A DNA stretch of 64,000 nt, taken from Haliea sp. (GTDB taxonomy: Bacteria; Pseudomonadota; Gammaproteobacteria; Pseudomonadales; Halieaceae). The stretch spans positions 1-64,000 of the forward strand of contig JAHEBL010000005.1 in assembly GCA_024642265.1 (NCBI GenBank), in the 5' to 3' direction. Under the pieces are notes generated by a model. The model was not told the origin of the DNA and did no database searches. It worked only from the letters and a program-made list of their open reading frames with translations. Below are positions 1-64,000 of the stretch, piece after piece (position 1 is the first letter of the stretch; every line of letters starts with the position of its first letter). The translations under genes were made by a program, and so were the position numbers.

Positions 1-105
1 AATGACAGCCGCCGCCACCACGTCGCCCGCCAGGGGCCCGCGGCCCACCTCATCAACACCGGCCAGGCCGGGGCCGTCGTAGTCGGGCTGGAACAGGTCG
101 TCCAT
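1..105 (-). CDS. rnhB: Ribonuclease HII, N-terminal fragment (cut by window edge)
   Basis: Only the first 35 codons are in the window. They read MDDLFQPDYD followed by AGVDEVGRGPLAGDVV, the conserved N-terminal motif of RNase HII. Its first Asp and Glu are metal-binding catalytic residues. The enzyme removes RNA from RNA:DNA hybrids, including single ribonucleotides in DNA. The ATG lies 2 bases after the lpxB stop codon, and lpxB-rnhB is a very common gammaproteobacterial gene order. The gene is therefore probably the last member of the long envelope operon. The rest lies outside the window. Confidence 0.93.
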   Translation of the reverse strand, partial: MDDLFQPDYDGPGLAGVDEVGRGPLAGDVVAAAVI

Positions 106-107
106 GG

Positions 108-1247
108 TCAGCTCCCCCGACCCGCAACCAGCGCGGACAGCGCCTCGGCGGCCCGTTCGCCATAGTCCTGGCACAATTCGCGGTGGATTCCCTCGAATGC
201 CCCCAGCTGCCGGGTCGCCGCCGGGCCGCCCGCCAGCAGGGGCCGCAGCGCCGCGGCCAGCGCCGCAGGTGTGGCCGCCCGCTGCAACAACTCCGGCACC
301 AGGGCCCGGCCCGCGAGTATGTTGGGCAGTGCCGCATAGGGGGTTTTCACCAGCCATTTCAGCAGCAGCCAGCTGAGCGCACCCATGCGATAGGCGACAA
401 CCATCGGGCGTTTCAGCAGGGCCGCTTCCAGGGTGGCGGTCCCGGAGGCCACCAGTACGGCATCACAGGCGGCCATTACTTCCCGCGAACGGCCCTGCAC
501 AACTGTAACCCCAAGATCACGGTAAGAGCCCAGCAGTTGCCGCAATTCCGATTCGCGCGCGGGGCTGGCAGCAGGCAGCACCAACGCCAGCCCCGGGTCT
601 GACTGCCGCAGCAACCGGGCAGCCTGCAGGAACAGGGGCGCCAGCAGGCGCACCTCAGAGCCACGACTGCCGGGCAGCAGCGCCAGCGTGGTCGGGGCGG
701 AATCCAGCCCAAGCGCCCGTCGCGCGGCGGTCCTGTCAGGCTGGGGAGAAAGCTCGTCCGCCAGCGGGTGGCCGACGAAGCAGGCGGGTATACCCTGCTC
801 CGCATAGATAGCCGTCTCAAAGGGAAACAGGCACAGCATCATGTCCACCGCGCGTTTTATAGAGTGAATGCGGCCCTGCCGCCACGCCCAGATCGAGGGG
901 CTCACCAGGTGCGCGGTGGTTATCCCGCGCTCGCGCAGGCGCCGCTCCAGGCGCAAGTTGAAGTCAGGAGAGTCTATCCCCAGGAAAAGGTCCGGGGGGC
1001 TGGCATCGAAATGATCGTAAACGCTGCGGCGCATCCGCAGTAACTCCGGCAGGCGTTTCAGTGGTTCCACAAAGCCCATTACCGAGAGGCGCTCCAGTGG
1101 GAACATGCTGCGCAGGCCCTGGGCCTCCATCAGCGGCCCGCCGATACCCTCGACCACCAGTCCGGGAAAACGCATTCGCAGCGCGGCCAGCACCCGCGCC
1201 CCGAGCAGGTCTCCGGAGGCCTCGCCCGCCACGACGCCGATGCGCAT
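108..1247 (-). CDS. lpxB: Lipid-A-disaccharide synthase LpxB
   Basis: LpxB is a peripheral inner-membrane glycosyltransferase that joins UDP-2,3-diacylglucosamine to lipid X, forming the lipid A disaccharide. The 379-aa protein begins MRIGVVAGEASGDLLGA, the typical family opening, and contains LLPGSRGSEV and SGTATLEAALL blocks expected in this GT19 family. Length matches the family. The reading frame has a GTG immediately before the chosen ATG, so the start could be one codon earlier; an AGGTG Shine-Dalgarno-like sequence lies 8-11 bases upstream. It follows lpxA by 37 bases and is followed by rnhB, consistent with one operon. Confidence 0.96.
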   Translation of the reverse strand: MRIGVVAGEASGDLLGARVLAALRMRFPGLVVEGIGGPLMEAQGLRSMFPLERLSVMGFVEPLKRLPELLRMRRSVYDHFDASPPDLFLGIDSPDFNLRLERRLRERGITTAHLVSPSIWAWRQGRIHSIKRAVDMMLCLFPFETAIYAEQGIPACFVGHPLADELSPQPDRTAARRALGLDSAPTTLALLPGSRGSEVRLLAPLFLQAARLLRQSDPGLALVLPAASPARESELRQLLGSYRDLGVTVVQGRSREVMAACDAVLVASGTATLEAALLKRPMVVAYRMGALSWLLLKWLVKTPYAALPNILAGRALVPELLQRAATPAALAAALRPLLAGGPAATRQLGAFEGIHRELCQDYGERAAEALSALVAGRGS

Positions 1248-1284
1248 CACCCCGGGAGCACCTCGCGGTAAGCTCTGCCCGGAA

Positions 1285-2055
1285 TCACCGTACGATGCCG
1301 CGTTCCGACGCCTGCAAGGACTCTATCAGCAGCCGCACCTCGGGCGAATCACTGATCATCGACTCCAACCGCTGCAGGGCGATATCAAGTGTCAGCCCCT
1401 GCTTGTAAATGACCTTGTAGGCCCGCCTCAGGTCATTGATGGCCTCGGCGGAAAAACCGCGCCGGCGCATTCCCTCCATGTTGATGGTCTTGGCCTCCGC
1501 GGGGGCCCCACTGACGGTGACAAAGGCCGGTACATCCTTGCCAATAGCCGTGCCCATTCCACTGAAACTGTGCGCCCCGATCTTGCAGAACTGATGCACC
1601 AGCGTGTAGCCGCTGAGTATTGCCCAGTCACCGACCGTGACGTGGCCGGCCAGGGCCACGTTGTTGACAAGGACCGCGTGGTTGCCGATGACACAGTCAT
1701 GGCCCACATGCACCGCCGCCATCAGCAGGTTGTGATCGCCAATGGTGGTTTCATGGCGGTCCTGGACCGTACCGCGGTGAATGGTCACGCCTTCGCGGAT
1801 GATATTGTGGTCGCCTATTACCAGGCGGGTGGGTTCGTTGCGGTACTTGCGATCGGGAGTCGCCTCGCCGATGCTGGAAAACTGGTAGATGTGATTACCG
1901 GCGCCTATCCGGGTGGGACCCTTGATAATGACATGGGGTTCTATGATACAGCCCGGGCCGATTTCCACATCCGGACCGATAAACGTCCAGGGGCCAACGC
2001 TGACATCCTCCGCCAGCCTGGCACCCGCATCGACAATCGCCTGACTGTGGATCAC
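1285..2055 (-). CDS. lpxA: UDP-N-acetylglucosamine acyltransferase LpxA
   Basis: LpxA carries out the first step of lipid A synthesis, transferring a 3-hydroxyacyl chain from acyl carrier protein to UDP-GlcNAc in the cytosol. The 256-aa product is built of hexapeptide repeats (left-handed beta helix) through about residue 180, with a helical C-terminal domain. The block [17 protein letters not shown] contains the region of the catalytic His in this family. The start ATG overlaps the fabZ stop by 4 bases (ATGA), which implies translational coupling in the lpxD-fabZ-lpxA-lpxB order. Confidence 0.97.
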
Positions 2056-2480
2056 CTGTCTGCGCAGAGAATCGTGGCTGATGCCGCCAGTTCGCCATCC
2101 ACGTCCGAGCTGACAGCAAACTTCGCTATCCCGCGGCGTTCGGACAACAGCGTGGCGCGCAGCATCACCCGGTCTCCGGGTATGCAGGGTCGCTTGAAGC
2201 GCAGCTCGTCAGCGGCGGCAAAATAGTAAATCGAACCGTCCTGGGGCGTCTTGTCCTTGGTCTTGAAACCGAGGATTCCCGCAGCCTGTGCCATCGCCTC
2301 CAGCAACAGGACACCTGGAAATATAGGCTTTCCGGGGAAGTGGCCGTCAAAGTACGGTTCGTTTATGCTGAGATTCTTGTAAGCCACGATGGACTCTCCG
2401 GGGATCACCTCAACAACCCGGTCCACAAGGAGAAAGGGGTACCTGTGCGGCAGGTACTTGCGTATTTCGTCGATATCCAT
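2052..2480 (-). CDS. fabZ: 3-hydroxyacyl-ACP dehydratase FabZ
   Basis: FabZ dehydrates beta-hydroxyacyl-ACP in fatty acid elongation and competes with LpxA/LpxD for hydroxyacyl-ACP, which explains its position among lpx genes. The 142-aa protein starts [20 protein letters not shown], a standard family opening. It has the active-site pair His47 (in [11 protein letters not shown]) and Glu61 (in LLEAMAQ). The reading frame extends 9 codons further upstream, but this would run into lpxD. The chosen ATG sits 2 bases after the lpxD TAA, with AAGGGA just upstream. Confidence 0.96.
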
Positions 2481-2482
2481 CG

Positions 2483-3508
2483 TTATCCCTTGCCTGGTTG
2501 ATCGCACCGGTTCTCGAGAGCCACCAACCGCTGAGTGATGGATTCCAACTGGGAAAAGCGCACGGCATTGCGCTTCCAGTCGCGGGTGTTGGTCATGGTA
2601 GTACCGGACGAATAGGACCCGGGGCTGGTGATCGACTTGGTTACCATCGTCATTCCCGTCACGTGCACGTTATCGCAGATCTCCACGTGCCCGACCACGC
2701 CCACACCCCCGGCCAGTGTGCAGTTGTCGCCTATGATCGTGCTTCCGGCCAGACCACTGCAACCGGCTATCGCGGTATTTTTTCCGATGCGGCAGTTGTG
2801 CCCAACCTGCACCAGGTTGTCGATGATGGCGCCGTCGGCAATGACCGTATTGCCAAGCGTACCCCGGTCCACTGTCGTGCAGGCACCGATCTCCACGCGA
2901 TCGCCAAGACGCACCCCGCCGAGCTGGCAGACCCGTTCCCACCCTGCCGGCCCGGGCGCAAACCCGAACCCCTCGGCGCCCAACACCGCCTGGGCATGGA
3001 TCACACAGTGCTCTCCCACGTGGACGTCGTGGTAAATCACGGCATTGGGCAGTACCCGGGTGCCCGCCCCGATGCGACTGTCGTGGCCGACATAGGCTCC
3101 GGCGCCCAGCGTAACGCCGGCGGCCAGCACGGCTCCGGCCTCCACTACCGCGTTGGGGCCGACGGCCGCCTCGGAATGAACGTCTGCATCGGGGGATACC
3201 GTGGCGGACGGGTGAATGCCAGGCAGGGGTCGCGGGGATTTATCGAACAGCTGGGAGATACGCGCGAATGCCACGTAGGGGGCTTCCGCAACAAGGCAGG
3301 CTACAGGACAGCGTGCCACCAGGTCCGGATGAACAATTACCGCGCCGGCGCGGGTGGCGGCCAGCTGGGGCAGGTACTTCCTGTTGGCGAGAAAAGACAC
3401 GTCACCGGGACCGGCCTCCGCCAGGGTGGCGATACCGGTGAGTGTCTTGCCTGCTTCACCGGTGAACTCCAGACCGAATCGGTCCGCCAGTTCAGCCAGT
3501 GAAAACAT
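2483..3508 (-). CDS. lpxD: UDP-3-O-(3-hydroxyacyl)glucosamine N-acyltransferase LpxD
   Basis: LpxD adds the second hydroxyacyl chain to the glucosamine nitrogen, the third step of lipid A synthesis. The 341-aa protein has an N-terminal uridine-binding domain (about residues 1-100), a long run of hexapeptide repeats, and a C-terminal helix ending near [10 protein letters not shown]. The block [20 protein letters not shown] corresponds to the catalytic His region of the family. It lies 7 bases downstream of skp and directly before fabZ, the conserved order in gammaproteobacteria. Confidence 0.96.
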
Positions 3509-3515
3509 GGCGTGA

Positions 3516-4034
3516 TTACTTCGCCGCCATCTGGTTCAGCTTGTCGGTCACCTTGGCGGTGATGCTGTAGCTGGCGTCCGCGTGGATAACGGCACCGCGC
3601 TGCAGCAGCAGGCCGATGCCTTCAGCGCTGATAATCTCACGCAGCACTTCCTGTACCTTGGGACCCAGCTCCTGCAGCAGGGCCTGCGCTGCAGCCTGTT
3701 CGGTCTGTTGCACCTTGCCGACCACATGCTCGAGGTCAGCCTGCTTGCTGGACAGCTTCTGGCGAGCGGCAGCCTGCTGTTCCTGGCTCATGACCGCGGC
3801 GTCCTTCTGGAACTTCTTGACCATGTCGTCCATTTCTTTCTTGAGGCGTTCGAACTCCGCCTTGTCGGTCTTGAAATCAGCCTGGCTCCTGATTTCCTCC
3901 AGGCGTTTCTGGGCAACGTCGGTTTGCAGGATGGCTTCCTGTAAATCGACCACGGCAATCTTGGTCTGGGCCCAGCCCAGAGTGGGAAGCGCCAGGACCA
4001 GTACGGCAAACGTTAACTTGAGCAGCTTAGACAC
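3516..4034 (-). CDS. skp: Periplasmic chaperone Skp/OmpH
   Basis: Skp holds unfolded outer-membrane proteins in the periplasm on their way to the Bam complex. The 172-aa product has a signal peptide (SKLLKLTFAVLVLALPTLGWA), then the family start TKIAVVDLQEAI, and a long charged helical region that forms the coiled-coil arms. The open frame extends 30 codons upstream, but that part has no family resemblance. GTG at 4034 has a GGAGAG Shine-Dalgarno 4 bases upstream and begins the signal peptide, so I chose it. It lies 31 bases after bamA, its functional partner. Confidence 0.93.
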   Translation of the reverse strand: MSKLLKLTFAVLVLALPTLGWAQTKIAVVDLQEAILQTDVAQKRLEEIRSQADFKTDKAEFERLKKEMDDMVKKFQKDAAVMSQEQQAAARQKLSSKQADLEHVVGKVQQTEQAAAQALLQELGPKVQEVLREIISAEGIGLLLQRGAVIHADASYSITAKVTDKLNQMAAK

Positions 4035-4065
4035 ATTTCTCTCCAGAGATTGACAAAAAAATCGA

Positions 4066-6666
4066 TTAGAATCCACGGCCGAGTGTGAACTGGAAAACCT
4101 CATCCTGGTCATACTCGTCTTCATTAAACGGTTTCGCGAGACTGAAGCTCAGCGGGCCGAAACCGGTAATCCACGTCAGCCCGACGCCCACCGAGTAACG
4201 CAACTGGCTGAAGTCGACATTATAACAGTTGAGCTGGCTGGACCCGCAATCGGTACTGAAAACATTTCCCGCGTCGAAGAAGAACGCCGTGCGCAGGCTG
4301 TTCTGGTCCTTGATGAAAGGCAGCGGGAAGATAATCTCGGCGCCACCCACCATCAGCACGTTGCCGCCGAAGGGATCGCCGTTGTTGTTCGGCGCTTGTA
4401 CCGCGAGCTTGCCCGTGGCCGGCAGGTAGACGTAGCCAAACTCTTTGCCCTTGGGGCCGCCGAACTGCGTGGGATTGCCATCAGCATCGATCGCCGTGAC
4501 CGGCTGGGACACGTTATAGGGCAGCGCGGGTGTACTGCGCGGCCCCAGGGTATTGCTCTGGTAACCGCGCACCGAGCCAAAGCCCCCGGCGAAGAAGTTT
4601 TCATAGAACGGCAGGCCGCTGGTGTCGCCCCAGCCGTCCCCATAGCCCAGCTCAGCGCGCAGGCGCAGGGTCCAGCTGGGGGGCAGCAACGGCACCGGGA
4701 AATAAATCTCGCCGTTGTAGGTCAGTTTGTAGAACTCCAGGTCGGATGCCGGAACCGCCACTTCCAGGGCAATGGTCTGGGCCGCGCCGCGGGTGGCCAT
4801 ACGCCCCCGGTTCAGGGTGGATTGGCTCCAGCTGCCGGTAATGGTGTAGTTGAGAAAGGTATTGCCATTGGCATCCAGGAACCCTTCCTGCAGTGGCGCG
4901 ATTTCGTACTCCGGAGGGAGGGAGTCGATAGGCTTCAATAACTCGACCGAGGAGTAGGTGCCGTCGGGCAGACGGGTGCTTTCGTACCAGTCGTCCACCG
5001 ACTTCTCCAGGCGTGGACTGCCCTTGATTTCCTGCACCGCAAAGCGACCGGCGGTAACATCGGTATTGGCGACACCGAAACTGAAGCCCAGCCGCTGGGT
5101 TTCCTTGATCGGGTAACCAAAGTTGATATTACCCCCCAGGGTATCTGTGGAATAGCTGGCAACGTTGACCTCGGACAGGTCGGTGGAGCGATAGTAAATA
5201 TTGAAGCCGCGACTCACCCCGTCCTCGGTGTAGTAAGGGTTGGTGTAGCTGAAGTTATACAGATCCTGGTATTTCGAGCGGTTCAGGCCAAGGCCTATGC
5301 GCTTGCCGGTGCCGAGAAAGTTGTCCTGCTGCACATTGAGGCCGAGGATAATACCGGCGTCCTGGGCATAACCGACGCTCGCGCCGATGCTGCCCGAGGA
5401 CTGCTCTTCAACGGTGAAATCCGCATCGATGAGGTCGTCGTGCCCTGGCACTTCCTTGGTTTCAACCGTGGCCTTGCTGAAATAGCCAAGCCGTTCCAGG
5501 CGCACCCGCGACTGCTCGATATTTGCCGCCGAGGCCGGTGCGGACTCCATTTGCCGCATCTCGCGCCGCAGCACGTCGTCAGCGGTTTTCATGTTGCCAT
5601 TGAAATTGATGCGGCGCACATAGGTTCTCTTGCCCGGGTCGACAAAGAATTTCATGCCGACGGTATTATCCTCGTCGTTGACCTCGGGTATCCCTGTGAC
5701 CTTGGCGAAATTGTAGCCGTCGTTACCCAGGCGCCGGGTCAGGTACTCCTCGGTACTGGTGACCAGTTGCTGGGAAAAAACCTGCCCCTCCGAGACCAGC
5801 AGGAAACGCCTGAGGTCGGCCTCGGGCAGCACAAGGTCACCGGACAGCTCCACCGAGCTGATCGTGAAGATCTCACCCTCGGTGATGTTGGCGGTGATAT
5901 AGACCTCTTCCATGTTGGGCGACACGGACACCTGAGTGGAGTCGATATTGAACTGCAGGTAGCCCCGGTCCATGTAATAGGACGTCAGTTTCTCGAGGTC
6001 GCCGGTCAGTTTTTCCTTGGAATACTTGTCGTCGTTGCTGAAGAAGGACAGCCAGCCGGTGGTCTGGAGCTCAAACAGATCGGCAAGTTCCTCGTCGCTG
6101 AATACCTGGTTGCCCACGACGTTGATATGCTTGATAGCCGCTACCGTGCCTTCATCGACATTGATATTGATGGTGACCCGGTTGCGTGGCTCGGGAATCA
6201 CCTCGGTCTCGATATTGGCGTCGTAGCGACCCTGCTGTACGTACTGGCGCTGTAATTCCAGCTGCATGCCTTCCAGTGTGGAGCGCTGGAACACCTGCCC
6301 CACCGCCAGGCCCGCGCCCTTCAGGCCATCCAGCAGGGCCTCGGTCTCGATTGCCTTGTTACCCTCGATATTGATTTCGCTGATACTGGGGCGCTCCACC
6401 ACGATCACCACCAGGACATTGCCGTCCCGGCCGATATTGATGTCGTCGAAGTTACCGGTGGAAAACAGGCTGCGCGCCGCTGCCCGCATGATCTGATCGT
6501 CCACCACGTCCCCCACGGCCACCGGCAGCGCAGCGAACACCGTTCCCGCGGAGACCCGCTGCAGTCCCTCGACACGGATGTCCGCTATGATGAACGTCTC
6601 GGCTGACGCCAGCGGCGTCAGGAACACCAGGGCCAGGGCGAAAAATATGCTAATACGCTTAATCAA
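4066..6666 (-). CDS. bamA: Outer membrane protein assembly factor BamA
   Basis: BamA is the essential outer-membrane protein that folds and inserts beta-barrel proteins. The 866-aa product has a signal peptide (cleavage after LASA), five POTRA domains over about residues 23-425, and a C-terminal beta barrel ending in Phe. The loop-6 motif SVRGYQSNTLGP is present (VRGF/Y signature). It is longer than the roughly 810 residues of the E. coli protein, mainly through barrel loops. The only usual start codon before the signal peptide is TTG, because an in-frame TGA lies two codons upstream and no ATG or GTG is available. Shine-Dalgarno pairing is weak (GAGTG). Confidence 0.96.
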   Translation of the reverse strand: MIKRISIFFALALVFLTPLASAETFIIADIRVEGLQRVSAGTVFAALPVAVGDVVDDQIMRAAARSLFSTGNFDDINIGRDGNVLVVIVVERPSISEINIEGNKAIETEALLDGLKGAGLAVGQVFQRSTLEGMQLELQRQYVQQGRYDANIETEVIPEPRNRVTININVDEGTVAAIKHINVVGNQVFSDEELADLFELQTTGWLSFFSNDDKYSKEKLTGDLEKLTSYYMDRGYLQFNIDSTQVSVSPNMEEVYITANITEGEIFTISSVELSGDLVLPEADLRRFLLVSEGQVFSQQLVTSTEEYLTRRLGNDGYNFAKVTGIPEVNDEDNTVGMKFFVDPGKRTYVRRINFNGNMKTADDVLRREMRQMESAPASAANIEQSRVRLERLGYFSKATVETKEVPGHDDLIDADFTVEEQSSGSIGASVGYAQDAGIILGLNVQQDNFLGTGKRIGLGLNRSKYQDLYNFSYTNPYYTEDGVSRGFNIYYRSTDLSEVNVASYSTDTLGGNINFGYPIKETQRLGFSFGVANTDVTAGRFAVQEIKGSPRLEKSVDDWYESTRLPDGTYSSVELLKPIDSLPPEYEIAPLQEGFLDANGNTFLNYTITGSWSQSTLNRGRMATRGAAQTIALEVAVPASDLEFYKLTYNGEIYFPVPLLPPSWTLRLRAELGYGDGWGDTSGLPFYENFFAGGFGSVRGYQSNTLGPRSTPALPYNVSQPVTAIDADGNPTQFGGPKGKEFGYVYLPATGKLAVQAPNNNGDPFGGNVLMVGGAEIIFPLPFIKDQNSLRTAFFFDAGNVFSTDCGSSQLNCYNVDFSQLRYSVGVGLTWITGFGPLSFSLAKPFNEDEYDQDEVFQFTLGRGF

Positions 6667-6708
6667 TGTTCACTCGATGACGGCTAGTGGCCTGCTGGCG
6701 GGAAATCA

Positions 6709-8064
6709 CTACAGGCGTGAAAAATCGTTATACAGGGCCAGACACATTATACCCAGCACCAGGAATAAACCGACCTGGTAGCCAAGCGCCTGAATTTTCT
6801 CAGGTACCGGCCGCCCCGCCAATAGCTCGGCGAAGTAAAACAGCAAATGCCCACCGTCCAGGACGGGTATGGGCAACAGGTTCAGCACCCCGAGACTGAC
6901 ACTGAGCAGCGCCAGGAAACTGACGTAAGCTTCAACGCCCGACTTGGCCGACGCGGTCGCCACTTTAGCAATGGTAATCGGTCCGCTCAAGTTTTTTGGC
7001 GAGATCAGTCCCATCACCATCTTTTTGATGGAATTCAGGGTAAACCCCACCAGCTCGCCGGTACGCTGTAAACTGGCGCCAAAGGCTTCCACCGGGCCGC
7101 GCTCGAACTTGCGCAGCATTTCCGGCGGCATTTCGGGAAATTGCACGCCCAGGCCCACCCTGCCGATGGAATCGCCGTTATCGTCTACCAGGAGTTCCGG
7201 AACAATGGTCACCTGGCGCAGCTCCATACCCCGCCGGTACTCGACTTCGATAGGCTGCTCGGGACGGGCCCGAACGTAATCGACCCAGTCCATCCAAAGG
7301 TTCATGGAGACACCGTCAGCGCTGACGACCAGGTCGCCGGGCTGCAACCCGGCGCGGTCCGCCGCGCCACCTCCAACCACCTGCCCAACCACGGGCGGCA
7401 CCTCCGGGGTGTACATCGAAAGACCAAGGCCGCCGAACAGGTCCGGCTGTTCATCACCGGCCAGCCAGCGCTCGATTCTGGCCTCGGACTCGTACACGAC
7501 CTCGGAATCAGGGTATTTCACCGCGAATGAAATGCTGCCGCTATCGCCGATGCGATCCAGCAAGCGGAAGCTGAGAGCCTGCCAGGTCGGGGTTTCAACA
7601 CCGTCGACCGCCACGATTTCCTGGCCCGCCTCGAGGCCGGCCACATCCGCCACCGAGCCCGCTTCGACCTCGCCGATAACCGGTGCATAACCACTTTCGC
7701 CGGCCATGAACAAACCCCAGTAAACCGCGATAGCCAGAAAAAAATTAGCCAGGGGGCCGGCACTGACAACCGCTATTCTCTGCAGCACCGGCTTGCGGTT
7801 GAAGGCCTGTTCGAGCTCTGCGGCAGGCACCTCGCCTTCCCGCTCGTCGAGCATCTTGACGTAGCCACCAAGGGGAATTGCCGCAATGCTGTACTCGGTA
7901 TCCAGACTATCCCGCCAGCGCAGCAGGGAGGGGCCGAAACCGATGGAAAAACGCAGCACCTTGACCCCGCAACGCCTGGCCACCCAGAAGTGGCCGAACT
8001 CGTGCACAGCCACCAGTATTGCCAGGGTCGCCAGCGTTATGCCAATGGTATAAAGCATGTCCAT
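6709..8064 (-). CDS. rseP: Site-2 intramembrane protease RseP
   Basis: RseP is an inner-membrane zinc protease that cuts anti-sigma-E factor within the membrane, releasing the envelope stress response. The 451-aa protein has HEFGH at residues 21-25 (zinc ligands and catalytic Glu) in the first membrane helix, two periplasmic PDZ-like domains (about 115-300), and the second conserved motif LNLLPIPVLDGGH near the C-terminus. The ATG overlaps the dxr stop by one base (TGATG). A TTG one codon upstream is an alternative start. It is encoded between dxr and bamA, as in most gammaproteobacteria. Confidence 0.96.
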   Translation of the reverse strand: MDMLYTIGITLATLAILVAVHEFGHFWVARRCGVKVLRFSIGFGPSLLRWRDSLDTEYSIAAIPLGGYVKMLDEREGEVPAAELEQAFNRKPVLQRIAVVSAGPLANFFLAIAVYWGLFMAGESGYAPVIGEVEAGSVADVAGLEAGQEIVAVDGVETPTWQALSFRLLDRIGDSGSISFAVKYPDSEVVYESEARIERWLAGDEQPDLFGGLGLSMYTPEVPPVVGQVVGGGAADRAGLQPGDLVVSADGVSMNLWMDWVDYVRARPEQPIEVEYRRGMELRQVTIVPELLVDDNGDSIGRVGLGVQFPEMPPEMLRKFERGPVEAFGASLQRTGELVGFTLNSIKKMVMGLISPKNLSGPITIAKVATASAKSGVEAYVSFLALLSVSLGVLNLLPIPVLDGGHLLFYFAELLAGRPVPEKIQALGYQVGLFLVLGIMCLALYNDFSRL

Positions 8065-9284
8065 CAAACAAGTCCCATTCTTCTGTCGCCCTGCTGCATG
8101 AGTGCCGCGACCTGTTCGGTGGCGACCAGCCGCGCGTCCGTATCCGCTGATTCGACCACCGCCAGGGATATCGGTTCAAGTACAGGCATCTGCGCGAGGG
8201 TTTGTTCTATAACCAAGGGAATCGCGGTGAAACGAATCTGGCCGTCGAGGAAAGCCGCCACCGCGACCTCGTTGGCCGCGTTGCAGACAGCCATGGCCGT
8301 GCCACCCGCATCGAAGGCCTCCCGCGCCAGGCGCAAGCAGGGAAAACGTCCCTCGTCCGGCGCTTCAAAATCAAGGCGCGCGGTAGCTATCAGGTCCAGC
8401 GGCGCCACCCCGGATACCAGCCGGTCCGGCCAACCCAGGCCATAGGCGATAGGTGTGCGCATATCGGGGTTTCCCATTTGCGCCAGCACTGACCCATCAC
8501 GGTACTGCACCATCGAATGAATAATACTCTGGGGGTGCACCACCACGTCGATCAATTCCGGTGTCAGGTCGAAAATCCAGCAGGCCTCGATCAGTTCCAG
8601 TCCCTTGTTCATCAGGCTGGCCGAATCGACCGATATCTTGCGGCCCATGCTCCAGTTGGGGTGAGCGCAGGCCTGCTCCGGGGTCGCCTCGTCCATGCGC
8701 GCCCTGGTCCAGGCGCGGAAAGGCCCGCCCGAGGCAGTCAACAGAACCTTGCTGACCCCCTCCAGAGATGAGGTGCAGGTGGCAGCCTGCACCGGCATGC
8801 ACTGAAAAATTGCATTGTGCTCACTGTCTATGGGCAACAGCCGCGCTCCCGACTCCCGCACGGCCTGCATCAGCAAATGCCCACCCATGACCAGTGACTC
8901 CTTGTTGGCCAGCAGCACGGTTTTGCCCGCCCCGGCCGCAGCCAGTGCTGATGGCAGGCCCGCTGCGCCGACTATCGCCGCCATCACCGTATCCACCTCG
9001 GCGGCGGTGACAATCTGCGCCAGACCGGCCTCGCCCTGCAGGATTTCGGTGCCGGAGTCCGACGGCAACTGCCTGCGCAGCGACTCCGCGGCGGCCTCAT
9101 CCATCATCACCGCATAGCGCGGCCGAAAGGCCAGGCACTGGGCCAGCAGCGCTGCCACGGAAGAGTTTGCGGCCAGTCCGTACACGGCAAAGCGATCGGA
9201 GTGACGGGCAATCACATCAAGTGTGTTAACCCCGATGGAGCCGGTGGAACCGAGCACGCTGACCATGCGTCGCGCCGACTGCAT
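8064..9284 (-). CDS. dxr: 1-deoxy-D-xylulose 5-phosphate reductoisomerase
   Basis: Dxr (IspC) converts DXP to 2-C-methyl-D-erythritol 4-phosphate using NADPH, the committed step of the MEP isoprenoid pathway. The 406-aa protein has the N-terminal NADPH-binding motif [27 protein letters not shown], the metal-binding block [15 protein letters not shown] and the substrate loop region around [17 protein letters not shown]. The open frame reads 18 codons further upstream into cdsA. The chosen ATG lies 2 bases after the cdsA stop. Its product feeds the prenyl chain made by UppS, encoded two genes upstream. Confidence 0.97.
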
Positions 9285-9286
9285 AG

Positions 9287-10123
9287 TTACCAGCCCGCCA
9301 GCAACAAGCCGAGGGCGAACACCGGGGCGGCCCCGCACAGGCTGTCCAGCCGGTCGAGTACACCACCATGGCCCGGCAACAGGCTGCCGCTGTCCTTAAC
9401 TCCCGCCTCGCGCTTCACCATGCTCACGGTGAGGTCACCGACTACCGAGGAAAGCGCCGTCGCCAGTGCGACCACCAGGACAGCCGCGAGGCTGACGTGA
9501 GCCTGCTGGCTTGGCAACTGTGACCAGAGCAGCACCGCCAGCACTACACTGGCGCCCATACCGCCCCAGAAGCCTTCCCAGGTTTTTTTCGGGCTTACCA
9601 CTTCCGCCAGCTTATGCCGGCCCCAGGTTTTGCCCGAGAAATAAGCGCCGATATCCGCTGTGGCCACGATCAGCACCATCACCACCATCAGTCCACCGCC
9701 GCGCGGAAAACTCACCAGGTACACGGCGGCCATCCATGCCGGCGCAAGCACCAGCAGCCCCATCAGGTTGCGCATCGCCCGCGTGCGCCAGAACACCGCA
9801 CTGCCGGGATAGCCCTTCACCCACAGCAGGGCCAGCGACCACCACAGGCAGGCCAGTCCCAGGACCGGCTGCACCTGCTCACGCTCAGGAGTCCCACCCA
9901 GCTGGCAATAGTGGTACAGAAACCCCATAACCGCAGCCAGCACCAGCACGTAAAGACCGCGGCTAAGCTTGGCTTCCCAGCCGCAAAGGCGCGACCACTC
10001 CCAGCCGCCGAGACAGACCAGCACACCTATCAGCAATGCGAGCCACGCCTGTGAAAGAAAGGCCACGGCCGCGAGGAACAGGCCCGCCATGATGAGCGCT
10101 GTTATGATCCGTTGTCTAAGCAT
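9287..10123 (-). CDS. cdsA: Phosphatidate cytidylyltransferase CdsA
   Basis: CdsA makes CDP-diacylglycerol from phosphatidate and CTP at the inner membrane, the precursor of all phospholipids. The 278-aa protein consists of about eight hydrophobic helices, and its C-terminal part carries the CDP-diglyceride synthase signature, seen as [20 protein letters not shown]. The ATG at 10123 overlaps the end of uppS by 8 bases. Two GTG codons 4-5 codons upstream are possible alternative starts. I saw no clear Shine-Dalgarno, so coupling to uppS translation is likely. Confidence 0.95.
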
Positions 10124-10898
10124 TGACGCCACCACCGGCTGTCAGGTCCGGTGCGTCCCTCAGGCCAAACCGGCGCTCCCGTTGACTGTAGTCGGCCAGG
10201 GCGCAGGCAAACTCTGCCTCGTCAAAATCCGGCCAGAGAATATTGGTGAAGTAGAGTTCACTGTAGGCAAAATGCCACAGCATGAAGTTGCTGACCCGGG
10301 CATCGCCACCGGTCCTGATACACAGGTCCGGGCGCGGGAGATCACTGATTGAAATATGTCGGTCTATCAGCTCCGGGGTAATCTGGGCCGGTTGCAGTTC
10401 GCCGTCCAGCACACGCTGTGCCAGTTGCCGCGCCGCCTGGGCGATATCCCATTGGCCGCCATAATCGACCGCGATGACCACGGTCGCCTCTGTATTGGCC
10501 GCGGTAAGCTGTTCTGACTGCTGCATCAGCCGGCGCAGGCGTTCGCTGAAACGACTGCGCTGGCCGATGAAACGCAGGCGGATACCATCCTTGTGCAGTT
10601 CCCTGACTTCGTTGCGCAGGTAGCGCGACAACAATGCCAGCAGTGCGCGCACTTCCGGCTGGGGACGACCCCAGTTCTCGCTGCTGAAAGCGAACAGTGT
10701 CAGTACCTCGACTCCCTTTTCCCGACACGCCCGCAGGACACCCCGCACAGCCTCCACCCCGGCACGGTGACCGGCCGGACCGGGCAGGCCCCTGCGCTTT
10801 GCCCAGCGGTTGTTGCCATCCATGATGATCGCCACGTGGCGGGGGACAAGCTGCCCCGTCTGGTCGGCTGGCCGGGATGAGATCTCGCTGGTGCGCAT
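10116..10898 (-). CDS. uppS: Undecaprenyl diphosphate synthase UppS
   Basis: UppS is a cytosolic cis-prenyltransferase that makes the C55 undecaprenyl diphosphate carrier for peptidoglycan and O-antigen. The 260-aa product has the catalytic block HVAIIMDGNNRWAKRRG with Asp27, and the C-terminal RTGGDARVSNFMLWHFAYSE block of the family. It is followed by cdsA with an 8-base overlap and preceded by frr at 9 bases. An N-terminal tail of about 19 residues before HVAIIMDG is slightly longer than usual. Confidence 0.96.
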   Translation of the reverse strand: MRTSEISSRPADQTGQLVPRHVAIIMDGNNRWAKRRGLPGPAGHRAGVEAVRGVLRACREKGVEVLTLFAFSSENWGRPQPEVRALLALLSRYLRNEVRELHKDGIRLRFIGQRSRFSERLRRLMQQSEQLTAANTEATVVIAVDYGGQWDIAQAARQLAQRVLDGELQPAQITPELIDRHISISDLPRPDLCIRTGGDARVSNFMLWHFAYSELYFTNILWPDFDEAEFACALADYSQRERRFGLRDAPDLTAGGGVNA

Positions 10899-10907
10899 CC
10901 GGAAAGG

Positions 10908-11465
10908 TCAGATTTCCATCAGGTCGGTTTCTTTCTCCGCCAGAAGTTTTTCAATCTGGGAGACAAAGGAATCAGTCAGTTTCTGGATATCTTCCTGGCC
11001 GCGGCGCTCGTCGTCTTCGCTGATTTCCTTGTCCTTGACCAGCTCCTTGAGCATGGCCATGGCGTCCCTGCGCGCGTTGCGCACCGATACCCTGGCGGAC
11101 TCCGCTTCATGCCTGGCCTGCTTGGTAAAGCCCTTGCGGGTCTCCTCGGTAAGCATCGGCATCGGTATGCGGATGACGCCACCCGCGGTAGAGGGATTGA
11201 GGCCCAGGTCCGACTTCATGATGGCCCGCTCAATCTGCGGGACGACGGACTTGTCCCAGGGCGTGAGGCTCAGGGTGCGCGCATCTTCCACCGAAATGTT
11301 CGCCATCTGCGACAGTGGGGTCTCGGCACCGTAATACTCCACCCTGACACCGTCCAGCAGGCTGGGATGGGCGCGACCGGTACGGATCTTGTTGAAATTA
11401 TGCGCCAGAGCATCGAGGCTTTTCTCCATTCGCTCCCTGGCTTCATTTTTTATATCGTTGATCAC
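10908..11465 (-). CDS. frr: Ribosome recycling factor
   Basis: Frr, with EF-G, splits post-termination ribosomes. The 185-aa length is exactly typical. The sequence shows [22 protein letters not shown] and the C-terminal basic/acidic helix bundle segments ([21 protein letters not shown]). It starts with GTG preceded by a strong Shine-Dalgarno (AGGAGG) about 10 bases upstream. It lies 30 bases after pyrH, the conserved pyrH-frr pair. Confidence 0.97.
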
Positions 11466-11495
11466 CTTGCTATTTCCTCCTGCGGCTGTAGCCCG

Positions 11496-12221
11496 TTACT
11501 CGATCAGGGTGCCGTCGTCCCCACCCCTGACAATATTGAGCAACGCACCGCGCTTCTCCATTTCAAATACCCGCACCGGCATATTGTGATCGCGGCACAG
11601 GCAGATTGCAGTCAGGTCCATGACTTCAAGCTTCTTGTCCAGCACCTCGTCATAAGTGAGGCGGTCGTATCTGATGGCGTCGGGGAATTTCATGGGGTCG
11701 GCGGAATAAATGCCGTCGACTTTGGTTGCCTTCAACACGATGTCGGCGTCGACTTCGATACCGCGCAGGCAGGCCGATGAATCTGTGGTAAAAAACGGGT
11801 TGCCGGTACCGGCGGCGAAAATCACCACGTCGCCATTGCTCAGGGCGCGGATCGCCTTGCGACGGTCGTAGTGATCGACCACGCCGCTCATTGGTATCGC
11901 CGACATCACCTGGGTGGAAATATTGGAACGCTCAAGGGCATCGCGCAACGCCAGGGCGTTCATCACCGTGGCCAGCATACCCATGTGATCGCCAGTGACC
12001 CGATCCAGTCCCGCGGTCTGCAGGGCCGCGCCGCGAAAGAGGTTGCCGCCCCCCACCACCAGACCGACCTGCACCCCGATACCGACCAGCTGGCCGACCT
12101 CGAGCGCCATGCGATCGAGAATCTTCGGATCGATGCCGAAACTTTCCTGTCCGGTCAAGGCTTCGCCACTGAGCTTGAGCAGGATGCGCTTGTATTTTTT
12201 GTCGCCCACCGATTGCGGCAT
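11496..12221 (-). CDS. pyrH: Uridylate kinase PyrH
   Basis: PyrH phosphorylates UMP to UDP in the cytosol, a pyrimidine pathway step. The 241-aa protein has the amino acid kinase fold motifs [12 protein letters not shown] at the N-terminus, [10 protein letters not shown], and the C-terminal block [19 protein letters not shown]. The open frame runs 17 codons further upstream, but the ATG at 12221 is preceded by AGGAGAGG and gives the family length. It begins a new transcription unit after the tsf terminator; its promoter should lie in the 155-bp gap before it, but I could not pick one with confidence. Confidence 0.96.
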
Positions 12222-12336
12222 AAATGTCCTCTCCTGAGCTGGGCCGTATCTTACAGGACTCGGGGCCAACACCCTAGGGGGAGTTGGTCAAAAAAAGGGG
12301 CAACGCGGGCCCTGCAGGGGCAGATTTGATCGACCC

Positions 12337-12361
12337 AAAAAAGGGGCCGAAGCCCCTTTTC
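12337..12361 (-). terminator. Rho-independent terminator after tsf
   Basis: Read on the minus strand this is GGGGC-TTCG-GCCCC followed by TTTTTT, a perfect 5-bp GC stem capped by the very stable UUCG tetraloop, extended by A:U pairs on both sides. It begins 16 bases after the tsf stop codon. Because A-tracts flank both sides, some activity in the other direction is possible, but no plus-strand gene needs it. Confidence 0.88.
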
Positions 12362-12376
12362 CCGCTGCCGCGTGGC

Positions 12377-13234
12377 CTAACCCTTGAGCTGGGCCGCAAC
12401 TTCCTCTGCGAAATCCACCTTGTCTACAACGATGCCCTCTCCCACTTCGAAGCGGACAAAGCTGGCAACGCCGGCGCCGGCGTCCGCCACGAGCTTACCC
12501 ACGGTAACATCCGGGTTTTTCACGAAGGCCTGCTCGAGCAGACTGTTTTCAGCCAGGAACTTCTTGATGCGGCCGCCGATCATTTTCTCGACGATCTCTG
12601 CCGGCTTGCCGGAATCCTGCGCCTGGGCTGTGTAGATTTCCTTTTCCTTGGCGATGGCCTCTGCAGGCATATCGTCAGGCGCCACAACCTGGGGATTGAC
12701 CGCCGCCACATGCATGGCAACGTCCTTGGCAAGGTCGCTGTCCCCGCCATTGAGAGCCACCAGCACGGCTATGCGGTTATTGCCGTGGACGTAGGCGGCA
12801 ACAACGCCGGCTTCCGCGCTCAACAGTTCCGCCCTGCGCACGCCGATATTCTCCCCGATCTTCTGCACGAGGGCCTCACGCGCCGCCTCGAGGTCGCCTG
12901 CCATCAGGGCTGCAACATCTGTCTGGCGGTCGGTGAATGCCGCATCCACTACCTTGTCTACGAAGGCGAGAAAGCCTGCATCGCGGGCGACAAAATCGGT
13001 TTCGCTGTTGACCTCCACCACGACTGCATAGCTGCCATCGTCGGCAACCCGGGCAGCAACGACGCCGTCTGCGGCAGTGCGCCCGGCCTTCTTCGCTGCT
13101 TTCATGCCGCTTGACTTGCGCAGTTCCTCAATGGCCAGCTCGATATCACCATCGCAGGCTGCCAGCGCTTTCTTGCACTCCAACAGGCCGAGGCCAGTGC
13201 GCTCGCGTAGTTCCTTCACCAGTGCTGCCGACAT
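12377..13234 (-). CDS. tsf: Translation elongation factor Ts
   Basis: EF-Ts recharges EF-Tu by releasing GDP. The 285-aa protein has the N-terminal UBA-like domain with [19 protein letters not shown], followed by two dimerisation-type subdomains with [13 protein letters not shown], a strongly conserved family block. The ATG is preceded by a strong Shine-Dalgarno (AGGAGGAA). It is 126 bases after rpsB, from which it is separated by hairpins, and is followed by a terminator, so rpsB-tsf is a two-gene unit. Confidence 0.97.
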
Positions 13235-13272
13235 TGCTATTCCTCCTCTTGAAACCCCAGGAACCTGGAGCT

Positions 13273-13308
13273 TAAAAATAAAAACCCCGGCGGTTTGTCC
13301 ACCAGGGG
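13273..13308 (-). terminator. Hairpin with U-tract between rpsB and tsf (attenuator or processing site)
   Basis: On the minus strand, the arms CCCCTGGTGG and CCGCCGGGG pair with one bulged base and one G:T pair around an ACAAA loop. They are followed by TTTTTATTTTT. The element lies in the rpsB-tsf gap. Its form is that of a rho-independent terminator, but tsf follows with only its own ribosome-binding site visible. Partial read-through (attenuation) or RNA processing is the more likely role. That role is inference. Confidence 0.6.
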
Positions 13309-13320
13309 CAAAATAGTTGT

Positions 13321-13345
13321 CGCGGCCGACCCGAGGGCGGCCGCG
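13321..13345 (-). other. Perfect inverted repeat just downstream of rpsB
   Basis: CGCGGCCG and CGGCCGCG form an 8-bp perfect stem with a 9-base loop, 15 bases after the rpsB stop on the transcript. It is not followed by a clean U-run (the next bases on the transcript are ACAACTATTTT). It may stabilise the rpsB 3' end or act with the next hairpin in partial termination. Confidence 0.45.
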
Positions 13346-13360
13346 AGCTCAAACCGCCGC

Positions 13361-14164
13361 TTACTCTGCGGCCGCGGCGGGCTCAGCTGCTGCCGCGGGG
13401 GCGACTTCGGCCGGGGCAGCTTCGGCCTGCTCTGCGCCTTCCACCTCGACAAACTCATCCTTGGCCACAACGGCTTCCCCTGACTCGACCTTGCCGGCAA
13501 TGCAGGCGTCGGCCACTGCTGCAACATACAGCCGGATCGCACGGATGGCATCGTCGTTGCCCGGAATCACGTAGTCGACACCGTCGGGGTTACTGTTGGT
13601 ATCGACGATACCGATCACCGGGATACCCAGCTTGTTGGCCTCGGTTATGGCAATCCGCTCGTGGTCTACGTCGACCACAAACAGAGCATCGGGCAAACCG
13701 CCCATGCTCTTGATACCACCGATGCTGCGCTCGAGCTTTTCCATGTCGCGAGAGCGCATCAGCGCCTCTTTCTTGGTCAGCTTGCCAAAGGTGCCATCGG
13801 TCATCTGGGATTCAAGATCACGCAGGCGCTTGATAGAGGCGCGAATGGTCTTGTAGTTGGTGAGCATGCCGCCCAGCCAGCGATGGCTGACATAGGGCAT
13901 ACCGGCGCGCTCCGCCTGCTCCTTGATGATCTTGCCCGCGGCGCGCTTGGTGCCGACAAACAGAATCTTGTTCTTGTTACCGGCGAGGCGCTTGACCAGC
14001 TCCAGCGCTTCGTTGAAGGCCGGGACTGTGTGCTCGAGATTGATGATGTGGATCTTGTTACGGGCACCGAAGATGTACTGATCCATCTTGGGATTCCAGT
14101 AACGGGTCTGGTGTCCGAAATGGGCGCCCGCCTGAAGCAGGTCGCGCATGCTTACTTGCGACAT
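13361..14164 (-). CDS. rpsB: 30S ribosomal protein S2
   Basis: S2 is a small-subunit ribosomal protein needed for S1 binding. The 267-aa product begins [19 protein letters not shown] and contains [20 protein letters not shown] and the conserved C-terminal core through [14 protein letters not shown]. It then carries a roughly 25-residue tail made almost only of Ala, Glu and Pro, longer than in E. coli S2 (about 240 aa). The open frame upstream of the chosen ATG has no resemblance to S2, and AAGG lies 9 bases before the ATG. Confidence 0.97.
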
Positions 14165-14204
14165 AATGTGATTACCTTGTGTTTGGGTTAAACCTCCACA
14201 TACC

Positions 14205-14243
14205 CCTGCAACCAAACCGAACCAGGCGGCACCCTGGAGCAGG
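14205..14243 (-). promoter_or_regulatory. Candidate S2-binding leader hairpin of rpsB
   Basis: In the rpsB leader RNA, CCTGC/GCAGG form an outer stem and CCAGG/CCTGG an inner stem, about 40-80 bases before the start codon. In E. coli and relatives, S2 represses its own operon by binding the rpsB leader. This nested hairpin is a candidate for that site. I did not fold it computationally or compare it with the known leader motif, so the assignment is inference. Confidence 0.38.
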
Positions 14244-14317
14244 TATTGATATGTGTGCGTCGTTTTTTTCTCCACAGCGCCGGGCAATTACTCACCCCTG
14301 CTCTCGCGGAGGCGCGC

Positions 14318-14346
14318 TTTATACCACAACACGGACGGTGTTTAAA
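14318..14346 (-). promoter_or_regulatory. rpsB promoter with GC-rich discriminator
   Basis: On the minus strand there is TTTAAA (-35), a 17-bp spacer and TATAAA (-10), followed at once by GCGCGCC. That gives a near-consensus sigma-70 promoter whose GC-rich discriminator is the type linked to stringent (ppGpp/DksA) control of ribosomal genes. The predicted transcript start is near 14311, giving a leader of about 147 nt before rpsB. Confidence 0.72.
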
Positions 14347-14475
14347 GGCTCCGCTGGGTGCCGTGGCCCAGCGGCATTACTCATTTGCCGGTCGAATAGG
14401 GTAGAATGTGCCTCCCCCGAGGGCCCGAATGGTCGGGAAATTCAAACTTATTCTTTATTTAACAACGGGTTAAAG

Positions 14476-15255
14476 ATGTCAGTATCGATCAAGACCGCAG
14501 CTGAAATTGACAAGATGCGGGTGGCCGGGCGTCTCGCAGCTGAAGTCCTGGAAATGATCGAACCGCTGGTCCAGGTCGGGATGACAACAGGCGAGCTGGA
14601 CAAAATATGCCACGACTACATCACCAACACCCAGCAGGCCATTCCCGCACCGCTCAACTACAACGGCTTTCCCCGCTCTATCTGCACATCCGTCAACGAC
14701 GTGGTGTGCCACGGGATCCCCTCTGACAGCCGCAAGCTGAAAAATGGCGACATCATCAATATCGATGTCACGGTGATCAAGGATGGCTACCACGGCGACA
14801 CCAGTATCATGGTACAGGTGGGTGACGTCGCTCCCCATGCCCAACGCCTGATCAAGGTCACCCAGGAGTGTCTGTATAAAGCCCTCGAAGTCGTCAGGCC
14901 TGGCGCCACCCTGGGCGACATCGGAGCGGTTATCCAGCAACACGCGGAGAAAAACTACTACTCGGTGGTGCGCGAATACTGCGGGCACGGCATCGGCAAG
15001 GTGTTCCACGAGGAGCCCCAGGTGCTGCACTACGGTCGCAAGGGCAGCGGGCTGGTGCTCGAGCCGGGCATGACCTTTACCATCGAGCCGATGATAAACG
15101 CGGGCAGGCGCCAGACACGGCTGAACCAGAAGGATGGCTGGACGGTAACCACCCGGGATGGCCGCCTCTCCGCCCAGTGGGAGCACACCCTGGGAGTGAC
15201 AGATACAGGCTGCGAGGTTTTTACCCGTCGCAATTCCGAGTCCCTGCCCGCTTGA
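14476..15255 (+). CDS. map: Type I methionine aminopeptidase
   Basis: Map removes the initiator methionine from new proteins. The 259-aa length is that of the short type I enzyme. Metal-binding residues are visible in INIDVTVIKDGYHGDTS (two Asp), in GHGIGKVFHEEP (His), in FTIEPMI (Glu) and in SAQWEHTLGVT (Glu). The open frame begins 99 codons earlier, in the rpsB leader, but the family starts at MSVSIKTAAEIDKMRVAG. It is divergent from rpsB, a common arrangement, and its stop is 2 bases before glnD. Confidence 0.96.
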   Translation: MSVSIKTAAEIDKMRVAGRLAAEVLEMIEPLVQVGMTTGELDKICHDYITNTQQAIPAPLNYNGFPRSICTSVNDVVCHGIPSDSRKLKNGDIINIDVTVIKDGYHGDTSIMVQVGDVAPHAQRLIKVTQECLYKALEVVRPGATLGDIGAVIQQHAEKNYYSVVREYCGHGIGKVFHEEPQVLHYGRKGSGLVLEPGMTFTIEPMINAGRRQTRLNQKDGWTVTTRDGRLSAQWEHTLGVTDTGCEVFTRRNSESLPA

Positions 15256-15257
15256 AT

Positions 15258-17933
15258 ATGGCCACCGAGACAGGGGTACTTCCCGCCGCGATATTCGACG
15301 CCGCGGCTTTTGGGCAACAGCTGGAAACGGGCGAGATACTGCCCATTTGCAAGCAGGCCATCACCACTGCCACCGAATACCTGCACGCGCAATTTCGCAG
15401 CGGCGCGGCAACAGGGGACCTGATCCGCCTGCGGGCGCGCTTCATGGATGCCCTGCTGGGCACTCTCTGGGAGCGTCACGACTGGGGCGGGGCAGACATT
15501 GCGCTGGTGGCCGTCGGCGGCTATGGCCGCGGCGAGCTGCACCCCCACTCGGACATCGACATCCTGTTATTGCTGCGCGATGGCCGCCAGGGCTGCGAGC
15601 AGCAACTGGAAGCTTTTCTCACGCTGATGTGGGACATAGGACTGGTCATCGGACACAGCGTGCGGACGATTGCCGAGTGTACCGCCAAGGCGCGTGAAGA
15701 CATTACCGTGCTGACCAACCTCATGGAGGCCAGGACACTGCGCGGCCCGGGCGAGCTGATGCAAAAAGTCCGCGAGGAAACCGGTCCCGACAGGATGTGG
15801 CCCAGCCCCGACTTTTTCCGCGCCAAGCTGGAAGAACAGCGAGCCAGGCATACCAAGTTCGCGGACACCGAGTACAACCTCGAGCCCAACGTCAAGAGCT
15901 GCCCGGGCGGACTGCGCGACCTGCAGATCATAGGCTGGCTGGCGGAGCGCCATTTCGGGGTCGAATCGCTGGAGAAGATCACCTCTTCCGATTTCCTCGA
16001 TCCCGAGGAAATGGAAATACTGCACCGCGGACGCGAGTTCATGTGGCAGGTACGCTACGCACTGCACATGATAACCGGCCGGGAGGAAGACAGGCTGCTG
16101 TTCGATCACCAGCGCACCCTGGCGGAGCTGTGGGGTTTCAGGGATGGCGACCGACTGGCGGTCGAGCAGTTCATGCAGACCTATTATCGCTGGGCACTGG
16201 CCCTGGGACAGCTCAACGAGGTGCTGATACAGAACTTCGAGCAGGCGATCCTGCGGGCGGACACCGCAGATGACGTCAGCGTGATAAACGAGCGCTTCCA
16301 GCTGCGCAGCGGCTACGTGGAAGCGCGGGACGAAGATCTCTTTACCAACACGCCGGCCGCCCTGCTCGAGGTATTCCTGCTGTGCGCCAACCTGGAAGAC
16401 TCCGAGGGTATCGCAGCGCCCACGATCCGCCTGATTCGCAACCATCGCCATCTGATAGATGATGCCTTCCGGGCCGACCCCCATAATCGCAGCACATTTA
16501 TGGCGATTCTCAGCTCGCCCAACAAGATGGCCAGGCAACTGCGACGTATGGCCCGTTATGGCATCCTGGGCGAGTACCTGCCTGAATTCGGCCGTATCGT
16601 GGGCCAGATGCAGCACGACCTGTTCCACACCTACACCGTGGATGCCCACACCCTGGAAGCGGTCAAGAACTGCCGACGCTTTCTCTATCCGGATTTCGAA
16701 CTGCGCTTTCCGGTATCCAGCAGGGTGGCCCGGCGCCTGCGCAAACCGGAACTTCTCTATATCGCCGCGCTCTACCACGACATCGGCAAGGGCCGCGGCG
16801 GCGATCACTCGGAGCTGGGCGCGGTGGACGCCGAACGTTTCTGCCGCGACCACGGCCTGGATGAACGGGACACAGAACTGGTGAGCTGGCTGGTCGGCAA
16901 TCACCTGGTGATGTCGGCGGTGTCGCAGCGCAAGGACATCGCGGACCCGGAAATCATCCAGCAGTTTGCCCTGCATGTGAAGGACAAGGATCACCTGGAC
17001 TACCTGTTCGCCCTTACCGTGGCGGACATCAATGCCACCAACCCGACGCTGTGGAACGCCTGGCGGGGCAGCCTGCTGCGCCAGCTGTATACCGAGACGC
17101 GCAGAGCCCTGCAGCGAGGCCTGGAAAACCCGGTTGACAAGCAGGACTGGGTAGATCGCAGCCGCCAGGCGGCCCGCCAGATCCTGGAGGATCGCGGCTT
17201 TACCGCCGAAGAGCTGGACGAACTGTGGCGCCAGCGCGGTGAGGACTATTTCCTGCGCGAGCGGGCCGAGGATATCGCCTGGCATACCGAGGCTATCGCC
17301 AGCCACTACAAGCGCGACAAGCCGCTGGTATTGATCCGTAACAATGTGGAATCCACCGTGGCCAATACCACCCAGATTTTTATCCACGCCCGCAGTAATG
17401 TGCAGCTCTTTCCAACCATCTGTGCAGAACTCGAACAGCTGGATCTCAGCGTCCATGACGCGCGCATCTACAATGCCAATGACGGCATGAGCCTGGATAC
17501 CTTCTTCGTGCTGGACTCCAGCGGCCAGCCCATAGCGGAGGACGGCGGCCGCCTGAAGTTTATCAAACAGCAGCTCACCGAGTGCCTGTCGGGCGAGCCG
17601 GCTGCGCCGCAGATCATGCAGCGTCGCACGCCGCGCCGGGTGAAGTCATTGTCGGCGCCAACCGAAACCAGCATGTCCATCGACGATATCAAGCAGGTGT
17701 CTGTGCTGGAAGTGTCCTCCCCGGACCGGCCCGGCCTGTTGGCGCGCATCGGCAAGGTGTTCGTCCGCTTCGGCATAGAACTGCAGGCCGCAAAGATTCA
17801 GACACTGGGCGAACGGGTGGAAGACGTTTTCTTTATCACCGACGCGAACGAGCAGCCCATCACTGATGCGAAGCTGCGCGCGGCGCTTGAGCAGGCCATT
17901 TGCGATGAACTGGACGACCAGCCAGAGGACTGA
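15258..17933 (+). CDS. glnD: Bifunctional PII uridylyltransferase/uridylyl-removing enzyme GlnD
   Basis: GlnD senses glutamine and modifies PII proteins with UMP or removes it, setting the activity of glutamine synthetase and NtrB/C. The 891-aa protein has the nucleotidyltransferase motif GGYGRGELHPHSDIDIL (about residues 80-97), a central helical domain, an HD domain with YHDIGKGRGGDHSELG (about 510) that carries the removing activity, and two C-terminal ACT domains (about 695-780 and 805-885, including SSPDRPGLLARIGK). The ATG lies 2 bases after the map stop, so the two are probably cotranscribed. Confidence 0.97.
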   Translation: MATETGVLPAAIFDAAAFGQQLETGEILPICKQAITTATEYLHAQFRSGAATGDLIRLRARFMDALLGTLWERHDWGGADIALVAVGGYGRGELHPHSDIDILLLLRDGRQGCEQQLEAFLTLMWDIGLVIGHSVRTIAECTAKAREDITVLTNLMEARTLRGPGELMQKVREETGPDRMWPSPDFFRAKLEEQRARHTKFADTEYNLEPNVKSCPGGLRDLQIIGWLAERHFGVESLEKITSSDFLDPEEMEILHRGREFMWQVRYALHMITGREEDRLLFDHQRTLAELWGFRDGDRLAVEQFMQTYYRWALALGQLNEVLIQNFEQAILRADTADDVSVINERFQLRSGYVEARDEDLFTNTPAALLEVFLLCANLEDSEGIAAPTIRLIRNHRHLIDDAFRADPHNRSTFMAILSSPNKMARQLRRMARYGILGEYLPEFGRIVGQMQHDLFHTYTVDAHTLEAVKNCRRFLYPDFELRFPVSSRVARRLRKPELLYIAALYHDIGKGRGGDHSELGAVDAERFCRDHGLDERDTELVSWLVGNHLVMSAVSQRKDIADPEIIQQFALHVKDKDHLDYLFALTVADINATNPTLWNAWRGSLLRQLYTETRRALQRGLENPVDKQDWVDRSRQAARQILEDRGFTAEELDELWRQRGEDYFLRERAEDIAWHTEAIASHYKRDKPLVLIRNNVESTVANTTQIFIHARSNVQLFPTICAELEQLDLSVHDARIYNANDGMSLDTFFVLDSSGQPIAEDGGRLKFIKQQLTECLSGEPAAPQIMQRRTPRRVKSLSAPTETSMSIDDIKQVSVLEVSSPDRPGLLARIGKVFVRFGIELQAAKIQTLGERVEDVFFITDANEQPITDAKLRAALEQAICDELDDQPED

Positions 17934-17939
17934 GAACCG

Positions 17940-19130
17940 GTGAACCCGCATTTGTCGCAACTGCAGCCCTACCCTTTCGAGCGCCTGCGCCAGCTGTTTG
18001 CGGACCTGGCAGCGCCTGCCGGCAAAACCCCGATTTCCCTTTCGATTGGCGAGCCCAGGCACGCGGCCCCGGACTTCGTACTGGCGGAGATTGCCGCCAA
18101 CCTGGACCGGCTGTCGAATTACCCGTCCACCATTGGCATCCCGGAGCTCAGGCAGGCGATCGCCAGCTGGCTGCAACGCCGTTTTGCCTTGCCTGAACTG
18201 GACAGTGAACAACAGGTCCTGCCCGTCAGTGGCACCCGGGAAGCGCTGTTCGCTTTTGCGCAGGCGGTAGTATGCCCCGACCCCGACGCCCTGGTGATGA
18301 GCCCGAACCCGTTCTACCAGATCTACGAGGGCGCCGCGCTGCTCGCCGGAGCCACCCCCCATTTCATCAACTGCACAGAGAGCTCCGGTCTGCTGCCGGA
18401 CTTTGCCAGCGTTACCGAACAGCAGTGGCAACGCTGCCAGCTGCTGTACCTGTGCAGCCCGGGCAATCCCACCGGGGCAGTGTTGTCACTTGAACAGCTG
18501 CAACAGCTGGTGGCCCTGGCGCGGCAGTACGATTTCGTCATTGCCGGGGACGAGTGCTACTCGGAAATATACTTTGACGAGAACGCGCCGCCGGCCGGCC
18601 TGCTGCAGGCCTGCGCCGCCATGGGCGACAGCGATTACCGCAACTGCGTGGTCTTCCACAGCCTCTCGAAACGCTCCAACCTGCCGGGGCTGCGCTCGGG
18701 CTTCGTCGCGGGGGATGCAAGTATCATCCGGCAGTTCACGCTCTATCGCACCTACCACGGCTGCGCCATGCCGCTGCACCACCAGCTCGGCAGCATAGCG
18801 GCCTGGCGCGACGAGGCCCACGTGCAGGCCAACCGCGCCCTGTACCGACAAAAATTCGCCGCGGTACTGGCGGAGTTCGAAGGCAAACTCGCAGTGTCCG
18901 CCCCGGACGCCGGGTTTTACCTGTGGCCGCGTATCGATACCAGCGACACTGAATTCGCCCGGCACCTGTACGCCACCGAAAATGTCACCGTGCTGCCGGG
19001 CAGTTTCCTGGCCCGGGAAGCCCATGGCATCAATCCCGGCGCCAATCACCTGCGCATGGCACTGGTAGCGGAGCCCGGGCAGTGCATTGCCGCAGCCCGT
19101 CGCATCGTGCACAGCCTGGAAACACTGTAG
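17940..19130 (+). CDS. dapC: Succinyldiaminopimelate transaminase DapC
   Basis: DapC is a PLP-dependent class I/II aminotransferase that makes N-succinyl-LL-diaminopimelate in the succinylase lysine pathway. The 396-aa product begins MNPHLSQLQPYPFERLRQL, the opening typical of the DapC subgroup encoded beside glnD and dapD. It shows YLCSPGNPTGAVLS and the PLP-lysine block HSLSKRSNLPGLRSGF. The start is GTG, 6 bases after the glnD stop, with GAGG upstream. Sequence alone cannot fully exclude another aminotransferase activity, but the context with dapD and dapE is decisive. Confidence 0.92.
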   Translation: MNPHLSQLQPYPFERLRQLFADLAAPAGKTPISLSIGEPRHAAPDFVLAEIAANLDRLSNYPSTIGIPELRQAIASWLQRRFALPELDSEQQVLPVSGTREALFAFAQAVVCPDPDALVMSPNPFYQIYEGAALLAGATPHFINCTESSGLLPDFASVTEQQWQRCQLLYLCSPGNPTGAVLSLEQLQQLVALARQYDFVIAGDECYSEIYFDENAPPAGLLQACAAMGDSDYRNCVVFHSLSKRSNLPGLRSGFVAGDASIIRQFTLYRTYHGCAMPLHHQLGSIAAWRDEAHVQANRALYRQKFAAVLAEFEGKLAVSAPDAGFYLWPRIDTSDTEFARHLYATENVTVLPGSFLAREAHGINPGANHLRMALVAEPGQCIAAARRIVHSLETL

Positions 19131-19140
19131 GTACACCACC

Positions 19141-19794
19141 GTGCTGAAAGCCGAGCGCGCCGCCTATATTCTCCAGCGCCTGCAGCAACTGTACCCGCAA
19201 ACCCCGGTGCCGCTGGATCACCGGGACCCGTTCACCCTGCTGGTCGCGGTACTCCTCAGCGCCCAGTGCACGGATGAAAGGGTCAACCAGGTGACCCCCG
19301 CCCTGTTTGAGCTGGCCGCCACTCCCGAGGCCATGGCGGCGCTGGATGTGGAGCAGATCCGCGCGATCATCCGCCCCTGCGGCCTGTCCCCGCAGAAATC
19401 CAGGGCGATCAAGCGACTCAGCGAGATTCTGGTTGAGGAACACGACGGGGAAGTCCCCGCCGACATGGAAGCGCTGGAACGCCTGCCCGGGGTGGGCCAC
19501 AAGACCGCCAGCGTGGTGATGTCCCAGGCCTTCGGTGTGCCGGCTTTCCCTGTGGACACCCACATCCACCGGCTGGCCCAGCGCTGGGGTCTTTCCAGCG
19601 GCAAGAACGTGGTGCAAACCGAGCGAGACCTGAAGCGCCTGTTTCCCCGCGAGTACTGGAACCGGCTGCACCTGCAGATTATTTTCTACGGTCGCCAGTT
19701 CTGCACCGCCCGCGGCTGCGATGGCCGCACCTGCGAGATCTGCACCACCTGTTACCCGCAGCGCAAACACCCGAAAAAGACGCGCAAAGCGTAA
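19141..19794 (+). CDS. nth: Endonuclease III-like DNA glycosylase with unusual cysteine motif
   Basis: Endonuclease III is a base-excision repair glycosylase/AP lyase for oxidised pyrimidines. The 217-aa protein has the helix-hairpin-helix LERLPGVGHKTASVV with catalytic Lys121, and Asp139 in FPVDTHIHR. The C-terminal iron-sulfur region is unusual: cysteines at 188, 193, 198, 201 and 204, instead of the C-x6-C-x2-C-x5-C spacing of the E. coli enzyme. The start is GTG at 19141, 10 bases after dapC; the frame upstream is dapC shadow. It interrupts the usual dapC-dapD order. Confidence 0.88.
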   Translation: MLKAERAAYILQRLQQLYPQTPVPLDHRDPFTLLVAVLLSAQCTDERVNQVTPALFELAATPEAMAALDVEQIRAIIRPCGLSPQKSRAIKRLSEILVEEHDGEVPADMEALERLPGVGHKTASVVMSQAFGVPAFPVDTHIHRLAQRWGLSSGKNVVQTERDLKRLFPREYWNRLHLQIIFYGRQFCTARGCDGRTCEICTTCYPQRKHPKKTRKA

Positions 19795-19823
19795 TTCCAG
19801 GCTTTGTCGAGAATTACCTTGCC

Positions 19824-19978
19824 GTTCCACTCGCGACGGAGAGCGGGGGTTGCCTCGCTCCATGGCCGCGGCCCTCCGGGCTTCCCTCGGTCGGTCACGA
19901 GCCTTACAGCGCTACGCTGTCTCGCTCCACTCCCTCGGCGCTGGCCTTTTATATTCCGCGAGGCAACCCCCGCCCTCC
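19824..19978 (+). repeat. Palindromic repeat, copy A
   Basis: The head GTTCCA is followed by a 20-bp left arm (19838-19857) that is complementary, with one mismatch, to the right arm at 19959-19978. Between the arms is a 101-bp core that starts CTCCATGGCCGCGGCCCTCC and ends in GGCGCTGGCC plus an AT-rich stretch. The core matches copy B at roughly 85-90% by eye, without gaps. The arms do not match copy B in sequence. The family is probably a genome-wide structured repeat; I cannot confirm copy number from this window. Confidence 0.85.
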
Positions 19979-20055
19979 ACCGCACTGAGTTCAAACTATA
20001 AGGATTCAATCACAGCGCATTGCATTGAATGGGTTCGCATGGACGCCCGATGTGA

Positions 20056-20215
20056 GGCAGGGGTTCGGGTGTGTTCTGGCGAAATATTAAAGGCCAGCGC
20101 CGAGGGAGTGGCGGAAGACAGCGAAGCGCCTTAAGGCTTCCAACCGACTGAGGGAAGCCCGGAGGGCCGCGGCCATGGAGCCAGGACACACCCGAACTCC
20201 TGCCGACTTTGGAAC
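20056..20215 (-). repeat. Palindromic repeat, copy B (inverted relative to copy A)
   Basis: Read on the minus strand, it starts with GTTCCA and then shows a 24-bp arm (20181-20204) pairing 22 of 24 with 20056-20079. The arms contain TTCGGGTGTGTCCTGG, quite different from copy A. The inner core starts CTCCATGGCCGCGGCCCTCC and is collinear with copy A over about 100 bp. Different but self-complementary arms around a conserved core point to selection on the folded structure or to a hairpin-based element. Confidence 0.85.
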
Positions 20216-20249
20216 AAATGGATCCCTATAACTCGCTCAGCTCGACTGA

Positions 20250-20675
20250 TCACAGCGCCGCCAGGAACGCCCTCACCACCATCACCCAGAGCACAAGGGC
20301 GGAGAGAATGTAGACGCCAAAACGGTGCGCCACCCTGTTGTAGCTGCAGTGGATGAGGCTGTGCAGGCAGCGCAGCAGCAGGAAGGCCCAGGCGCAGTTG
20401 GTGTAGAAGCTGTCGACCTGCCCGGCAACCATCAGGTAAAGGCACAGGCCATAGAAAATCACCGGCAATTCAAACAGGTTCTTGAAATTGTTGCTGGCGC
20501 CGGAAACCTCGGCGGGAACCAGTACCTGCACGTCCGCCGGAGTCTTGAACTGTTCGATATCGAGCTTGTTGGACCGGGCATAGCCTACCCGCTGCACAAA
20601 CATACAGACCCATACCAGCAGGGTCAGGACCATCATGCCCAGCATGGGCAGGGCAAGATCGGTGGACATATTCAT
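20250..20675 (-). CDS. MAPEG-family membrane protein
   Basis: The 141-aa protein has four hydrophobic helices and the MAPEG hallmark around NNFKNLFELPVIFYGL. The family includes microsomal glutathione transferases and eicosanoid-pathway proteins, but bacterial members mostly have no proven substrate. ATG at 20675 has AGAGGTG 8 bases upstream; a TTG two codons earlier is the only longer option. It is transcribed against nth and divergently from the Spx/ArsC-like gene, so it is an insertion in the dap cluster and not part of it. Confidence 0.8.
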   Translation of the reverse strand: MNMSTDLALPMLGMMVLTLLVWVCMFVQRVGYARSNKLDIEQFKTPADVQVLVPAEVSGASNNFKNLFELPVIFYGLCLYLMVAGQVDSFYTNCAWAFLLLRCLHSLIHCSYNRVAHRFGVYILSALVLWVMVVRAFLAAL

Positions 20676-20818
20676 CAGCAATCACCTCTTGTTATTGTCT
20701 TGGTCTGGAAAGCCTCAATGTGGCTGCCACCGCCATTCTACCGATACAGCCCCGCTATATCTAACGTCTTGTATTTGCTATGCTTGCGGGCCTTTTCGCA
20801 ACAGGGCTGCGCAGCGGT

Positions 20819-21175
20819 TTGATCACTCTCTACGGCATTAAAAACTGCGACACGGTGAAGAAAGCCCGCCAGTGGCTGGACCTGCACGGCGTTGAATACC
20901 GCTTTCATGATTTTCGCCTGGACGGGCTGGAACCGCAGACCGTTGCCGGCTGGCTGGATGAGCTGGGCTGGCAGGACCTGGTGAACCGGCGCAGCACCAG
21001 CTGGAAAGCGCTGGATGAAGCGACCCGGGAGGGCATGGACAACAGCTCTGCGCTGGCGGCAATCATGGCACAACCCACTCTTATCAAGCGGCCACTGCTG
21101 GACACCGGCCACGAGCGCTTCACCGGGTTTACAGCCGCGAGCTACCAGGCGATTTTCAGTAAACACACCCTCTGA
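20819..21175 (+). CDS. Spx/ArsC-like thioredoxin-fold protein (YffB type)
   Basis: The 118-aa product begins with ITLYGIKNCDTVKKAR and contains RRSTSWKAL and LIKRPLLD, typical of the YffB/Spx branch of the ArsC fold. One cysteine (in KNCDT) is at the ArsC active-site position, but members beside dapD and dapE are not true arsenate reductases and their function is unsettled. The family normally starts at ITLYG, matching TTG at 20819. An ATG at 20780 would add 13 residues, but it overlaps a TGCTATGCT sequence resembling an extended -10 promoter box. It lies 16 bases upstream of dapD. Confidence 0.78.
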   Translation: MITLYGIKNCDTVKKARQWLDLHGVEYRFHDFRLDGLEPQTVAGWLDELGWQDLVNRRSTSWKALDEATREGMDNSSALAAIMAQPTLIKRPLLDTGHERFTGFTAASYQAIFSKHTL

Positions 21176-21191
21176 TCAACAAGGATCAAGC

Positions 21192-22211
21192 ATGACAGAC
21201 AAGGCATTCGCTTTCGGCCTCGGCGTGGGCACCCACAACCGCAAGGGAGACTGGCTGGAGGTGTATTTCCCACAGCCACTGCTGGCGCCCCCGGCGTCGC
21301 TGTGTGCCGCGCTCGAAGGCTGTGACTCCGGCGCCGCACTGAACAAAACACAACTGCAGGCTCTGCAGTCCGCCCTGGCAGCGGCCGGGGCCACCGAGGA
21401 GGCCGGGCTCGCGGGACAATTGCTCGACAGCGGCCGACCGGCGGTCGCGGTGCTGCTGCGTGAGGATGCGCCGCCGGCCAACGTGCCAGAGGGTTACCTC
21501 AAGCTTCACCTGCTGTCCCACCGCCTGGTCAAGCCCCACGGTACCAACCTGCAGGGACTGTTTGGCGTGCTGCCCAATGTCGCCTGGACCAGCGAGGGTG
21601 CAATCGATATCGCCGAACTGCCCGAGCGCCAGCTGGCCGCGCGCCTGCGGGGCGAGGTGCTGGAAGTCAGCTGTGTCGACAAGTTTCCGAAGATGACCAA
21701 TTACGTGGTGCCGGCCGGTGTGCGCATCGCACATACCGCCCGGGTCCGCCTCGGGGCCTACCTGGGCGAGGGCACCACCATCATGCACGAGGGTTTCGTC
21801 AATTTTAACGCCGGTACCGAGGGGCCGGGTATGATCGAGGGGCGCATATCGGCGGGGGTCTTTGTCGGCGCAGGTTCCGACCTCGGCGGCGGCTGTTCGA
21901 CCATAGGCACCCTCTCCGGCGGCGGTAACATCGTCATATCGGTGGGCAAGGAATGCCTGATTGGCGCCAACGGCGGCATCGGCATCCCGCTGGGGGACCG
22001 CTGCACCGTCGAGGCCGGCCTGTTCATTACCGCGGGCACCAAACTGACCATGCTGGACGCTGAAGGCATGCCGGTGGAGACAGCCAAGGCCAGGGAGCTG
22101 GCCGGCAAGTCCGACCTGCTGTTTCGCCGCAATTCCACCACCGGTGCGGTGGAGTGCCTGACCAACCGGACCGCTGTCGAACTGAACCAGGAACTGCACG
22201 CCCACAACTGA
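21192..22211 (+). CDS. dapD: Tetrahydrodipicolinate N-succinyltransferase DapD (long form)
   Basis: DapD succinylates tetrahydrodipicolinate with succinyl-CoA, the step before DapC. The 339-aa protein is the long form found in Pseudomonas and relatives: an N-terminal domain that starts MTDKAFAFGLGVGT, then a hexapeptide-repeat left-handed helix (about residues 175-280, with VRLGAYLGEGTTIMHEGFVN and GGNIVISVGKECLIGANGGI). AAGGA lies 7 bases before the ATG. The open frame upstream belongs to the ArsC-like gene in another frame. Confidence 0.95.
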   Translation: MTDKAFAFGLGVGTHNRKGDWLEVYFPQPLLAPPASLCAALEGCDSGAALNKTQLQALQSALAAAGATEEAGLAGQLLDSGRPAVAVLLREDAPPANVPEGYLKLHLLSHRLVKPHGTNLQGLFGVLPNVAWTSEGAIDIAELPERQLAARLRGEVLEVSCVDKFPKMTNYVVPAGVRIAHTARVRLGAYLGEGTTIMHEGFVNFNAGTEGPGMIEGRISAGVFVGAGSDLGGGCSTIGTLSGGGNIVISVGKECLIGANGGIGIPLGDRCTVEAGLFITAGTKLTMLDAEGMPVETAKARELAGKSDLLFRRNSTTGAVECLTNRTAVELNQELHAHN

Positions 22212-23351
<1,140 letters not shown>

Positions 23352-23379
23352 CCACCGAAACAATCCCGGCCAGGCTGCA

Positions 23380-24132
23380 CTAAAGGGCGTCGAGCAGGCT
23401 CTGGCAACCCGCCCTGGCCAGCTCGATATTGCCCTCCCCCGGCACCACCAGTACCCTGCCGCTGCCAAGCGCGGCCAGGCTCGATGCGACCACTTCGGGG
23501 GCTTCCATCCACATCTGCTCGGGTACCTGGCTTTTGCTGAATCCCTCGGCCTCGAGAGCCTGGTGGAATTCCGTATGGGTGTAACCGGGGCAGAGCGCCT
23601 GTACTTCGATGCCCGTGCCCTCCAGTTCCGCCTGCAGCGCCTGCGAAAAGAAATTGAGAAAGGCCTTGCTGGCGCCGTACACAGCGATACCTTTACCCGG
23701 GAGGAAAGCGCCCACCGAGGAGACATTGATGATGTGACCGCCGCCACGCTCACGCATAAACGGTATGGCGGCCCGGCACAGGGTGATGGTGGTATCTATA
23801 TGGAGGCCCACCATGTCCCTCTGGCCCTCGATGCCCAGGTCTGGAAAAAAGCCCAATTTACCGAAGCCCGCGTTGTTGACCAGGTAATCCACCGGGCCCA
23901 GCTGGCGCAAGGCTTCCATGGCCCGGGCCACCCCCTCCACGCTGTTGAGGTCAGCCTCGACCGGGTGCAGTTCCACGCGCCCGGCGAGCTCTTCTCCCAA
24001 CTGCGCCAGGCGCTCGCCGCGCCGGGCTACCGCGATGATGACGTCGCAGCGGTCCGCCAGCTGCCGGCAGAACTCCGCTCCCAGGCCGGCGGAGGCACCG
24101 GTCACCAGTGCCGTGATCTTGTGTGCAGACAT
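23380..24132 (-). CDS. Short-chain dehydrogenase/reductase
   Basis: The 250-aa protein has the classical SDR cofactor motif TGASAGLG, LVNNAGFG, a catalytic Ser in INVSSVGAF and the YGASK active-site pair. It has no membrane segments and is of cytosolic type. Its closest SDR groups include DltE/YqjQ-like oxidoreductases; the substrate cannot be read from the sequence. It is convergent with dapE and has its own transcription unit, with no obvious promoter seen. A GGCTGGCGATG direct repeat lies in the gap upstream (24166-24200). Confidence 0.85.
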   Translation of the reverse strand: MSAHKITALVTGASAGLGAEFCRQLADRCDVIIAVARRGERLAQLGEELAGRVELHPVEADLNSVEGVARAMEALRQLGPVDYLVNNAGFGKLGFFPDLGIEGQRDMVGLHIDTTITLCRAAIPFMRERGGGHIINVSSVGAFLPGKGIAVYGASKAFLNFFSQALQAELEGTGIEVQALCPGYTHTEFHQALEAEGFSKSQVPEQMWMEAPEVVASSLAALGSGRVLVVPGEGNIELARAGCQSLLDAL

Positions 24133-24233
24133 GTTTTATCTCCCTGTGTTGATGCCGGCCTTTGGCTGGCGATGATAACGTCGGCTGGCGATGGCCGTCG
24201 TATGGACCCTGCGCTGCCTGGGGATGGTGACAA

Positions 24234-25106
24234 TCAACTCAGTGCTCGCCGCACATAGACATCAAAGCGCACTGCCTTGCCGGCCACGCTGTGCGAGGGT
24301 TTCCTGCCCGCCAGGACGGGTGCCCGGGGCGGGCGCTTGACCACCACGCGGGATATGTCCTGCGCGATTGCCCACAGCAGCAGGTCATCGGCGTCCCGGC
24401 AAGCGCTGTCCTCACCCAGCAGGATATGAAACAGTGCCATCTCCTTTTTTACCGCCGCGCTCTTGTCCCGCGCGGGAAACATCGGGTCCAGGTAGATCAC
24501 GTCCGTCGAGGCCAGCTGCGGTGGCGCCAGGTCCCGGGCGTCCGCCGCAACAAGAATCATGAGCCGGGCAGCCTGCAACAACCATTCGTCTCCACTGGCC
24601 AGCGCGGCCTGCAAGCCCTGTGCGAGCATCGCGGCAATTACCGGCTCGCGCTCGCACAGCATTACTTTACAGCCCATATCTGCCAGGACGAAGCTGTCCC
24701 TGCCAAGGCCGGCGGTAGCATCGACGACCTGCAGGCGTCGCCTGGCGGACACGCCGATCGCCCTGCCCAGCAGTTCGTTGTGACCGGATCGTCGGCGGTG
24801 GCGCATGCCATCGCTGCCAAAGTCCACCCGCACCGGACCGGGCAGGGCCTGGCTCGCCCCCCTGCGCGGAGCTTTACCGGAACCGGCCGCCGGCCCACCC
24901 GCCAGGCCCCGCCGGGTCAGCTGCAACGCAAGGCCCGGCACAGAGACCAGCAGCAGAAGGTCAAACTCCTCGCATAGTGCGGGATTGGTGCCCATGGCGG
25001 CGAGGGGCAGGTCGAGCTGGCGGGCCAGGCTGGTCGCCACCGGGACAGCATCGATACAGGTAGGCAACAGCGCCAGGGAGGCGGGCGCAGCGCGCGGGGC
25101 GTTCAA
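24234..25106 (-). CDS. rsmJ: 16S rRNA (guanine1516-N2)-methyltransferase RsmJ
   Basis: RsmJ methylates G1516 of 16S rRNA using S-adenosylmethionine. The 290-aa product has VVDATAGLGRDSFVLADMGC (SAM-binding motif I), IYLDPMFPARDKSAAVKKEM (motif IV region) and VVKRPPRAPVL near the end, matching E. coli YhiQ/RsmJ closely. The N-terminal third is less conserved and contains a Gly/Pro/Arg-rich stretch. The only start giving this length is TTG at 25106, without a clear Shine-Dalgarno, so the exact start is uncertain. Confidence 0.9.
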   Translation of the reverse strand: MNAPRAAPASLALLPTCIDAVPVATSLARQLDLPLAAMGTNPALCEEFDLLLLVSVPGLALQLTRRGLAGGPAAGSGKAPRRGASQALPGPVRVDFGSDGMRHRRRSGHNELLGRAIGVSARRRLQVVDATAGLGRDSFVLADMGCKVMLCEREPVIAAMLAQGLQAALASGDEWLLQAARLMILVAADARDLAPPQLASTDVIYLDPMFPARDKSAAVKKEMALFHILLGEDSACRDADDLLLWAIAQDISRVVVKRPPRAPVLAGRKPSHSVAGKAVRFDVYVRRALS

Positions 25107-25205
25107 GGACGGTAGCGGGAAATCGCTCCCCGGTCGTCATCCGACGGCGGTGCTCCCGGTCCGATATCCCGCTCACCGGCGCGGCACAACAGTGTCATGC
25201 CGCGG

Positions 25206-26546
25206 TCAGTCTTCGGTCATTACTTTGGTGCTGCGCTTTTTTAGCAGTCCCGCAAGGTCATCAAACAGTTCCTCGGTACTGGGTGCCGCACCGGGCCGGG
25301 GCCGGGGCTCACCGGCAACCGGCTCGCGCGCACTGCGCAGGGGCAAGCGGCTGCCATCCAGGCCCAGGCAAAGCCGCTGGCCCTCGAGATCGATGGCAAT
25401 TTGCAGGTTATATGCATGGCGCGAAAGACCGTGTTTGTCGACGATACGAAAGCGTCTCGGGCCGGGTTTTTCCGTCTGGTCCGGACTTTCCGTGAGATGG
25501 CAGGCCAGGGATTTTATCGCCTTACCGGAGAGCTGGGTGCCCTGCAGGGCCGGCAGACCCCGGTTACAGGTACTGACAAATGCCGGCGAGGAGATCATTG
25601 GTGCCGCTTTGCCGGCGGTCTGCGCCTCCGTGACCGGCTTCCAGCTGGGGCTTTCACAGTGAAAATCGCCGACCAGTATCTGATGGGCCTGCGCGTGGTC
25701 CAGCATGCGGGCCAATTCGATGGTGACATCGCCCACAATATAGCTGAACACCGTCGGATTGACGCCCTCGGCCTGGTACAACTCATAGTGACCGCCGATA
25801 TGGTAAGCGGCGCGGATGACCGGAACCGTATGGCCGCGGGACGCCGCCCTGGCCACCGCATTGTCCGCCACCACCAGCAACATGAAATAAAACAGGTCCT
25901 GGTTGGCGGCCGGGCCGAGGTCCCTGTTCCAGATGTAATAACCGTCACCGGTAGTGGTGCGGGCAAAATTGATCTCGATCCCCTGTGCCAATAACTTGTT
26001 GTAGGCTGAGTTGAGGGAGTAGGAGAGACTGTTCAGCTGGCTTGCCTGCTCAAACGGCGTATGCAGGGAGAACTCGACAATATCAAACAGCAGCACGGCC
26101 CGACTCTCGACGTAGCTGAGTCCGTAGCGTTTTATCAGCTGCTCAACGGCTTCCAGGACATTTTTTTCCTCGGTGAGGGCGGTGTTCAGCTTGATAAAGG
26201 TAGGCGCGATATCCAGGCGTTCACTGATCTTGAACAGCTGTTCACGGGTCTTGCGCCGTCGGCCGGAAATCAACTTCCTGACAAAGGCCTCGTTGTCCTC
26301 GCCCTGCATGGTCGCCGCTGCCGTCCCGGCGCAGTAGTTGCCAAGAAAGTAATGCGGGACGAAGATCACCAGCAGCCCGCGCTCGTCAGCACTCCAGCAC
26401 AAAACAATGTTCTGCCCGAGGCGCCACTGGCGACGCAGGGTTTGCTCCAGGGTCTTCAGATTACCGCGCTGTACGATGCTGATGGAGTCCTGCGACTCGC
26501 GATCGCCCGATGGTATGCCGGTGATAGTGGATTCAGCCATTTTCAT
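25206..26546 (-). CDS. Class III nucleotidyl cyclase-like protein with altered active site
   Basis: The 446-aa protein has an N-terminal region of about 140 residues that I do not recognise and a central cyclase homology domain (about 145-300). The two metal-binding Asp are present: Asp155 in LFDIVEFS and Asp201 in TTTGDGYYIW. The adenine-selecting Lys of the KxxGD pattern is Thr197. In VGDVTIELAR the catalytic Arg280 is kept but the expected Asn is Ile. The roughly 150-residue C-terminus is Arg/Pro-rich in part. There is no signal peptide or membrane helix. It may be a cyclase with different substrate use, or an inactive sensor. Confidence 0.7.
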   Translation of the reverse strand: MKMAESTITGIPSGDRESQDSISIVQRGNLKTLEQTLRRQWRLGQNIVLCWSADERGLLVIFVPHYFLGNYCAGTAAATMQGEDNEAFVRKLISGRRRKTREQLFKISERLDIAPTFIKLNTALTEEKNVLEAVEQLIKRYGLSYVESRAVLLFDIVEFSLHTPFEQASQLNSLSYSLNSAYNKLLAQGIEINFARTTTGDGYYIWNRDLGPAANQDLFYFMLLVVADNAVARAASRGHTVPVIRAAYHIGGHYELYQAEGVNPTVFSYIVGDVTIELARMLDHAQAHQILVGDFHCESPSWKPVTEAQTAGKAAPMISSPAFVSTCNRGLPALQGTQLSGKAIKSLACHLTESPDQTEKPGPRRFRIVDKHGLSRHAYNLQIAIDLEGQRLCLGLDGSRLPLRSAREPVAGEPRPRPGAAPSTEELFDDLAGLLKKRSTKVMTED

Positions 26547-26575
26547 ACTCGTTTTTGTCCGCCTGACAAGATAGC

Positions 26576-26581
26576 ATTATA
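26576..26581 (-). promoter_or_regulatory. Consensus -10 box upstream of the cyclase-like gene
   Basis: A perfect TATAAT on the minus strand lies 30 bases before the ATG of the cyclase-like gene. The -35 position at 17-bp spacing (TAGCCC) is poor, so it may need an activator. Confidence 0.4.
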
Positions 26582-26669
26582 GGTGCCCTCCCTGCGGGGG
26601 GCTACACTGTCCGCAGCGCGCCCAAACGCGCTGGCAGGCACTGCCACCACCCAGGAACCCTTGCCCGCC

Positions 26670-27170
26670 ATGACTGATCGCCTGCGCCTGAGCGTGATTT
26701 GCCCCCTGCTACTGCTGTGCGCCGCCTGCGGCAGCTACGATTTCACCGTCAACGACAGGGTGGTCTACACTCCCGACCCACTGTTCAACGATTTTGATGT
26801 CCCTGACGAGGCGCTGCGCGAATGTATCCGCGAGGCCATCAACGATGCCCGGGCCACCAACGCCAGCGAGCTTGCCAGCCTCAGCTGCACGGATGCCGGC
26901 ATCGAAACGCTGGCGGGCCTGGACACCTTCACGGAACTGGAGCAACTGACCCTGTCATCCAATAATATTGTGAATATCAGTGAACTGGCCGCCCTGACCG
27001 TGTTGCAGGTGGTTTACCTGGACAATAACCGGATCATCGATCCCGTGCCCTTGTACCAGCTCCCCGCACTGCACCGGCTGGACCTGTCCGGCAACCCGGG
27101 CCTGATGTGCCCGCCACCAGGCAGCCTGCTGCGTGTCAGCGACGTGACCCTGCCGGTGCACTGCCGCTAG
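26670..27170 (+). CDS. Leucine-rich-repeat lipoprotein
   Basis: The 166-aa product starts with a secretion signal (RLRLSVICPLLLLCAAC) whose Cys20 is probably lipidated; the residue at -3 is Cys and not the usual Leu, so the lipobox is not perfect. After about 75 residues come two to three leucine-rich repeats (LEQLTLSSNNIVNISEL, LQVVYLDNNRI, LHRLDLSGNPGL) of the internalin-like SDS22 type, capped by a Cys-containing end. Such repeats bind proteins. No partner is evident. Divergent from the cyclase-like gene and 46 bases upstream of the acyltransferase gene. Confidence 0.75.
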   Translation: MTDRLRLSVICPLLLLCAACGSYDFTVNDRVVYTPDPLFNDFDVPDEALRECIREAINDARATNASELASLSCTDAGIETLAGLDTFTELEQLTLSSNNIVNISELAALTVLQVVYLDNNRIIDPVPLYQLPALHRLDLSGNPGLMCPPPGSLLRVSDVTLPVHCR

Positions 27171-27216
27171 TGTCCTGTCCGGCGAGTCCTGATTCCGGCA
27201 TGACCTGCTACAGCCG

Positions 27217-28083
27217 ATGTTCTATCGTTTCCTGAGCTGGCTGCCCTTACCACTGCTGTACGTTCTGGCGTGGCCGGGCTACCTGCTGCTCTACCATGGC
27301 ACAGGCTACCGCAAGGAGGTGGTGACGGAGAACCTCTCCCGGGCTTTCCCGGAAAAAAGCGCGGCGGAAATCACCCAACTTGCCAAGCAGTTCTACCGGC
27401 AGCTGGTACAGGTAGCCCTTGAGATCATCAGTACCCGTCGTATGAGCGCTGCCGCCATCCGGCGTCGCGTGACTGTAATGAACCCCGAGTTGCTGCGCGA
27501 GTATTCAAATGACTTCAGGGATTCGGTGGTCATGCTGGCCATCCACCAGGGCAACTGGGAATGGATGCTGCACGGCGTCAAGCTCCACCTGGACATCCCC
27601 ATCGACCCCGTCTACAAGCCCCTGCACAACCGCCAGCTGGACCAGCTGATTCTGGAAATCCGCAGCCAGTTCGGCTCGCGGCCAATCCCCCTGGCCTCTG
27701 CCGCGCGGGACATCCTGCGGCGGCGGCGCGAGTTCCGGCTGTTCGTGCTGGTCGCAGACCAGGCGCCGATAGAAGGGGAAAGGAGTTACTGGACACGGTT
27801 CATGAACCGCGAGGCACCGTTTTACGAGGGCGGCGAGACTATCGCAAAAATCACCGGCTACCCGGTGTTGTTTGCCCAATGCCGGCGCCGTTCGCGGGGG
27901 CATTACGAGGTGGAGTTCAGTGAAGTGGCCCGCCCTCCCTACGATGGCAGTGAGCACCAGATCGTCGAGAAGTATGTGCGCCTTGCGGAGCAGGCAATTC
28001 GCGCGGAACCCGAAAGCTGGTTGTGGAGCAATCGCAGGTGGAAGCGCCAACCGCCGGGTGACGAGCGCAAAGGGCCGGTATAA
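27217..28083 (+). CDS. LpxL/HtrB-family lipid acyltransferase
   Basis: This 288-aa inner-membrane protein has one N-terminal membrane segment and the HX4E catalytic motif HQGNWE (His110, Glu115) of the lysophospholipid/late lipid A acyltransferase family. Members add secondary acyl chains to lipid A or act on ornithine lipids and lysophospholipids. The tail WLWSNRRWKRQP is the usual family ending (W.H.RWK). I cannot tell the specificity (lauroyl, myristoyl or other). It is convergent with the metallo-hydrolase gene, 3 bases apart. Confidence 0.88.
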   Translation: MFYRFLSWLPLPLLYVLAWPGYLLLYHGTGYRKEVVTENLSRAFPEKSAAEITQLAKQFYRQLVQVALEIISTRRMSAAAIRRRVTVMNPELLREYSNDFRDSVVMLAIHQGNWEWMLHGVKLHLDIPIDPVYKPLHNRQLDQLILEIRSQFGSRPIPLASAARDILRRRREFRLFVLVADQAPIEGERSYWTRFMNREAPFYEGGETIAKITGYPVLFAQCRRRSRGHYEVEFSEVARPPYDGSEHQIVEKYVRLAEQAIRAEPESWLWSNRRWKRQPPGDERKGPV

Positions 28084-28086
28084 CTC

Positions 28087-28854
28087 TCAGGTATCCTGAA
28101 CCACCGCCAACCAGTCAAAGCCATCTGCCTGCTCCGCCCAGACCACGCCATCCAGGGAATCGAGCACCGAAAGCAGGGCCTCCTCGGCTTTCTGCCGGCT
28201 GTTGTTGTTCTCGCTGATATGCGCCACCACGAGGTGACCCGCGCGGGCGCCGCCGAGCTGGCGCAATAATTGCGCTGCCTGGTCGTTGTTGAGATGCCCC
28301 CAGTCACCGCCAACCCGTCTCTTCAGGGCTGGTGGATAACTACCTGCGTGCAGCATGGCGAGGTCGTGATTAAACTCCAGCAAGAGGCTGTGGCAGGCGT
28401 GAAAGTTTTCCAGCACGTGGGGGGTAACGCTGCCCAGGTCGGTCAGGATGCCCAGGGTCTGGCCTCCCCAGGACAGCAGGAACTGGCAGGGTTCCGCGGC
28501 ATCATGGGGCACTGTCACCGCACGAACATCCAGGGCGCCGACAGTGAAGGTATCCTCGCTGTTGAAGCAGTGCAGGCGGTGGCTGCCGTCGCAACGGCCG
28601 GTGCCGGCGGTACCGTGACTGAGATAGACGGGAATACCGAACTTGCGCGACAGCATCGCCACCCCGGCGCAGTGATCGGAGTGCTCGTGGGTTACCAGGA
28701 TGGCGTCCAGCTGCCCGGGATGCACAGCAAGTCGCTCCAGCCGTCGCATGGTTTCACGCAGGGAAAAGCCACAGTCGACCATCAACAGGGTGTCGCCGGC
28801 CCGGACCAGGGTCGCATTACCCTTGCTGCCCGAGCCGAGTGAAGCAAACTGCAT
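28087..28854 (-). CDS. Metallo-beta-lactamase-fold hydrolase (YycJ-like)
   Basis: The 255-aa cytosolic protein begins MQFASLGSGSKGNATLV, the typical start of the YycJ/WalJ group, with the metal-binding motif THEHSDH (His56, His58, Asp60, His61). YycJ-like proteins are implicated in DNA repair nuclease activity; in gammaproteobacteria this gene usually follows dapA-bamC, as here. The gap after bamC is 65 bases, so it may share the dapA transcript. The gene purC, which often comes next, is not present here. Confidence 0.87.
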   Translation of the reverse strand: MQFASLGSGSKGNATLVRAGDTLLMVDCGFSLRETMRRLERLAVHPGQLDAILVTHEHSDHCAGVAMLSRKFGIPVYLSHGTAGTGRCDGSHRLHCFNSEDTFTVGALDVRAVTVPHDAAEPCQFLLSWGGQTLGILTDLGSVTPHVLENFHACHSLLLEFNHDLAMLHAGSYPPALKRRVGGDWGHLNNDQAAQLLRQLGGARAGHLVVAHISENNNSRQKAEEALLSVLDSLDGVVWAEQADGFDWLAVVQDT

Positions 28855-28919
28855 CCAGTGTCCCTTACGATAAGTTCGCCGATGTTCAGCGCGCCAGCCA
28901 GGGTCACCGGCAGGGCGCG

Positions 28920-29987
28920 CTAGTCGATATTACCCTTGAGGAGGGTGAGCAGGGCCTGTTCGTCCCTTTTCTCCATCAAGGGCAAATCCGCCCCGTCTGC
29001 CGCTGCCTGTTGCTTGATCCTGATTGCCACGTCCTGGGCATCCAGGGTGTCCACAGACACCACGAAGATCTGGTCAACCAGTGGGTCTTCGTCACCGCCC
29101 AGCATCCAGTCGAACCAGCCACCCTCGTCTTCGCTATCGGTTCCCAGGAACCGCACATAGTATTTCCCGGCACTGCGATCGCGGTCAGTAATCTCGAAAT
29201 TCGACTCCTCGATAGCGCGCCCCACTGAGGCCCACGCCCTGTCGTAGGGCAGGCTCAGGCGAATATAAATATCGTTATCCGGGCCTTCCTGCATCGATAT
29301 TTTGCCCACCGTGCTGATTGCCTGGTCCGCCATCATGGACACGGGGGTTGAATCGGCGCTGTTGGCGATGTACTGGGCGAGCGCGCGCAACATCTCGCTC
29401 TCCTGCGCCGCATCGGCTGAACTGACGGGCCAGTTATCGACATCGCCCGCCTGGCTCATCTGCAACACATGCAGTTCGCTGGTGCCACGCTGCACACCCT
29501 GCTCGATGCGAAACCGGAACCGGCTGGCCATGGACTCACCCTCGAGGTTCACCCAGGCGCTTTCGAGAAGACCGGCGTTGGCGTCCACCCGGGCCAGCGG
29601 TATCTGGGAAACCGATAAAAATGCCCGGACCTGGGGCCACACCTGCCCGGGAGCTGCGTTTATCAACGCCCAGCTCTCCTCTCCCAGGGTCTGGATTCTC
29701 ACCTGCTCATCCTGGGCCCCCGCTACCAGGGGGGACGGTCGGGGCACTTCAAAGTCACCGGCCAGCAGGAGATTGTCCGTGATGGGGGGAACCGGGTACA
29801 TCTCACCCAGCGATGAGCTGTCGTCGCCTTCGGGCACCTGCAGGGCCGGCACCTCCCTGGATTTCTTGTAGTCCTGGGATTTGTCCCGGAAGACCCCGTC
29901 GTCGCCAAACAGGTAGCCACAGCCGCTGCATAGCGAAACGAGCATTACCGGCAGCATCCACTTCGTCGATTTCAGCAAAAGGTCCAT
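28920..29987 (-). CDS. bamC: Outer membrane assembly lipoprotein BamC
   Basis: BamC is a lipoprotein subunit of the beta-barrel assembly machine on the inner face of the outer membrane. The 355-aa product has a lipoprotein signal peptide ending LCSGC, then an N-terminal unstructured segment (DKSQDYKKSREVPALQVPE) that in E. coli binds BamD, and two helix-grip domains. Sequence is divergent as usual for BamC, but the segment PALQVPEG and the position after dapA make the call firm. Its ATG overlaps the dapA stop by one base. Confidence 0.9.
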   Translation of the reverse strand: MDLLLKSTKWMLPVMLVSLCSGCGYLFGDDGVFRDKSQDYKKSREVPALQVPEGDDSSSLGEMYPVPPITDNLLLAGDFEVPRPSPLVAGAQDEQVRIQTLGEESWALINAAPGQVWPQVRAFLSVSQIPLARVDANAGLLESAWVNLEGESMASRFRFRIEQGVQRGTSELHVLQMSQAGDVDNWPVSSADAAQESEMLRALAQYIANSADSTPVSMMADQAISTVGKISMQEGPDNDIYIRLSLPYDRAWASVGRAIEESNFEITDRDRSAGKYYVRFLGTDSEDEGGWFDWMLGGDEDPLVDQIFVVSVDTLDAQDVAIRIKQQAAADGADLPLMEKRDEQALLTLLKGNID

Positions 29988-30859
29988 CAGATTCCCGCCG
30001 TCTCCAAAGCCGCAATTAGCTGTGCATGAAAGGACTCATCGAGGGGTGTGAGCGGCAGCCGTATGCCCTCCTCGATCAAGCCCAGGTAGCCCAGCGCCCA
30101 CTTGACCGGTATGGGGTTGGCCTCGACGAACAGCGCCCGGTTGAGGGGTCCCAGACTGTCGTTGACAGCGGCGGCGGCTTGCCGCTCGCCCGCCATCGCG
30201 AGGCGGCACAACTCCGCCATCCTCGCGGGTGCCACGTTGGCCGTCACCGAGATGTTGCCGTGACCGCCGCCAAGCATCAGCTCCATCGCCGTGGGATCGT
30301 CCCCGGAATAAATGGCCAGTCGATCGCCACAGCGAGAGATCAGCTCAAGACCCCTGGCGACATCGCCGGTAGCGTCCTTGATGCCGGTGATATTATCGAC
30401 TTCGGCCAGGCGCGCCACGGTGTCATTGCTCATATCGACACAGGTTCTGCCGGGCACATTGTAGAGTATCTGGGGAACATCCACGGCCGCGGCTATTGCC
30501 CTGAAGTGTTCGTAAAGGCCGCGCTGGGTGGGACGGTTGTAGTAGGGGGTCACCAGCAGGCAGGCGTCGGCCCCCGCCTCTGCCGCCGCCCGGGTCAGGT
30601 CTATGGCCTCCCAGGTCGAATTCGAACCGGTACCCGCCACCACCGGCAGGCGCCCGCGCAGGTAATTGACGCAGTGCCTGATAACCTCGCAGTGCTCCTC
30701 CACGCTCAGGGTGGCGCTTTCGCCGGTGGTGCCCACCGCTCCTATCGCACTGGTTCCCGCTTCCAGGTGCAGGTCCAGCAGCCGCTCCAGCCCGGCCCAG
30801 TCCACGCTGCCGTCGGCATGCATGGGGGTGACCAGGGCGACTATACTGCCGGTAATCAT
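29987..30859 (-). CDS. dapA: 4-hydroxy-tetrahydrodipicolinate synthase
   Basis: DapA condenses pyruvate with aspartate semialdehyde, the first step specific to lysine/DAP synthesis. The 290-aa protein has AVGTTGESATLS, Tyr133 in LYNVPGRT and the Schiff-base Lys161 in TGIKDATG, the same numbering as in E. coli. Although it is far from dapC/D/E, it serves the same pathway. It is the first gene of a dapA-bamC unit with a recognisable promoter upstream (30926-30953). Confidence 0.97.
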   Translation of the reverse strand: MITGSIVALVTPMHADGSVDWAGLERLLDLHLEAGTSAIGAVGTTGESATLSVEEHCEVIRHCVNYLRGRLPVVAGTGSNSTWEAIDLTRAAAEAGADACLLVTPYYNRPTQRGLYEHFRAIAAAVDVPQILYNVPGRTCVDMSNDTVARLAEVDNITGIKDATGDVARGLELISRCGDRLAIYSGDDPTAMELMLGGGHGNISVTANVAPARMAELCRLAMAGERQAAAAVNDSLGPLNRALFVEANPIPVKWALGYLGLIEEGIRLPLTPLDESFHAQLIAALETAGI

Positions 30860-30925
30860 TCGTTATCTCCGAAATTTGCGCGGGTCGCGGGCCCTTTCTG
30901 GACTCGGCCCGGGGGAAAGTCCGCC

Positions 30926-30953
30926 ATTATCCATGACAACGCCCGTAAGACAA
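30926..30953 (-). promoter_or_regulatory. Candidate dapA promoter
   Basis: The minus strand shows TTGTCT (-35), a 16-bp spacer and GATAAT (-10), placing the transcript start near 30919 and leaving a leader of about 60 nt. I saw no obvious riboswitch in that leader. Confidence 0.5.
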
Positions 30954-31030
30954 CCAAATTGGGCTAAAATGAAGCCGACTCAGGATGGGAGTATGGGCCG
31001 GTATTGGCCGGAACCCGGGGAGAATACCTT

Positions 31031-31537
31031 ATGTCAGCCGCGCGACTTTTACATTGCCTGTGGATCGCAGCATTCATGCTGGCGGCCGGTGCTGCCGCCG
31101 CCGACAACACCCTGAGAGTCGGCCAATTGTCCGAGCTGGACCGGCAATACATGACCCAGCAGCGCGACCTGCTCAACGACATGGCCTCCGTGGAGCTGGG
31201 CAGGCGTTTCACGGGCGACACGGATAACGACCTGCAACTGTTACAGCTGTTACTGGACCGCCGCCTGGTGAGACCTGACCAGACCCGGGAATTGCAGGCC
31301 ATGGGGGTGATCATGGGCGACCTGCTGGCCGCCGATCTCGACATGCACTGGGTCATCTATGAGGACGCACAAGGTCGCAGTCGCGCCCTGCGCTACAGGG
31401 ACAGCGATGAATACCTGTTTCCCATCACCATGATCTCCCGGCGCCGGGAGGCCGACAACCATACGCCGGTCGCCGCGATTTACCAGAAGGCCTACGACAT
31501 CATCGCACCGCTGCAACCGGCGCTACCGTTCCGCTAG
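31031..31537 (+). CDS. Exported DUF3806-type protein
   Basis: The 168-aa product has a signal peptide (cleavage after AGAAAA) and a compact C-terminal region with LQAMGVIMGDLLAADLDMHWVIYEDAQG, which resembles the DUF3806 family of unknown function. It is predicted periplasmic with no lipobox. The ATG at 31031 was chosen because the signal peptide starts there; the frame extends 9 codons further. It lies 80 bases upstream of the lipid-transport operon and could be its first gene, but the gap makes that uncertain. Confidence 0.72.
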   Translation: MSAARLLHCLWIAAFMLAAGAAAADNTLRVGQLSELDRQYMTQQRDLLNDMASVELGRRFTGDTDNDLQLLQLLLDRRLVRPDQTRELQAMGVIMGDLLAADLDMHWVIYEDAQGRSRALRYRDSDEYLFPITMISRRREADNHTPVAAIYQKAYDIIAPLQPALPFR

Positions 31538-31617
31538 GTGCCGGCCATTCGCATGCCTTGGTGTTTCCGGGGTCAAGCCTTTAAACTCCGGGATACGATC
31601 CTGACCTGCCGATTCTT

Positions 31618-32748
31618 ATGACCGAGCAGCACGCTGGCTTCCAGCTGGTACACAGTAATGACACCGATGCACTGCTCACGCTCTCCGGACCGTGGGTACA
31701 GGGTTGCGACCTGGAGGATTTCAGCTCCTTGTCCAGCCAATTGCACCTGGGCACTTCCACCCACCTGACGGTCGACGGCGCCGCCCTCCAAGAGTGGGAT
31801 TCCACGCTGGTCGCGTTCCTGTTGCAGTGCTTCAACCACTGCAGCGAAGCAGGAATCACCTTTGCTACCCGGGACCTCCCTGCCGGTGCGGCGAAGCTGC
31901 TCGCGCTGGCCACTGCCGTGCCCCCCCACCGACTGGAGCCGGAGTCACCGCAGCATTGGCTGGCATCCCTGAACCCCATGGTATTGCTGGATAAATCCGC
32001 CGACTTTTTCAGGCAGTCGCTGGGATTTGTCGGCGAGGTGAGCGTGGCCCTGGTAAAACTCGCGGTCGGCAAGTCCAATACGCGCTTCGAGGATTTCCGC
32101 CAGTTCTGTTATGAGGGTGGACCCAGGGCACTGGGCATCATCACCCTTACCAGCGTTCTGGTGGGCATGATCCTGGCCTACCTCGGAGCGGTGCAATTAC
32201 AGCAGTTCGGGGCGGAAGTCTACGTGGCGAACCTGGTAACCATCGGCATCCTGCGGGAGATGGGGGTGCTCATGACGGCGGTTGTGATGGCCGGGCGCAC
32301 CGGCGCAGCCTACGCCGCGCAGCTCGGCACCATGCAAACCAATCAGGAAATAGACGCGATCACCACAATGGGCATATCCCCCGTCGAGTTCCTGGTCATT
32401 CCGCGCCTGCTCGCCCTGGTCGTGGTAATGCCCATGCTGACACTCTACGCGGACCTGCTGGGAATTGTCGGCGGCGGTATCGTCGCCGGCGGCATGGGCA
32501 TTACACCGCTGCAATACATCTCCCAGGCGGAGAGCGCGCTTGCCATAAACCACCTGCTGGTGGGACTGATCAAGAGCGTGGTGTTTGCCCTGCTGATAGC
32601 GGTGGCGGGCTGTCGCGCCGGAATGAACTCCGGCAGAAGTTCCGCCGCGGTGGGCCAGGCCGCTACTGAAGCCGTGGTCACTGCCATCGTCTACCTGATT
32701 GTGGCGGATGCCGGCATCAACATCATCTGCCAACAGATACGCTTCTGA
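31618..32748 (+). CDS. MlaE-type lipid ABC transporter permease with N-terminal STAS domain
   Basis: The 376-aa protein joins an N-terminal STAS domain (about residues 1-110, the MlaB fold) to an MlaE permease domain (about 130-376), with five or six membrane helices. The permease motif ILREMGVLMTAVVMAGRTGAAYAA and GTMQTNQEIDAI are characteristic. In the E. coli Mla system MlaB is a separate subunit that regulates the ATPase; here it is fused. It opens a four-gene operon and overlaps the ATPase gene by one base. Likely substrate: phospholipid or another envelope lipid. Confidence 0.9.
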   Translation: MTEQHAGFQLVHSNDTDALLTLSGPWVQGCDLEDFSSLSSQLHLGTSTHLTVDGAALQEWDSTLVAFLLQCFNHCSEAGITFATRDLPAGAAKLLALATAVPPHRLEPESPQHWLASLNPMVLLDKSADFFRQSLGFVGEVSVALVKLAVGKSNTRFEDFRQFCYEGGPRALGIITLTSVLVGMILAYLGAVQLQQFGAEVYVANLVTIGILREMGVLMTAVVMAGRTGAAYAAQLGTMQTNQEIDAITTMGISPVEFLVIPRLLALVVVMPMLTLYADLLGIVGGGIVAGGMGITPLQYISQAESALAINHLLVGLIKSVVFALLIAVAGCRAGMNSGRSSAAVGQAATEAVVTAIVYLIVADAGINIICQQIRF

Positions 32749-33551
32749 TGACCCAGGCAAGCGCGGAAACCCATATCGACGTGAGCGACCTCACCATGGC
32801 CTACGGGTCTTTCGTTCTCCAGCGCGACCTGAATTTTGTGGTCAGGCGAGGCGATATCTTTGTCATCATGGGCGGCAGTGGCTGCGGCAAGAGCACCCTG
32901 CTCAAGCACATGCTGGGCCTGATCAGCCCCGCCCGCGGGGATATCACCTACAGTGGGCAAAGCTTTGTCCACGCCAGCGATGCGCAGCGGGAGGCCACTC
33001 GCAGGCGCTGGGGTATTACCTACCAGACAGGCGGCCTCTTCAGCGCCATGACCCTGGCTGAAAACGTGGCACTGCCGCTGCAGCTCTACACCAATTACGG
33101 CAGCGGTGAAATCAGGGATATCGTGGCCTACAAACTGGCCCTGGTCGGCCTTGCGGGATACCAGGACTACTATCCCTCCGAAATCAGCGGGGGCATGAGC
33201 AAGCGGGCCGCGCTGGCGCGGGCCATTGCGCTGGACCCCGAAATACTTTTCTTTGATGAGCCCTCTGCCGGGCTGGACCCGATCAGTTCCCGACTGCTGG
33301 ATGACCTGATCATGGAAATCCAGGACTCAACCGGGGCAACTGTCGTGATGGTGAGCCATGAGCTGGCCAGCATTTTCAATATTGCCAACAACTCGGTGTA
33401 CCTGGACGCTGCCAGTCGCACCATGATCGACTACGGCGACCCGGCCTACCTGAGGGATCACAGCAAGCAGGCCGTGGTGCGCCAGTTCCTGAACCGGGGC
33501 AGCCGCACAGACGAAAGTACCGCACAAGCACAGAGGTCAGGCAATGAGTGA
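32748..33551 (+). CDS. MlaF-type ABC transporter ATPase
   Basis: The 267-aa ATPase has Walker A GGSGCGKST, the signature SEISGGMSKRAALARA and Walker B ILFFDEPSAGLDP. The SGGMSKR form of the signature is typical of MlaF/Ttg2A/Mkl ATPases that work with MCE proteins. It should sit on the cytosolic face of the STAS-fused permease. It overlaps the downstream MCE gene by 8 bases, so expression is tightly coupled. Confidence 0.92.
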   Translation: MTQASAETHIDVSDLTMAYGSFVLQRDLNFVVRRGDIFVIMGGSGCGKSTLLKHMLGLISPARGDITYSGQSFVHASDAQREATRRRWGITYQTGGLFSAMTLAENVALPLQLYTNYGSGEIRDIVAYKLALVGLAGYQDYYPSEISGGMSKRAALARAIALDPEILFFDEPSAGLDPISSRLLDDLIMEIQDSTGATVVMVSHELASIFNIANNSVYLDAASRTMIDYGDPAYLRDHSKQAVVRQFLNRGSRTDESTAQAQRSGNE

Positions 33552-34512
33552 AAAACCGCATACCGTCGCCATCGGCGCTTTCGTGGTCGGCGCGCTACTG
33601 ATTGCGATCACCATCGTGATTTTTGCGCTGGGCACCGGCTTCGGCCGCCAGAGCGAAAAAGTGGTCATGGTGTTCGAGGGTTCGGTCAAGGGATTGAACG
33701 TAGGCGCCCCCGTGGCACTGCGAGGTGTGCAGATAGGCCAGGTGACCACCGTGGAACTCATGCTGAACGCCGACAATCTCGACCTGATCATGTTGGTGGA
33801 GGCAGAATTGAGCAGCAAGAACATCAGGCGCCTGGGTGAGAGCACCAAGGATGTCACGGACGGTTTGATCGCGCGCGGCCTGCGCGCCCAGCTGAAAACC
33901 CAGAGCCTGCTGACCGGCCTGTTATACATCCAGCTTGACTTCCATCCGGATAAACCGCCCGTGCTGGTGCATATAGACTCGGAATTGACCCAGATTCCCA
34001 CTATCCCCACTGATCTCGAGCAGATCGCCCGCGAAATAGAGGAGATAGATATCGCCCAGCTGGCCCAGGAAGTGCAGGACACGATTCACGGCCTCAGTAC
34101 ATTCGTGACCAGCGATGCCTTCCAGTCCCTGACCGGGGATCTGCAGACAACCCTGGTTGCCGTCACGGCGCTCAGTGACGAATTGAAAGGCCAGCTGGCA
34201 ACTACCGGCCCGAAACTGGACGACGTGCTGAATGGGGCCTCACAGGCCATGGCCGGAGCAAACAGGGAGCTACCCAAACTCTCCGAGCTGGCGCAGAAGA
34301 ACCTGGCAGTACTGAACGAGGCGATAAAGGCCTTTGAAAATACCATGGTAAATATCGACAGCCTGGTATCGCCAGGGTCCGCTACCGCCTACCAGCTGAA
34401 CAAGGCCCTGCGCGAGCTCACCCTAGCCAGCCGGGCTATCCAGGAGCTCGCCAGCCTGCTGGACCGCCAGCCAGAGTCGCTGTTGCGCGGCAAACAGGAG
34501 GAGATAGAATGA
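33544..34512 (+). CDS. MCE-domain lipid-binding protein (MlaD/PqiB-like)
   Basis: The 322-aa protein has one N-terminal membrane helix (about residues 10-32) and then a single MCE domain (about 40-120, with VVMVFEGSVKGLNVGAPVALRGVQIG), anchored in the inner membrane and facing the periplasm. The remaining roughly 190 residues are mostly helical and hydrophilic, longer than in E. coli MlaD (183 aa). MCE rings form a passage for lipids. It overlaps the lipoprotein gene by 4 bases (ATGA). Confidence 0.92.
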   Translation: MSEKPHTVAIGAFVVGALLIAITIVIFALGTGFGRQSEKVVMVFEGSVKGLNVGAPVALRGVQIGQVTTVELMLNADNLDLIMLVEAELSSKNIRRLGESTKDVTDGLIARGLRAQLKTQSLLTGLLYIQLDFHPDKPPVLVHIDSELTQIPTIPTDLEQIAREIEEIDIAQLAQEVQDTIHGLSTFVTSDAFQSLTGDLQTTLVAVTALSDELKGQLATTGPKLDDVLNGASQAMAGANRELPKLSELAQKNLAVLNEAIKAFENTMVNIDSLVSPGSATAYQLNKALRELTLASRAIQELASLLDRQPESLLRGKQEEIE

Positions 34513-35126
34513 TCGACAAGCTGCAACGATGCGTGGCCGGCCTGTGCCTGCTGCTCTGGCTCAGTGCCTGCGGCAGTTCGCCGCCGAGCAATTTTTACCG
34601 GCTCACACCCGCCGTTGAGCCCACCCCAGGCGGCCAGCACCCGGCGCTGGGGGTCGGGCCTGTAGACATCCCGGAATTTCTCAATCGCAATTCCGTGGTG
34701 TACGCCAGCGGCGGCAACCAGTTGCAAATAGCCGGCACTGAACGCTGGGCAGAGCCGCTGGAATACGGCATCGGCCGGGTAGTCGGCCTCAACCTGTCCG
34801 CGCTGATGCAAACTGAAAACCTGCGCTTTTTCCCATGGGATGTGCGCCAGGCCCCGGATTACGGCATCAGGATCAGTGTGCTCGACCTGGATGCAAGGGA
34901 GGGCCAGGCGACACTGGTCGTCGATTGGCTGATATACAAGCCCGGCGATGGTGCTCACATCACCCGGCAGATCAGCCAGTTCAAACAGCCGCTGGCACCC
35001 GGGCAACTGACGCCATCGGAACTGCCTGCCGCCTACAGCGCGCTGTTTTACGAGTTCAGCCAGACAGTTGCGGCGGCTATAAAAGACCAGATGCAGCGGG
35101 ATGCGAGCGCAGCGGAGGCAAACTAG
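34509..35126 (+). CDS. PqiC-like ABC-transport auxiliary lipoprotein
   Basis: The 205-aa product has a lipoprotein signal ending LSACGSS and a C-terminal domain of the PqiC/YmbA (ABC-type transport auxiliary) family, with YRLTP, VGPVDIPEFLNRNSVVY and the W-x-EPL motif (ERWAEPLEYGIG). In the Pqi system this partner links MCE tunnels to the outer membrane. The operon therefore combines an Mla-like permease/ATPase with a Pqi-like lipoprotein and no MlaC-like shuttle. It is the last gene before a convergent SDR. Confidence 0.88.
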   Translation: MIDKLQRCVAGLCLLLWLSACGSSPPSNFYRLTPAVEPTPGGQHPALGVGPVDIPEFLNRNSVVYASGGNQLQIAGTERWAEPLEYGIGRVVGLNLSALMQTENLRFFPWDVRQAPDYGIRISVLDLDAREGQATLVVDWLIYKPGDGAHITRQISQFKQPLAPGQLTPSELPAAYSALFYEFSQTVAAAIKDQMQRDASAAEAN

Positions 35127-35222
35127 AGAGCTGCATCACCCTTGTGCCTTGACGCAGAGAAGCTCTGGCGATCAGCTCACCGGGAGCAGCACCGACAGGA
35201 TCTGGCGCATCTGGCCCCGATG

Positions 35223-35987
35223 TCAGAAATCGTCGCTGCGCAGCATGGCGTCAGAGCCACCATCGACAAAAAATACCGAGCCGCACACGAAGGCGGCTTC
35301 AGGGCCAAGCATAAATCGCATGACGTTGGCGATCTCCGCGGGCCGGGCGGTACCACCCCAGGGCACCATTGCGGCAAATTGCTTCATGGCATCGCCAAAT
35401 TCTGCATCAGCCATCACCTGCTCTGTCAGAGGGGTCAGGGTAATTCCCGGTGCCACCGCGTTCAGGCGCACTCCCCCGGCGGCGTAATCCGCCACATTGC
35501 GGCGCATCCACAGTACCAGCGCCCGCTTGGAACCCGCGTAGGCACTGTGGCCGTCACGGCTCTCGATATCGGCGCAGGCGCGCTCCTCGTCCCCCGCCAG
35601 GCAGGCCTGCACGAACAGGTCATCGTTGCCAATCATCGGGGCGGAATTGGATGCCACCAGCAGCGCGGTGCCGCGCTTCAGAGCCAGCAGGTCGCGCAGG
35701 CCCGCCACGGTCTCCACCGCCGCGAAATAGTTGACCCGGGCTATCAGTGAAAGGGGCTTCGCCACCGGCGGCAAGCCGGCGCAGGGAATATAGCCATCCA
35801 GTCCGTCCGGCGCCCGGGCGCGAATGCCGTCGACCGCCGCGCGCCGGCCCTCGGCAGTGGCGAGATCGGCTACGATATCGCCCTCCCGGATATCCACCGA
35901 GATCACCTCGTGCCCGGTCTCCGTCAGCTGGCGCTTCAACTCCGCGCCGATGCCAGTGGCGCCGCCGGTCAATGCATAGCTACCCAT
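35223..35987 (-). CDS. 3-alpha-hydroxysteroid dehydrogenase-like SDR
   Basis: The 254-aa SDR has TGGATGIGAELKRQL at the N-terminus, the block EVISVDIREGDIVADL, DGYIPCAGLP and the active-site YAGSKRAL. This arrangement closely follows the 3-alpha-hydroxysteroid dehydrogenase/carbonyl reductase (HsdA) of Comamonas, including a long insertion before the catalytic Tyr. It could oxidise a hydroxysteroid or another cyclic alcohol. It follows the TonB-dependent receptor gene by 72 bases on the same strand. Confidence 0.85.
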   Translation of the reverse strand: MGSYALTGGATGIGAELKRQLTETGHEVISVDIREGDIVADLATAEGRRAAVDGIRARAPDGLDGYIPCAGLPPVAKPLSLIARVNYFAAVETVAGLRDLLALKRGTALLVASNSAPMIGNDDLFVQACLAGDEERACADIESRDGHSAYAGSKRALVLWMRRNVADYAAGGVRLNAVAPGITLTPLTEQVMADAEFGDAMKQFAAMVPWGGTARPAEIANVMRFMLGPEAAFVCGSVFFVDGGSDAMLRSDDF

Positions 35988-36059
35988 AACTGTTCATCCT
36001 GTTGTAAAGCGCGGGCACAACCCGCCGCGGGCCCACTTTATCGCGACCATGCCGGCCGG

Positions 36060-38558
36060 CTACTGGAAGTTGTAGCGAAACTCCATCCCGTACATGCGCG
36101 GCTCGTCGGTACGGCCATAGGACGGGGAACCATCGGAAAAGTCGGTGGCCAGCTGACCACCCAGCCCACCCGGATCCACTTCGTCAGGCTGCCAGTTGGT
36201 GGCATTGGTGATAAACGCCGCCACAGTCCAGTCCCGCTCCGGGGAGTTGTATGCCAGCCGCGCATTCAACTGTTCCCGGTTATCCGAGTCGGGACAGTTG
36301 TTGAAAGGCGCTTCGGTGAGATTCCCGGTGGCCGAGGGGTCACTGATCACCAGCTGCCCGTCCACCTTGGTCAGCCCGTACACATCGTTCGGGGCTCCCT
36401 GGGCCTTGTTGTTCACAACATAGACGCAACTGTCCCGGCTCAGTCCACCGGTATAATTGTAGGCCAGCGCGAGTACCACCTCGCCGCCGTTGTCAAAATC
36501 GAGACTGTAGTTGGCGCCCACAGTGAAGTTCGTGTCCGGGGATTCAGAGAAGGTCTGACCGGAGCGGTCCTTGATCACACAGACCCCGTCGATAACCTGC
36601 TTTTCATCCCGGCGCTTGTACTCGGCGTCCAGGTAGCCGGTATTGAAATACAATTCCAGCGAGGGCAGCGCCAGCCAGTTGACGTTCAGCTCGAAACCCT
36701 TGCCCTCTACATCCGAGGTCTCAAACAGGTAGGTGCCGACACTGGCGTCGGGCAGGCAGGCCGCATCAATAAATGCGAGGGACTGCAGGTTGTCATAGTC
36801 GTAGCTGAAAACGGCGGTGTTCACCCGCAGGGTGTTGTCCAGCCAGCTGGATTTCATGCCCACTTCGTAGTTGGAGACCTCTTCCGGGTCGAAGGGCGGC
36901 GCGAATATCTCTCCCGCGCTGTTGAAGCCGCCCGCCTTGTAGCCCTCGGTATAGGAGGCGTAGAGCATCACGTCCTCCTGCGCCTGCCATTCCAGCACCA
37001 CCCGCGGGGTGAGTTTGGACCAGTCCTTGTCAGACTGCAGGAACCCCAGGTTGCCATCAGGATCGTAGTTGCCGTTGCCGTCGAGTCGGGTCTCAGTGGT
37101 AAATGCAAATGCCACCACGTAGTCGTTGAACTTCACATAGCGACCGAACTTCTTGTCGTCATAGGTGTAGCGCAGACCGCCTGTGAGGGCGAGAGTATCG
37201 CTTATATCGTAGGTAACATCGGCAAAACCCGCATAGGATTTGTATTTCGCATTTATGCGAATCTCTTCGCGGTAGGCGATACCGTCATCGAGTGCCTGGG
37301 CGCCGCTGGTCACCGTACGCTGGTCGAACGGATCCGGAAAAACCGTAAACGCGAGGTCAATCGGAATACCCGGGGGCAACGCCTCGTAGGGAACGCCAAT
37401 CTCCGCCTCGGCGATCAGTTTGTCGAGTGACTGGGGTGTGAGGTGAATGCCGCTGGTCTGGCGCGCGTGCTCGTAATAGGCGTTCATGCCTGTCGTCCAG
37501 CGAAATCGGGAGCCCATTTCCCCGTCCAGCCTGAACTCCTGGCCAAACTGGTCATTCTTCTCCCGGTTCAGGTCGTTAAAGAAATAATACAACTCGGCCG
37601 AGCCGTCTTTCTCCTCGGGATTTTTGGAGTTGAAGTAGCGATAGGAGCTGATCGACGTCAGGGTGGCCCAGTCCATGTCGTAGGTCAGGTGCCATGAGGC
37701 GCCGTACAGATTGCGCTTTTCGGAGAGGTCGGAGTCGCTGGCCACCTTGTTGAAACCGGCCCCGTTGTCGCGTGGCCCCCACACGGCGCTGGAGCGCACC
37801 CGCGAGTCCTCGTCGGTCTGGTCGAATTCGAGTCGCAGTATGGTATCCAGCCGATCCGTGGGCAGCCAGCGCAGCTGGGTAACGATCGAGCGGTCTCCCT
37901 CCCGGGCCAGGTCATTGCCGTTATAGACGTTGTCGATCCAGCCATCGCGCTGGTTCCAGAGCATGCCGACGCGAAAATACAGATTGTCCGCCAGCGGCAC
38001 GTTGGCCACACCGTCGACCTGGTAACGATCGTAATTTCCCACCGTACCCCTGGCCCAACCGTACAATTCCTCATCCGGCTTGTTGCTTATGTACTGGATG
38101 GCGCCGGCGGCGGCATTGCGACCGAACAGGGTACCCTGGGGGCCGTTGAGAATTTCCACCCGCGCAAGGTCGTTGAAGGCCACCTTGGAACCGCCGGAGC
38201 GCCCGATATAAACACCGTCCTGGTAGACACCCACGGCCGGGTCGGCGCCGATACCGAAATCGTCGGTACCGATACCGCGGATAGCGTAATTGGGCTGGTT
38301 GGATGCCTTGGAAATCGACACGTTAGGGGTAAAGGTACCCAGGTCGCCAATGTCCTGGGCTGACAGGTTGGTGATTTCCTGGGCGCTGAAGGCCTCGACG
38401 GCTATCGGCACATCCTGCAGACCCTGTTCCCGCTTTTGCGCGGTTACAATGACTTCCTCGAGACCCTGGCTCCAGGTGGAGTGGCTGCTCCAGGCCAGGC
38501 TCGCGGTAAGGACAGCCTGGACTGAACGACGCATCAAGGTCGAGTGGATGTGCAACAT
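36060..38558 (-). CDS. TonB-dependent outer membrane receptor
   Basis: The 832-aa protein has a signal peptide, a TonB box-like EEVIVTAQKR, a plug domain (about 45-165, with PNYAIRGIGTDDFGIG and PQGTLFGRNAAAGAI) and a 22-strand-type barrel. It belongs to the broad group found in marine and sphingomonad-like bacteria for uptake of large or hydrophobic molecules; the substrate is not readable. The N-terminus may start at the second Met (38534). No ECF sigma or anti-sigma genes are nearby; a dyad at 38602-38618 may be an operator. Confidence 0.93.
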   Translation of the reverse strand: MLHIHSTLMRRSVQAVLTASLAWSSHSTWSQGLEEVIVTAQKREQGLQDVPIAVEAFSAQEITNLSAQDIGDLGTFTPNVSISKASNQPNYAIRGIGTDDFGIGADPAVGVYQDGVYIGRSGGSKVAFNDLARVEILNGPQGTLFGRNAAAGAIQYISNKPDEELYGWARGTVGNYDRYQVDGVANVPLADNLYFRVGMLWNQRDGWIDNVYNGNDLAREGDRSIVTQLRWLPTDRLDTILRLEFDQTDEDSRVRSSAVWGPRDNGAGFNKVASDSDLSEKRNLYGASWHLTYDMDWATLTSISSYRYFNSKNPEEKDGSAELYYFFNDLNREKNDQFGQEFRLDGEMGSRFRWTTGMNAYYEHARQTSGIHLTPQSLDKLIAEAEIGVPYEALPPGIPIDLAFTVFPDPFDQRTVTSGAQALDDGIAYREEIRINAKYKSYAGFADVTYDISDTLALTGGLRYTYDDKKFGRYVKFNDYVVAFAFTTETRLDGNGNYDPDGNLGFLQSDKDWSKLTPRVVLEWQAQEDVMLYASYTEGYKAGGFNSAGEIFAPPFDPEEVSNYEVGMKSSWLDNTLRVNTAVFSYDYDNLQSLAFIDAACLPDASVGTYLFETSDVEGKGFELNVNWLALPSLELYFNTGYLDAEYKRRDEKQVIDGVCVIKDRSGQTFSESPDTNFTVGANYSLDFDNGGEVVLALAYNYTGGLSRDSCVYVVNNKAQGAPNDVYGLTKVDGQLVISDPSATGNLTEAPFNNCPDSDNREQLNARLAYNSPERDWTVAAFITNATNWQPDEVDPGGLGGQLATDFSDGSPSYGRTDEPRMYGMEFRYNFQ

Positions 38559-38601
38559 GGCGGCCCCCGGGCAGTGTGCTGATGAACGTTATTAGTATTG
38601 A

Positions 38602-38618
38602 GCGAAGCACTGCTTTGC
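38602..38618. promoter_or_regulatory. Inverted repeat upstream of the TonB-dependent receptor gene
   Basis: GCGAAGCA and TGCTTTGC form an 8-bp dyad (one mismatch) around a single base, 44 bases before the receptor ATG. It is operator-like in size and place. On the receptor transcript it has no U-tract, so it is not its terminator. Confidence 0.35.
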
Positions 38619-38703
38619 TTTTATTTCAGCCCAATATGCCCGAACCCCGGCTTCGGGACAATAGCCGGACAAGGCCTTCCCCACAGCCGCTGCAGCGCGC
38701 TGT

Positions 38704-39384
38704 TCAGCCGGCGGCCAACTCCACAGTCTCTCCCACTCCCTCCAGCAGCTGCGGGGCCTTGTTGCGTGCATTGCCTATTGCAGGGGGCAGGGCCTGCAGG
38801 CGCAGGGGTAGCTTCAAGCCTGGGCGAAACAGGGAGTCAGCCGGATCTATGGTATGGCTGCAGTCCAGCCAGCGATCGTACTCATCGGGCCCCAGTATCA
38901 GGGGCATGCGGCGATGCCAGGGTTCGAAGGCCGGCGCTGCCGCGGTGGTGACCAGGGTGCATGACAGCAAGGGCTCGTCCCCACCCTCCCAAACATCCCA
39001 GAGGGCCGCCACCGCCAGCGCCTCCTGCTCAGTGGTGATAAGCCAGGGTTGCTTCGCAGCGCCCTGCTGGCGCCACTCGATGAAACTGCTCATCGGCACA
39101 ATCCCACGCTGACAACTGAAGGGGTAGCGGAAGGCCCGACTGCTGCCGAGTGTCTCGCTGCGGGCGTTGAACATGGCATATTTCTGGTCGACCGCCTTCG
39201 CCCAGGAGGGCGTCAGCCACCAGCGCGCAGGCCCCGCCTGACGTTGCCCGCCCGACTCACGCACCAGGTACACTGGCTCGGTGGGCGCCAGGTTCACCGC
39301 CGGGGGGAGCTTGAGGTCAACGCCCAGCTCCTGCAGCAACCGGCGCAGGCCGGGGTTGTCGATCACGTTGAAACGGCCGCACAT
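38704..39384 (-). CDS. SOS response-associated peptidase family protein (SRAP/YedK)
   Basis: The 226-aa protein starts MCGRFNVID. After Met removal, Cys2 is the catalytic residue that crosslinks to abasic sites in single-stranded DNA, protecting them. Family blocks NLAPTEPVYLV, ARWWLTPSWAK, NARSETL, QRGIVPMSSFIEW and the final His-containing HRRMPLIL are visible. The open frame extends 55 codons upstream, but the Cys at position 2 fixes the start. I saw no LexA-like box nearby. It appears unrelated to the catabolic genes around it. Confidence 0.93.
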   Translation of the reverse strand: MCGRFNVIDNPGLRRLLQELGVDLKLPPAVNLAPTEPVYLVRESGGQRQAGPARWWLTPSWAKAVDQKYAMFNARSETLGSSRAFRYPFSCQRGIVPMSSFIEWRQQGAAKQPWLITTEQEALAVAALWDVWEGGDEPLLSCTLVTTAAAPAFEPWHRRMPLILGPDEYDRWLDCSHTIDPADSLFRPGLKLPLRLQALPPAIGNARNKAPQLLEGVGETVELAAG

Positions 39385-39596
39385 AATGGCATACCTCCCT
39401 GCCTGGATTCTGGCATTGCACAGCAACGAGCACGGGATTTGCAGCGCGCCCCAGGGCGAGCAGGCATCAACCGAGGTCTGCCATGGTAAACCCGTTGCCG
39501 CCACGGGCCCATAGCGACGGACCGCAAGCGGGGCTTTCCTTGCCTGCATCTGCCAGCCGATAGTAACCTGTGCGCCGCCCTACCCCGGAGATCATC

Positions 39597-40055
39597 ATGA
39601 GTGACAAACCCCTGGCGCCCGCCATCGACGGCTGGCACACCATGGCAGAAAAGCCCCACCTCATCGGCAGCCAGTGTACCCACTGCGACACGTATTTTTT
39701 CCCGCCACAGGATCAGTACTGCCGCAACCCGGGTTGCGACAGTACGGATTTTCGTGAGGTTGAACTGAGCAGGACGGGACATATCTGGAGTTACACCAAC
39801 GCCTGCTACAAACCGCCGGCGCCGTTTGTGGCCGCGGATCCCTTCGAACCCTACGCCATTGCCGGGGTGCAACTGGAGAAGGAGCAAATGGTCGTGCTCG
39901 GCCAGGTGGTAAAGGGGGTATCGGTAGAGGACCTGAAGGTCGGCATGCCCATGGAACTGGTGCTGGAGACACTGCACGAGACCGAAGAGGACATCAAGGT
40001 GACCTGGAAGTGGCGGCCGCTGGCTGCCAATGCAAATAACGAAAGCGGAGCGTAG
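39597..40055 (+). CDS. DUF35 zinc-ribbon/OB-fold protein (thiolase partner)
   Basis: The 152-aa protein has an N-terminal Cys4 zinc ribbon (Cys27, Cys30, Cys42, Cys47) and a C-terminal OB fold, the DUF35 (ChsH2 C-terminal/BbsA) architecture. Such proteins form complexes with thiolase-like enzymes, as in steroid side-chain aldolase (Ltp2-ChsH2) and benzylsuccinate thiolase (BbsA-BbsB). It lies 5 bases upstream of the thiolase gene, which supports a complex. The ATG at 39597 gives the family start SDKPLAPAIDGWH. Confidence 0.88.
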   Translation: MSDKPLAPAIDGWHTMAEKPHLIGSQCTHCDTYFFPPQDQYCRNPGCDSTDFREVELSRTGHIWSYTNACYKPPAPFVAADPFEPYAIAGVQLEKEQMVVLGQVVKGVSVEDLKVGMPMELVLETLHETEEDIKVTWKWRPLAANANNESGA

Positions 40056-40060
40056 ACCCC

Positions 40061-41248
40061 ATGGCCAATGAAATTGCGATTATCGGGGCCGGCATGCACC
40101 CCTGGGGCAAGTGGGGGCACAATTTCGTGCAGTACGGCGTGGCCGCCGCCCGCGAGGCCCTGGCGGACGCCGGCGTGCCCTGGCGAGACATTCGCTTTGT
40201 TTCCGGCGGCGCCACCGTACGCTGCGGCTATCCGGGTTATGTCGCCGGCGCCACCTTTGCCCAGGCCCTGGGCTGGCAGGGAGCAGAGGTCAATACCTCC
40301 TACGCCGCATGCGCCTCGGGATCGCAGGCCCTGGCGGCCGCCCGCAACAAAATCCTCGCGGGCGAATGTGAAGTCGCGCTGGTGGTGGGAGCAGATACCA
40401 CACCCAAGGGCTTTCTCGCCCCGGCCGGAGGCTACCGCCCGGAAGACCCCGATTGGGTGCGCTTTTACCTTGGCATCACCAACCCGACCTACTTCGCCCT
40501 GTACGCCAGGCGGCGCATGGACCTGTATGGCGACACCCTCGAGGACTTCGCCGCGGTCAAGGTGAAAAACTCCCGGATCGGCGCGAAGAACCCGCGCGCC
40601 CGCTACCGCAAATGCTTTACCGCGGAGGATGTCGCCGCGTCCGCCATGGTGGCAGACCCCCTGCGCCTGATGGATATCTGTGCCACCAGTGATGGCGGCG
40701 CAGCCCTGATCGTGTGCAGCCTCGATTACGCGCGCAGGATCGGCAAGGGCGACGCGCCGCGGGTGGCGGCCATCTCCACCGTCACGCCCACGTTTGCCAG
40801 TGGGGTGGTCGAAATGCCGGATATAGCCACCGACTCGGCCGCCGCCGCCGGCGTGGAAGCGCTCAGCTACCGCTCCTCGATCCCGCTCAAGGCCTATGAA
40901 GAGGCCGGCATCGATCCCGGCGATGTCAGCCTCGCGGAGGTGTACGACCTGTCGACCGCGCTGGAACTGGACTGGATCGAGGACCTGCAGCTTGCCCCCA
41001 GGGGCGAGGCGGCAGCTCTGCTGCGCAGTGGTGACACCGCGCTGGGCGGCAGGATCCCGGTCAACGTATCCGGCGGCCTGGCCTGCTTCGGCGAGGCGGT
41101 ACCGGCCCAGGCCATCGCCCAGGTCTGTGAACTCACCTGGCAACTGCGCGGGGAGGCGGGCGACCGCCAGGTCAGGGGCGCGAAAGTCGGCATCACCGCC
41201 AACCAGGGCCTGTTTGGCCACGGCAGCTCGGTGATCGTGAAAAAATAG
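40061..41248 (+). CDS. Thiolase-like protein (lipid-transfer/Ltp2 type, non-canonical)
   Basis: The 395-aa protein has the thiolase fold, with the first active-site Cys84 in AACASGSQAL and a nucleophile loop. The second thiolase motif (GHPxGATG) is altered to FGEAVPAQAI, and the terminal CxG motif is replaced by GLFGHGSSVIV. These changes resemble the SCP-x/Ltp2 group that carries out retro-aldol cleavage of CoA-linked side chains. Paired with the DUF35 gene, it may be a side-chain aldolase or a thiolase for a bulky acyl-CoA. Function is inferred. Confidence 0.85.
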   Translation: MANEIAIIGAGMHPWGKWGHNFVQYGVAAAREALADAGVPWRDIRFVSGGATVRCGYPGYVAGATFAQALGWQGAEVNTSYAACASGSQALAAARNKILAGECEVALVVGADTTPKGFLAPAGGYRPEDPDWVRFYLGITNPTYFALYARRRMDLYGDTLEDFAAVKVKNSRIGAKNPRARYRKCFTAEDVAASAMVADPLRLMDICATSDGGAALIVCSLDYARRIGKGDAPRVAAISTVTPTFASGVVEMPDIATDSAAAAGVEALSYRSSIPLKAYEEAGIDPGDVSLAEVYDLSTALELDWIEDLQLAPRGEAAALLRSGDTALGGRIPVNVSGGLACFGEAVPAQAIAQVCELTWQLRGEAGDRQVRGAKVGITANQGLFGHGSSVIVKK

Positions 41249-41256
41249 GGCGGGTA

Positions 41257-41703
41257 CTATTGCGCGGCTGGCGCGGCCGAGCCGCGCACCGAGATGCTCT
41301 GCAGGTAGGCAACCAGGTCTGCCCGCTGGCCGTCGTCCGGCACGCCCGCACTCATCATGGTGGTACCGGGCAGCGCTGCCATGGGGTCTTCCAGCCAGGC
41401 GTAGAGCAACTGCGGGGTCCACACGAACCCGGCGGACTGCATAGGCCCGGAGTAATAGTCGAAACCCGCCTGCTGCCCCGCAACCTTGCCGAAAATACGG
41501 TACAGGTTGGGGCCGTTACCGTGTCCCGCCTCCGCCTCGGTAAAATGACAGGTGCGACAGGGGGCGAATACCAGCCTGCCGCGTGCCGGATCGCCCTGCA
41601 CCAGTGACAGCTCCTCGACCGGTTCGGGCTGCTCCTGGCCATGCGCGACCGCTACCAGCACCAGCAGGCCAAGGCCCAGCAGGCGAGCCAGCGCAAGCTT
41701 CAC
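41257..41703 (-). CDS. Periplasmic cytochrome c
   Basis: The 148-aa product has a signal peptide (cleavage near VAHGQ) and one class I heme site, CRTCH (Cys49, Cys52, His53), with a likely distal Met in TTMMSAGVPDD. The layout NGPNLYRIFGKVAGQQAGFDYYS is typical of small monoheme cytochromes of the c2/c550 kind. It starts with GTG, overlapping the stop of the flavoprotein gene by 4 bases (GTGA), so it is most likely the electron acceptor of that flavoprotein. Confidence 0.9.
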   Translation of the reverse strand: MKLALARLLGLGLLVLVAVAHGQEQPEPVEELSLVQGDPARGRLVFAPCRTCHFTEAEAGHGNGPNLYRIFGKVAGQQAGFDYYSGPMQSAGFVWTPQLLYAWLEDPMAALPGTTMMSAGVPDDGQRADLVAYLQSISVRGSAAPAAQ

Positions 41704-43235
41704 GCGGCGCCGCCCCTCTGCGCTGCCGCCACCCCCGCCCGACGTCCGAAAAAAGTGGCGTCGCCCACCGAGAGGCCACTGGCGATGTAGGGCGCTCCCG
41801 GCAGGCCGGAGCTGGTGCGCCCCGCGGCGTACAGGCCGGGTATCACTTCGCCGAAACTGTTGAAAACCTCGCCATTGACGCCGGTTTGCAGACCGCCGAA
41901 GGTATGGGCGGGACAGAACGCCTTGTCCACCGCCAGGTCCCAGGCCCGATAGGGCGGGCCCTGCAGTGGCCGCAATTCGGGGGGGCGCTTGTGAAACAGC
42001 GGATCATCGCCATTGGCCGCATGGCGATTGTAATAGGCGACGGTATCCTGCAGGGCCCCCTTTGGAAAACCGAGCTGGTCCGCCAGATCACCGATGGTGT
42101 TGGCCTGGGCAACCTGCAGGAAATTATCCTGCAGTGCGGGCGGGTCAGCGCGCCGGTCGGTGATCAGCCACGCCCGGCCCTGCTGGTGAAACGCTATCGC
42201 ATCACCGAGCACACCGTAATAAGTGTCCTCCGCGACGAAACGCTGGGCTGAAGCGTTGACCACGATACCCGACAGTACCGACTGCGGCGGATAGAGCGGC
42301 ACTATGGCGAATCCCTGGTGCATGCGCAGTGCGGCGGCGCCGACGCCAATACCCATATTGATGCCCATGCCCTGATCACCGACGTTGCCCCAGGGTACCG
42401 AGCAGTCATACAGCTCCGGCGCGTAATTGCGCACCATGTCCCGGTTGTGAATAAACCCGCCGCTGGCCAGCACCACGCCACGGTACGCCCTGATGGTCCG
42501 GGTCTCACCCGCCATACTGACCTGCATACCGATGACACGTCCCTCTCCGGTCACGATCAGCCGCTGCCCCGAAACCTCCGCCTGCAATCGCACCCCCAGC
42601 GCGGTAGCCTGCGCCAGCAGAGCTTCCATCAGCACCCGGCCGCCGGTCATGCCGGTCGCGACCGGCACATGGCCGCGGGGGGCGGGTACCGCCAGCTCCC
42701 GGGCAGGCCAGGCCTGTTCACAACCAGAGAAATACAGGGACTCACCCGCCTGGGGCACTATCATGCCAGGCGACATCTGCTGACTGTAGGGCACGCCCTG
42801 TTCCACCAGCCAGTCGAAGTGAGCGCTGCTCTGCTCACAGTAAAGCTGAATCTTGTCCAGCGGCGGGTGCTTGCCGCCGGCTGCGGAGATAAAGTTGAAC
42901 ATGTTCTCGACGCTGTCCTCTACCCCCAGCGCCCGCTGCAGCGCGGTGCCGCCACCGGCATAGACCACCCCTGCGGACATGGCCGAGGAGCCGCCGAAGC
43001 GCGGCAGCGACTCGATCAGCAGTACATTGGCGCCGGCCCTGCTCGCCTCTATAGCAGCGCAGGTGCCGGCAGCGCCGGAACCCGCCACCAGCACATCCGC
43101 ATAGATGTCCCAGGATGAAACGCGGCTGGCCGGCAATGCCCCGGCCCCTGCCGCTATGGTGCTGGCAGCGGCCGCGCCCATCCCCGCCAGCAGATCCCTG
43201 CGGCGCAGGCCCGGTTGCCCGCCCGGGTCAGTCAC
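41700..43235 (-). CDS. Tat-exported FAD-dependent dehydrogenase (FAD_binding_2 type)
   Basis: The 511-aa protein has a twin-arginine signal (RRRDLLAG, residues 11-18, then a hydrophobic stretch), a Rossmann FAD motif GSGAAG (52-57) and the fumarate reductase/3-ketosteroid dehydrogenase-family layout, with VVLASGGFIHNRDMV in the middle and GLYAAGRTSSGLPG near the end. Tat export implies that it folds with FAD and works in the periplasm. With the coupled cytochrome c it forms a likely flavocytochrome. The substrate is unknown; a ring dehydrogenation on a steroid-like compound is one possibility. The start is GTG. Confidence 0.86.
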   Translation of the reverse strand: MTDPGGQPGLRRRDLLAGMGAAAASTIAAGAGALPASRVSSWDIYADVLVAGSGAAGTCAAIEASRAGANVLLIESLPRFGGSSAMSAGVVYAGGGTALQRALGVEDSVENMFNFISAAGGKHPPLDKIQLYCEQSSAHFDWLVEQGVPYSQQMSPGMIVPQAGESLYFSGCEQAWPARELAVPAPRGHVPVATGMTGGRVLMEALLAQATALGVRLQAEVSGQRLIVTGEGRVIGMQVSMAGETRTIRAYRGVVLASGGFIHNRDMVRNYAPELYDCSVPWGNVGDQGMGINMGIGVGAAALRMHQGFAIVPLYPPQSVLSGIVVNASAQRFVAEDTYYGVLGDAIAFHQQGRAWLITDRRADPPALQDNFLQVAQANTIGDLADQLGFPKGALQDTVAYYNRHAANGDDPLFHKRPPELRPLQGPPYRAWDLAVDKAFCPAHTFGGLQTGVNGEVFNSFGEVIPGLYAAGRTSSGLPGAPYIASGLSVGDATFFGRRAGVAAAQRGGAA

Positions 43236-43247
43236 GGCTCGAGGCCA

Positions 43248-43940
43248 TCAGCACTGCCGCTGGTATTCAAGCTGGCCGTCGATCATATACGTCCGGTGGC
43301 GCGGGCCATCGGCGTCCAGGTTTTCGTCGACGTAACCGGCATCGCCCTCGTAGAGAAAGCAGATACCGTCCTCGACAAAAACCATGCGCGGGGCATAGTG
43401 GATTGCCTCCCGGGCGACAATGCGCTCCCGGGCCTCACAGCAGCTTGGGCAGTCGGAGAGTTCAACCAGGCTGACAAAAGTCGGTGGCATCAGGCGGAAC
43501 GGGTGCTCCGGGTCGGCCAGTTCGGCAAAGGCCTGCTGCGGACTCACCCAGCGATGACTGGCAATTTCACCGCCGTCGACCGTCACCTCCTGCCCGTCTT
43601 CCAGTACCCCGAGGAAGAACCAGGTGGCAAAACGCCGCCTTGCGCCCTCGGGGGTAGTCCAGTGTGATAGATAAGCCAGCTGGTCGCTGCTGATTTCCAG
43701 CCCCGCCTCCTCGCGCGTTTCCCGGATCGCCGCATTGACTGCGGCGACATACTCGTCCCGATCGGCAGGGTAATCGCCCTCATCCACCCGGCCTCCGGGG
43801 AATACCCACATGCCTCCCATGTGGGCGACCGCCTTGCTGCGCTGCACCAGCAGGGTCTCCAGACCCCGTTCACCATCGCGCACCAGCACCACGGTTGCGG
43901 CGGGATGGACCGGCTCGACTGTGTCACTCATTTCCAGCAT
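43248..43940 (-). CDS. Nudix hydrolase
   Basis: The 230-aa protein has a Nudix box ending RETREEAG (residues 73-80) after WVFPGGRVDEGD. The insertion-bearing box and overall length resemble the NUDT7/8/19 group, some of which hydrolyse CoA or acyl-CoA. That would fit the acyl-CoA metabolism of its neighbours, but this is inference. Met1 or Met4 (43931) may be the start. It lies 12 bases downstream of nothing on its strand except the MaoC gene (18 bases before), so maoC-nudix-flavoprotein-cytochrome may be one operon. Confidence 0.87.
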   Translation of the reverse strand: MLEMSDTVEPVHPAATVVLVRDGERGLETLLVQRSKAVAHMGGMWVFPGGRVDEGDYPADRDEYVAAVNAAIRETREEAGLEISSDQLAYLSHWTTPEGARRRFATWFFLGVLEDGQEVTVDGGEIASHRWVSPQQAFAELADPEHPFRLMPPTFVSLVELSDCPSCCEARERIVAREAIHYAPRMVFVEDGICFLYEGDAGYVDENLDADGPRHRTYMIDGQLEYQRQC

Positions 43941-43958
43941 AGGCGCGGCCCGGACCCG

Positions 43959-44414
43959 TCAGGGAAAAAATCGGCTGATGGTATCGATCACACAGGCCGG
44001 GCGCTCACTGCCCTCGATCTCGATAGTCATGCGCACAACCACCTGCACCCCGCCCTTGACCTCCTCGGCGCTGATTACCTCGCCGCCACCCCGAACCCGG
44101 CTGCCCACCGGCACCGGTGCCGGAAAGCGAACTTTTTCGCAGCCGTAGTTGACTCCCATGGACACGTTGTCCACCTGCATGATTTCCGGCAGGAACTGAT
44201 TGGCCAGTGACAGGGTCAGGTAGCCGTGTGCGATGGTTTTGCCAAAGGGACCCTGCGCCGCGCGCTCCGGGTCCACGTGAATCCACTGGTGGTCGCCAGT
44301 GGCATCGGCAAAGAGGTCTATGCGGCGCTGGTCTATCTCAAGCCATTCGCTGTAGCCCAAATGGGTACCCGGGGCGTCCAGCAATGCCGAGGGATTATTG
44401 AATACGGTTGTCAA
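43959..44414 (-). CDS. MaoC-family (R)-enoyl-CoA hydratase
   Basis: The 151-aa protein has the hot-dog fold hydratase motif: FADATGDHQWIHVDPERA (Asp and His catalytic pair) and FGKTIAHGYLTLSL. It hydrates 2-enoyl-CoA to (R)-3-hydroxyacyl-CoA, as in beta-oxidation branches, PHA supply or steroid side-chain breakdown. The start is TTG at 44414, with GAGAGG 5 bases upstream; no ATG lies near the conserved N-terminus (TTVFNNPSALLDAPG). It is the first gene of the leftward set that ends with the cytochrome. Confidence 0.9.
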   Translation of the reverse strand: MTTVFNNPSALLDAPGTHLGYSEWLEIDQRRIDLFADATGDHQWIHVDPERAAQGPFGKTIAHGYLTLSLANQFLPEIMQVDNVSMGVNYGCEKVRFPAPVPVGSRVRGGGEVISAEEVKGGVQVVVRMTIEIEGSERPACVIDTISRFFP

Positions 44415-44515
44415 TGCGGCCTCTCAAACTGTTGCAACACAGCGCAGACTATACCACTCCCGCGCCGGTTCATTCATCAGTGCGAGGCTAACTTTGCCAC
44501 TAAATGCATCGCGCG

Positions 44516-44567
44516 TTGGCAAGCGAAACGTACTTGGCTATAGTTGTGCTCCTCGCAAATCAGGAGC
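44516..44567 (+). promoter_or_regulatory. mscS-type gene promoter and Shine-Dalgarno hairpin
   Basis: TTGGCA (44516-44521), a 17-bp spacer and TATAGT (44539-44544) make a near-consensus sigma-70 promoter. The expected transcript start (about 44551) lies at the edge of a perfect 6-bp inverted repeat GCTCCT/AGGAGC (44548-44553 and 44562-44567) that contains the Shine-Dalgarno AGGAG of the channel gene. If transcription starts at or before 44548, the ribosome-binding site would be masked. Confidence 0.68.
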
Positions 44568-44576
44568 AATAAACGG

Positions 44577-45404
44577 ATGGAAAATCTGGATGTAAACGAA
44601 ATCATACAGACCTACGTCATACCCTGGGGTATCAAGCTGGTGCTGGCACTGGCCATTTTCTACATCGGCCGGATAGTGGTCGCCGGGGTGGTCGGATTCG
44701 TGCGCAAGGTGCTGAAAGCCCGCGGCATGGACGACATACTCGTGGGTTTCCTGGTGGCGATACTGCGATGGGTTTTATTACTTTTTGTCGTCATTGCGGC
44801 CCTCAGCCAGCTGGGCATCAATACCAACTCCCTCGTGGCGCTGCTGGGTGCGGCCGGCCTCGCTATAGGCTTGTCACTGCAGGGCTCCCTGTCCAACTTC
44901 GCCGCCGGTGTCATGCTGATAATCTTCCGCCCCTTCACCAAGGGCGATTTTATCGAGGCCGCCGGGGCAACCGGAATAATCGACACCATCGGTATCTTTA
45001 CCACCACCATGACCACACCGGACAACAAGGAAGTGATCGTACCCAACGGCGCCATCATCAGTGGCAACATCACCAACTACTCCGCCCGACCGCACCGGCG
45101 GGTGGACATGGTTTTTGGTGTTTCCTACGACAGCGACCTGCGCAAGGCGAGACAGATACTGGAAGAGATCGTAAGCGCCGACGAGCGGGTGATGAAGGAA
45201 CCCGCTCCGGTGATCGCAGTGGGCGCGCTGGCGGAATCCAGTGTCAACTTCCTGGTCCGACCCTGGGCCAAAAAGGAGGATTACTGGAGCGTGCTGTGGG
45301 ACACCACAGAGGCGGTAAAGAACCGCTTCGACGAGGCCGGTATTTCCATCCCGTTCCCACAGATGGATGTGCATTTTGACAAGGGCGAGACGAAGGGGGA
45401 ATAG
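44577..45404 (+). CDS. mscS: Small-conductance mechanosensitive channel (MscS family)
   Basis: The 275-aa inner-membrane protein has three N-terminal membrane helices. The pore-lining third helix is recognisable as LLGAAGLAIGLSLQGSLSNF, with the alternating Ala/Gly pattern, followed by the beta domain with RPFTKGDFIEAAGATG and the C-terminal alpha/beta cage. It opens on osmotic downshock to release solutes. Length and topology match E. coli MscS (286 aa). Upstream promoter is clear, and a weak hairpin with a short T-run follows the stop. Confidence 0.93.
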   Translation: MENLDVNEIIQTYVIPWGIKLVLALAIFYIGRIVVAGVVGFVRKVLKARGMDDILVGFLVAILRWVLLLFVVIAALSQLGINTNSLVALLGAAGLAIGLSLQGSLSNFAAGVMLIIFRPFTKGDFIEAAGATGIIDTIGIFTTTMTTPDNKEVIVPNGAIISGNITNYSARPHRRVDMVFGVSYDSDLRKARQILEEIVSADERVMKEPAPVIAVGALAESSVNFLVRPWAKKEDYWSVLWDTTEAVKNRFDEAGISIPFPQMDVHFDKGETKGE

Positions 45405-45412
45405 CCCAAGCC

Positions 45413-45436
45413 GGGGGGTAAAAATCGCCCCCTTTA
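45413..45436 (+). terminator. Weak candidate terminator after mscS
   Basis: GGGGG and CCCCC pair around a 10-base loop and are followed by TTTAT, starting 9 bases after the mscS stop. The short T-run makes efficient termination doubtful. Confidence 0.38.
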
Positions 45437-45457
45437 TCCAATAAGCACAAGTATGTT

Positions 45458-45488
45458 TTGCCTGTCATAGCCACCTATGTGGTATAAA
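45458..45488 (+). promoter_or_regulatory. Candidate promoter with dyad upstream of the RND efflux operon
   Basis: TTGCCT (-35) and TATAAA (-10) are separated by a long 19-bp spacer that holds the dyad CCAC-CTAT-GTGG (45471-45482) right next to the -10 box. A long spacer plus a palindrome is a pattern seen with repressors or MerR-type activators of efflux pumps. No regulator gene is adjacent. Confidence 0.42.
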
Positions 45489-45564
45489 TAGCGGGTAATC
45501 TCAAAGCACCGGACCTCACCCGACCGACTGGAAAGGGTGCTGGCGCCCCAGCGGACGACTCTCA

Positions 45565-46839
45565 GTGGCCAGCAAGTCAAAACAGGCAATTATTTCCCTT
45601 GCGATGATCGCGGGAGCAACCGCGATCAGCTCCGCCCTGTACCTGTTGCGGCCACCCGCCGAGATTGCCGAACCGGTGTACGCCGCCGTCACGGTCGATG
45701 TTGCCGAGGTGGTAAAGGAGAGCCTGCATATCGAGGTGCAGGCCCAGGGCACCGTGGCCCCCCTGCAGGAATCGACCCTGCTGGCAGAGGTCAAAGGCAG
45801 GATCATAGAAGTTGCCGGGGAATTCCATGTCGGTGGCTTTGTCTCCCGTGACGATATACTGCTGCGCATCGATCCGCGGGATTACCAGACCAACCTGCTC
45901 CATGCGCAGGCAGCGCTGGAAACTGCCGAGAGCGCGCTGGTCCAGGAAAAAGGCCGTGGGCAGGTGGCGCTAAAGGAATGGGAAAAGCTCCCCAGGAACA
46001 GCCAGCGCAGCCCCGAGGCACGGGATCTGTATCTGCGCAAGCCGCAGCTGGAAGAGGCAAACGCCCAGCTGCTGGCGGCCCAGGCCGAGCTCAATACGGC
46101 CCGCGACAATCTTGAACGGACCATCATCCGGTCGCCCTACGACGCACTTATCCGTCAAAAACATACCGACCTGGGCCAATTTGTCGGCGCCGGCACGCCG
46201 CTGGCCGATATCTTTTCGGTCGAAACGGCGGAAGTCCGCCTTCCTATCCCGCAAAGCAAGCTGGAATACCTCGAACTGCCGGGACTGGAAGGCTATGAGG
46301 ATGGCTCGGCGATCGATCTCTACACCGATGTCGGCGGCGTGATAAAGCACTGGTCTGCGCGCCTGCACCGCACGGAGGGGGTATTCGATGAACGTTCGCG
46401 GGCACTGTACACCGTCGCCCGCATAGAGGACCCCTACGGGCTGCAGGATCCCGATCAATTACCGCTGCGGATGGGCACCTTCGTCAACGCCAATATACAG
46501 GGCCGCGAGCTCACCGACGTCGTGGTGCTGCCCCGCTACGTGTTGCGGGCGGGCAGCTACGTCTGGGTGGTGGATGAAACAATGCACCTGCGCAATCGCG
46601 AGGTTACCAGCCTGCGCACAGGTGGCGACAAAATCTATATCACCGCCGGCCTTAACGAGGGCGACATTGTGTCTCTCACCAGCCTCGACGACTCCTTCGC
46701 CGGAGCGCAGGTAAAAGTCATGTCCACGACCCCAACCGATCAGCTCGGGGAGCAGGCTGCCGAACGGCCCGAGCCGGACCAGGGTGGAAACCCGACCGCT
46801 GCCGCACCCCCCTCCAGCGCTGAAGCGGGCGGCCTGTGA
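45565..46839 (+). CDS. RND efflux periplasmic adaptor (membrane fusion protein)
   Basis: The 424-aa protein has an N-terminal signal/anchor helix (about residues 8-28), a barrel-sandwich lipoyl domain split by a helical hairpin (about 60-190, with VQAQGTVAPLQESTLLAEV), and C-terminal beta-barrel domains. It links the RND pump to an outer-membrane channel. It starts with GTG, and its stop overlaps the pump gene by 4 bases. A TolC-like gene is not in the window. Confidence 0.92.
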   Translation: MASKSKQAIISLAMIAGATAISSALYLLRPPAEIAEPVYAAVTVDVAEVVKESLHIEVQAQGTVAPLQESTLLAEVKGRIIEVAGEFHVGGFVSRDDILLRIDPRDYQTNLLHAQAALETAESALVQEKGRGQVALKEWEKLPRNSQRSPEARDLYLRKPQLEEANAQLLAAQAELNTARDNLERTIIRSPYDALIRQKHTDLGQFVGAGTPLADIFSVETAEVRLPIPQSKLEYLELPGLEGYEDGSAIDLYTDVGGVIKHWSARLHRTEGVFDERSRALYTVARIEDPYGLQDPDQLPLRMGTFVNANIQGRELTDVVVLPRYVLRAGSYVWVVDETMHLRNREVTSLRTGGDKIYITAGLNEGDIVSLTSLDDSFAGAQVKVMSTTPTDQLGEQAAERPEPDQGGNPTAAAPPSSAEAGGL

Positions 46840-49800
46840 GTGCAGAACACCCCAGGGGCGTAATCGCCTGGTTCGCCTACAATCCGGTCGCCGCCAACCT
46901 GCTAATGCTCTTTATTATCACTGTCGGTCTGGTGTCGGCTTTCACCATCCAGCGCGCCATGTTTCCCACCGTCGATATCGAAATGATCTTTATCACCGCG
47001 CCCTACCCGGGCGCCGCTCCCGAGGAAGTTGAGCAGGGAATCGTTCTCAAGATCGAGGAGGCCATCAACGACCTGGACGGCATCAAGCGGGTGGAGTCGG
47101 ACGCCTACGAGTCCTACGCGCGGATCATGATCGAGCCCAATGACGGTATCGACCTGAGCAAATTGCTGGATGAGGTGCAGAATCGCATCAATGCCATCCA
47201 GCAATTTCCGGACGGCGCCGAAAAGCCCATCGTCCGCCAACCTGAATTGCTGTTCCCCACGCTCACCCTGCAGCTGTCAGGCGGCATCGACGAGCGCGCA
47301 ATGAAATCCCTGGCGGACGAGGTGAGGCGCGAATTGCTGAGCCTGCCGGAAGTGTCGGCGGCGACGGTGGTGGGCGCCCGCGATTATGAAATTTCCGTGG
47401 AAATTTCCGAACAGTTGTTGCGCGAGTACCACCTGAGCCTCGGGGAGGTCGCCAATATCATCGCCGCCTCATCCCTGGATATCCCCGCCGGCTCGGTACA
47501 GACACGCAACGGCGACATCATGCTGCGCACTCTGGGCCAGGCCTATGTGCAACAGGATTTCGAGGACATCGTGCTGCGAACCTGGCCCGACGGCACGCGC
47601 CTGTTGCTGGGGGACATCGCCACCATCGATGACGGTTTCGTCGACGGGCGCGGCTTCACCACTTTCGACGGGCAATACTCCCTGGGCATCAATGTTTTTG
47701 CGATGGGCAAGCAGGACATCATCGATACCGCCCGGGTAACGAAGCAGTATGTTGAACAGAAACGCCATCAGTTGCCCAACGGCGTCACCCTTGAAGCGTG
47801 GTCAGATTTCACTTTCTACCTCGAGGAGCGTCTGGGAATGATGATGAAGAACCTCGGCGTCGGCGCCCTGCTGGTTTTCATCGTGCTCGCCCTGTTTCTC
47901 GAAATCAAACTGGCCTTCTGGGTCATGCTCGGCATCCCGGTCTGCTTCCTTGGTGCCATGGCGGTTATCAGCACCCCGATGGTTGATGCCAGCCTCAATC
48001 TGCTTAGCATTTTCGGTTTTATCATCGCCCTGGGTATTATCGTCGATGACGCTATTATCATGGGCGAGAGCGCCTACGCCGAGCAGGAGCAACACGGTCA
48101 CAGTGTACAAAGCGTGGTGTCGGGGGTGTACAAGGTTGCAACCCCGGCGACCTTCGGTGTATTGACGACTATCGTCGCGTTTGCACCGACACTGTTTGTG
48201 CAGGGCGTATTTGGCGCGTTTCCCGAGGCATGCGGCATCGTCGTGGTACTGTGCCTGGCATTCTCCCTGGTGGAATCCAAGTGGATTCTGCCCGCCCATT
48301 TGGCGCACAGCAAACCCTCGCGCCACCCTGCTTTAATGTCAATGAACAAACTCCAGCAGCGCTGTAACGATCACCTGAGGCGCTTTGTCGAGCTCCGCTA
48401 CATTCCCTTCATGCAGCGCTGTGTGGCCTACCGTTACGTTACGATGGCTTTCTTCTGCTCGCTGCTGATTCTGTGCGGCGGACTGCTCGCCGGCGAACAG
48501 GTGCGCACCGTGCTGGCGCCCGAAGCAAGAGGCGAGTTTCTCAAAGCCGAGTTGCGCCTGGCCCACGGGACGCCCGAGGAACGGACCCAGCAGGCGGTAA
48601 GGGATGTGGTTGCCGCGTTGCTGGCAGTGGATGCGGATTACCAGCGCGATACAGGCGGCGAGGAAAAACTGCTGGCGCATGTCGCCGCCTATGGCTTCGA
48701 CCAGATCAACGGCCGCATCTCAGTGGAACTCACCAAGGAAGACCAGCGCAGCATCTCCACCCTGGAAGTCGAGCAGCGCTGGCGTGACCGGGTAGGCACT
48801 ATCCACGGCGCCGAGGTATTGGCTATCAGTGGCGACGACGAAGGCGGCTGGGGACCCGCTATTGCTTTCGACCTGATGCACCATGACTTCAATGCGCTGA
48901 AGGCCGCCTCGGAGGAACTGGAGGAGGCCCTGCGACACTATGCCGGTGTGTTCGACATCCGCAACGGCGCCGGCGACACCGCCGACGAATTCCACCTCGA
49001 TATCCTGCCCGAGGCAGAGTCGCTGGGACTGACCCGCTACGACCTCGGCATGCAGGTGCGCCATGCATTTTACGGCGCCGAGGCACAGCGGGTGCAGCGT
49101 GGTGTCGACGAGGTCAAGGTGATGGTGCGCTACCCCAGGGCGGACCGCGAGCTGACCAGCAGCCTGGGTAATATGTTCATTCGCACCCCCCAGGGCGACG
49201 AGGTGCCCTTCGATACGGTGGCCAGTCTGGATATCACCCAGGGACTGCTCAAGACCACTCATATCGATTTTCAACGCGCTTCGGAAGTGACCGCCGAAGT
49301 GGACAAGACCCAGGTACAGTCCGCCAAGGTCATCGAGGAAATCGAGGAGCAGTTCCTCCCGGACCTGCTGCGCAAATACCCGGGGCTCAGCTATGAGATC
49401 TCCGGCATGGCAGACGAGGAGCGCAAACTCGGGGTCAGCCTGATGATCGGTTTTGGGCTGGCCATCCTGGGCATCTACGCCCTGCTGGCAATCCCCACCA
49501 GGTCCTACATGCAACCTCTGATCATCATGGGGGTTATTCCCTTCGGCATCATTGGTGCGATCGTCGGCCACTGGGTCACAGGCTACGCTTTCAGCATGAT
49601 GTCGGTAATCGGGGTGATTGCGCTCAGCGGCGTGGTAGTGAACGACAGCCTGCTGCTGGTGGACCACACCAACAAGGCCGTGGCCGATGGCTCGAGCCGC
49701 TATACCGCAGTTGTCGAAGCCACGAGGCGCCGCTTCCGCGCCATCATGCTGACCTCGGTAACCACCTTCATGGGCCTGGCACCCATCCTGCTGGAGCGCA

Positions 49801-49994
49801 GTGTCCAGGCACAGGACATCATTCCCATGGCGATATCACTGGCTTTCGGCATCGTTTTCGCAACCGTAATCACCTTGTTGCTGGTGCCCTGCCTGTACAT
49901 GATCCTGGACGACCTGGATCGATGGTGGGCCGGCAATGACGGCCGCGCGAAGCAGCACCGGCAGACAGCGGCGGGCGGCTACCTCAACGAATAG
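46836..49994 (+). CDS. RND-family efflux transporter
   Basis: The 1052-aa inner-membrane protein has the usual RND layout of 12 membrane helices and two large periplasmic loops (about residues 35-335 and 560-860). The proton-relay Asp pair is in GIIVDDAIIMGE, and the N-terminal FAYNPVAANLLMLFIITVG opening and PYPGAAPEEVE are family features of the HAE-1 drug/multi-substrate group. Substrate not predictable. The start is GTG, coupled to the adaptor. Its last 11 bases overlap the convergent sppA gene. Confidence 0.94.
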   Translation: MSAEHPRGVIAWFAYNPVAANLLMLFIITVGLVSAFTIQRAMFPTVDIEMIFITAPYPGAAPEEVEQGIVLKIEEAINDLDGIKRVESDAYESYARIMIEPNDGIDLSKLLDEVQNRINAIQQFPDGAEKPIVRQPELLFPTLTLQLSGGIDERAMKSLADEVRRELLSLPEVSAATVVGARDYEISVEISEQLLREYHLSLGEVANIIAASSLDIPAGSVQTRNGDIMLRTLGQAYVQQDFEDIVLRTWPDGTRLLLGDIATIDDGFVDGRGFTTFDGQYSLGINVFAMGKQDIIDTARVTKQYVEQKRHQLPNGVTLEAWSDFTFYLEERLGMMMKNLGVGALLVFIVLALFLEIKLAFWVMLGIPVCFLGAMAVISTPMVDASLNLLSIFGFIIALGIIVDDAIIMGESAYAEQEQHGHSVQSVVSGVYKVATPATFGVLTTIVAFAPTLFVQGVFGAFPEACGIVVVLCLAFSLVESKWILPAHLAHSKPSRHPALMSMNKLQQRCNDHLRRFVELRYIPFMQRCVAYRYVTMAFFCSLLILCGGLLAGEQVRTVLAPEARGEFLKAELRLAHGTPEERTQQAVRDVVAALLAVDADYQRDTGGEEKLLAHVAAYGFDQINGRISVELTKEDQRSISTLEVEQRWRDRVGTIHGAEVLAISGDDEGGWGPAIAFDLMHHDFNALKAASEELEEALRHYAGVFDIRNGAGDTADEFHLDILPEAESLGLTRYDLGMQVRHAFYGAEAQRVQRGVDEVKVMVRYPRADRELTSSLGNMFIRTPQGDEVPFDTVASLDITQGLLKTTHIDFQRASEVTAEVDKTQVQSAKVIEEIEEQFLPDLLRKYPGLSYEISGMADEERKLGVSLMIGFGLAILGIYALLAIPTRSYMQPLIIMGVIPFGIIGAIVGHWVTGYAFSMMSVIGVIALSGVVVNDSLLLVDHTNKAVADGSSRYTAVVEATRRRFRAIMLTSVTTFMGLAPILLERSVQAQDIIPMAISLAFGIVFATVITLLLVPCLYMILDDLDRWWAGNDGRAKQHRQTAAGGYLNE

Positions 49995-51831
49995 CCCCGC
50001 AGGCAAGACACCTTACATAGATGTGGCGAGGATCCTTCAGGCTGGCCAGTTCCGCGGCCGCGTCCGTCACCGGTGCCAGCAGGGCAGCCACCGAGGCGGT
50101 AATCGCCGGCGGCGTCCACAGCCCCAGGCTGCCGACCCTGTCAGCCAGTTGCTGCAACAATAACTCCCGCGGCGACAGGGGCAGAGACACATACTCCACC
50201 TTGTAGTCCTCCAGTCCGGCCCTGGCGGCGGCGGCGGCAACGGCGTCAGCGAGGGAGCCCAGACCATCGAGCAAGCCGTGTTCCAGTGCGTCCGGCGCGG
50301 CCCAGATACGTCCCTGGGCCAGCCCATCCACCTGCTCCGGTGTCAGGTCGCGCCCCTCTTCCACCAGTTGGACAAAGTTCCTGTAGTTGAAGTCAACCCC
50401 GCTGCGGATGGCCTCGGCCACCTCGGGATTCAGCGGCCTGTCCAGCCGCAAGGAACCGGCCAGGTCAGTAGTGCCCACGCCGTCGGTATATACACCCGCG
50501 CGCTGCAACAGACGTTCAAAGGTGGGGATGGCCGCAAACACACCGATACTGCCGGTAATGGTGCCCGGGGTCGCCCAGATTTCATCTGCCTCAGCGGCAA
50601 TGTAATAACCGCCGGAGGCCGCTACCGCGCCCATGGAGATAACCACCGGGATCCCCAGGGCCCTGGTCCGCAGCAGTTCCCGCCGAATGACTTCCGAGGC
50701 AAACACACTGCCGCCGCCGCTGTTGACCCGCAGCACAATAGCGCCCACCCCCTCGCTGTCGGCGGTAGTGCTGATCAGGTGGGCAAGGGAATCGCCGCCG
50801 ATGGTACCCGGGGGCTGGGCGCCAGGGACAATATTGCCCTCGGCCGTGATGACCGCCACCCGGTCACCCTCCACCGGTTTAAATTGTGAGGGGCGCATGC
50901 GCCGCACATAGGGTTCGAACAGTACCGCCTCGTAGAGACCCTCCTCAGTGGTCGCGCCGACGAGTTCGGCCAGGTAGTCATTGGCCTCGTCGCGGTCAAG
51001 CAGCTCGTCCACGAGGCCGGCCTGCAATGCGAGCGCGGCAGTATCACCGCCCTGCTCGTCGAGCAGCCGGGAAAAGTCGTTGACATAGGTATTCACGCTG
51101 CCGGGAGGCAATTCGCGCTGGGCCTCAACCGTGGCGGCGTACTGGCCCCACAACACCTCGAGCCAGCGCCCGGTAATCAGCTTCTCTCCCGGCGACATGT
51201 CATCCCGCAGGAAAGGCTCGGCGATGGCCTTGAATTCGCCGGCATGAAATACATGCACGTTCACCGACATTTTTTCCAGGGTCTCGCGAAAATAATTGCG
51301 GTAGCTGGCAAATCCCTCGAGGCCAACGCCGCCGAACGGGTTGACGATGATGTTGTCGGCGTAGCTTGCCAGCAGGAACTGGTCCTGGGTAAAGAAGTCA
51401 CCCACGGCCACCACCGGCTTGCCGGTGGCCTTGAAAGCCTCGAGCGCTACGGCGATTTCCTGGGCTCTGCTGATACCCAGGTACACAAGATTATCCAGTT
51501 CCATCACCAGCGAGTTGACCGCAGGGTCCGTTGCGGCAAAGTTGATCGCGTCGATAACGTCCCGCAGCAATACCTCGTGGTCCTCGGGCGCCGGCTCACC
51601 CAGCAGGGCCTGCAACGGGTCGGCCTGGGATTTCTGGTCCACGACGGTACCCGCGAGATTGAGCAACAAGGCCGCCCGCTCGGGTGGCGGCTCGGCGCCG
51701 CCGCCAAGGTAGACAAAGTAGACCAGCGCTATGAACAGCAGAAACAGAATGTTCGACAGCGCCAGCCTGACCCGGGTTATGCCATTCCAGATGGCGGAAA
51801 AAAACCTGCGCAAGCGCGACGGTTCACTCAT
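49984..51831 (-). CDS. sppA: Signal peptide peptidase SppA, 67-kDa type
   Basis: SppA is an inner-membrane serine protease (S49) facing the periplasm that degrades leftover signal peptides. The 615-aa protein is the tandem-domain long form of E. coli type. It has an N-terminal membrane helix (about 20-42), the N-terminal repeat with YADNIIVNPFGGVGLEG, and the catalytic Ser in MGAVAASGGYYIAAEAD in the C-terminal repeat. It lies 3 bases upstream of nothing but its own downstream tail; the DUF2069 gene ends 3 bases before its ATG, so they may be cotranscribed. Confidence 0.95.
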   Translation of the reverse strand: MSEPSRLRRFFSAIWNGITRVRLALSNILFLLFIALVYFVYLGGGAEPPPERAALLLNLAGTVVDQKSQADPLQALLGEPAPEDHEVLLRDVIDAINFAATDPAVNSLVMELDNLVYLGISRAQEIAVALEAFKATGKPVVAVGDFFTQDQFLLASYADNIIVNPFGGVGLEGFASYRNYFRETLEKMSVNVHVFHAGEFKAIAEPFLRDDMSPGEKLITGRWLEVLWGQYAATVEAQRELPPGSVNTYVNDFSRLLDEQGGDTAALALQAGLVDELLDRDEANDYLAELVGATTEEGLYEAVLFEPYVRRMRPSQFKPVEGDRVAVITAEGNIVPGAQPPGTIGGDSLAHLISTTADSEGVGAIVLRVNSGGGSVFASEVIRRELLRTRALGIPVVISMGAVAASGGYYIAAEADEIWATPGTITGSIGVFAAIPTFERLLQRAGVYTDGVGTTDLAGSLRLDRPLNPEVAEAIRSGVDFNYRNFVQLVEEGRDLTPEQVDGLAQGRIWAAPDALEHGLLDGLGSLADAVAAAAARAGLEDYKVEYVSLPLSPRELLLQQLADRVGSLGLWTPPAITASVAALLAPVTDAAAELASLKDPRHIYVRCLACGAIR

Positions 51832-51834
51832 ATT

Positions 51835-53158
<1,324 letters not shown>

Positions 53159-53285
53159 GGCGGGCTTCCTGCGGTTGGCCAAAACAAGCGCCAGAGTATA
53201 CCAAAGCGCGGGCGCATCAGCCCGTCCTCGCCCGCCTGTTTTGGCGCGGCGCAGTCCGTGCAGAGCGGCAAACGTTCATGCCATA

Positions 53286-54524
53286 ATGCTGGCCATGAAT
53301 TTTAATGGCATCACATTACCCGAGCTCTGGCGGCGCACGCAGTACCTGTTCTCGCGCTTCAACGCCGACCGCTGTTCGGAAAATGCCGCAGCCCTGACCT
53401 ACATGAGCCTGTTTGCACTGGTGCCGCTGCTCACCGTGATTTATACGATGGCATCGGCAGTCCCGGCTTTCCAGGGGCTGGAGACCAAGATGCAGGCGTT
53501 CCTGTTTGAACACCTGATGCCCGATACCAATTCCGAGATAAGGACCTACCTGGACGATTTTTCCAGGCAGGCCAAGAACCTCACGGGGCCCGGCATCGTT
53601 TTCCTGGTGGTGACCGCCGTTCTCATGCTGCGCAATATTGAAAAAGCGTTCAACGAGATCTGGCGAGCCAGTGAAAACCGCAGTCCGGTGTCAAGTTTTC
53701 TGCTGTACTGGGCAGTGCTGAGTCTCGCGCCGGTGATGATAGGCCTGGCATTGGCGATCAGCACCTATCTCTCCTCTTTCGCCCATGTACTTGAGGGATA
53801 CGACGTCATTGGTGTGAAGGCATTCATGCTCAAGATAGCACCGCTGCTGCTGACTACCGCCGGCTTCAGCCTGGTTTACATCGCGGTGCCGAACTGCAGG
53901 GTGCCATTCAAGCACTGCCTCATCGGAGGTCTCGCTGCGGCACTGGCTTTTCATATCGCCAGGTCCGTGTTCACCGACCTGGTAGTGGGCTCCAGCTACA
54001 CATTCATCTACGGTGCGTTCGCCGCGGTTCCCCTGTTCCTGCTGTGGATATACCTGTCCTGGAACATCGTCCTGATGGGGGGCATCCTGGTGCACAGCAT
54101 GTCGGCCTACCAGAATGAGGAGCAGGCCAGCCGGCCGCTGGTGCTCAAGGCGCTGGACGTGCTCTACCTGTTCTGGCAGCGCCAGGCAAGCGGGCAGGCG
54201 GTCGGTGAGATCGAACTGCTCAACCGCAAGCACGAGGTCACCCGGGGACTGGACAGCGACAGCTGGCAATTGCTGCGCAATGTCTTTCTCGACAAGAAAC
54301 TGATCGCCGAAAATGATCGCGGCCAATACCTGCTGAGCCGCGACCTGCACACCGTCAGCTTCAGCCAGCTGAAGGAATGGGTAAACAGTGAATACAGCCT
54401 GACAGCCGAGGAGGCCCCGGGTGTACTGAGCTGGCAACAGGAGGCGTACAGAATGCTGCAGGATCAGCGCAAGCAACAGCGGGACTCGCTCGGCATGAGC
54501 CTCGTGGAACTGTTTTCCCGATGA
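53286..54524 (+). CDS. YihY-family inner membrane protein with C-terminal extension
   Basis: The 412-aa protein has six membrane helices in its first 290 residues and the YihY/virulence-factor BrkB layout: AALTYMSLFALVPLLTV at the start and FIYGAFAAVPLFLLWIYLSWNIVLMGG at helix 6. The family was once called RNase BN by mistake; its function is unclear, probably transport or envelope-related. The extra 120 residues at the C-terminus look like a winged-helix-type cytosolic domain and occur also in Pseudomonas relatives. The start may be at 53286 or 53295; neither has a clear Shine-Dalgarno. Confidence 0.87.
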   Translation: MLAMNFNGITLPELWRRTQYLFSRFNADRCSENAAALTYMSLFALVPLLTVIYTMASAVPAFQGLETKMQAFLFEHLMPDTNSEIRTYLDDFSRQAKNLTGPGIVFLVVTAVLMLRNIEKAFNEIWRASENRSPVSSFLLYWAVLSLAPVMIGLALAISTYLSSFAHVLEGYDVIGVKAFMLKIAPLLLTTAGFSLVYIAVPNCRVPFKHCLIGGLAAALAFHIARSVFTDLVVGSSYTFIYGAFAAVPLFLLWIYLSWNIVLMGGILVHSMSAYQNEEQASRPLVLKALDVLYLFWQRQASGQAVGEIELLNRKHEVTRGLDSDSWQLLRNVFLDKKLIAENDRGQYLLSRDLHTVSFSQLKEWVNSEYSLTAEEAPGVLSWQQEAYRMLQDQRKQQRDSLGMSLVELFSR

Positions 54525-54967
54525 GGGCCTGGCTGGCATTGACCCTGTCCCTGGCCCTGTCCGGCTGTGGTCCCGGCCCGGCGCCCGACGTTGGCCTGCA
54601 ACTGGAGCAGTTGCGGGGCCAGTGGGTGGTGATCAATTACTGGGCAATCTGGTGCAAGCCCTGTATCCAGGAAATACCCGAGCTGAACGCCCTGAACGAG
54701 CTACCCGGGGTCACGGTACTGGGCGTGAACTACGACGGCGACGCAGAGGAGATACTGGCACAGCAGATAAAACAGCTCGGTATCGACTTTGAAGTACTGG
54801 CGACCGACCCCGCCAGCCTGCTCGGCACCACCCGCCCGATGGTATTGCCTACCACGCTCATACTCGACCCCGCCGGCGCCCTGCAGGACACGCTGGTAGG
54901 GCCGCAGACCCTGGCGTCTCTCGCACAGGCCACCGGGCAGCAGATCGACCCGGGCGCCCATCAGTGA
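54521..54967 (+). CDS. TlpA/ResA-like thioredoxin-fold lipoprotein
   Basis: The 148-aa product has a lipoprotein signal (lipobox LSGC, Cys16) and a thioredoxin fold with the redox motif WCKPC (Cys45, Cys48) and the cis-Pro in VLPTTLIL. It is a membrane-anchored periplasmic thiol reductase or disulfide handler; the exact target is unknown. It overlaps the YihY-like gene by 4 bases (ATGA), so the two are translationally coupled. Confidence 0.9.
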   Translation: MRAWLALTLSLALSGCGPGPAPDVGLQLEQLRGQWVVINYWAIWCKPCIQEIPELNALNELPGVTVLGVNYDGDAEEILAQQIKQLGIDFEVLATDPASLLGTTRPMVLPTTLILDPAGALQDTLVGPQTLASLAQATGQQIDPGAHQ

Positions 54968-55070
54968 CCCGAAAGCAAGCCTGAGGGCATCAAAAAAATC
55001 AGCTTACCGTCCATTCCCGACAGAGCGCGCGGCTTGCCTCGGGATATCGCTTTCAACACTCGACGCCAGG

Positions 55071-55112
55071 CAGGGGGCCGGGACACACCCGGTCCCCTGT
55101 CGACAATGGAAC
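55071..55112 (-). repeat. Hairpin repeat related to the head of copy B
   Basis: On the minus strand it starts GTTCCA, then GTCGACAGG, and forms a 12-bp stem (55071-55082 with 55088-55099, one non-Watson-Crick pair) around TGTGT. The head and loop match copy B (GTTCCA-x2-GTCG-x-CAGG, CGGGTGTGTCC) at the same spacing, while stem bases differ. The 100-bp core of copies A and B is missing here. Confidence 0.62.
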
Positions 55113-55145
55113 CAGTCTCGCATCACTGACACTCTGGCAAATGAC

Positions 55146-55173
55146 AAAAAAAAGCCGGCCCATCGGGCCGGCT
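55146..55173 (-). terminator. Orphan rho-independent terminator on the minus strand
   Basis: Read on the minus strand, AGCCGGCCC and GGGCCGGCT form a perfect 9-bp stem with a 3-base loop, followed by seven to eight U. The plus strand has no T-run after the stem, so direction is clear. No minus-strand gene lies upstream before cysK (plus strand), so it would end an unannotated transcript starting between about 55200 and 55460. Confidence 0.75.
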
Positions 55174-55460
55174 GAATCGGAGTCTCGCGGTTGGGATTGC
55201 AATGGACCTGGATGGAATCCCTAATGGCGCCAAGAGTGGCTTGCACTTGCAAAAACACACACCTGACCGTCACTGCATACTACGACCAGGCGCCTGAACA
55301 CAAAGTTCCCGGCCCGGCTAAAATATTTTGCGGCCGGCACTCGCCGGCCCCACTCAGGAGGCTCACGGCGTCCACGCCGACGATGGACAGGAGCTGCCAG
55401 GAATACTAGTCTTGTCCGACTACCCACCCATATACCGGCAGACAAAACGGGAATAGCGAC

Positions 55461-56441
55461 ATGAGCAACATTTACGCTGACAACTCGCAGACCATCGGCA
55501 AAACGCCAATGGTCCGGATCAACCACATCAGTGACGGCAATATTCTCGTAAAGCTGGAAAATCGCAATCCCGCCATGTCGGTCAAGTGCCGCATCGGTAC
55601 CAGTATGGTGTTGGCAGCCGAACAGGACGGCAGCCTGAAGCCTGGCATGACCATTGTTGAACCCACCAGCGGCAATACCGGTATCGCGCTGGCCTTTGTC
55701 GCCGCGGCGCGCGGCTATGGCTGTATCCTGACCATGCCCAATACCATGAGCCTGGAGCGGCGCATGCTGATGAAGTCGCTGGGGGCGCAGGTGATTCTCA
55801 CCGACGGAGCCAAGGGTATTCCCGCGGCTATACAGAAGGCGGAGGACATCATCGCCTCGGACCCGGGCAAATACTGGGGACCCCACCAGTTCGAGAACCC
55901 CGCCAACCCGGCGATTCATGAAACCACCACCGGCCCGGAGATATGGGATGACACGGACGGCAAAATCGACATCCTGGTTTGCGGCGTCGGCACCGGCGGC
56001 ACCCTTACCGGTATCTCCCGCTATATCAAGAACACGCGCGGCAAGCCTATCATGACCGTGGCGGTAGAGCCCGACAGCACCACCATGATCACCGCCGCCA
56101 AGAGTGGCGACCAACCCAGCCACGCGCCCCACAAGATCCAGGGTATCGGTGCCGGCTTTGTACCGGGAAATCTCGATCTTGGCATGGTAGACCGGGTCGA
56201 ACAGGTATCGAGTGACGCGGCCATGGAATGGGCCCATAAGCTTATGCAGGGCGAAGGCATTCTCGCTGGGGTGTCCTGCGGCGCGGCCATGGCCGTGGCC
56301 GACCGACTGTCCCGGCTGGAGGAAAATCGGGGCAAGTTGATCGTGGCGGTGCTGCCGGATTCCGGGGAGCGCTACCTTACTTCGCCGTTGTTTTCCGGTC
56401 GTTTTTCCGAAAACGAGACCGTGCAGGCGACGATCAGCTGA
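55461..56441 (+). CDS. cysK: Cysteine synthase A
   Basis: CysK makes cysteine from O-acetylserine and sulfide with PLP. The 326-aa protein has the PLP-lysine at position 42 in [11 protein letters not shown], the substrate loop [21 protein letters not shown] and the phosphate-binding VGTGGTLTG. These follow E. coli CysK (SVKCRIG) and not CysM (which has SVKDR). CysE, if present elsewhere, would bind at its active site. It is monocistronic, and its stop lies 1 base from the convergent GNAT gene. Confidence 0.95.
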
Positions 56442-56442
56442 A

Positions 56443-57036
56443 TCAGGAACGCTCGCGCAACAGCGTGAGCCGCTTTCTGACCTCCGGCCAGTCGCTGTCG
56501 ATAACGCTGAAGTACACGGAATCCCGCGCAAAACCACCCTGCACGATCATATGCTTGCGCAGCACTCCCTCGCGCGTTGCACCTATACGCTCAAGGGCGC
56601 GCTGGGAGCGGGCGTTGCGGGCATCCGTCTTGAACTCTACCCGCACACAGCCCAGCCGCTCAAAGGCATGACATAACAACAGCCATTTGACCTCGGTGTT
56701 GACCGCTGTTCGCTGCCATTGCTCCCCCAGCCAGGTCCAGCCTATTTCCAGCGAACGATGTTCCGGGCGGATGTTGAGATAGCGGGTACTGCCGATCACC
56801 TTGTCCTTGCCTTTTTCAATCACGGCAAACGGGAGCTGGCCCGGCGTGTCGATGGCCTCGTCAATCCACTGCCGGGTGTCGGCCATATCAATAAAGCAGG
56901 CTCTTGGCATGTAGCTCCAGTCACCGGCACTGCGGCCCCGGTTATACAGGCCCTGGGCGTGATCCTGCCGCAGTGGCTCCAGCTGCACGGTCTCACCCGC
57001 CAGCAGCACAGGTTCGACCTGCATGCCTTGTATCAC
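56443..57036 (-). CDS. GNAT-family N-acetyltransferase (RimJ/RimL type)
   Basis: The 197-aa protein has the RimJ/RimL-like layout: VQLEPLRQDHAQGLY at the start, IGSTRYLNIRPEHRSLEIGWTW in the centre, and the acetyl-CoA-binding end with RSQRALERIGATREGVLRKH. It could acetylate a protein N-terminus or a small molecule; the target is unknown. GTG at 57036 overlaps the quinone reductase stop by 4 bases (GTGA). ATG at 57024 is the alternative start. Confidence 0.86.
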   Translation of the reverse strand: MIQGMQVEPVLLAGETVQLEPLRQDHAQGLYNRGRSAGDWSYMPRACFIDMADTRQWIDEAIDTPGQLPFAVIEKGKDKVIGSTRYLNIRPEHRSLEIGWTWLGEQWQRTAVNTEVKWLLLCHAFERLGCVRVEFKTDARNARSQRALERIGATREGVLRKHMIVQGGFARDSVYFSVIDSDWPEVRKRLTLLRERS

Positions 57037-58004
57037 GGCAGGATAACCGTCGAGCCGGTGGTGCGGCGACCCTCGAGGTCCCGATGCGCCTGCTGTATAT
57101 CCGCCAGGGCATAGCGCTGGCCTATTTCCACCCGCACCTGCCCCGCCAGCACCCGGGCAAACAGGTCGGCGCTGGACTGTCGCAATTCCTCTGTGGTGGC
57201 GGTATAGGTAACCAGGGTTGGCCGGGTGACATAGAGCGATCCATGAGCAGACAGTGACTGCAGGTCCAGTGGCGCGGGCAGACCCGAGGCGTTGCCAAAA
57301 CTCACCATCAGCCCGCGGGGACGCAGGCAGTCCAGCGAGATCTCAAAGGTGTCCTTGCCAACCCCGTCATAGACCACCGGCAATTTCTCACCGCCTGTAA
57401 TCTCCAGCAGGCGCTCCAGCACATTCTCGGTGCGGTAATTGATCACGTGGTGATAGCCATGGGCCAGGGCAAGTTTGGCTTTTTCCTGCGAACCGACCGT
57501 GCCGATAACAGTGGCACCGATACTGTTGGCCCACTGCCCGAACACCAGGCCTACCCCGCCGGCCGCCGCATGAAACAGGCAGGTCTCCCCCGGCTGCAGC
57601 ACATGGGTGCGCTGCAACAGGTATTCGGTGGTCTGCCCCTTGAGCATCAGTGCCGCGGCCTGTTCGAAGTCGATGCCCTCGGGAATCATGACCAACCGGG
57701 CCGCGGGCAGGTTGAGCGCCTCCGCGTAGGCGCCAAAACCGGCCGAGCAGTAGGCCACCCGGTCCCCCACCTTAAGGTCAACGCCCTCTCCCACCGCCTC
57801 TACCACTCCGGCGCCCTCCAGCCCAATCCCCGTGGGCAGGGGCAGCGGGTAGGTACCGCTGCGATGGTAGGTGTCTATATAATTCAGGCCGATCGCGCGA
57901 TTAACCACCGTCACCATACCTGGACCCGGCGCCGCGAGTGCCTGTTCTTCCAGCACCATCACCTCGGGCCCGCCGGTCTTGTGTATCCTGATTGCCTGTA
58001 CCAT
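57033..58004 (-). CDS. qor: NADPH:quinone oxidoreductase, zinc-independent MDR family
   Basis: The 323-aa medium-chain reductase resembles E. coli QorA, an NADPH-dependent quinone reductase: it starts VQAIRIHKTGGPEVM, has the GroES-like fold with NRAIGLNYIDTYHRSGTY, and the cofactor motif AAAGGVGLVFGQWA. There are no zinc-binding Cys residues, as expected of the group. The gene is divergent from the DEAD-box helicase gene and overlaps the GNAT gene downstream by 4 bases. Confidence 0.92.
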   Translation of the reverse strand: MVQAIRIHKTGGPEVMVLEEQALAAPGPGMVTVVNRAIGLNYIDTYHRSGTYPLPLPTGIGLEGAGVVEAVGEGVDLKVGDRVAYCSAGFGAYAEALNLPAARLVMIPEGIDFEQAAALMLKGQTTEYLLQRTHVLQPGETCLFHAAAGGVGLVFGQWANSIGATVIGTVGSQEKAKLALAHGYHHVINYRTENVLERLLEITGGEKLPVVYDGVGKDTFEISLDCLRPRGLMVSFGNASGLPAPLDLQSLSAHGSLYVTRPTLVTYTATTEELRQSSADLFARVLAGQVRVEIGQRYALADIQQAHRDLEGRRTTGSTVILP

Positions 58005-58110
58005 CCGGGTCGCTCCCCATTGTCAGTTGGTTGTTCAGCTAAACACTACACTAGTGTACCTTGTCACCCCTATTGTTACATTCAACGAGTCAGGAAAAGG
58101 AAGCAAACAC

Positions 58111-59436
58111 GTGCTGGAACAACTGCAACTGGACAGGCGGCTGCAACTCGCGCTGGACGGACTCGCTTTCGAGGCAAGCACCGCGGTCCAGGACCAGGTG
58201 ATTCCGGCGGCCCTCGCCGGGCATGACCTGATCGTCAGCGCGGAGACCGGCAGCGGCAAGACCCTCGCCTACCTGATACCGATGGTCCAGCACCTGCTGG
58301 GTCAGGAGACATCCCGCGCGGATGGCCCGCTGGGCCTCATCCTGGTGCCCACCCGGGAGCTGGCGCGGCAGGTATTGAAGCATTGCAGGGCACTGTTGGC
58401 CAAAACCCCACTGCAGGTCTACGGCATTACCGGTGGCGCCGACTTCAGGTACCAGCAATCCCTGTTTCGCAAAAACCCGGAGATTATCGTCGCCACGCCG
58501 GGCAGGCTGCTGGAACACTGTGAGCGCAGGAGCACAAGCCTGCAATTTCTGCGGATGCTGGTGCTGGACGAGGCCGATCGCATGCTTGATATGGGGTTCA
58601 GGGACGATGTGCTGAAAATCAACGGCTACTGCGCGGGCGAGCGCCAGGCCATCATGGTATCAGCGACCCTGCAGCACAGGGATCTGGGGACTATCAGCCA
58701 CTCGCTGCTCAGCTCCCCCCAAACCATAGCAATCGGCACGGTACGCCAGCCCCACAGCGCAATTGCGCACCAGGTTATGCTGGCGGACGGCCAGGAACAC
58801 AAGGACAAATTGCTGATCGGACTGCTGCAGCAGGGTGAGTTCGACCGTACGCTGGTGTTCGCCAACAAGCGCACTACCGCCGCGCGCCTGGCGGGTCTTT
58901 TGAAATACCACAAGCTACGCTGCGACTGCCTGCATGGCGAGATGAGCACCGAAGAGCGCAGGCTGGTGATCACGCGCTTCAACGACGGCAAGCTGAGTGT
59001 TCTCTGTGCCAGCGACGTCGCCGCCAGGGGTATCGACATCAAGGAGATCGACCTGGTGATCAATTACGACCTGCCCCACAGCGGTGATGACTACCTGCAT
59101 CGCACCGGTCGCACCGGCAGGGCCGGCGCCAGCGGCCTGGCGCTTTCCCTGGTGACCGCCAGCGACTGGAACCTGATGATAAGTATCGAACGCTACCTCA
59201 AGCTCAGCTTTGAAAGACGCAGCCTGGCCGGCCTGAAAGCCCGCTTTAATGGGCCCAAAAAACAAAAAGCCTCCGGCAAGGCGGCGGGTAGCAAAAAGAA
59301 AAGCAGCAAATCGCCTGACGCCAAGAGCAAGTCGCGCCAGCGCAACAAGAAAAATGTCGGCAAACCGGCAAAGCGTGCTGCGGACAAGTCAAATGACGGC
59401 TTCGCGCCACTGATGAAGAAAAAAACCACCAGCTGA
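58111..59436 (+). CDS. DEAD-box RNA helicase
   Basis: The 441-aa protein has the two RecA-like domains with motif I SAETGSGKTLAY, Ia PTRELARQ, II VLDEADRML, III SATL, IV-V ASDVAARGIDIKEI and VI HRTGRTGRAG. The C-terminal tail (about 55 residues) is Lys/Ser-rich and probably binds RNA. It is an SrmB/RhlE-type helicase for ribosome assembly or mRNA decay. GTG at 58111 has AAGGAAG 7 bases upstream and is where the family sequence begins; the frame continues upstream only as non-coding sequence. Confidence 0.93.
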   Translation: MLEQLQLDRRLQLALDGLAFEASTAVQDQVIPAALAGHDLIVSAETGSGKTLAYLIPMVQHLLGQETSRADGPLGLILVPTRELARQVLKHCRALLAKTPLQVYGITGGADFRYQQSLFRKNPEIIVATPGRLLEHCERRSTSLQFLRMLVLDEADRMLDMGFRDDVLKINGYCAGERQAIMVSATLQHRDLGTISHSLLSSPQTIAIGTVRQPHSAIAHQVMLADGQEHKDKLLIGLLQQGEFDRTLVFANKRTTAARLAGLLKYHKLRCDCLHGEMSTEERRLVITRFNDGKLSVLCASDVAARGIDIKEIDLVINYDLPHSGDDYLHRTGRTGRAGASGLALSLVTASDWNLMISIERYLKLSFERRSLAGLKARFNGPKKQKASGKAAGSKKKSSKSPDAKSKSRQRNKKNVGKPAKRAADKSNDGFAPLMKKKTTS

Positions 59437-59975
59437 TGCGCACGTTCTTCGGACTGGAATTGCCCACGGCTGTCACCGTACAGATCGCCGACTGGCGAGA
59501 CCGGCAGTTTGGCCGAGGTACCGGACGCCCTGTACCGCCCGCCAATTTTCACATCACCCTGGCCTTTATCGGCGAACTCGCGCCGGGTCCGCTGGAGCGG
59601 CTGTGTGAAAGAGTGGATGTTGAAATGGCGCGCAACCCGTTCCAGGGCGGGCTGGTGGAGCTGGACATTACCGGTTACTGGCCAAAGCCGGGCGTTTACT
59701 GGCTGGGGGCGGACGCCTGCCCCGCGCCCCTGTCTTCGCTGGCGCAGAAACTACGCCATCTCGCCACCGGCGCCGGCGCACGCCGCGATCGCAACCCTTT
59801 CCTGCCCCACGTTACCCTGTTTCGGAATTGCAGTGCTGCGCCGACAGCCCCGGCACAGCCCCCCGCATTCAGGGCAGGCTACCTTCACTTCACCCTGTTT
59901 GAATCGCGCCAGGGCAAGACCGGTGTCAGTTACCATCCGCTTCAGCAGTGGGAGCTGTCGCGCCACATCCGCTGA
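59436..59975 (+). CDS. thpR: RNA 2',3'-cyclic phosphodiesterase ThpR
   Basis: The 179-aa protein belongs to the 2H phosphoesterase family (LigT/ThpR), opening 2',3'-cyclic phosphates or ligating RNA half-molecules in vitro. The two HxTx motifs are HITL and HVTL at about residues 36-39 and 127-130. The ATG overlaps the helicase stop by one base, so the two RNA-processing genes are coupled. Confidence 0.93.
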   Translation: MRTFFGLELPTAVTVQIADWRDRQFGRGTGRPVPPANFHITLAFIGELAPGPLERLCERVDVEMARNPFQGGLVELDITGYWPKPGVYWLGADACPAPLSSLAQKLRHLATGAGARRDRNPFLPHVTLFRNCSAAPTAPAQPPAFRAGYLHFTLFESRQGKTGVSYHPLQQWELSRHIR

Positions 59976-60047
59976 TAACCGGGGTTTACGAAAGCCGCGC
60001 TGATTGCGGTAGAATTGCCCGCTACTAAACGCCGGAATCATACAACC

Positions 60048-62096
60048 ATGCCAAACCCCCTGCTGGAACAGCACGCGCTGCCGCCATTTTCAAAGATCAG
60101 CAGCGCAGATATCGAACCCGCCATTACGCAGCTCATCGAGCGCAACAAACAGGCGACAGAGGCCATTCTGGCACAGCACGACAGCTATAACTGGGATAAC
60201 CTCTGGCAGGCCATTGAGCAGATGGACGATGAACTCGCCCAGGCCTGGTCTCCTGTGTCTCACCTGAACAGCGTCGCCAACACCGAAGAGCTGCGCGCGG
60301 CCTACAATACCTGCCTGCCGCTTTTGTCAGAGTACGGCACCTGGAGCGGCCAGCACAGCGGTCTGTATGAGGCCTACCGCCAGGTTGAGCGGAGCGATGA
60401 ATACGCCACCATGGACAGTGCCCGTCAAAAGGCGCTCGAAAATGTCCTGCGGGATTTCCGCCTTGCCGGTGTGGCACTGCCGGCGGGGCAAAAACAGCAA
60501 TATGCCAAACTGCGCAAGCGCCTGTCCGAACTGGGCAGCCGCTTCAGTGACAATGTACTGGATGCCACCAACGCCTGGAGCAGGCAGGTAAGCGAGGAGC
60601 AGCTGGCCGGCCTGCCGGCGACGGCGCTCGCCAACGCCCGGCAGGCCGCCCAGCAGGCTGGCCTCGAAGGCTGCCTGATTACCCTGGAGTTTCCCTCCTT
60701 CTACCCTGTGCTGGCCTACTGTGAGGACGCCGGACTGAGGGAGGAAGTCTACCGGGCCAACACCACCCGGGCCTCCGAACAGGGCCCCCACGCCGGTCAG
60801 TGGGACAATTCCGCCATAATCGAGGAAACCCTTGATCTTCGCCAGCAGCTGGCCGACCTGCTCGGCTTTGCCAACTACGCGGAATTGTCGCTGGCCACAA
60901 AGATGGCCGATACCCCCACCCATGTCCGCGATTTTCTCGAGCAGCTGTCCCTCAAGTCGCGGCCGCAGGCGCAGGCTGAATGGCGCGAGCTGCAGGAATT
61001 TGCCCGCAGCGAATACGGCGCCGCGACCATCAATGCCTGGGATGTGAGCTTCTACAGCGAAAAACTGCGGGAAAGTCGCTACCAGGTGTCCCAGGAGGAT
61101 ATTCGCCCCTACCTGCCCGTGAGCCGGGTCCTGCCGGGGCTGTTTGCAGTGGTGGAGCGCCTGTACGACGTCACGGTGCGGGAAGTTCACGAATTTGACA
61201 GTTACCACAAGGATGCCCGCCTGTTTGAACTGTTGCAGGATGGCGCGGTGATCGCCCGCTTTTACCTGGACCTCTACGCCCGGGCACAGAAGCGCGGCGG
61301 CGCATGGATGGACAATTGCAGGGTGCGGCGCATGGCCGGCGACACACTGCAGGTGCCAGTCGCTTACCTGGTGTGTAACTTCACGCCACCGGTGGGGGAC
61401 ACTCCCGCTTTGCTCACCCACACGGAACTGACAACGCTATTCCACGAATTCGGCCACGGCCTGCACCACATGCTGACCAGGCAAACCGTCGCTTCGGTAT
61501 CGGGAATCAACGGCGTGGCCTGGGACGCGGTGGAGCTGCCCAGCCAGTTCCTGGAAAACTGGTGCTGGGAACGGGAGGCACTGGGACTTATCTCGGGCCA
61601 TCATGAGACCGGGGAAGCGCTGCCGGCACAGCTGCTGGACAAGCTGCTGGCGGCACGGAACTTCCAGTCCGCCATGCAGATGGCCCGTCAGCTCGAGCTC
61701 GCACTGTTTGACCTGCGCCTGCACAGCGAATGGCAGCCCGGCGGCGGCGCCGCCTCGGTTCAGAATCTGCTGGATGAGGTGCGCAACGCGGTCGCGGTGG
61801 TGATTCCACCCTCTTTCAACCGCACACAGCACAGTTTTTCGCATATTTTCGCCGGCGGTTACGCCGCCGGGTATTACAGTTACAAATGGGCGGAGGTACT
61901 GTCGGCCGATGCATTCTCGCGATTCGAGGAGGAGGGGATATTCAACCAGGCAACCGGGAAAGCCTTCAGGACCCACATTCTGGAAGCCGGCGGTTCCCGG
62001 GACGCCATGGAATCATTCGTTGCCTTCCGCGGGCGGGAACCGATGATCGAGCCGCTGTTGCGCCACAGTGGCATCGACAGCGCCGACGCGGCCTGA
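60048..62096 (+). CDS. prlC: Oligopeptidase A, M3 family
   Basis: The 682-aa cytosolic zinc peptidase degrades short peptides, including cleaved lipoprotein signal peptides. The zinc motif HEFGHGLHH has His466, Glu467 and His470. The start MPNPLLEQHALPPFSKI and NRTQHSFSHIFAGGYAAGYYSYKWAEV near the C-terminus are family blocks. The frame extends 11 codons upstream; the ATG at 60048 matches the family. It has 72 bases between it and thpR and may have its own promoter. Confidence 0.96.
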   Translation: MPNPLLEQHALPPFSKISSADIEPAITQLIERNKQATEAILAQHDSYNWDNLWQAIEQMDDELAQAWSPVSHLNSVANTEELRAAYNTCLPLLSEYGTWSGQHSGLYEAYRQVERSDEYATMDSARQKALENVLRDFRLAGVALPAGQKQQYAKLRKRLSELGSRFSDNVLDATNAWSRQVSEEQLAGLPATALANARQAAQQAGLEGCLITLEFPSFYPVLAYCEDAGLREEVYRANTTRASEQGPHAGQWDNSAIIEETLDLRQQLADLLGFANYAELSLATKMADTPTHVRDFLEQLSLKSRPQAQAEWRELQEFARSEYGAATINAWDVSFYSEKLRESRYQVSQEDIRPYLPVSRVLPGLFAVVERLYDVTVREVHEFDSYHKDARLFELLQDGAVIARFYLDLYARAQKRGGAWMDNCRVRRMAGDTLQVPVAYLVCNFTPPVGDTPALLTHTELTTLFHEFGHGLHHMLTRQTVASVSGINGVAWDAVELPSQFLENWCWEREALGLISGHHETGEALPAQLLDKLLAARNFQSAMQMARQLELALFDLRLHSEWQPGGGAASVQNLLDEVRNAVAVVIPPSFNRTQHSFSHIFAGGYAAGYYSYKWAEVLSADAFSRFEEEGIFNQATGKAFRTHILEAGGSRDAMESFVAFRGREPMIEPLLRHSGIDSADAA

Positions 62097-62128
62097 CGCG
62101 TCGGGGCCTCGCCTCCCGGTGGGGCTGC

Positions 62129-62611
62129 TCAGCCGGAGGTCCAGTTGGCGCAGCCTTTCTGGCCGGGCCCGGACGCAACGCAGAGTTCGATCTCCCGTAT
62201 GTCATCGTCCACCGATAGTGCAACCAGGCCTTGCAGCAAATAGCGGGAGAACTCTTCCACGGTGGCGTTGCGGATCGGCAATACCAGCGTATCGCTTTGT
62301 AGAAACTGCATGCGATCTTCGGCAAAGCTGACAAGGTAACAACCGCCCTGCTCCTCGATCGTCTGGTAGGGAGACTCCCCCGCCAGCAGCATGTATTCGT
62401 CGAGCGCCTCGCACAGGGTACTTAGCCGACGCTTGTAGACATTGTAATCGGCAGCGAAGCCGTTATCGCCCATGGGGGCAACGATGCGAGCAGATACCGA
62501 ATAGTTGTGGCCGTGCAGCCGTTCGCGTTCAGTGGCGGAAAAAATGGTGTAGTGCGCCGCCGAAAACTTGTGGCGCTCCTTGTTGATATAGAGCGTGGTC
62601 AGTTGTTCCAT
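62129..62611 (-). CDS. 6-pyruvoyl-tetrahydropterin synthase/QueD-family protein lacking catalytic Cys
   Basis: The 160-aa protein has the PTPS zinc ligands (His20 in FSAAHY; His33 and His35 in RLHGHNY) and the C-terminal Glu in IELCVASG. By alignment with E. coli QueD, the catalytic Cys before LHGH is replaced (TERERLHGH) and the catalytic His of LDHH is replaced (LDEYM). The fold is clear, but QueD activity is doubtful. It may act on another pterin or dihydroneopterin derivative. It is convergent with prlC and divergent from an SDR gene. Confidence 0.78.
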   Translation of the reverse strand: MEQLTTLYINKERHKFSAAHYTIFSATERERLHGHNYSVSARIVAPMGDNGFAADYNVYKRRLSTLCEALDEYMLLAGESPYQTIEEQGGCYLVSFAEDRMQFLQSDTLVLPIRNATVEEFSRYLLQGLVALSVDDDIREIELCVASGPGQKGCANWTSG

Positions 62612-62784
62612 GGATATAATCTGCCAGATTGGGAGCCAGAGTGAGAGTGGGCTCCATTGTTACGTCTGGCCCGCAATCACGCAACCTGTGCCGCAGTCAT
62701 TACCGACAAGGGCGCCCGCAGTGCGCTATGATGCTAGCCGGCCAGCAAGGATTCACAACAGACTGCAACCCGGGGGACCAGTAA

Positions 62785-63486
62785 ATGAAGATGGCGATTA
62801 TTACCGGAGCCAGTGTCGGTATCGGCAGAGCCGCAGCGGAGGCTTTCCTGGCCGAGGGCTTCCGCGTTTACAACCTGTCGCGACGACCCTGCCCCGTCCC
62901 GGAGGTGAACAACCTCAGCTGTGACCTGTCCTCCCCGGAATCCGTCGCCCAGGCATGCAAAACCCTTGCGGCTGTGATCATCACCTGTGAATCCGTGGCG
63001 CTGGTGCACAACGCCAGCCAGATGCTCAAGGACAGCACCACCGACTGTGACAGCGACAGCCTGCGCCATGTGCTGGAGACCAATGTGGTCGCCATCAACA
63101 GTGTAAACCAGCAGCTGCTGCCGCTCTTACCCCGCACTTCCAGCCTGCTCTATGTAGGCTCGACCCTGTCGGAAAAAGCGGTGCCCCACTCTTTCAGCTA
63201 CGTGGTGAGCAAGCACGCGCAGCTGGGAATGATGCGGGCCAGCTGCCAGGACCTGATGGGTAGCGGCGTGCATACCGCACTCGTCTGCCCCGGTTTCACC
63301 GACACCGAGATGCTGCGCACCCACCTGGGCCAGGACCCCGGCGTGGAGCGGATGATCGCCGGCATGAACAGTTACAACCGCCTCATTGATCCAGCCGAGA
63401 TAGCCGAGCTGATCCGCTGGGCACACCACAACCCGGTAATCAATGGCTCGGTGCTGCATGCCAACCTGGGGCAAAAGGAAAGCTGA
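62785..63486 (+). CDS. Short-chain dehydrogenase/reductase (sepiapterin reductase-like)
   Basis: The 233-aa SDR has TGASVGIGRAAAEAF, VHNASQ and the catalytic YVVSKHAQ. It resembles small SDRs near sepiapterin reductase and YhxD-like proteins; the neighbourhood with a PTPS-like gene makes a pteridine reductase role possible, which is inference. GGGGGACC lies 6 bases before the ATG. It is followed 2 bases later by the transporter gene, so they are likely cotranscribed. Confidence 0.82.
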   Translation: MKMAIITGASVGIGRAAAEAFLAEGFRVYNLSRRPCPVPEVNNLSCDLSSPESVAQACKTLAAVIITCESVALVHNASQMLKDSTTDCDSDSLRHVLETNVVAINSVNQQLLPLLPRTSSLLYVGSTLSEKAVPHSFSYVVSKHAQLGMMRASCQDLMGSGVHTALVCPGFTDTEMLRTHLGQDPGVERMIAGMNSYNRLIDPAEIAELIRWAHHNPVINGSVLHANLGQKES

Positions 63487-63488
63487 CC

Positions 63489-64000
63489 ATGCTCTACGTG
63501 GCGGACCTGCGGGAGCGACGCGAGCGCACCTTCCTGGTGCTGGCGGGCTTCTTTCTGTGCTCCATGACGCTTCTCAATGTTATCGGGATCACGCGCTTCG
63601 TCCAGCTGGGTCCGATGTCACTCGCGGTGGGAGTGCTGCCCTACCCCCTGACCTTCCTTTGCACAGATCTCATCTGCGAGCTCTACGGCAAGGCCCGGGC
63701 CAATTTCCTGGTGACGGTTGGCCTGGGGCTCAATATCTTTATCCTGCTGGTGCTGTTCGTCGGCAATGCCATTCCCTCAGTACCCCCTGAAAATATGCCG
63801 CCCTGGCAGATACTGCAACTCGCGGCGCCCGTTGCCCTGCCCAACGGCGCAGTCGTGGAGGACAGTGTCGGCCTGTACCAGTTGATCTACGCGACCACCT
63901 CCGGGGCCATGGTCGCCTCCATGCTGGCCTATATCGCCGCCCAGTACTGCGATGTTCACCTGTTCCATTTCTGGAAACGGGTCACCAAGGGCAAGCACCT
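63489..64000 (+). CDS. yhhQ: Queuosine precursor transporter, YhhQ family (truncated by window edge)
   Basis: The 170 codons in the window contain four to five hydrophobic helices and family signatures SMTLLNVIGITRFV, LPYPLTFLCTDLICELYG and HLFHFWKRVTKGKH, typical of the VUT/YhhQ family that imports preQ0/preQ1 for queuosine tRNA modification. The C-terminal part is beyond the window. Coupling with a pterin-type SDR and a PTPS-like gene nearby fits 7-deazaguanine or pterin metabolism. Confidence 0.9.
   Translation, partial: MLYVADLRERRERTFLVLAGFFLCSMTLLNVIGITRFVQLGPMSLAVGVLPYPLTFLCTDLICELYGKARANFLVTVGLGLNIFILLVLFVGNAIPSVPPENMPPWQILQLAAPVALPNGAVVEDSVGLYQLIYATTSGAMVASMLAYIAAQYCDVHLFHFWKRVTKGKH

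Follow-up and report, generated by a model that had tools for sequence, protein, structure and literature searches.

Two palindromes lie close together and in opposite orientation between nth (an HhH-GPD DNA glycosylase gene) and a MAPEG gene in a draft genome of Haliea sp. (242 contigs), the two genes being convergent. They belong to a stretch of 64,000 nucleotides that is referred to below as the window, and they raise the question of what is being kept in them: a sequence, a fold, or the fold of one particular strand. An earlier interpretation made from the letters alone (the sequence-only reading) had described an inverted pair with a conserved core and differing, self-complementary arms, and had suggested a structured RNA, a REP/BIME-like or otherwise transposable hairpin, or a single large cruciform formed by both copies.

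The palindrome pair and its folding

The inverted pair, termed A and B, was recovered as a 135-nt inverted repeat (19838-19972 and 20066-20200) that is 82% complementary, and the cores, estimated in the sequence-only reading as about 85-90% alike, are identical at 86 of 99 positions (87%). Each copy does pair with itself, as had been proposed, and the pairing counts given at that time (19 of 20 and 22 of 24) were slightly low: copy A forms 26 of 26 pairs on the minus strand (23 Watson-Crick and three G-U) and copy B 25 of 25 on the plus strand (23 Watson-Crick and two G-U), with all non-Watson-Crick stem pairs on these strands being G-U (Table 1). None of 20,000 shuffles of the copy A 3' arm reached 26 pairs, the best giving 22. 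The description of the arms as almost entirely different was overstated, since in register they are identical at 15 of 21 and 10 of 15 positions; of the 25 stem pairs aligned from their inner end, A and B share 14, while two are changed on one side and nine on both.

On the better strand, copy A (minus) and copy B (plus) fold with z-scores of -7.9 and -8.1 (0 of 200 shuffles as good) and with predicted energies of -93.4 and -86.9 kcal/mol, against -83.3 and -77.6 kcal/mol for the opposite strands, which also fold far below shuffled sequences (z -7.2 for A and -6.3 for B). The minimum-energy fold predicted for copy B differs from the consensus three-way junction described below, and the assignment of that junction therefore rests on covariation. 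The spacer between the paired units looks poorly conserved, and the region 19780-20260 contains no promoter-like or terminator-like match.

Table 1. Positions of the repeat units, their parts and related remnants within the window
Feature	Position	Strand	Remarks
Copy A, a-type unit	19824..19978	-	folded strand reads leftwards from spacer; stem arm extends to 19983
Copy A 3' flank box GAGTGGAAC (folded strand)	19824..19832	-	flank text compared across genera, by inspection
Copy A P1 long stem, 3' arm	19833..19858	-	pairs 26/26 with 19958-19983
Copy A conserved core, three-way junction P2/P3/P4	19859..19948	-	model score 94.3 bits
Copy A P1 long stem, 5' arm	19958..19983	-	pairs with 19833-19858
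Spacer between back-to-back units	19984..20047	.	promoter/terminator scan
Copy B 5' flank box CGATGTGA	20048..20055	+	CGATGCAA-like text in other genera, by inspection
Copy B, b-type unit	20056..20215	+	folded strand reads rightwards from spacer
Copy B P1 long stem, 5' arm	20056..20080	+	pairs 25/25 with 20180-20204
Copy B conserved core	20090..20179	+	model score 95.0 bits
Copy B P1 long stem, 3' arm	20180..20204	+	pairs with 20056-20080
Copy B 3' flank box GACTTTGGAAC	20205..20215	+	flank text compared across genera
Remnant, a-type outer end, core gone	55010..55041	-	81% over 32 nt
Remnant, b-type stem and outer end, core gone	55071..55112	+	79% over 42 nt

Distribution of the repeat

BLAST searches of the Haliea sp. 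genome returned the window pair, two further copies (one running into Ns, the other at the edge of a contig) and several fragments, and a covariance model gave five matches there, one of them weak. Across 58 genomes including this one, BLAST located the repeat in five. With a first covariance model, built from 32 cores, 17 of the 140 genomes searched in Halieaceae, the host family, were positive (again including the host genome), in 7 of 28 genera; two of these genomes (G010 and G153) have at least 31 matches each. A second model, applied to the whole order, identified the repeat in 17 of 390 genomes, five of which belong to the host family; up to 11 candidates were scored per genome in this search. 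The 12 positive genomes outside the host family are filed in six other families, one of which (f213) may be represented by a stray contig and another (f222) by a weak match. One locus (L217, on G573:C25) is filed under another family yet has the arm type of the window's genus, and its contig is possibly misbinned. In a class-wide sample of 369 genomes, the host included, two others matched: a locus from another order (L129, in G251) has a convincing 22-bp stem and looks real, and the second (L231, in G433) lacks good arms and probably matched by chance.

The window palindromes are thus members of a dispersed, non-coding repeat family of marine Gammaproteobacteria. No description of this repeat was found in the open-access literature searched or in Rfam; the window and nine further loci gave no match for it at the Rfam gathering cut-off, and a permissive scan gave a lone, chance-level match (E 0.47) far below its cut-off. 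An origin in phages or plasmids was also considered and set aside, as the window pair matched nothing in the plasmids and phages searched, nor did one exact pattern in viral contigs.

A conserved junction on a stem of free sequence

The unit, approximately 150 nt long, consists of a 5' box, a long stem (P1), a conserved three-way junction and a 3' box. P1 has a median length of 26-27 bp, and its sequence is free while its pairing is kept. The junction comprises P2, P3 (in which most copies have tandem G.A pairs) and P4 with a GGA loop, and its strands are conserved and purine-rich. Three alignments were examined for covariation. The first (A1, 32 rows, after omission of a copy containing Ns and another containing an insert) has both-sided changes in 15 of 25 pairs and a covariation of 0.300, compared to 0.109 after shuffling. 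The second (A2, 110 rows) has both-sided changes in 20 of 25 pairs and a covariation of 0.326 against 0.111 for shuffled alignments (0 of 500), with slid controls at or below 0.064. The third (A3) contains 20 further hits from genomes filed in other families, two of them on the doubtful contig of L217; it has both-sided changes in 21 of 24 pairs and a covariation of 0.507 against 0.151 shuffled and at most 0.152 in slid controls, values that lean toward the model, since an A2-derived model served both to find and to align these hits.

Arms were usable in 96 of the 110 A2 cores (14 being weak or cut at an end) and in 17 of the 20 A3 hits. The 96 usable A2 rows contain 80 distinct P1 arms, and 2315 of the 2603 pairs in these rows are Watson-Crick. 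Two P3 positions are G.A and A.G in most A2 rows (94 GA and 77 AG of 110) and Watson-Crick in the others. The many copies in the host and related genomes, mostly intergenic and with covarying structure, are what the sequence-only reading had named beforehand as support for a new repeat family. Some rows contain an extra hairpin within P3; a similar small GCCTGCCCCGCTTTATCGGG-like insert was seen there in different genera (L039:1531-1644, L143:1465-1571, L185:1177-1292 and L112:1501-1571). A stem mismatch, AGCGG opposite GCACT with close variants, recurs in five genomes (G014, G019, G077, G078 and G080).

The text at the foot of the stem is, by inspection, common to several genera, with a CGATGCAA-like sequence before the stem and GAC..TGGAAC-like or TGGCGAAC sequence after it; among the 96 Halieaceae arms, A most often precedes the stem (66) and G most often follows it (76). 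Within the window's own genus the outer ends are similar and read GTTCC...GGAAC. Their interpretation as terminal inverted repeats was weakened by two observations: other genera have similar 3' text (TGGAAC or TGGCGAAC) after the stem, and the repeated block of G010 continues past that text. Around the approximate ends, no target-site duplication of the kind that accompanies the terminal inverted repeats of a MITE of a DDE transposon was seen by eye. The possibility that the core had been inserted into a palindrome belonging to a host gene was rejected, since arm types recur together with the core across the loci of a single genus.

Back-to-back pairs and their gene context

Neighbouring cores in Halieaceae are arranged back to back, with the folded strands pointing outward, in 38 of 39 pairs; such alternating palindromic units, mostly intergenic and in many copies, correspond to the arrangement of BIMEs. 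Outside Halieaceae, 11 of 18 neighbouring pairs are back to back, five point in the same direction and two point inward. A single core is present at 32 of 71 loci, some of which lie at contig ends or beside Ns. Gene calls for the 71 loci, which were crude, place 24 between convergent genes, 21 between tandem genes and three between divergent genes, with 23 unclassified; by the same calls the core overlaps an ORF at three loci (L156, L165 and L177) and abuts one at another (L155). Most copies lie in intergenic positions, and divergent gene pairs are avoided. Among single units in tandem contexts (n = 11), five are sense and six antisense to their neighbour genes.

Genome G010 contains composites of about 570-830 bp (L130-L146) that, at most of the loci shown, comprise an outer hairpin (H1), unit a, the spacer, unit b and a second outer hairpin (H4). 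The tip of H1, when reversed, resembles that of H4, which suggests by inspection that the composite is a two-hairpin unit duplicated in inverted orientation. Both outer hairpins have conserved tips and long stems whose arms were distinct in all copies found by tip pattern (14 of 14 for H1, 12 of 12 for H4); their pairs are mostly Watson-Crick (384 of 421 and 303 of 325, respectively), and the tip is inverted in one of the 14 H1 copies (L131).

The fold is kept on one strand

The strand on which the fold is kept was assessed by counting G.T against A.C in the stems. Stem finding treated G.T and A.C alike, and strict stems were used; looser, over-extended arms that include noisy outer sequence gave a G.T:A.C ratio of 194:160. 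On the named strand, the Halieaceae arms of A2 contain 98 G.T and 35 A.C (77:22 in unique contexts), and the A3 arms 22 and 4 (19:2), or 20 and 4 (17:2) when L217 is left out. With every combination of genus, position and letter pair counted once, the stem ratio is 63:25 and the core ratio 45:18, and core cells contain G.A or A.G 236 times against 11 for C.T. Units on the two record strands have the same bias (52:16 and 49:23). That result, together with the placement of paired units on opposite strands at one place, indicates that a replication-strand effect is no explanation. Two genera have no clear bias (g16 with 11:11 and g18 with 4:3), which for g16 is partly due to the recurring stem mismatch.

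The outer hairpins of G010, which also have long perfect stems, contain 17 G.T and 20 A.C (in 14 H1 and 12 H4 copies identified by exact tip pattern). From the bias in core-bearing units and its absence in H1 and H4, it appears that one strand of the core-bearing unit is selected as a folded single strand, be it DNA or RNA, for both of which the test gives the same expectation. The earlier proposal that the fold rather than the sequence is kept therefore holds, and can be narrowed to the fold of a single strand. The further idea of one large cruciform as the functional form is not supported, since a strand-neutral cruciform would have no preference for G.T over A.C.

Turnover between congeners

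The site between nth and the MAPEG gene contains the full pair in G000, a shorter, rearranged and reversed version in G002, and nothing in G004; G001 and G003 have other genes after nth and so are uninformative. At a site on G002:C94, two genes identified from their C-termini are separated by 552 bp in G002; in G000 the interval between the same genes is 13 bp. Next to rplQ, a unit is present only in G004 among the four genomes matched, beyond an intact terminator, and the neighbouring gene also differs. These comparisons show that repeat sites turn over between congeners, with loss as possible as gain, because the relatives are too distant (about 70-87% identity); for the same reason, an exact empty site is not definable.

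Comparison with known repeats and the search for an enzyme

REPs are described, in the portion of PMC3733652 drawn on here, as interspersed, non-coding, intergenic sequences near convergent and unidirectional genes that form inverted dimers (including heterodimers) and have G.T pairs in their stems. Similarly to REPs, BIMEs and REPINs, the present repeat is mostly intergenic, occurs in inverted pairs and has G.T in its stems, and REP/BIME is the nearest of the identities that had been suggested. The REP hallmarks that we tested are nevertheless absent. The unit is about 150 nt long, compared to 20-50 nt for REPs, and is not a small hairpin; it has a three-way junction on a free-sequence stem of 26-27 bp, in contrast to the 6-13-bp stems of GTAG-family REPs. 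GTAG was found within 6 nt of the stem foot (allowing the first or last two stem bases) in none of the 96 Halieaceae arms and in three of the 17 arms from elsewhere, and CGTC at the 3' side of the stem foot in 13 of 96 Halieaceae arms, all in G010, so that the tag is not conserved.

Genomes that carry the element have 15 listed Y1 transposase genes, of which we examined 12, from 11 genomes; a model search for a unit gave 0 hits within up to about 3 kb of these genes, or less where a contig end cut the locus. A REP system in which a RAYT gene is flanked by the repeat was rejected on this basis. Five of the 17 element genomes, some of them incomplete, show no Y1 gene. Y1 genes are commoner in genomes with the repeat (12 of 17 versus 21 of 123, Fisher p 1.3e-5), a comparison that ignores phylogeny and that we do not count as a link. 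Inverted repeats of the GGGGTCAGAG or GGGGACAGAC type lie within 2.5 kb of the Y1 gene at five of the 12 loci (L194, L197, L198, L200 and L201), and repeats with GTAGGAGCGGC at another (L202, in G014) look like ordinary GTAG REPs. The former fit the GGGGWSAS motif of TIRtrons, whose inverted repeats, according to the same part of PMC3733652, accompany TIRYT transposases and are often in dimers. TIRtron-type repeats thus occur in some of the same genomes and resemble the present family in being inverted and often paired; they are separate from it.

Hairpins and short flanking boxes at the ends of IS200/IS605 elements are strand-specific and would play a similar role, and integron attC sites are recombination sites that act as folded single strands with variable arms. 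Unlike IS200/IS605 elements, the paired units at the loci surveyed for gene context have no coding sequence between them and are inverted relative to one another. Compared to attC sites, the core here is conserved and the arms vary.

Interpretation

We favor, with moderate confidence, the interpretation that the repeat is a dispersed, non-autonomous, REP/BIME-like candidate mobile element that acts as a folded single strand, and do not call it a REP. Its main rival is a structured RNA family, in which the folded strand would be expressed, by transcription running outward from the spacer or by read-through, as an RNA that is the functional or mobile form. Several traits are classic for RNA, namely a G.U preference on one strand, tandem G.A pairs, conserved junction strands rich in purines, and covariation; moreover, G.T pairing in REP stems and the location of REPs near convergent or unidirectional genes have been taken as signs of transcription (PMC3733652, in the part used here). 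Single-stranded DNA hairpins account for the strand bias equally well, however, and the lack of promoter-like or terminator-like matches around the window pair (19780-20260), the spacer that looks poorly conserved, the near-equal sense and antisense placement of single units and the Rfam results all argue against an RNA, so that we think this role possible and somewhat unlikely. An element acting at the 3' ends of neighbouring genes, as a bidirectional terminator or mRNA stabilizer, would agree with the mostly intergenic location and the avoidance of divergent pairs; the window pair has no T-run terminator (19780-20260), the rplQ unit stands beyond an intact terminator, units are lacking at the same sites in congeners and single units have no consistent orientation to genes, which makes this role very improbable.

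Compensated arms, from which the sequence-only reading had concluded that the fold is kept, are not in themselves proof of selection, since template switching in replication can also make them (as described in the part of PMC8794818 consulted). Palindromes that are complementary solely through this documented mechanism would need no selection for a fold, and the distinct, mostly Watson-Crick and strand-unbiased arms of H1 and H4, along with the inverted tip of L131, are as expected from it; template switching may be the source of both outer hairpins. By itself it yields neither a one-strand excess of G.T over A.C in core-bearing units nor a conserved junction in which tandem G.A pairs are exchanged for Watson-Crick pairs, and it leaves the stem mismatch that recurs in five genomes unexplained. 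We consider it improbable that the arms of the family stay complementary in this manner alone.

The mobile-repeat interpretation brings together the dispersal, covariation, strand-specificity, back-to-back pairing, gene-context preference and presence or absence between congeners described above, and the strand-specific fold would be consistent, by analogy, with mobility through single-stranded DNA that an HUH enzyme recognizes and cleaves, as in REPs and IS200. A trans-acting nuclease or transposase would recognize the folded strand, most likely single-stranded DNA, and copies would spread as a result, perhaps much as happens with REPs or the ends of IS200/IS605. Recognition would require the shape of the stem and thereby keep it paired, and template switching would help to restore perfect pairing. 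The E. coli TnpA-REP protein recognizes single-stranded REP and not its inverse, and a bulge in the stem matters (PMC8266576, in the part used here). A more far-reaching version, which we think rather unlikely and offer tentatively, is that the repeat represents a class of mobile structured element undescribed so far: a three-way-junction module of RNA or single-stranded DNA on a long stem of arbitrary sequence, spread through a gammaproteobacterial order, acting on one strand, arranged mainly in back-to-back pairs and mobilized by an enzyme that reads shape and two boxes rather than stem sequence.

The more than 100 aligned copies form a natural series in which the stem sequence changes freely while a one-strand fold is kept. 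They offer a direct test bed for the origin of compensatory changes (selection by way of G.U intermediates versus template switching), with the unbiased hairpins H1 and H4 as an internal control. If the repeat is mobile, it points to a shape-reading enzyme still to be found in these bacteria.

Two further observations were made in the course of the analysis. The window contains a match to t44 RNA (RF00127) at 14187-14277 on the minus strand (51.9 bits). Several genomes also contain another palindromic repeat family (L005 at about 1360-1470, L057 and L062), in which a CATGGATG-type core is combined with long arms of free sequence.
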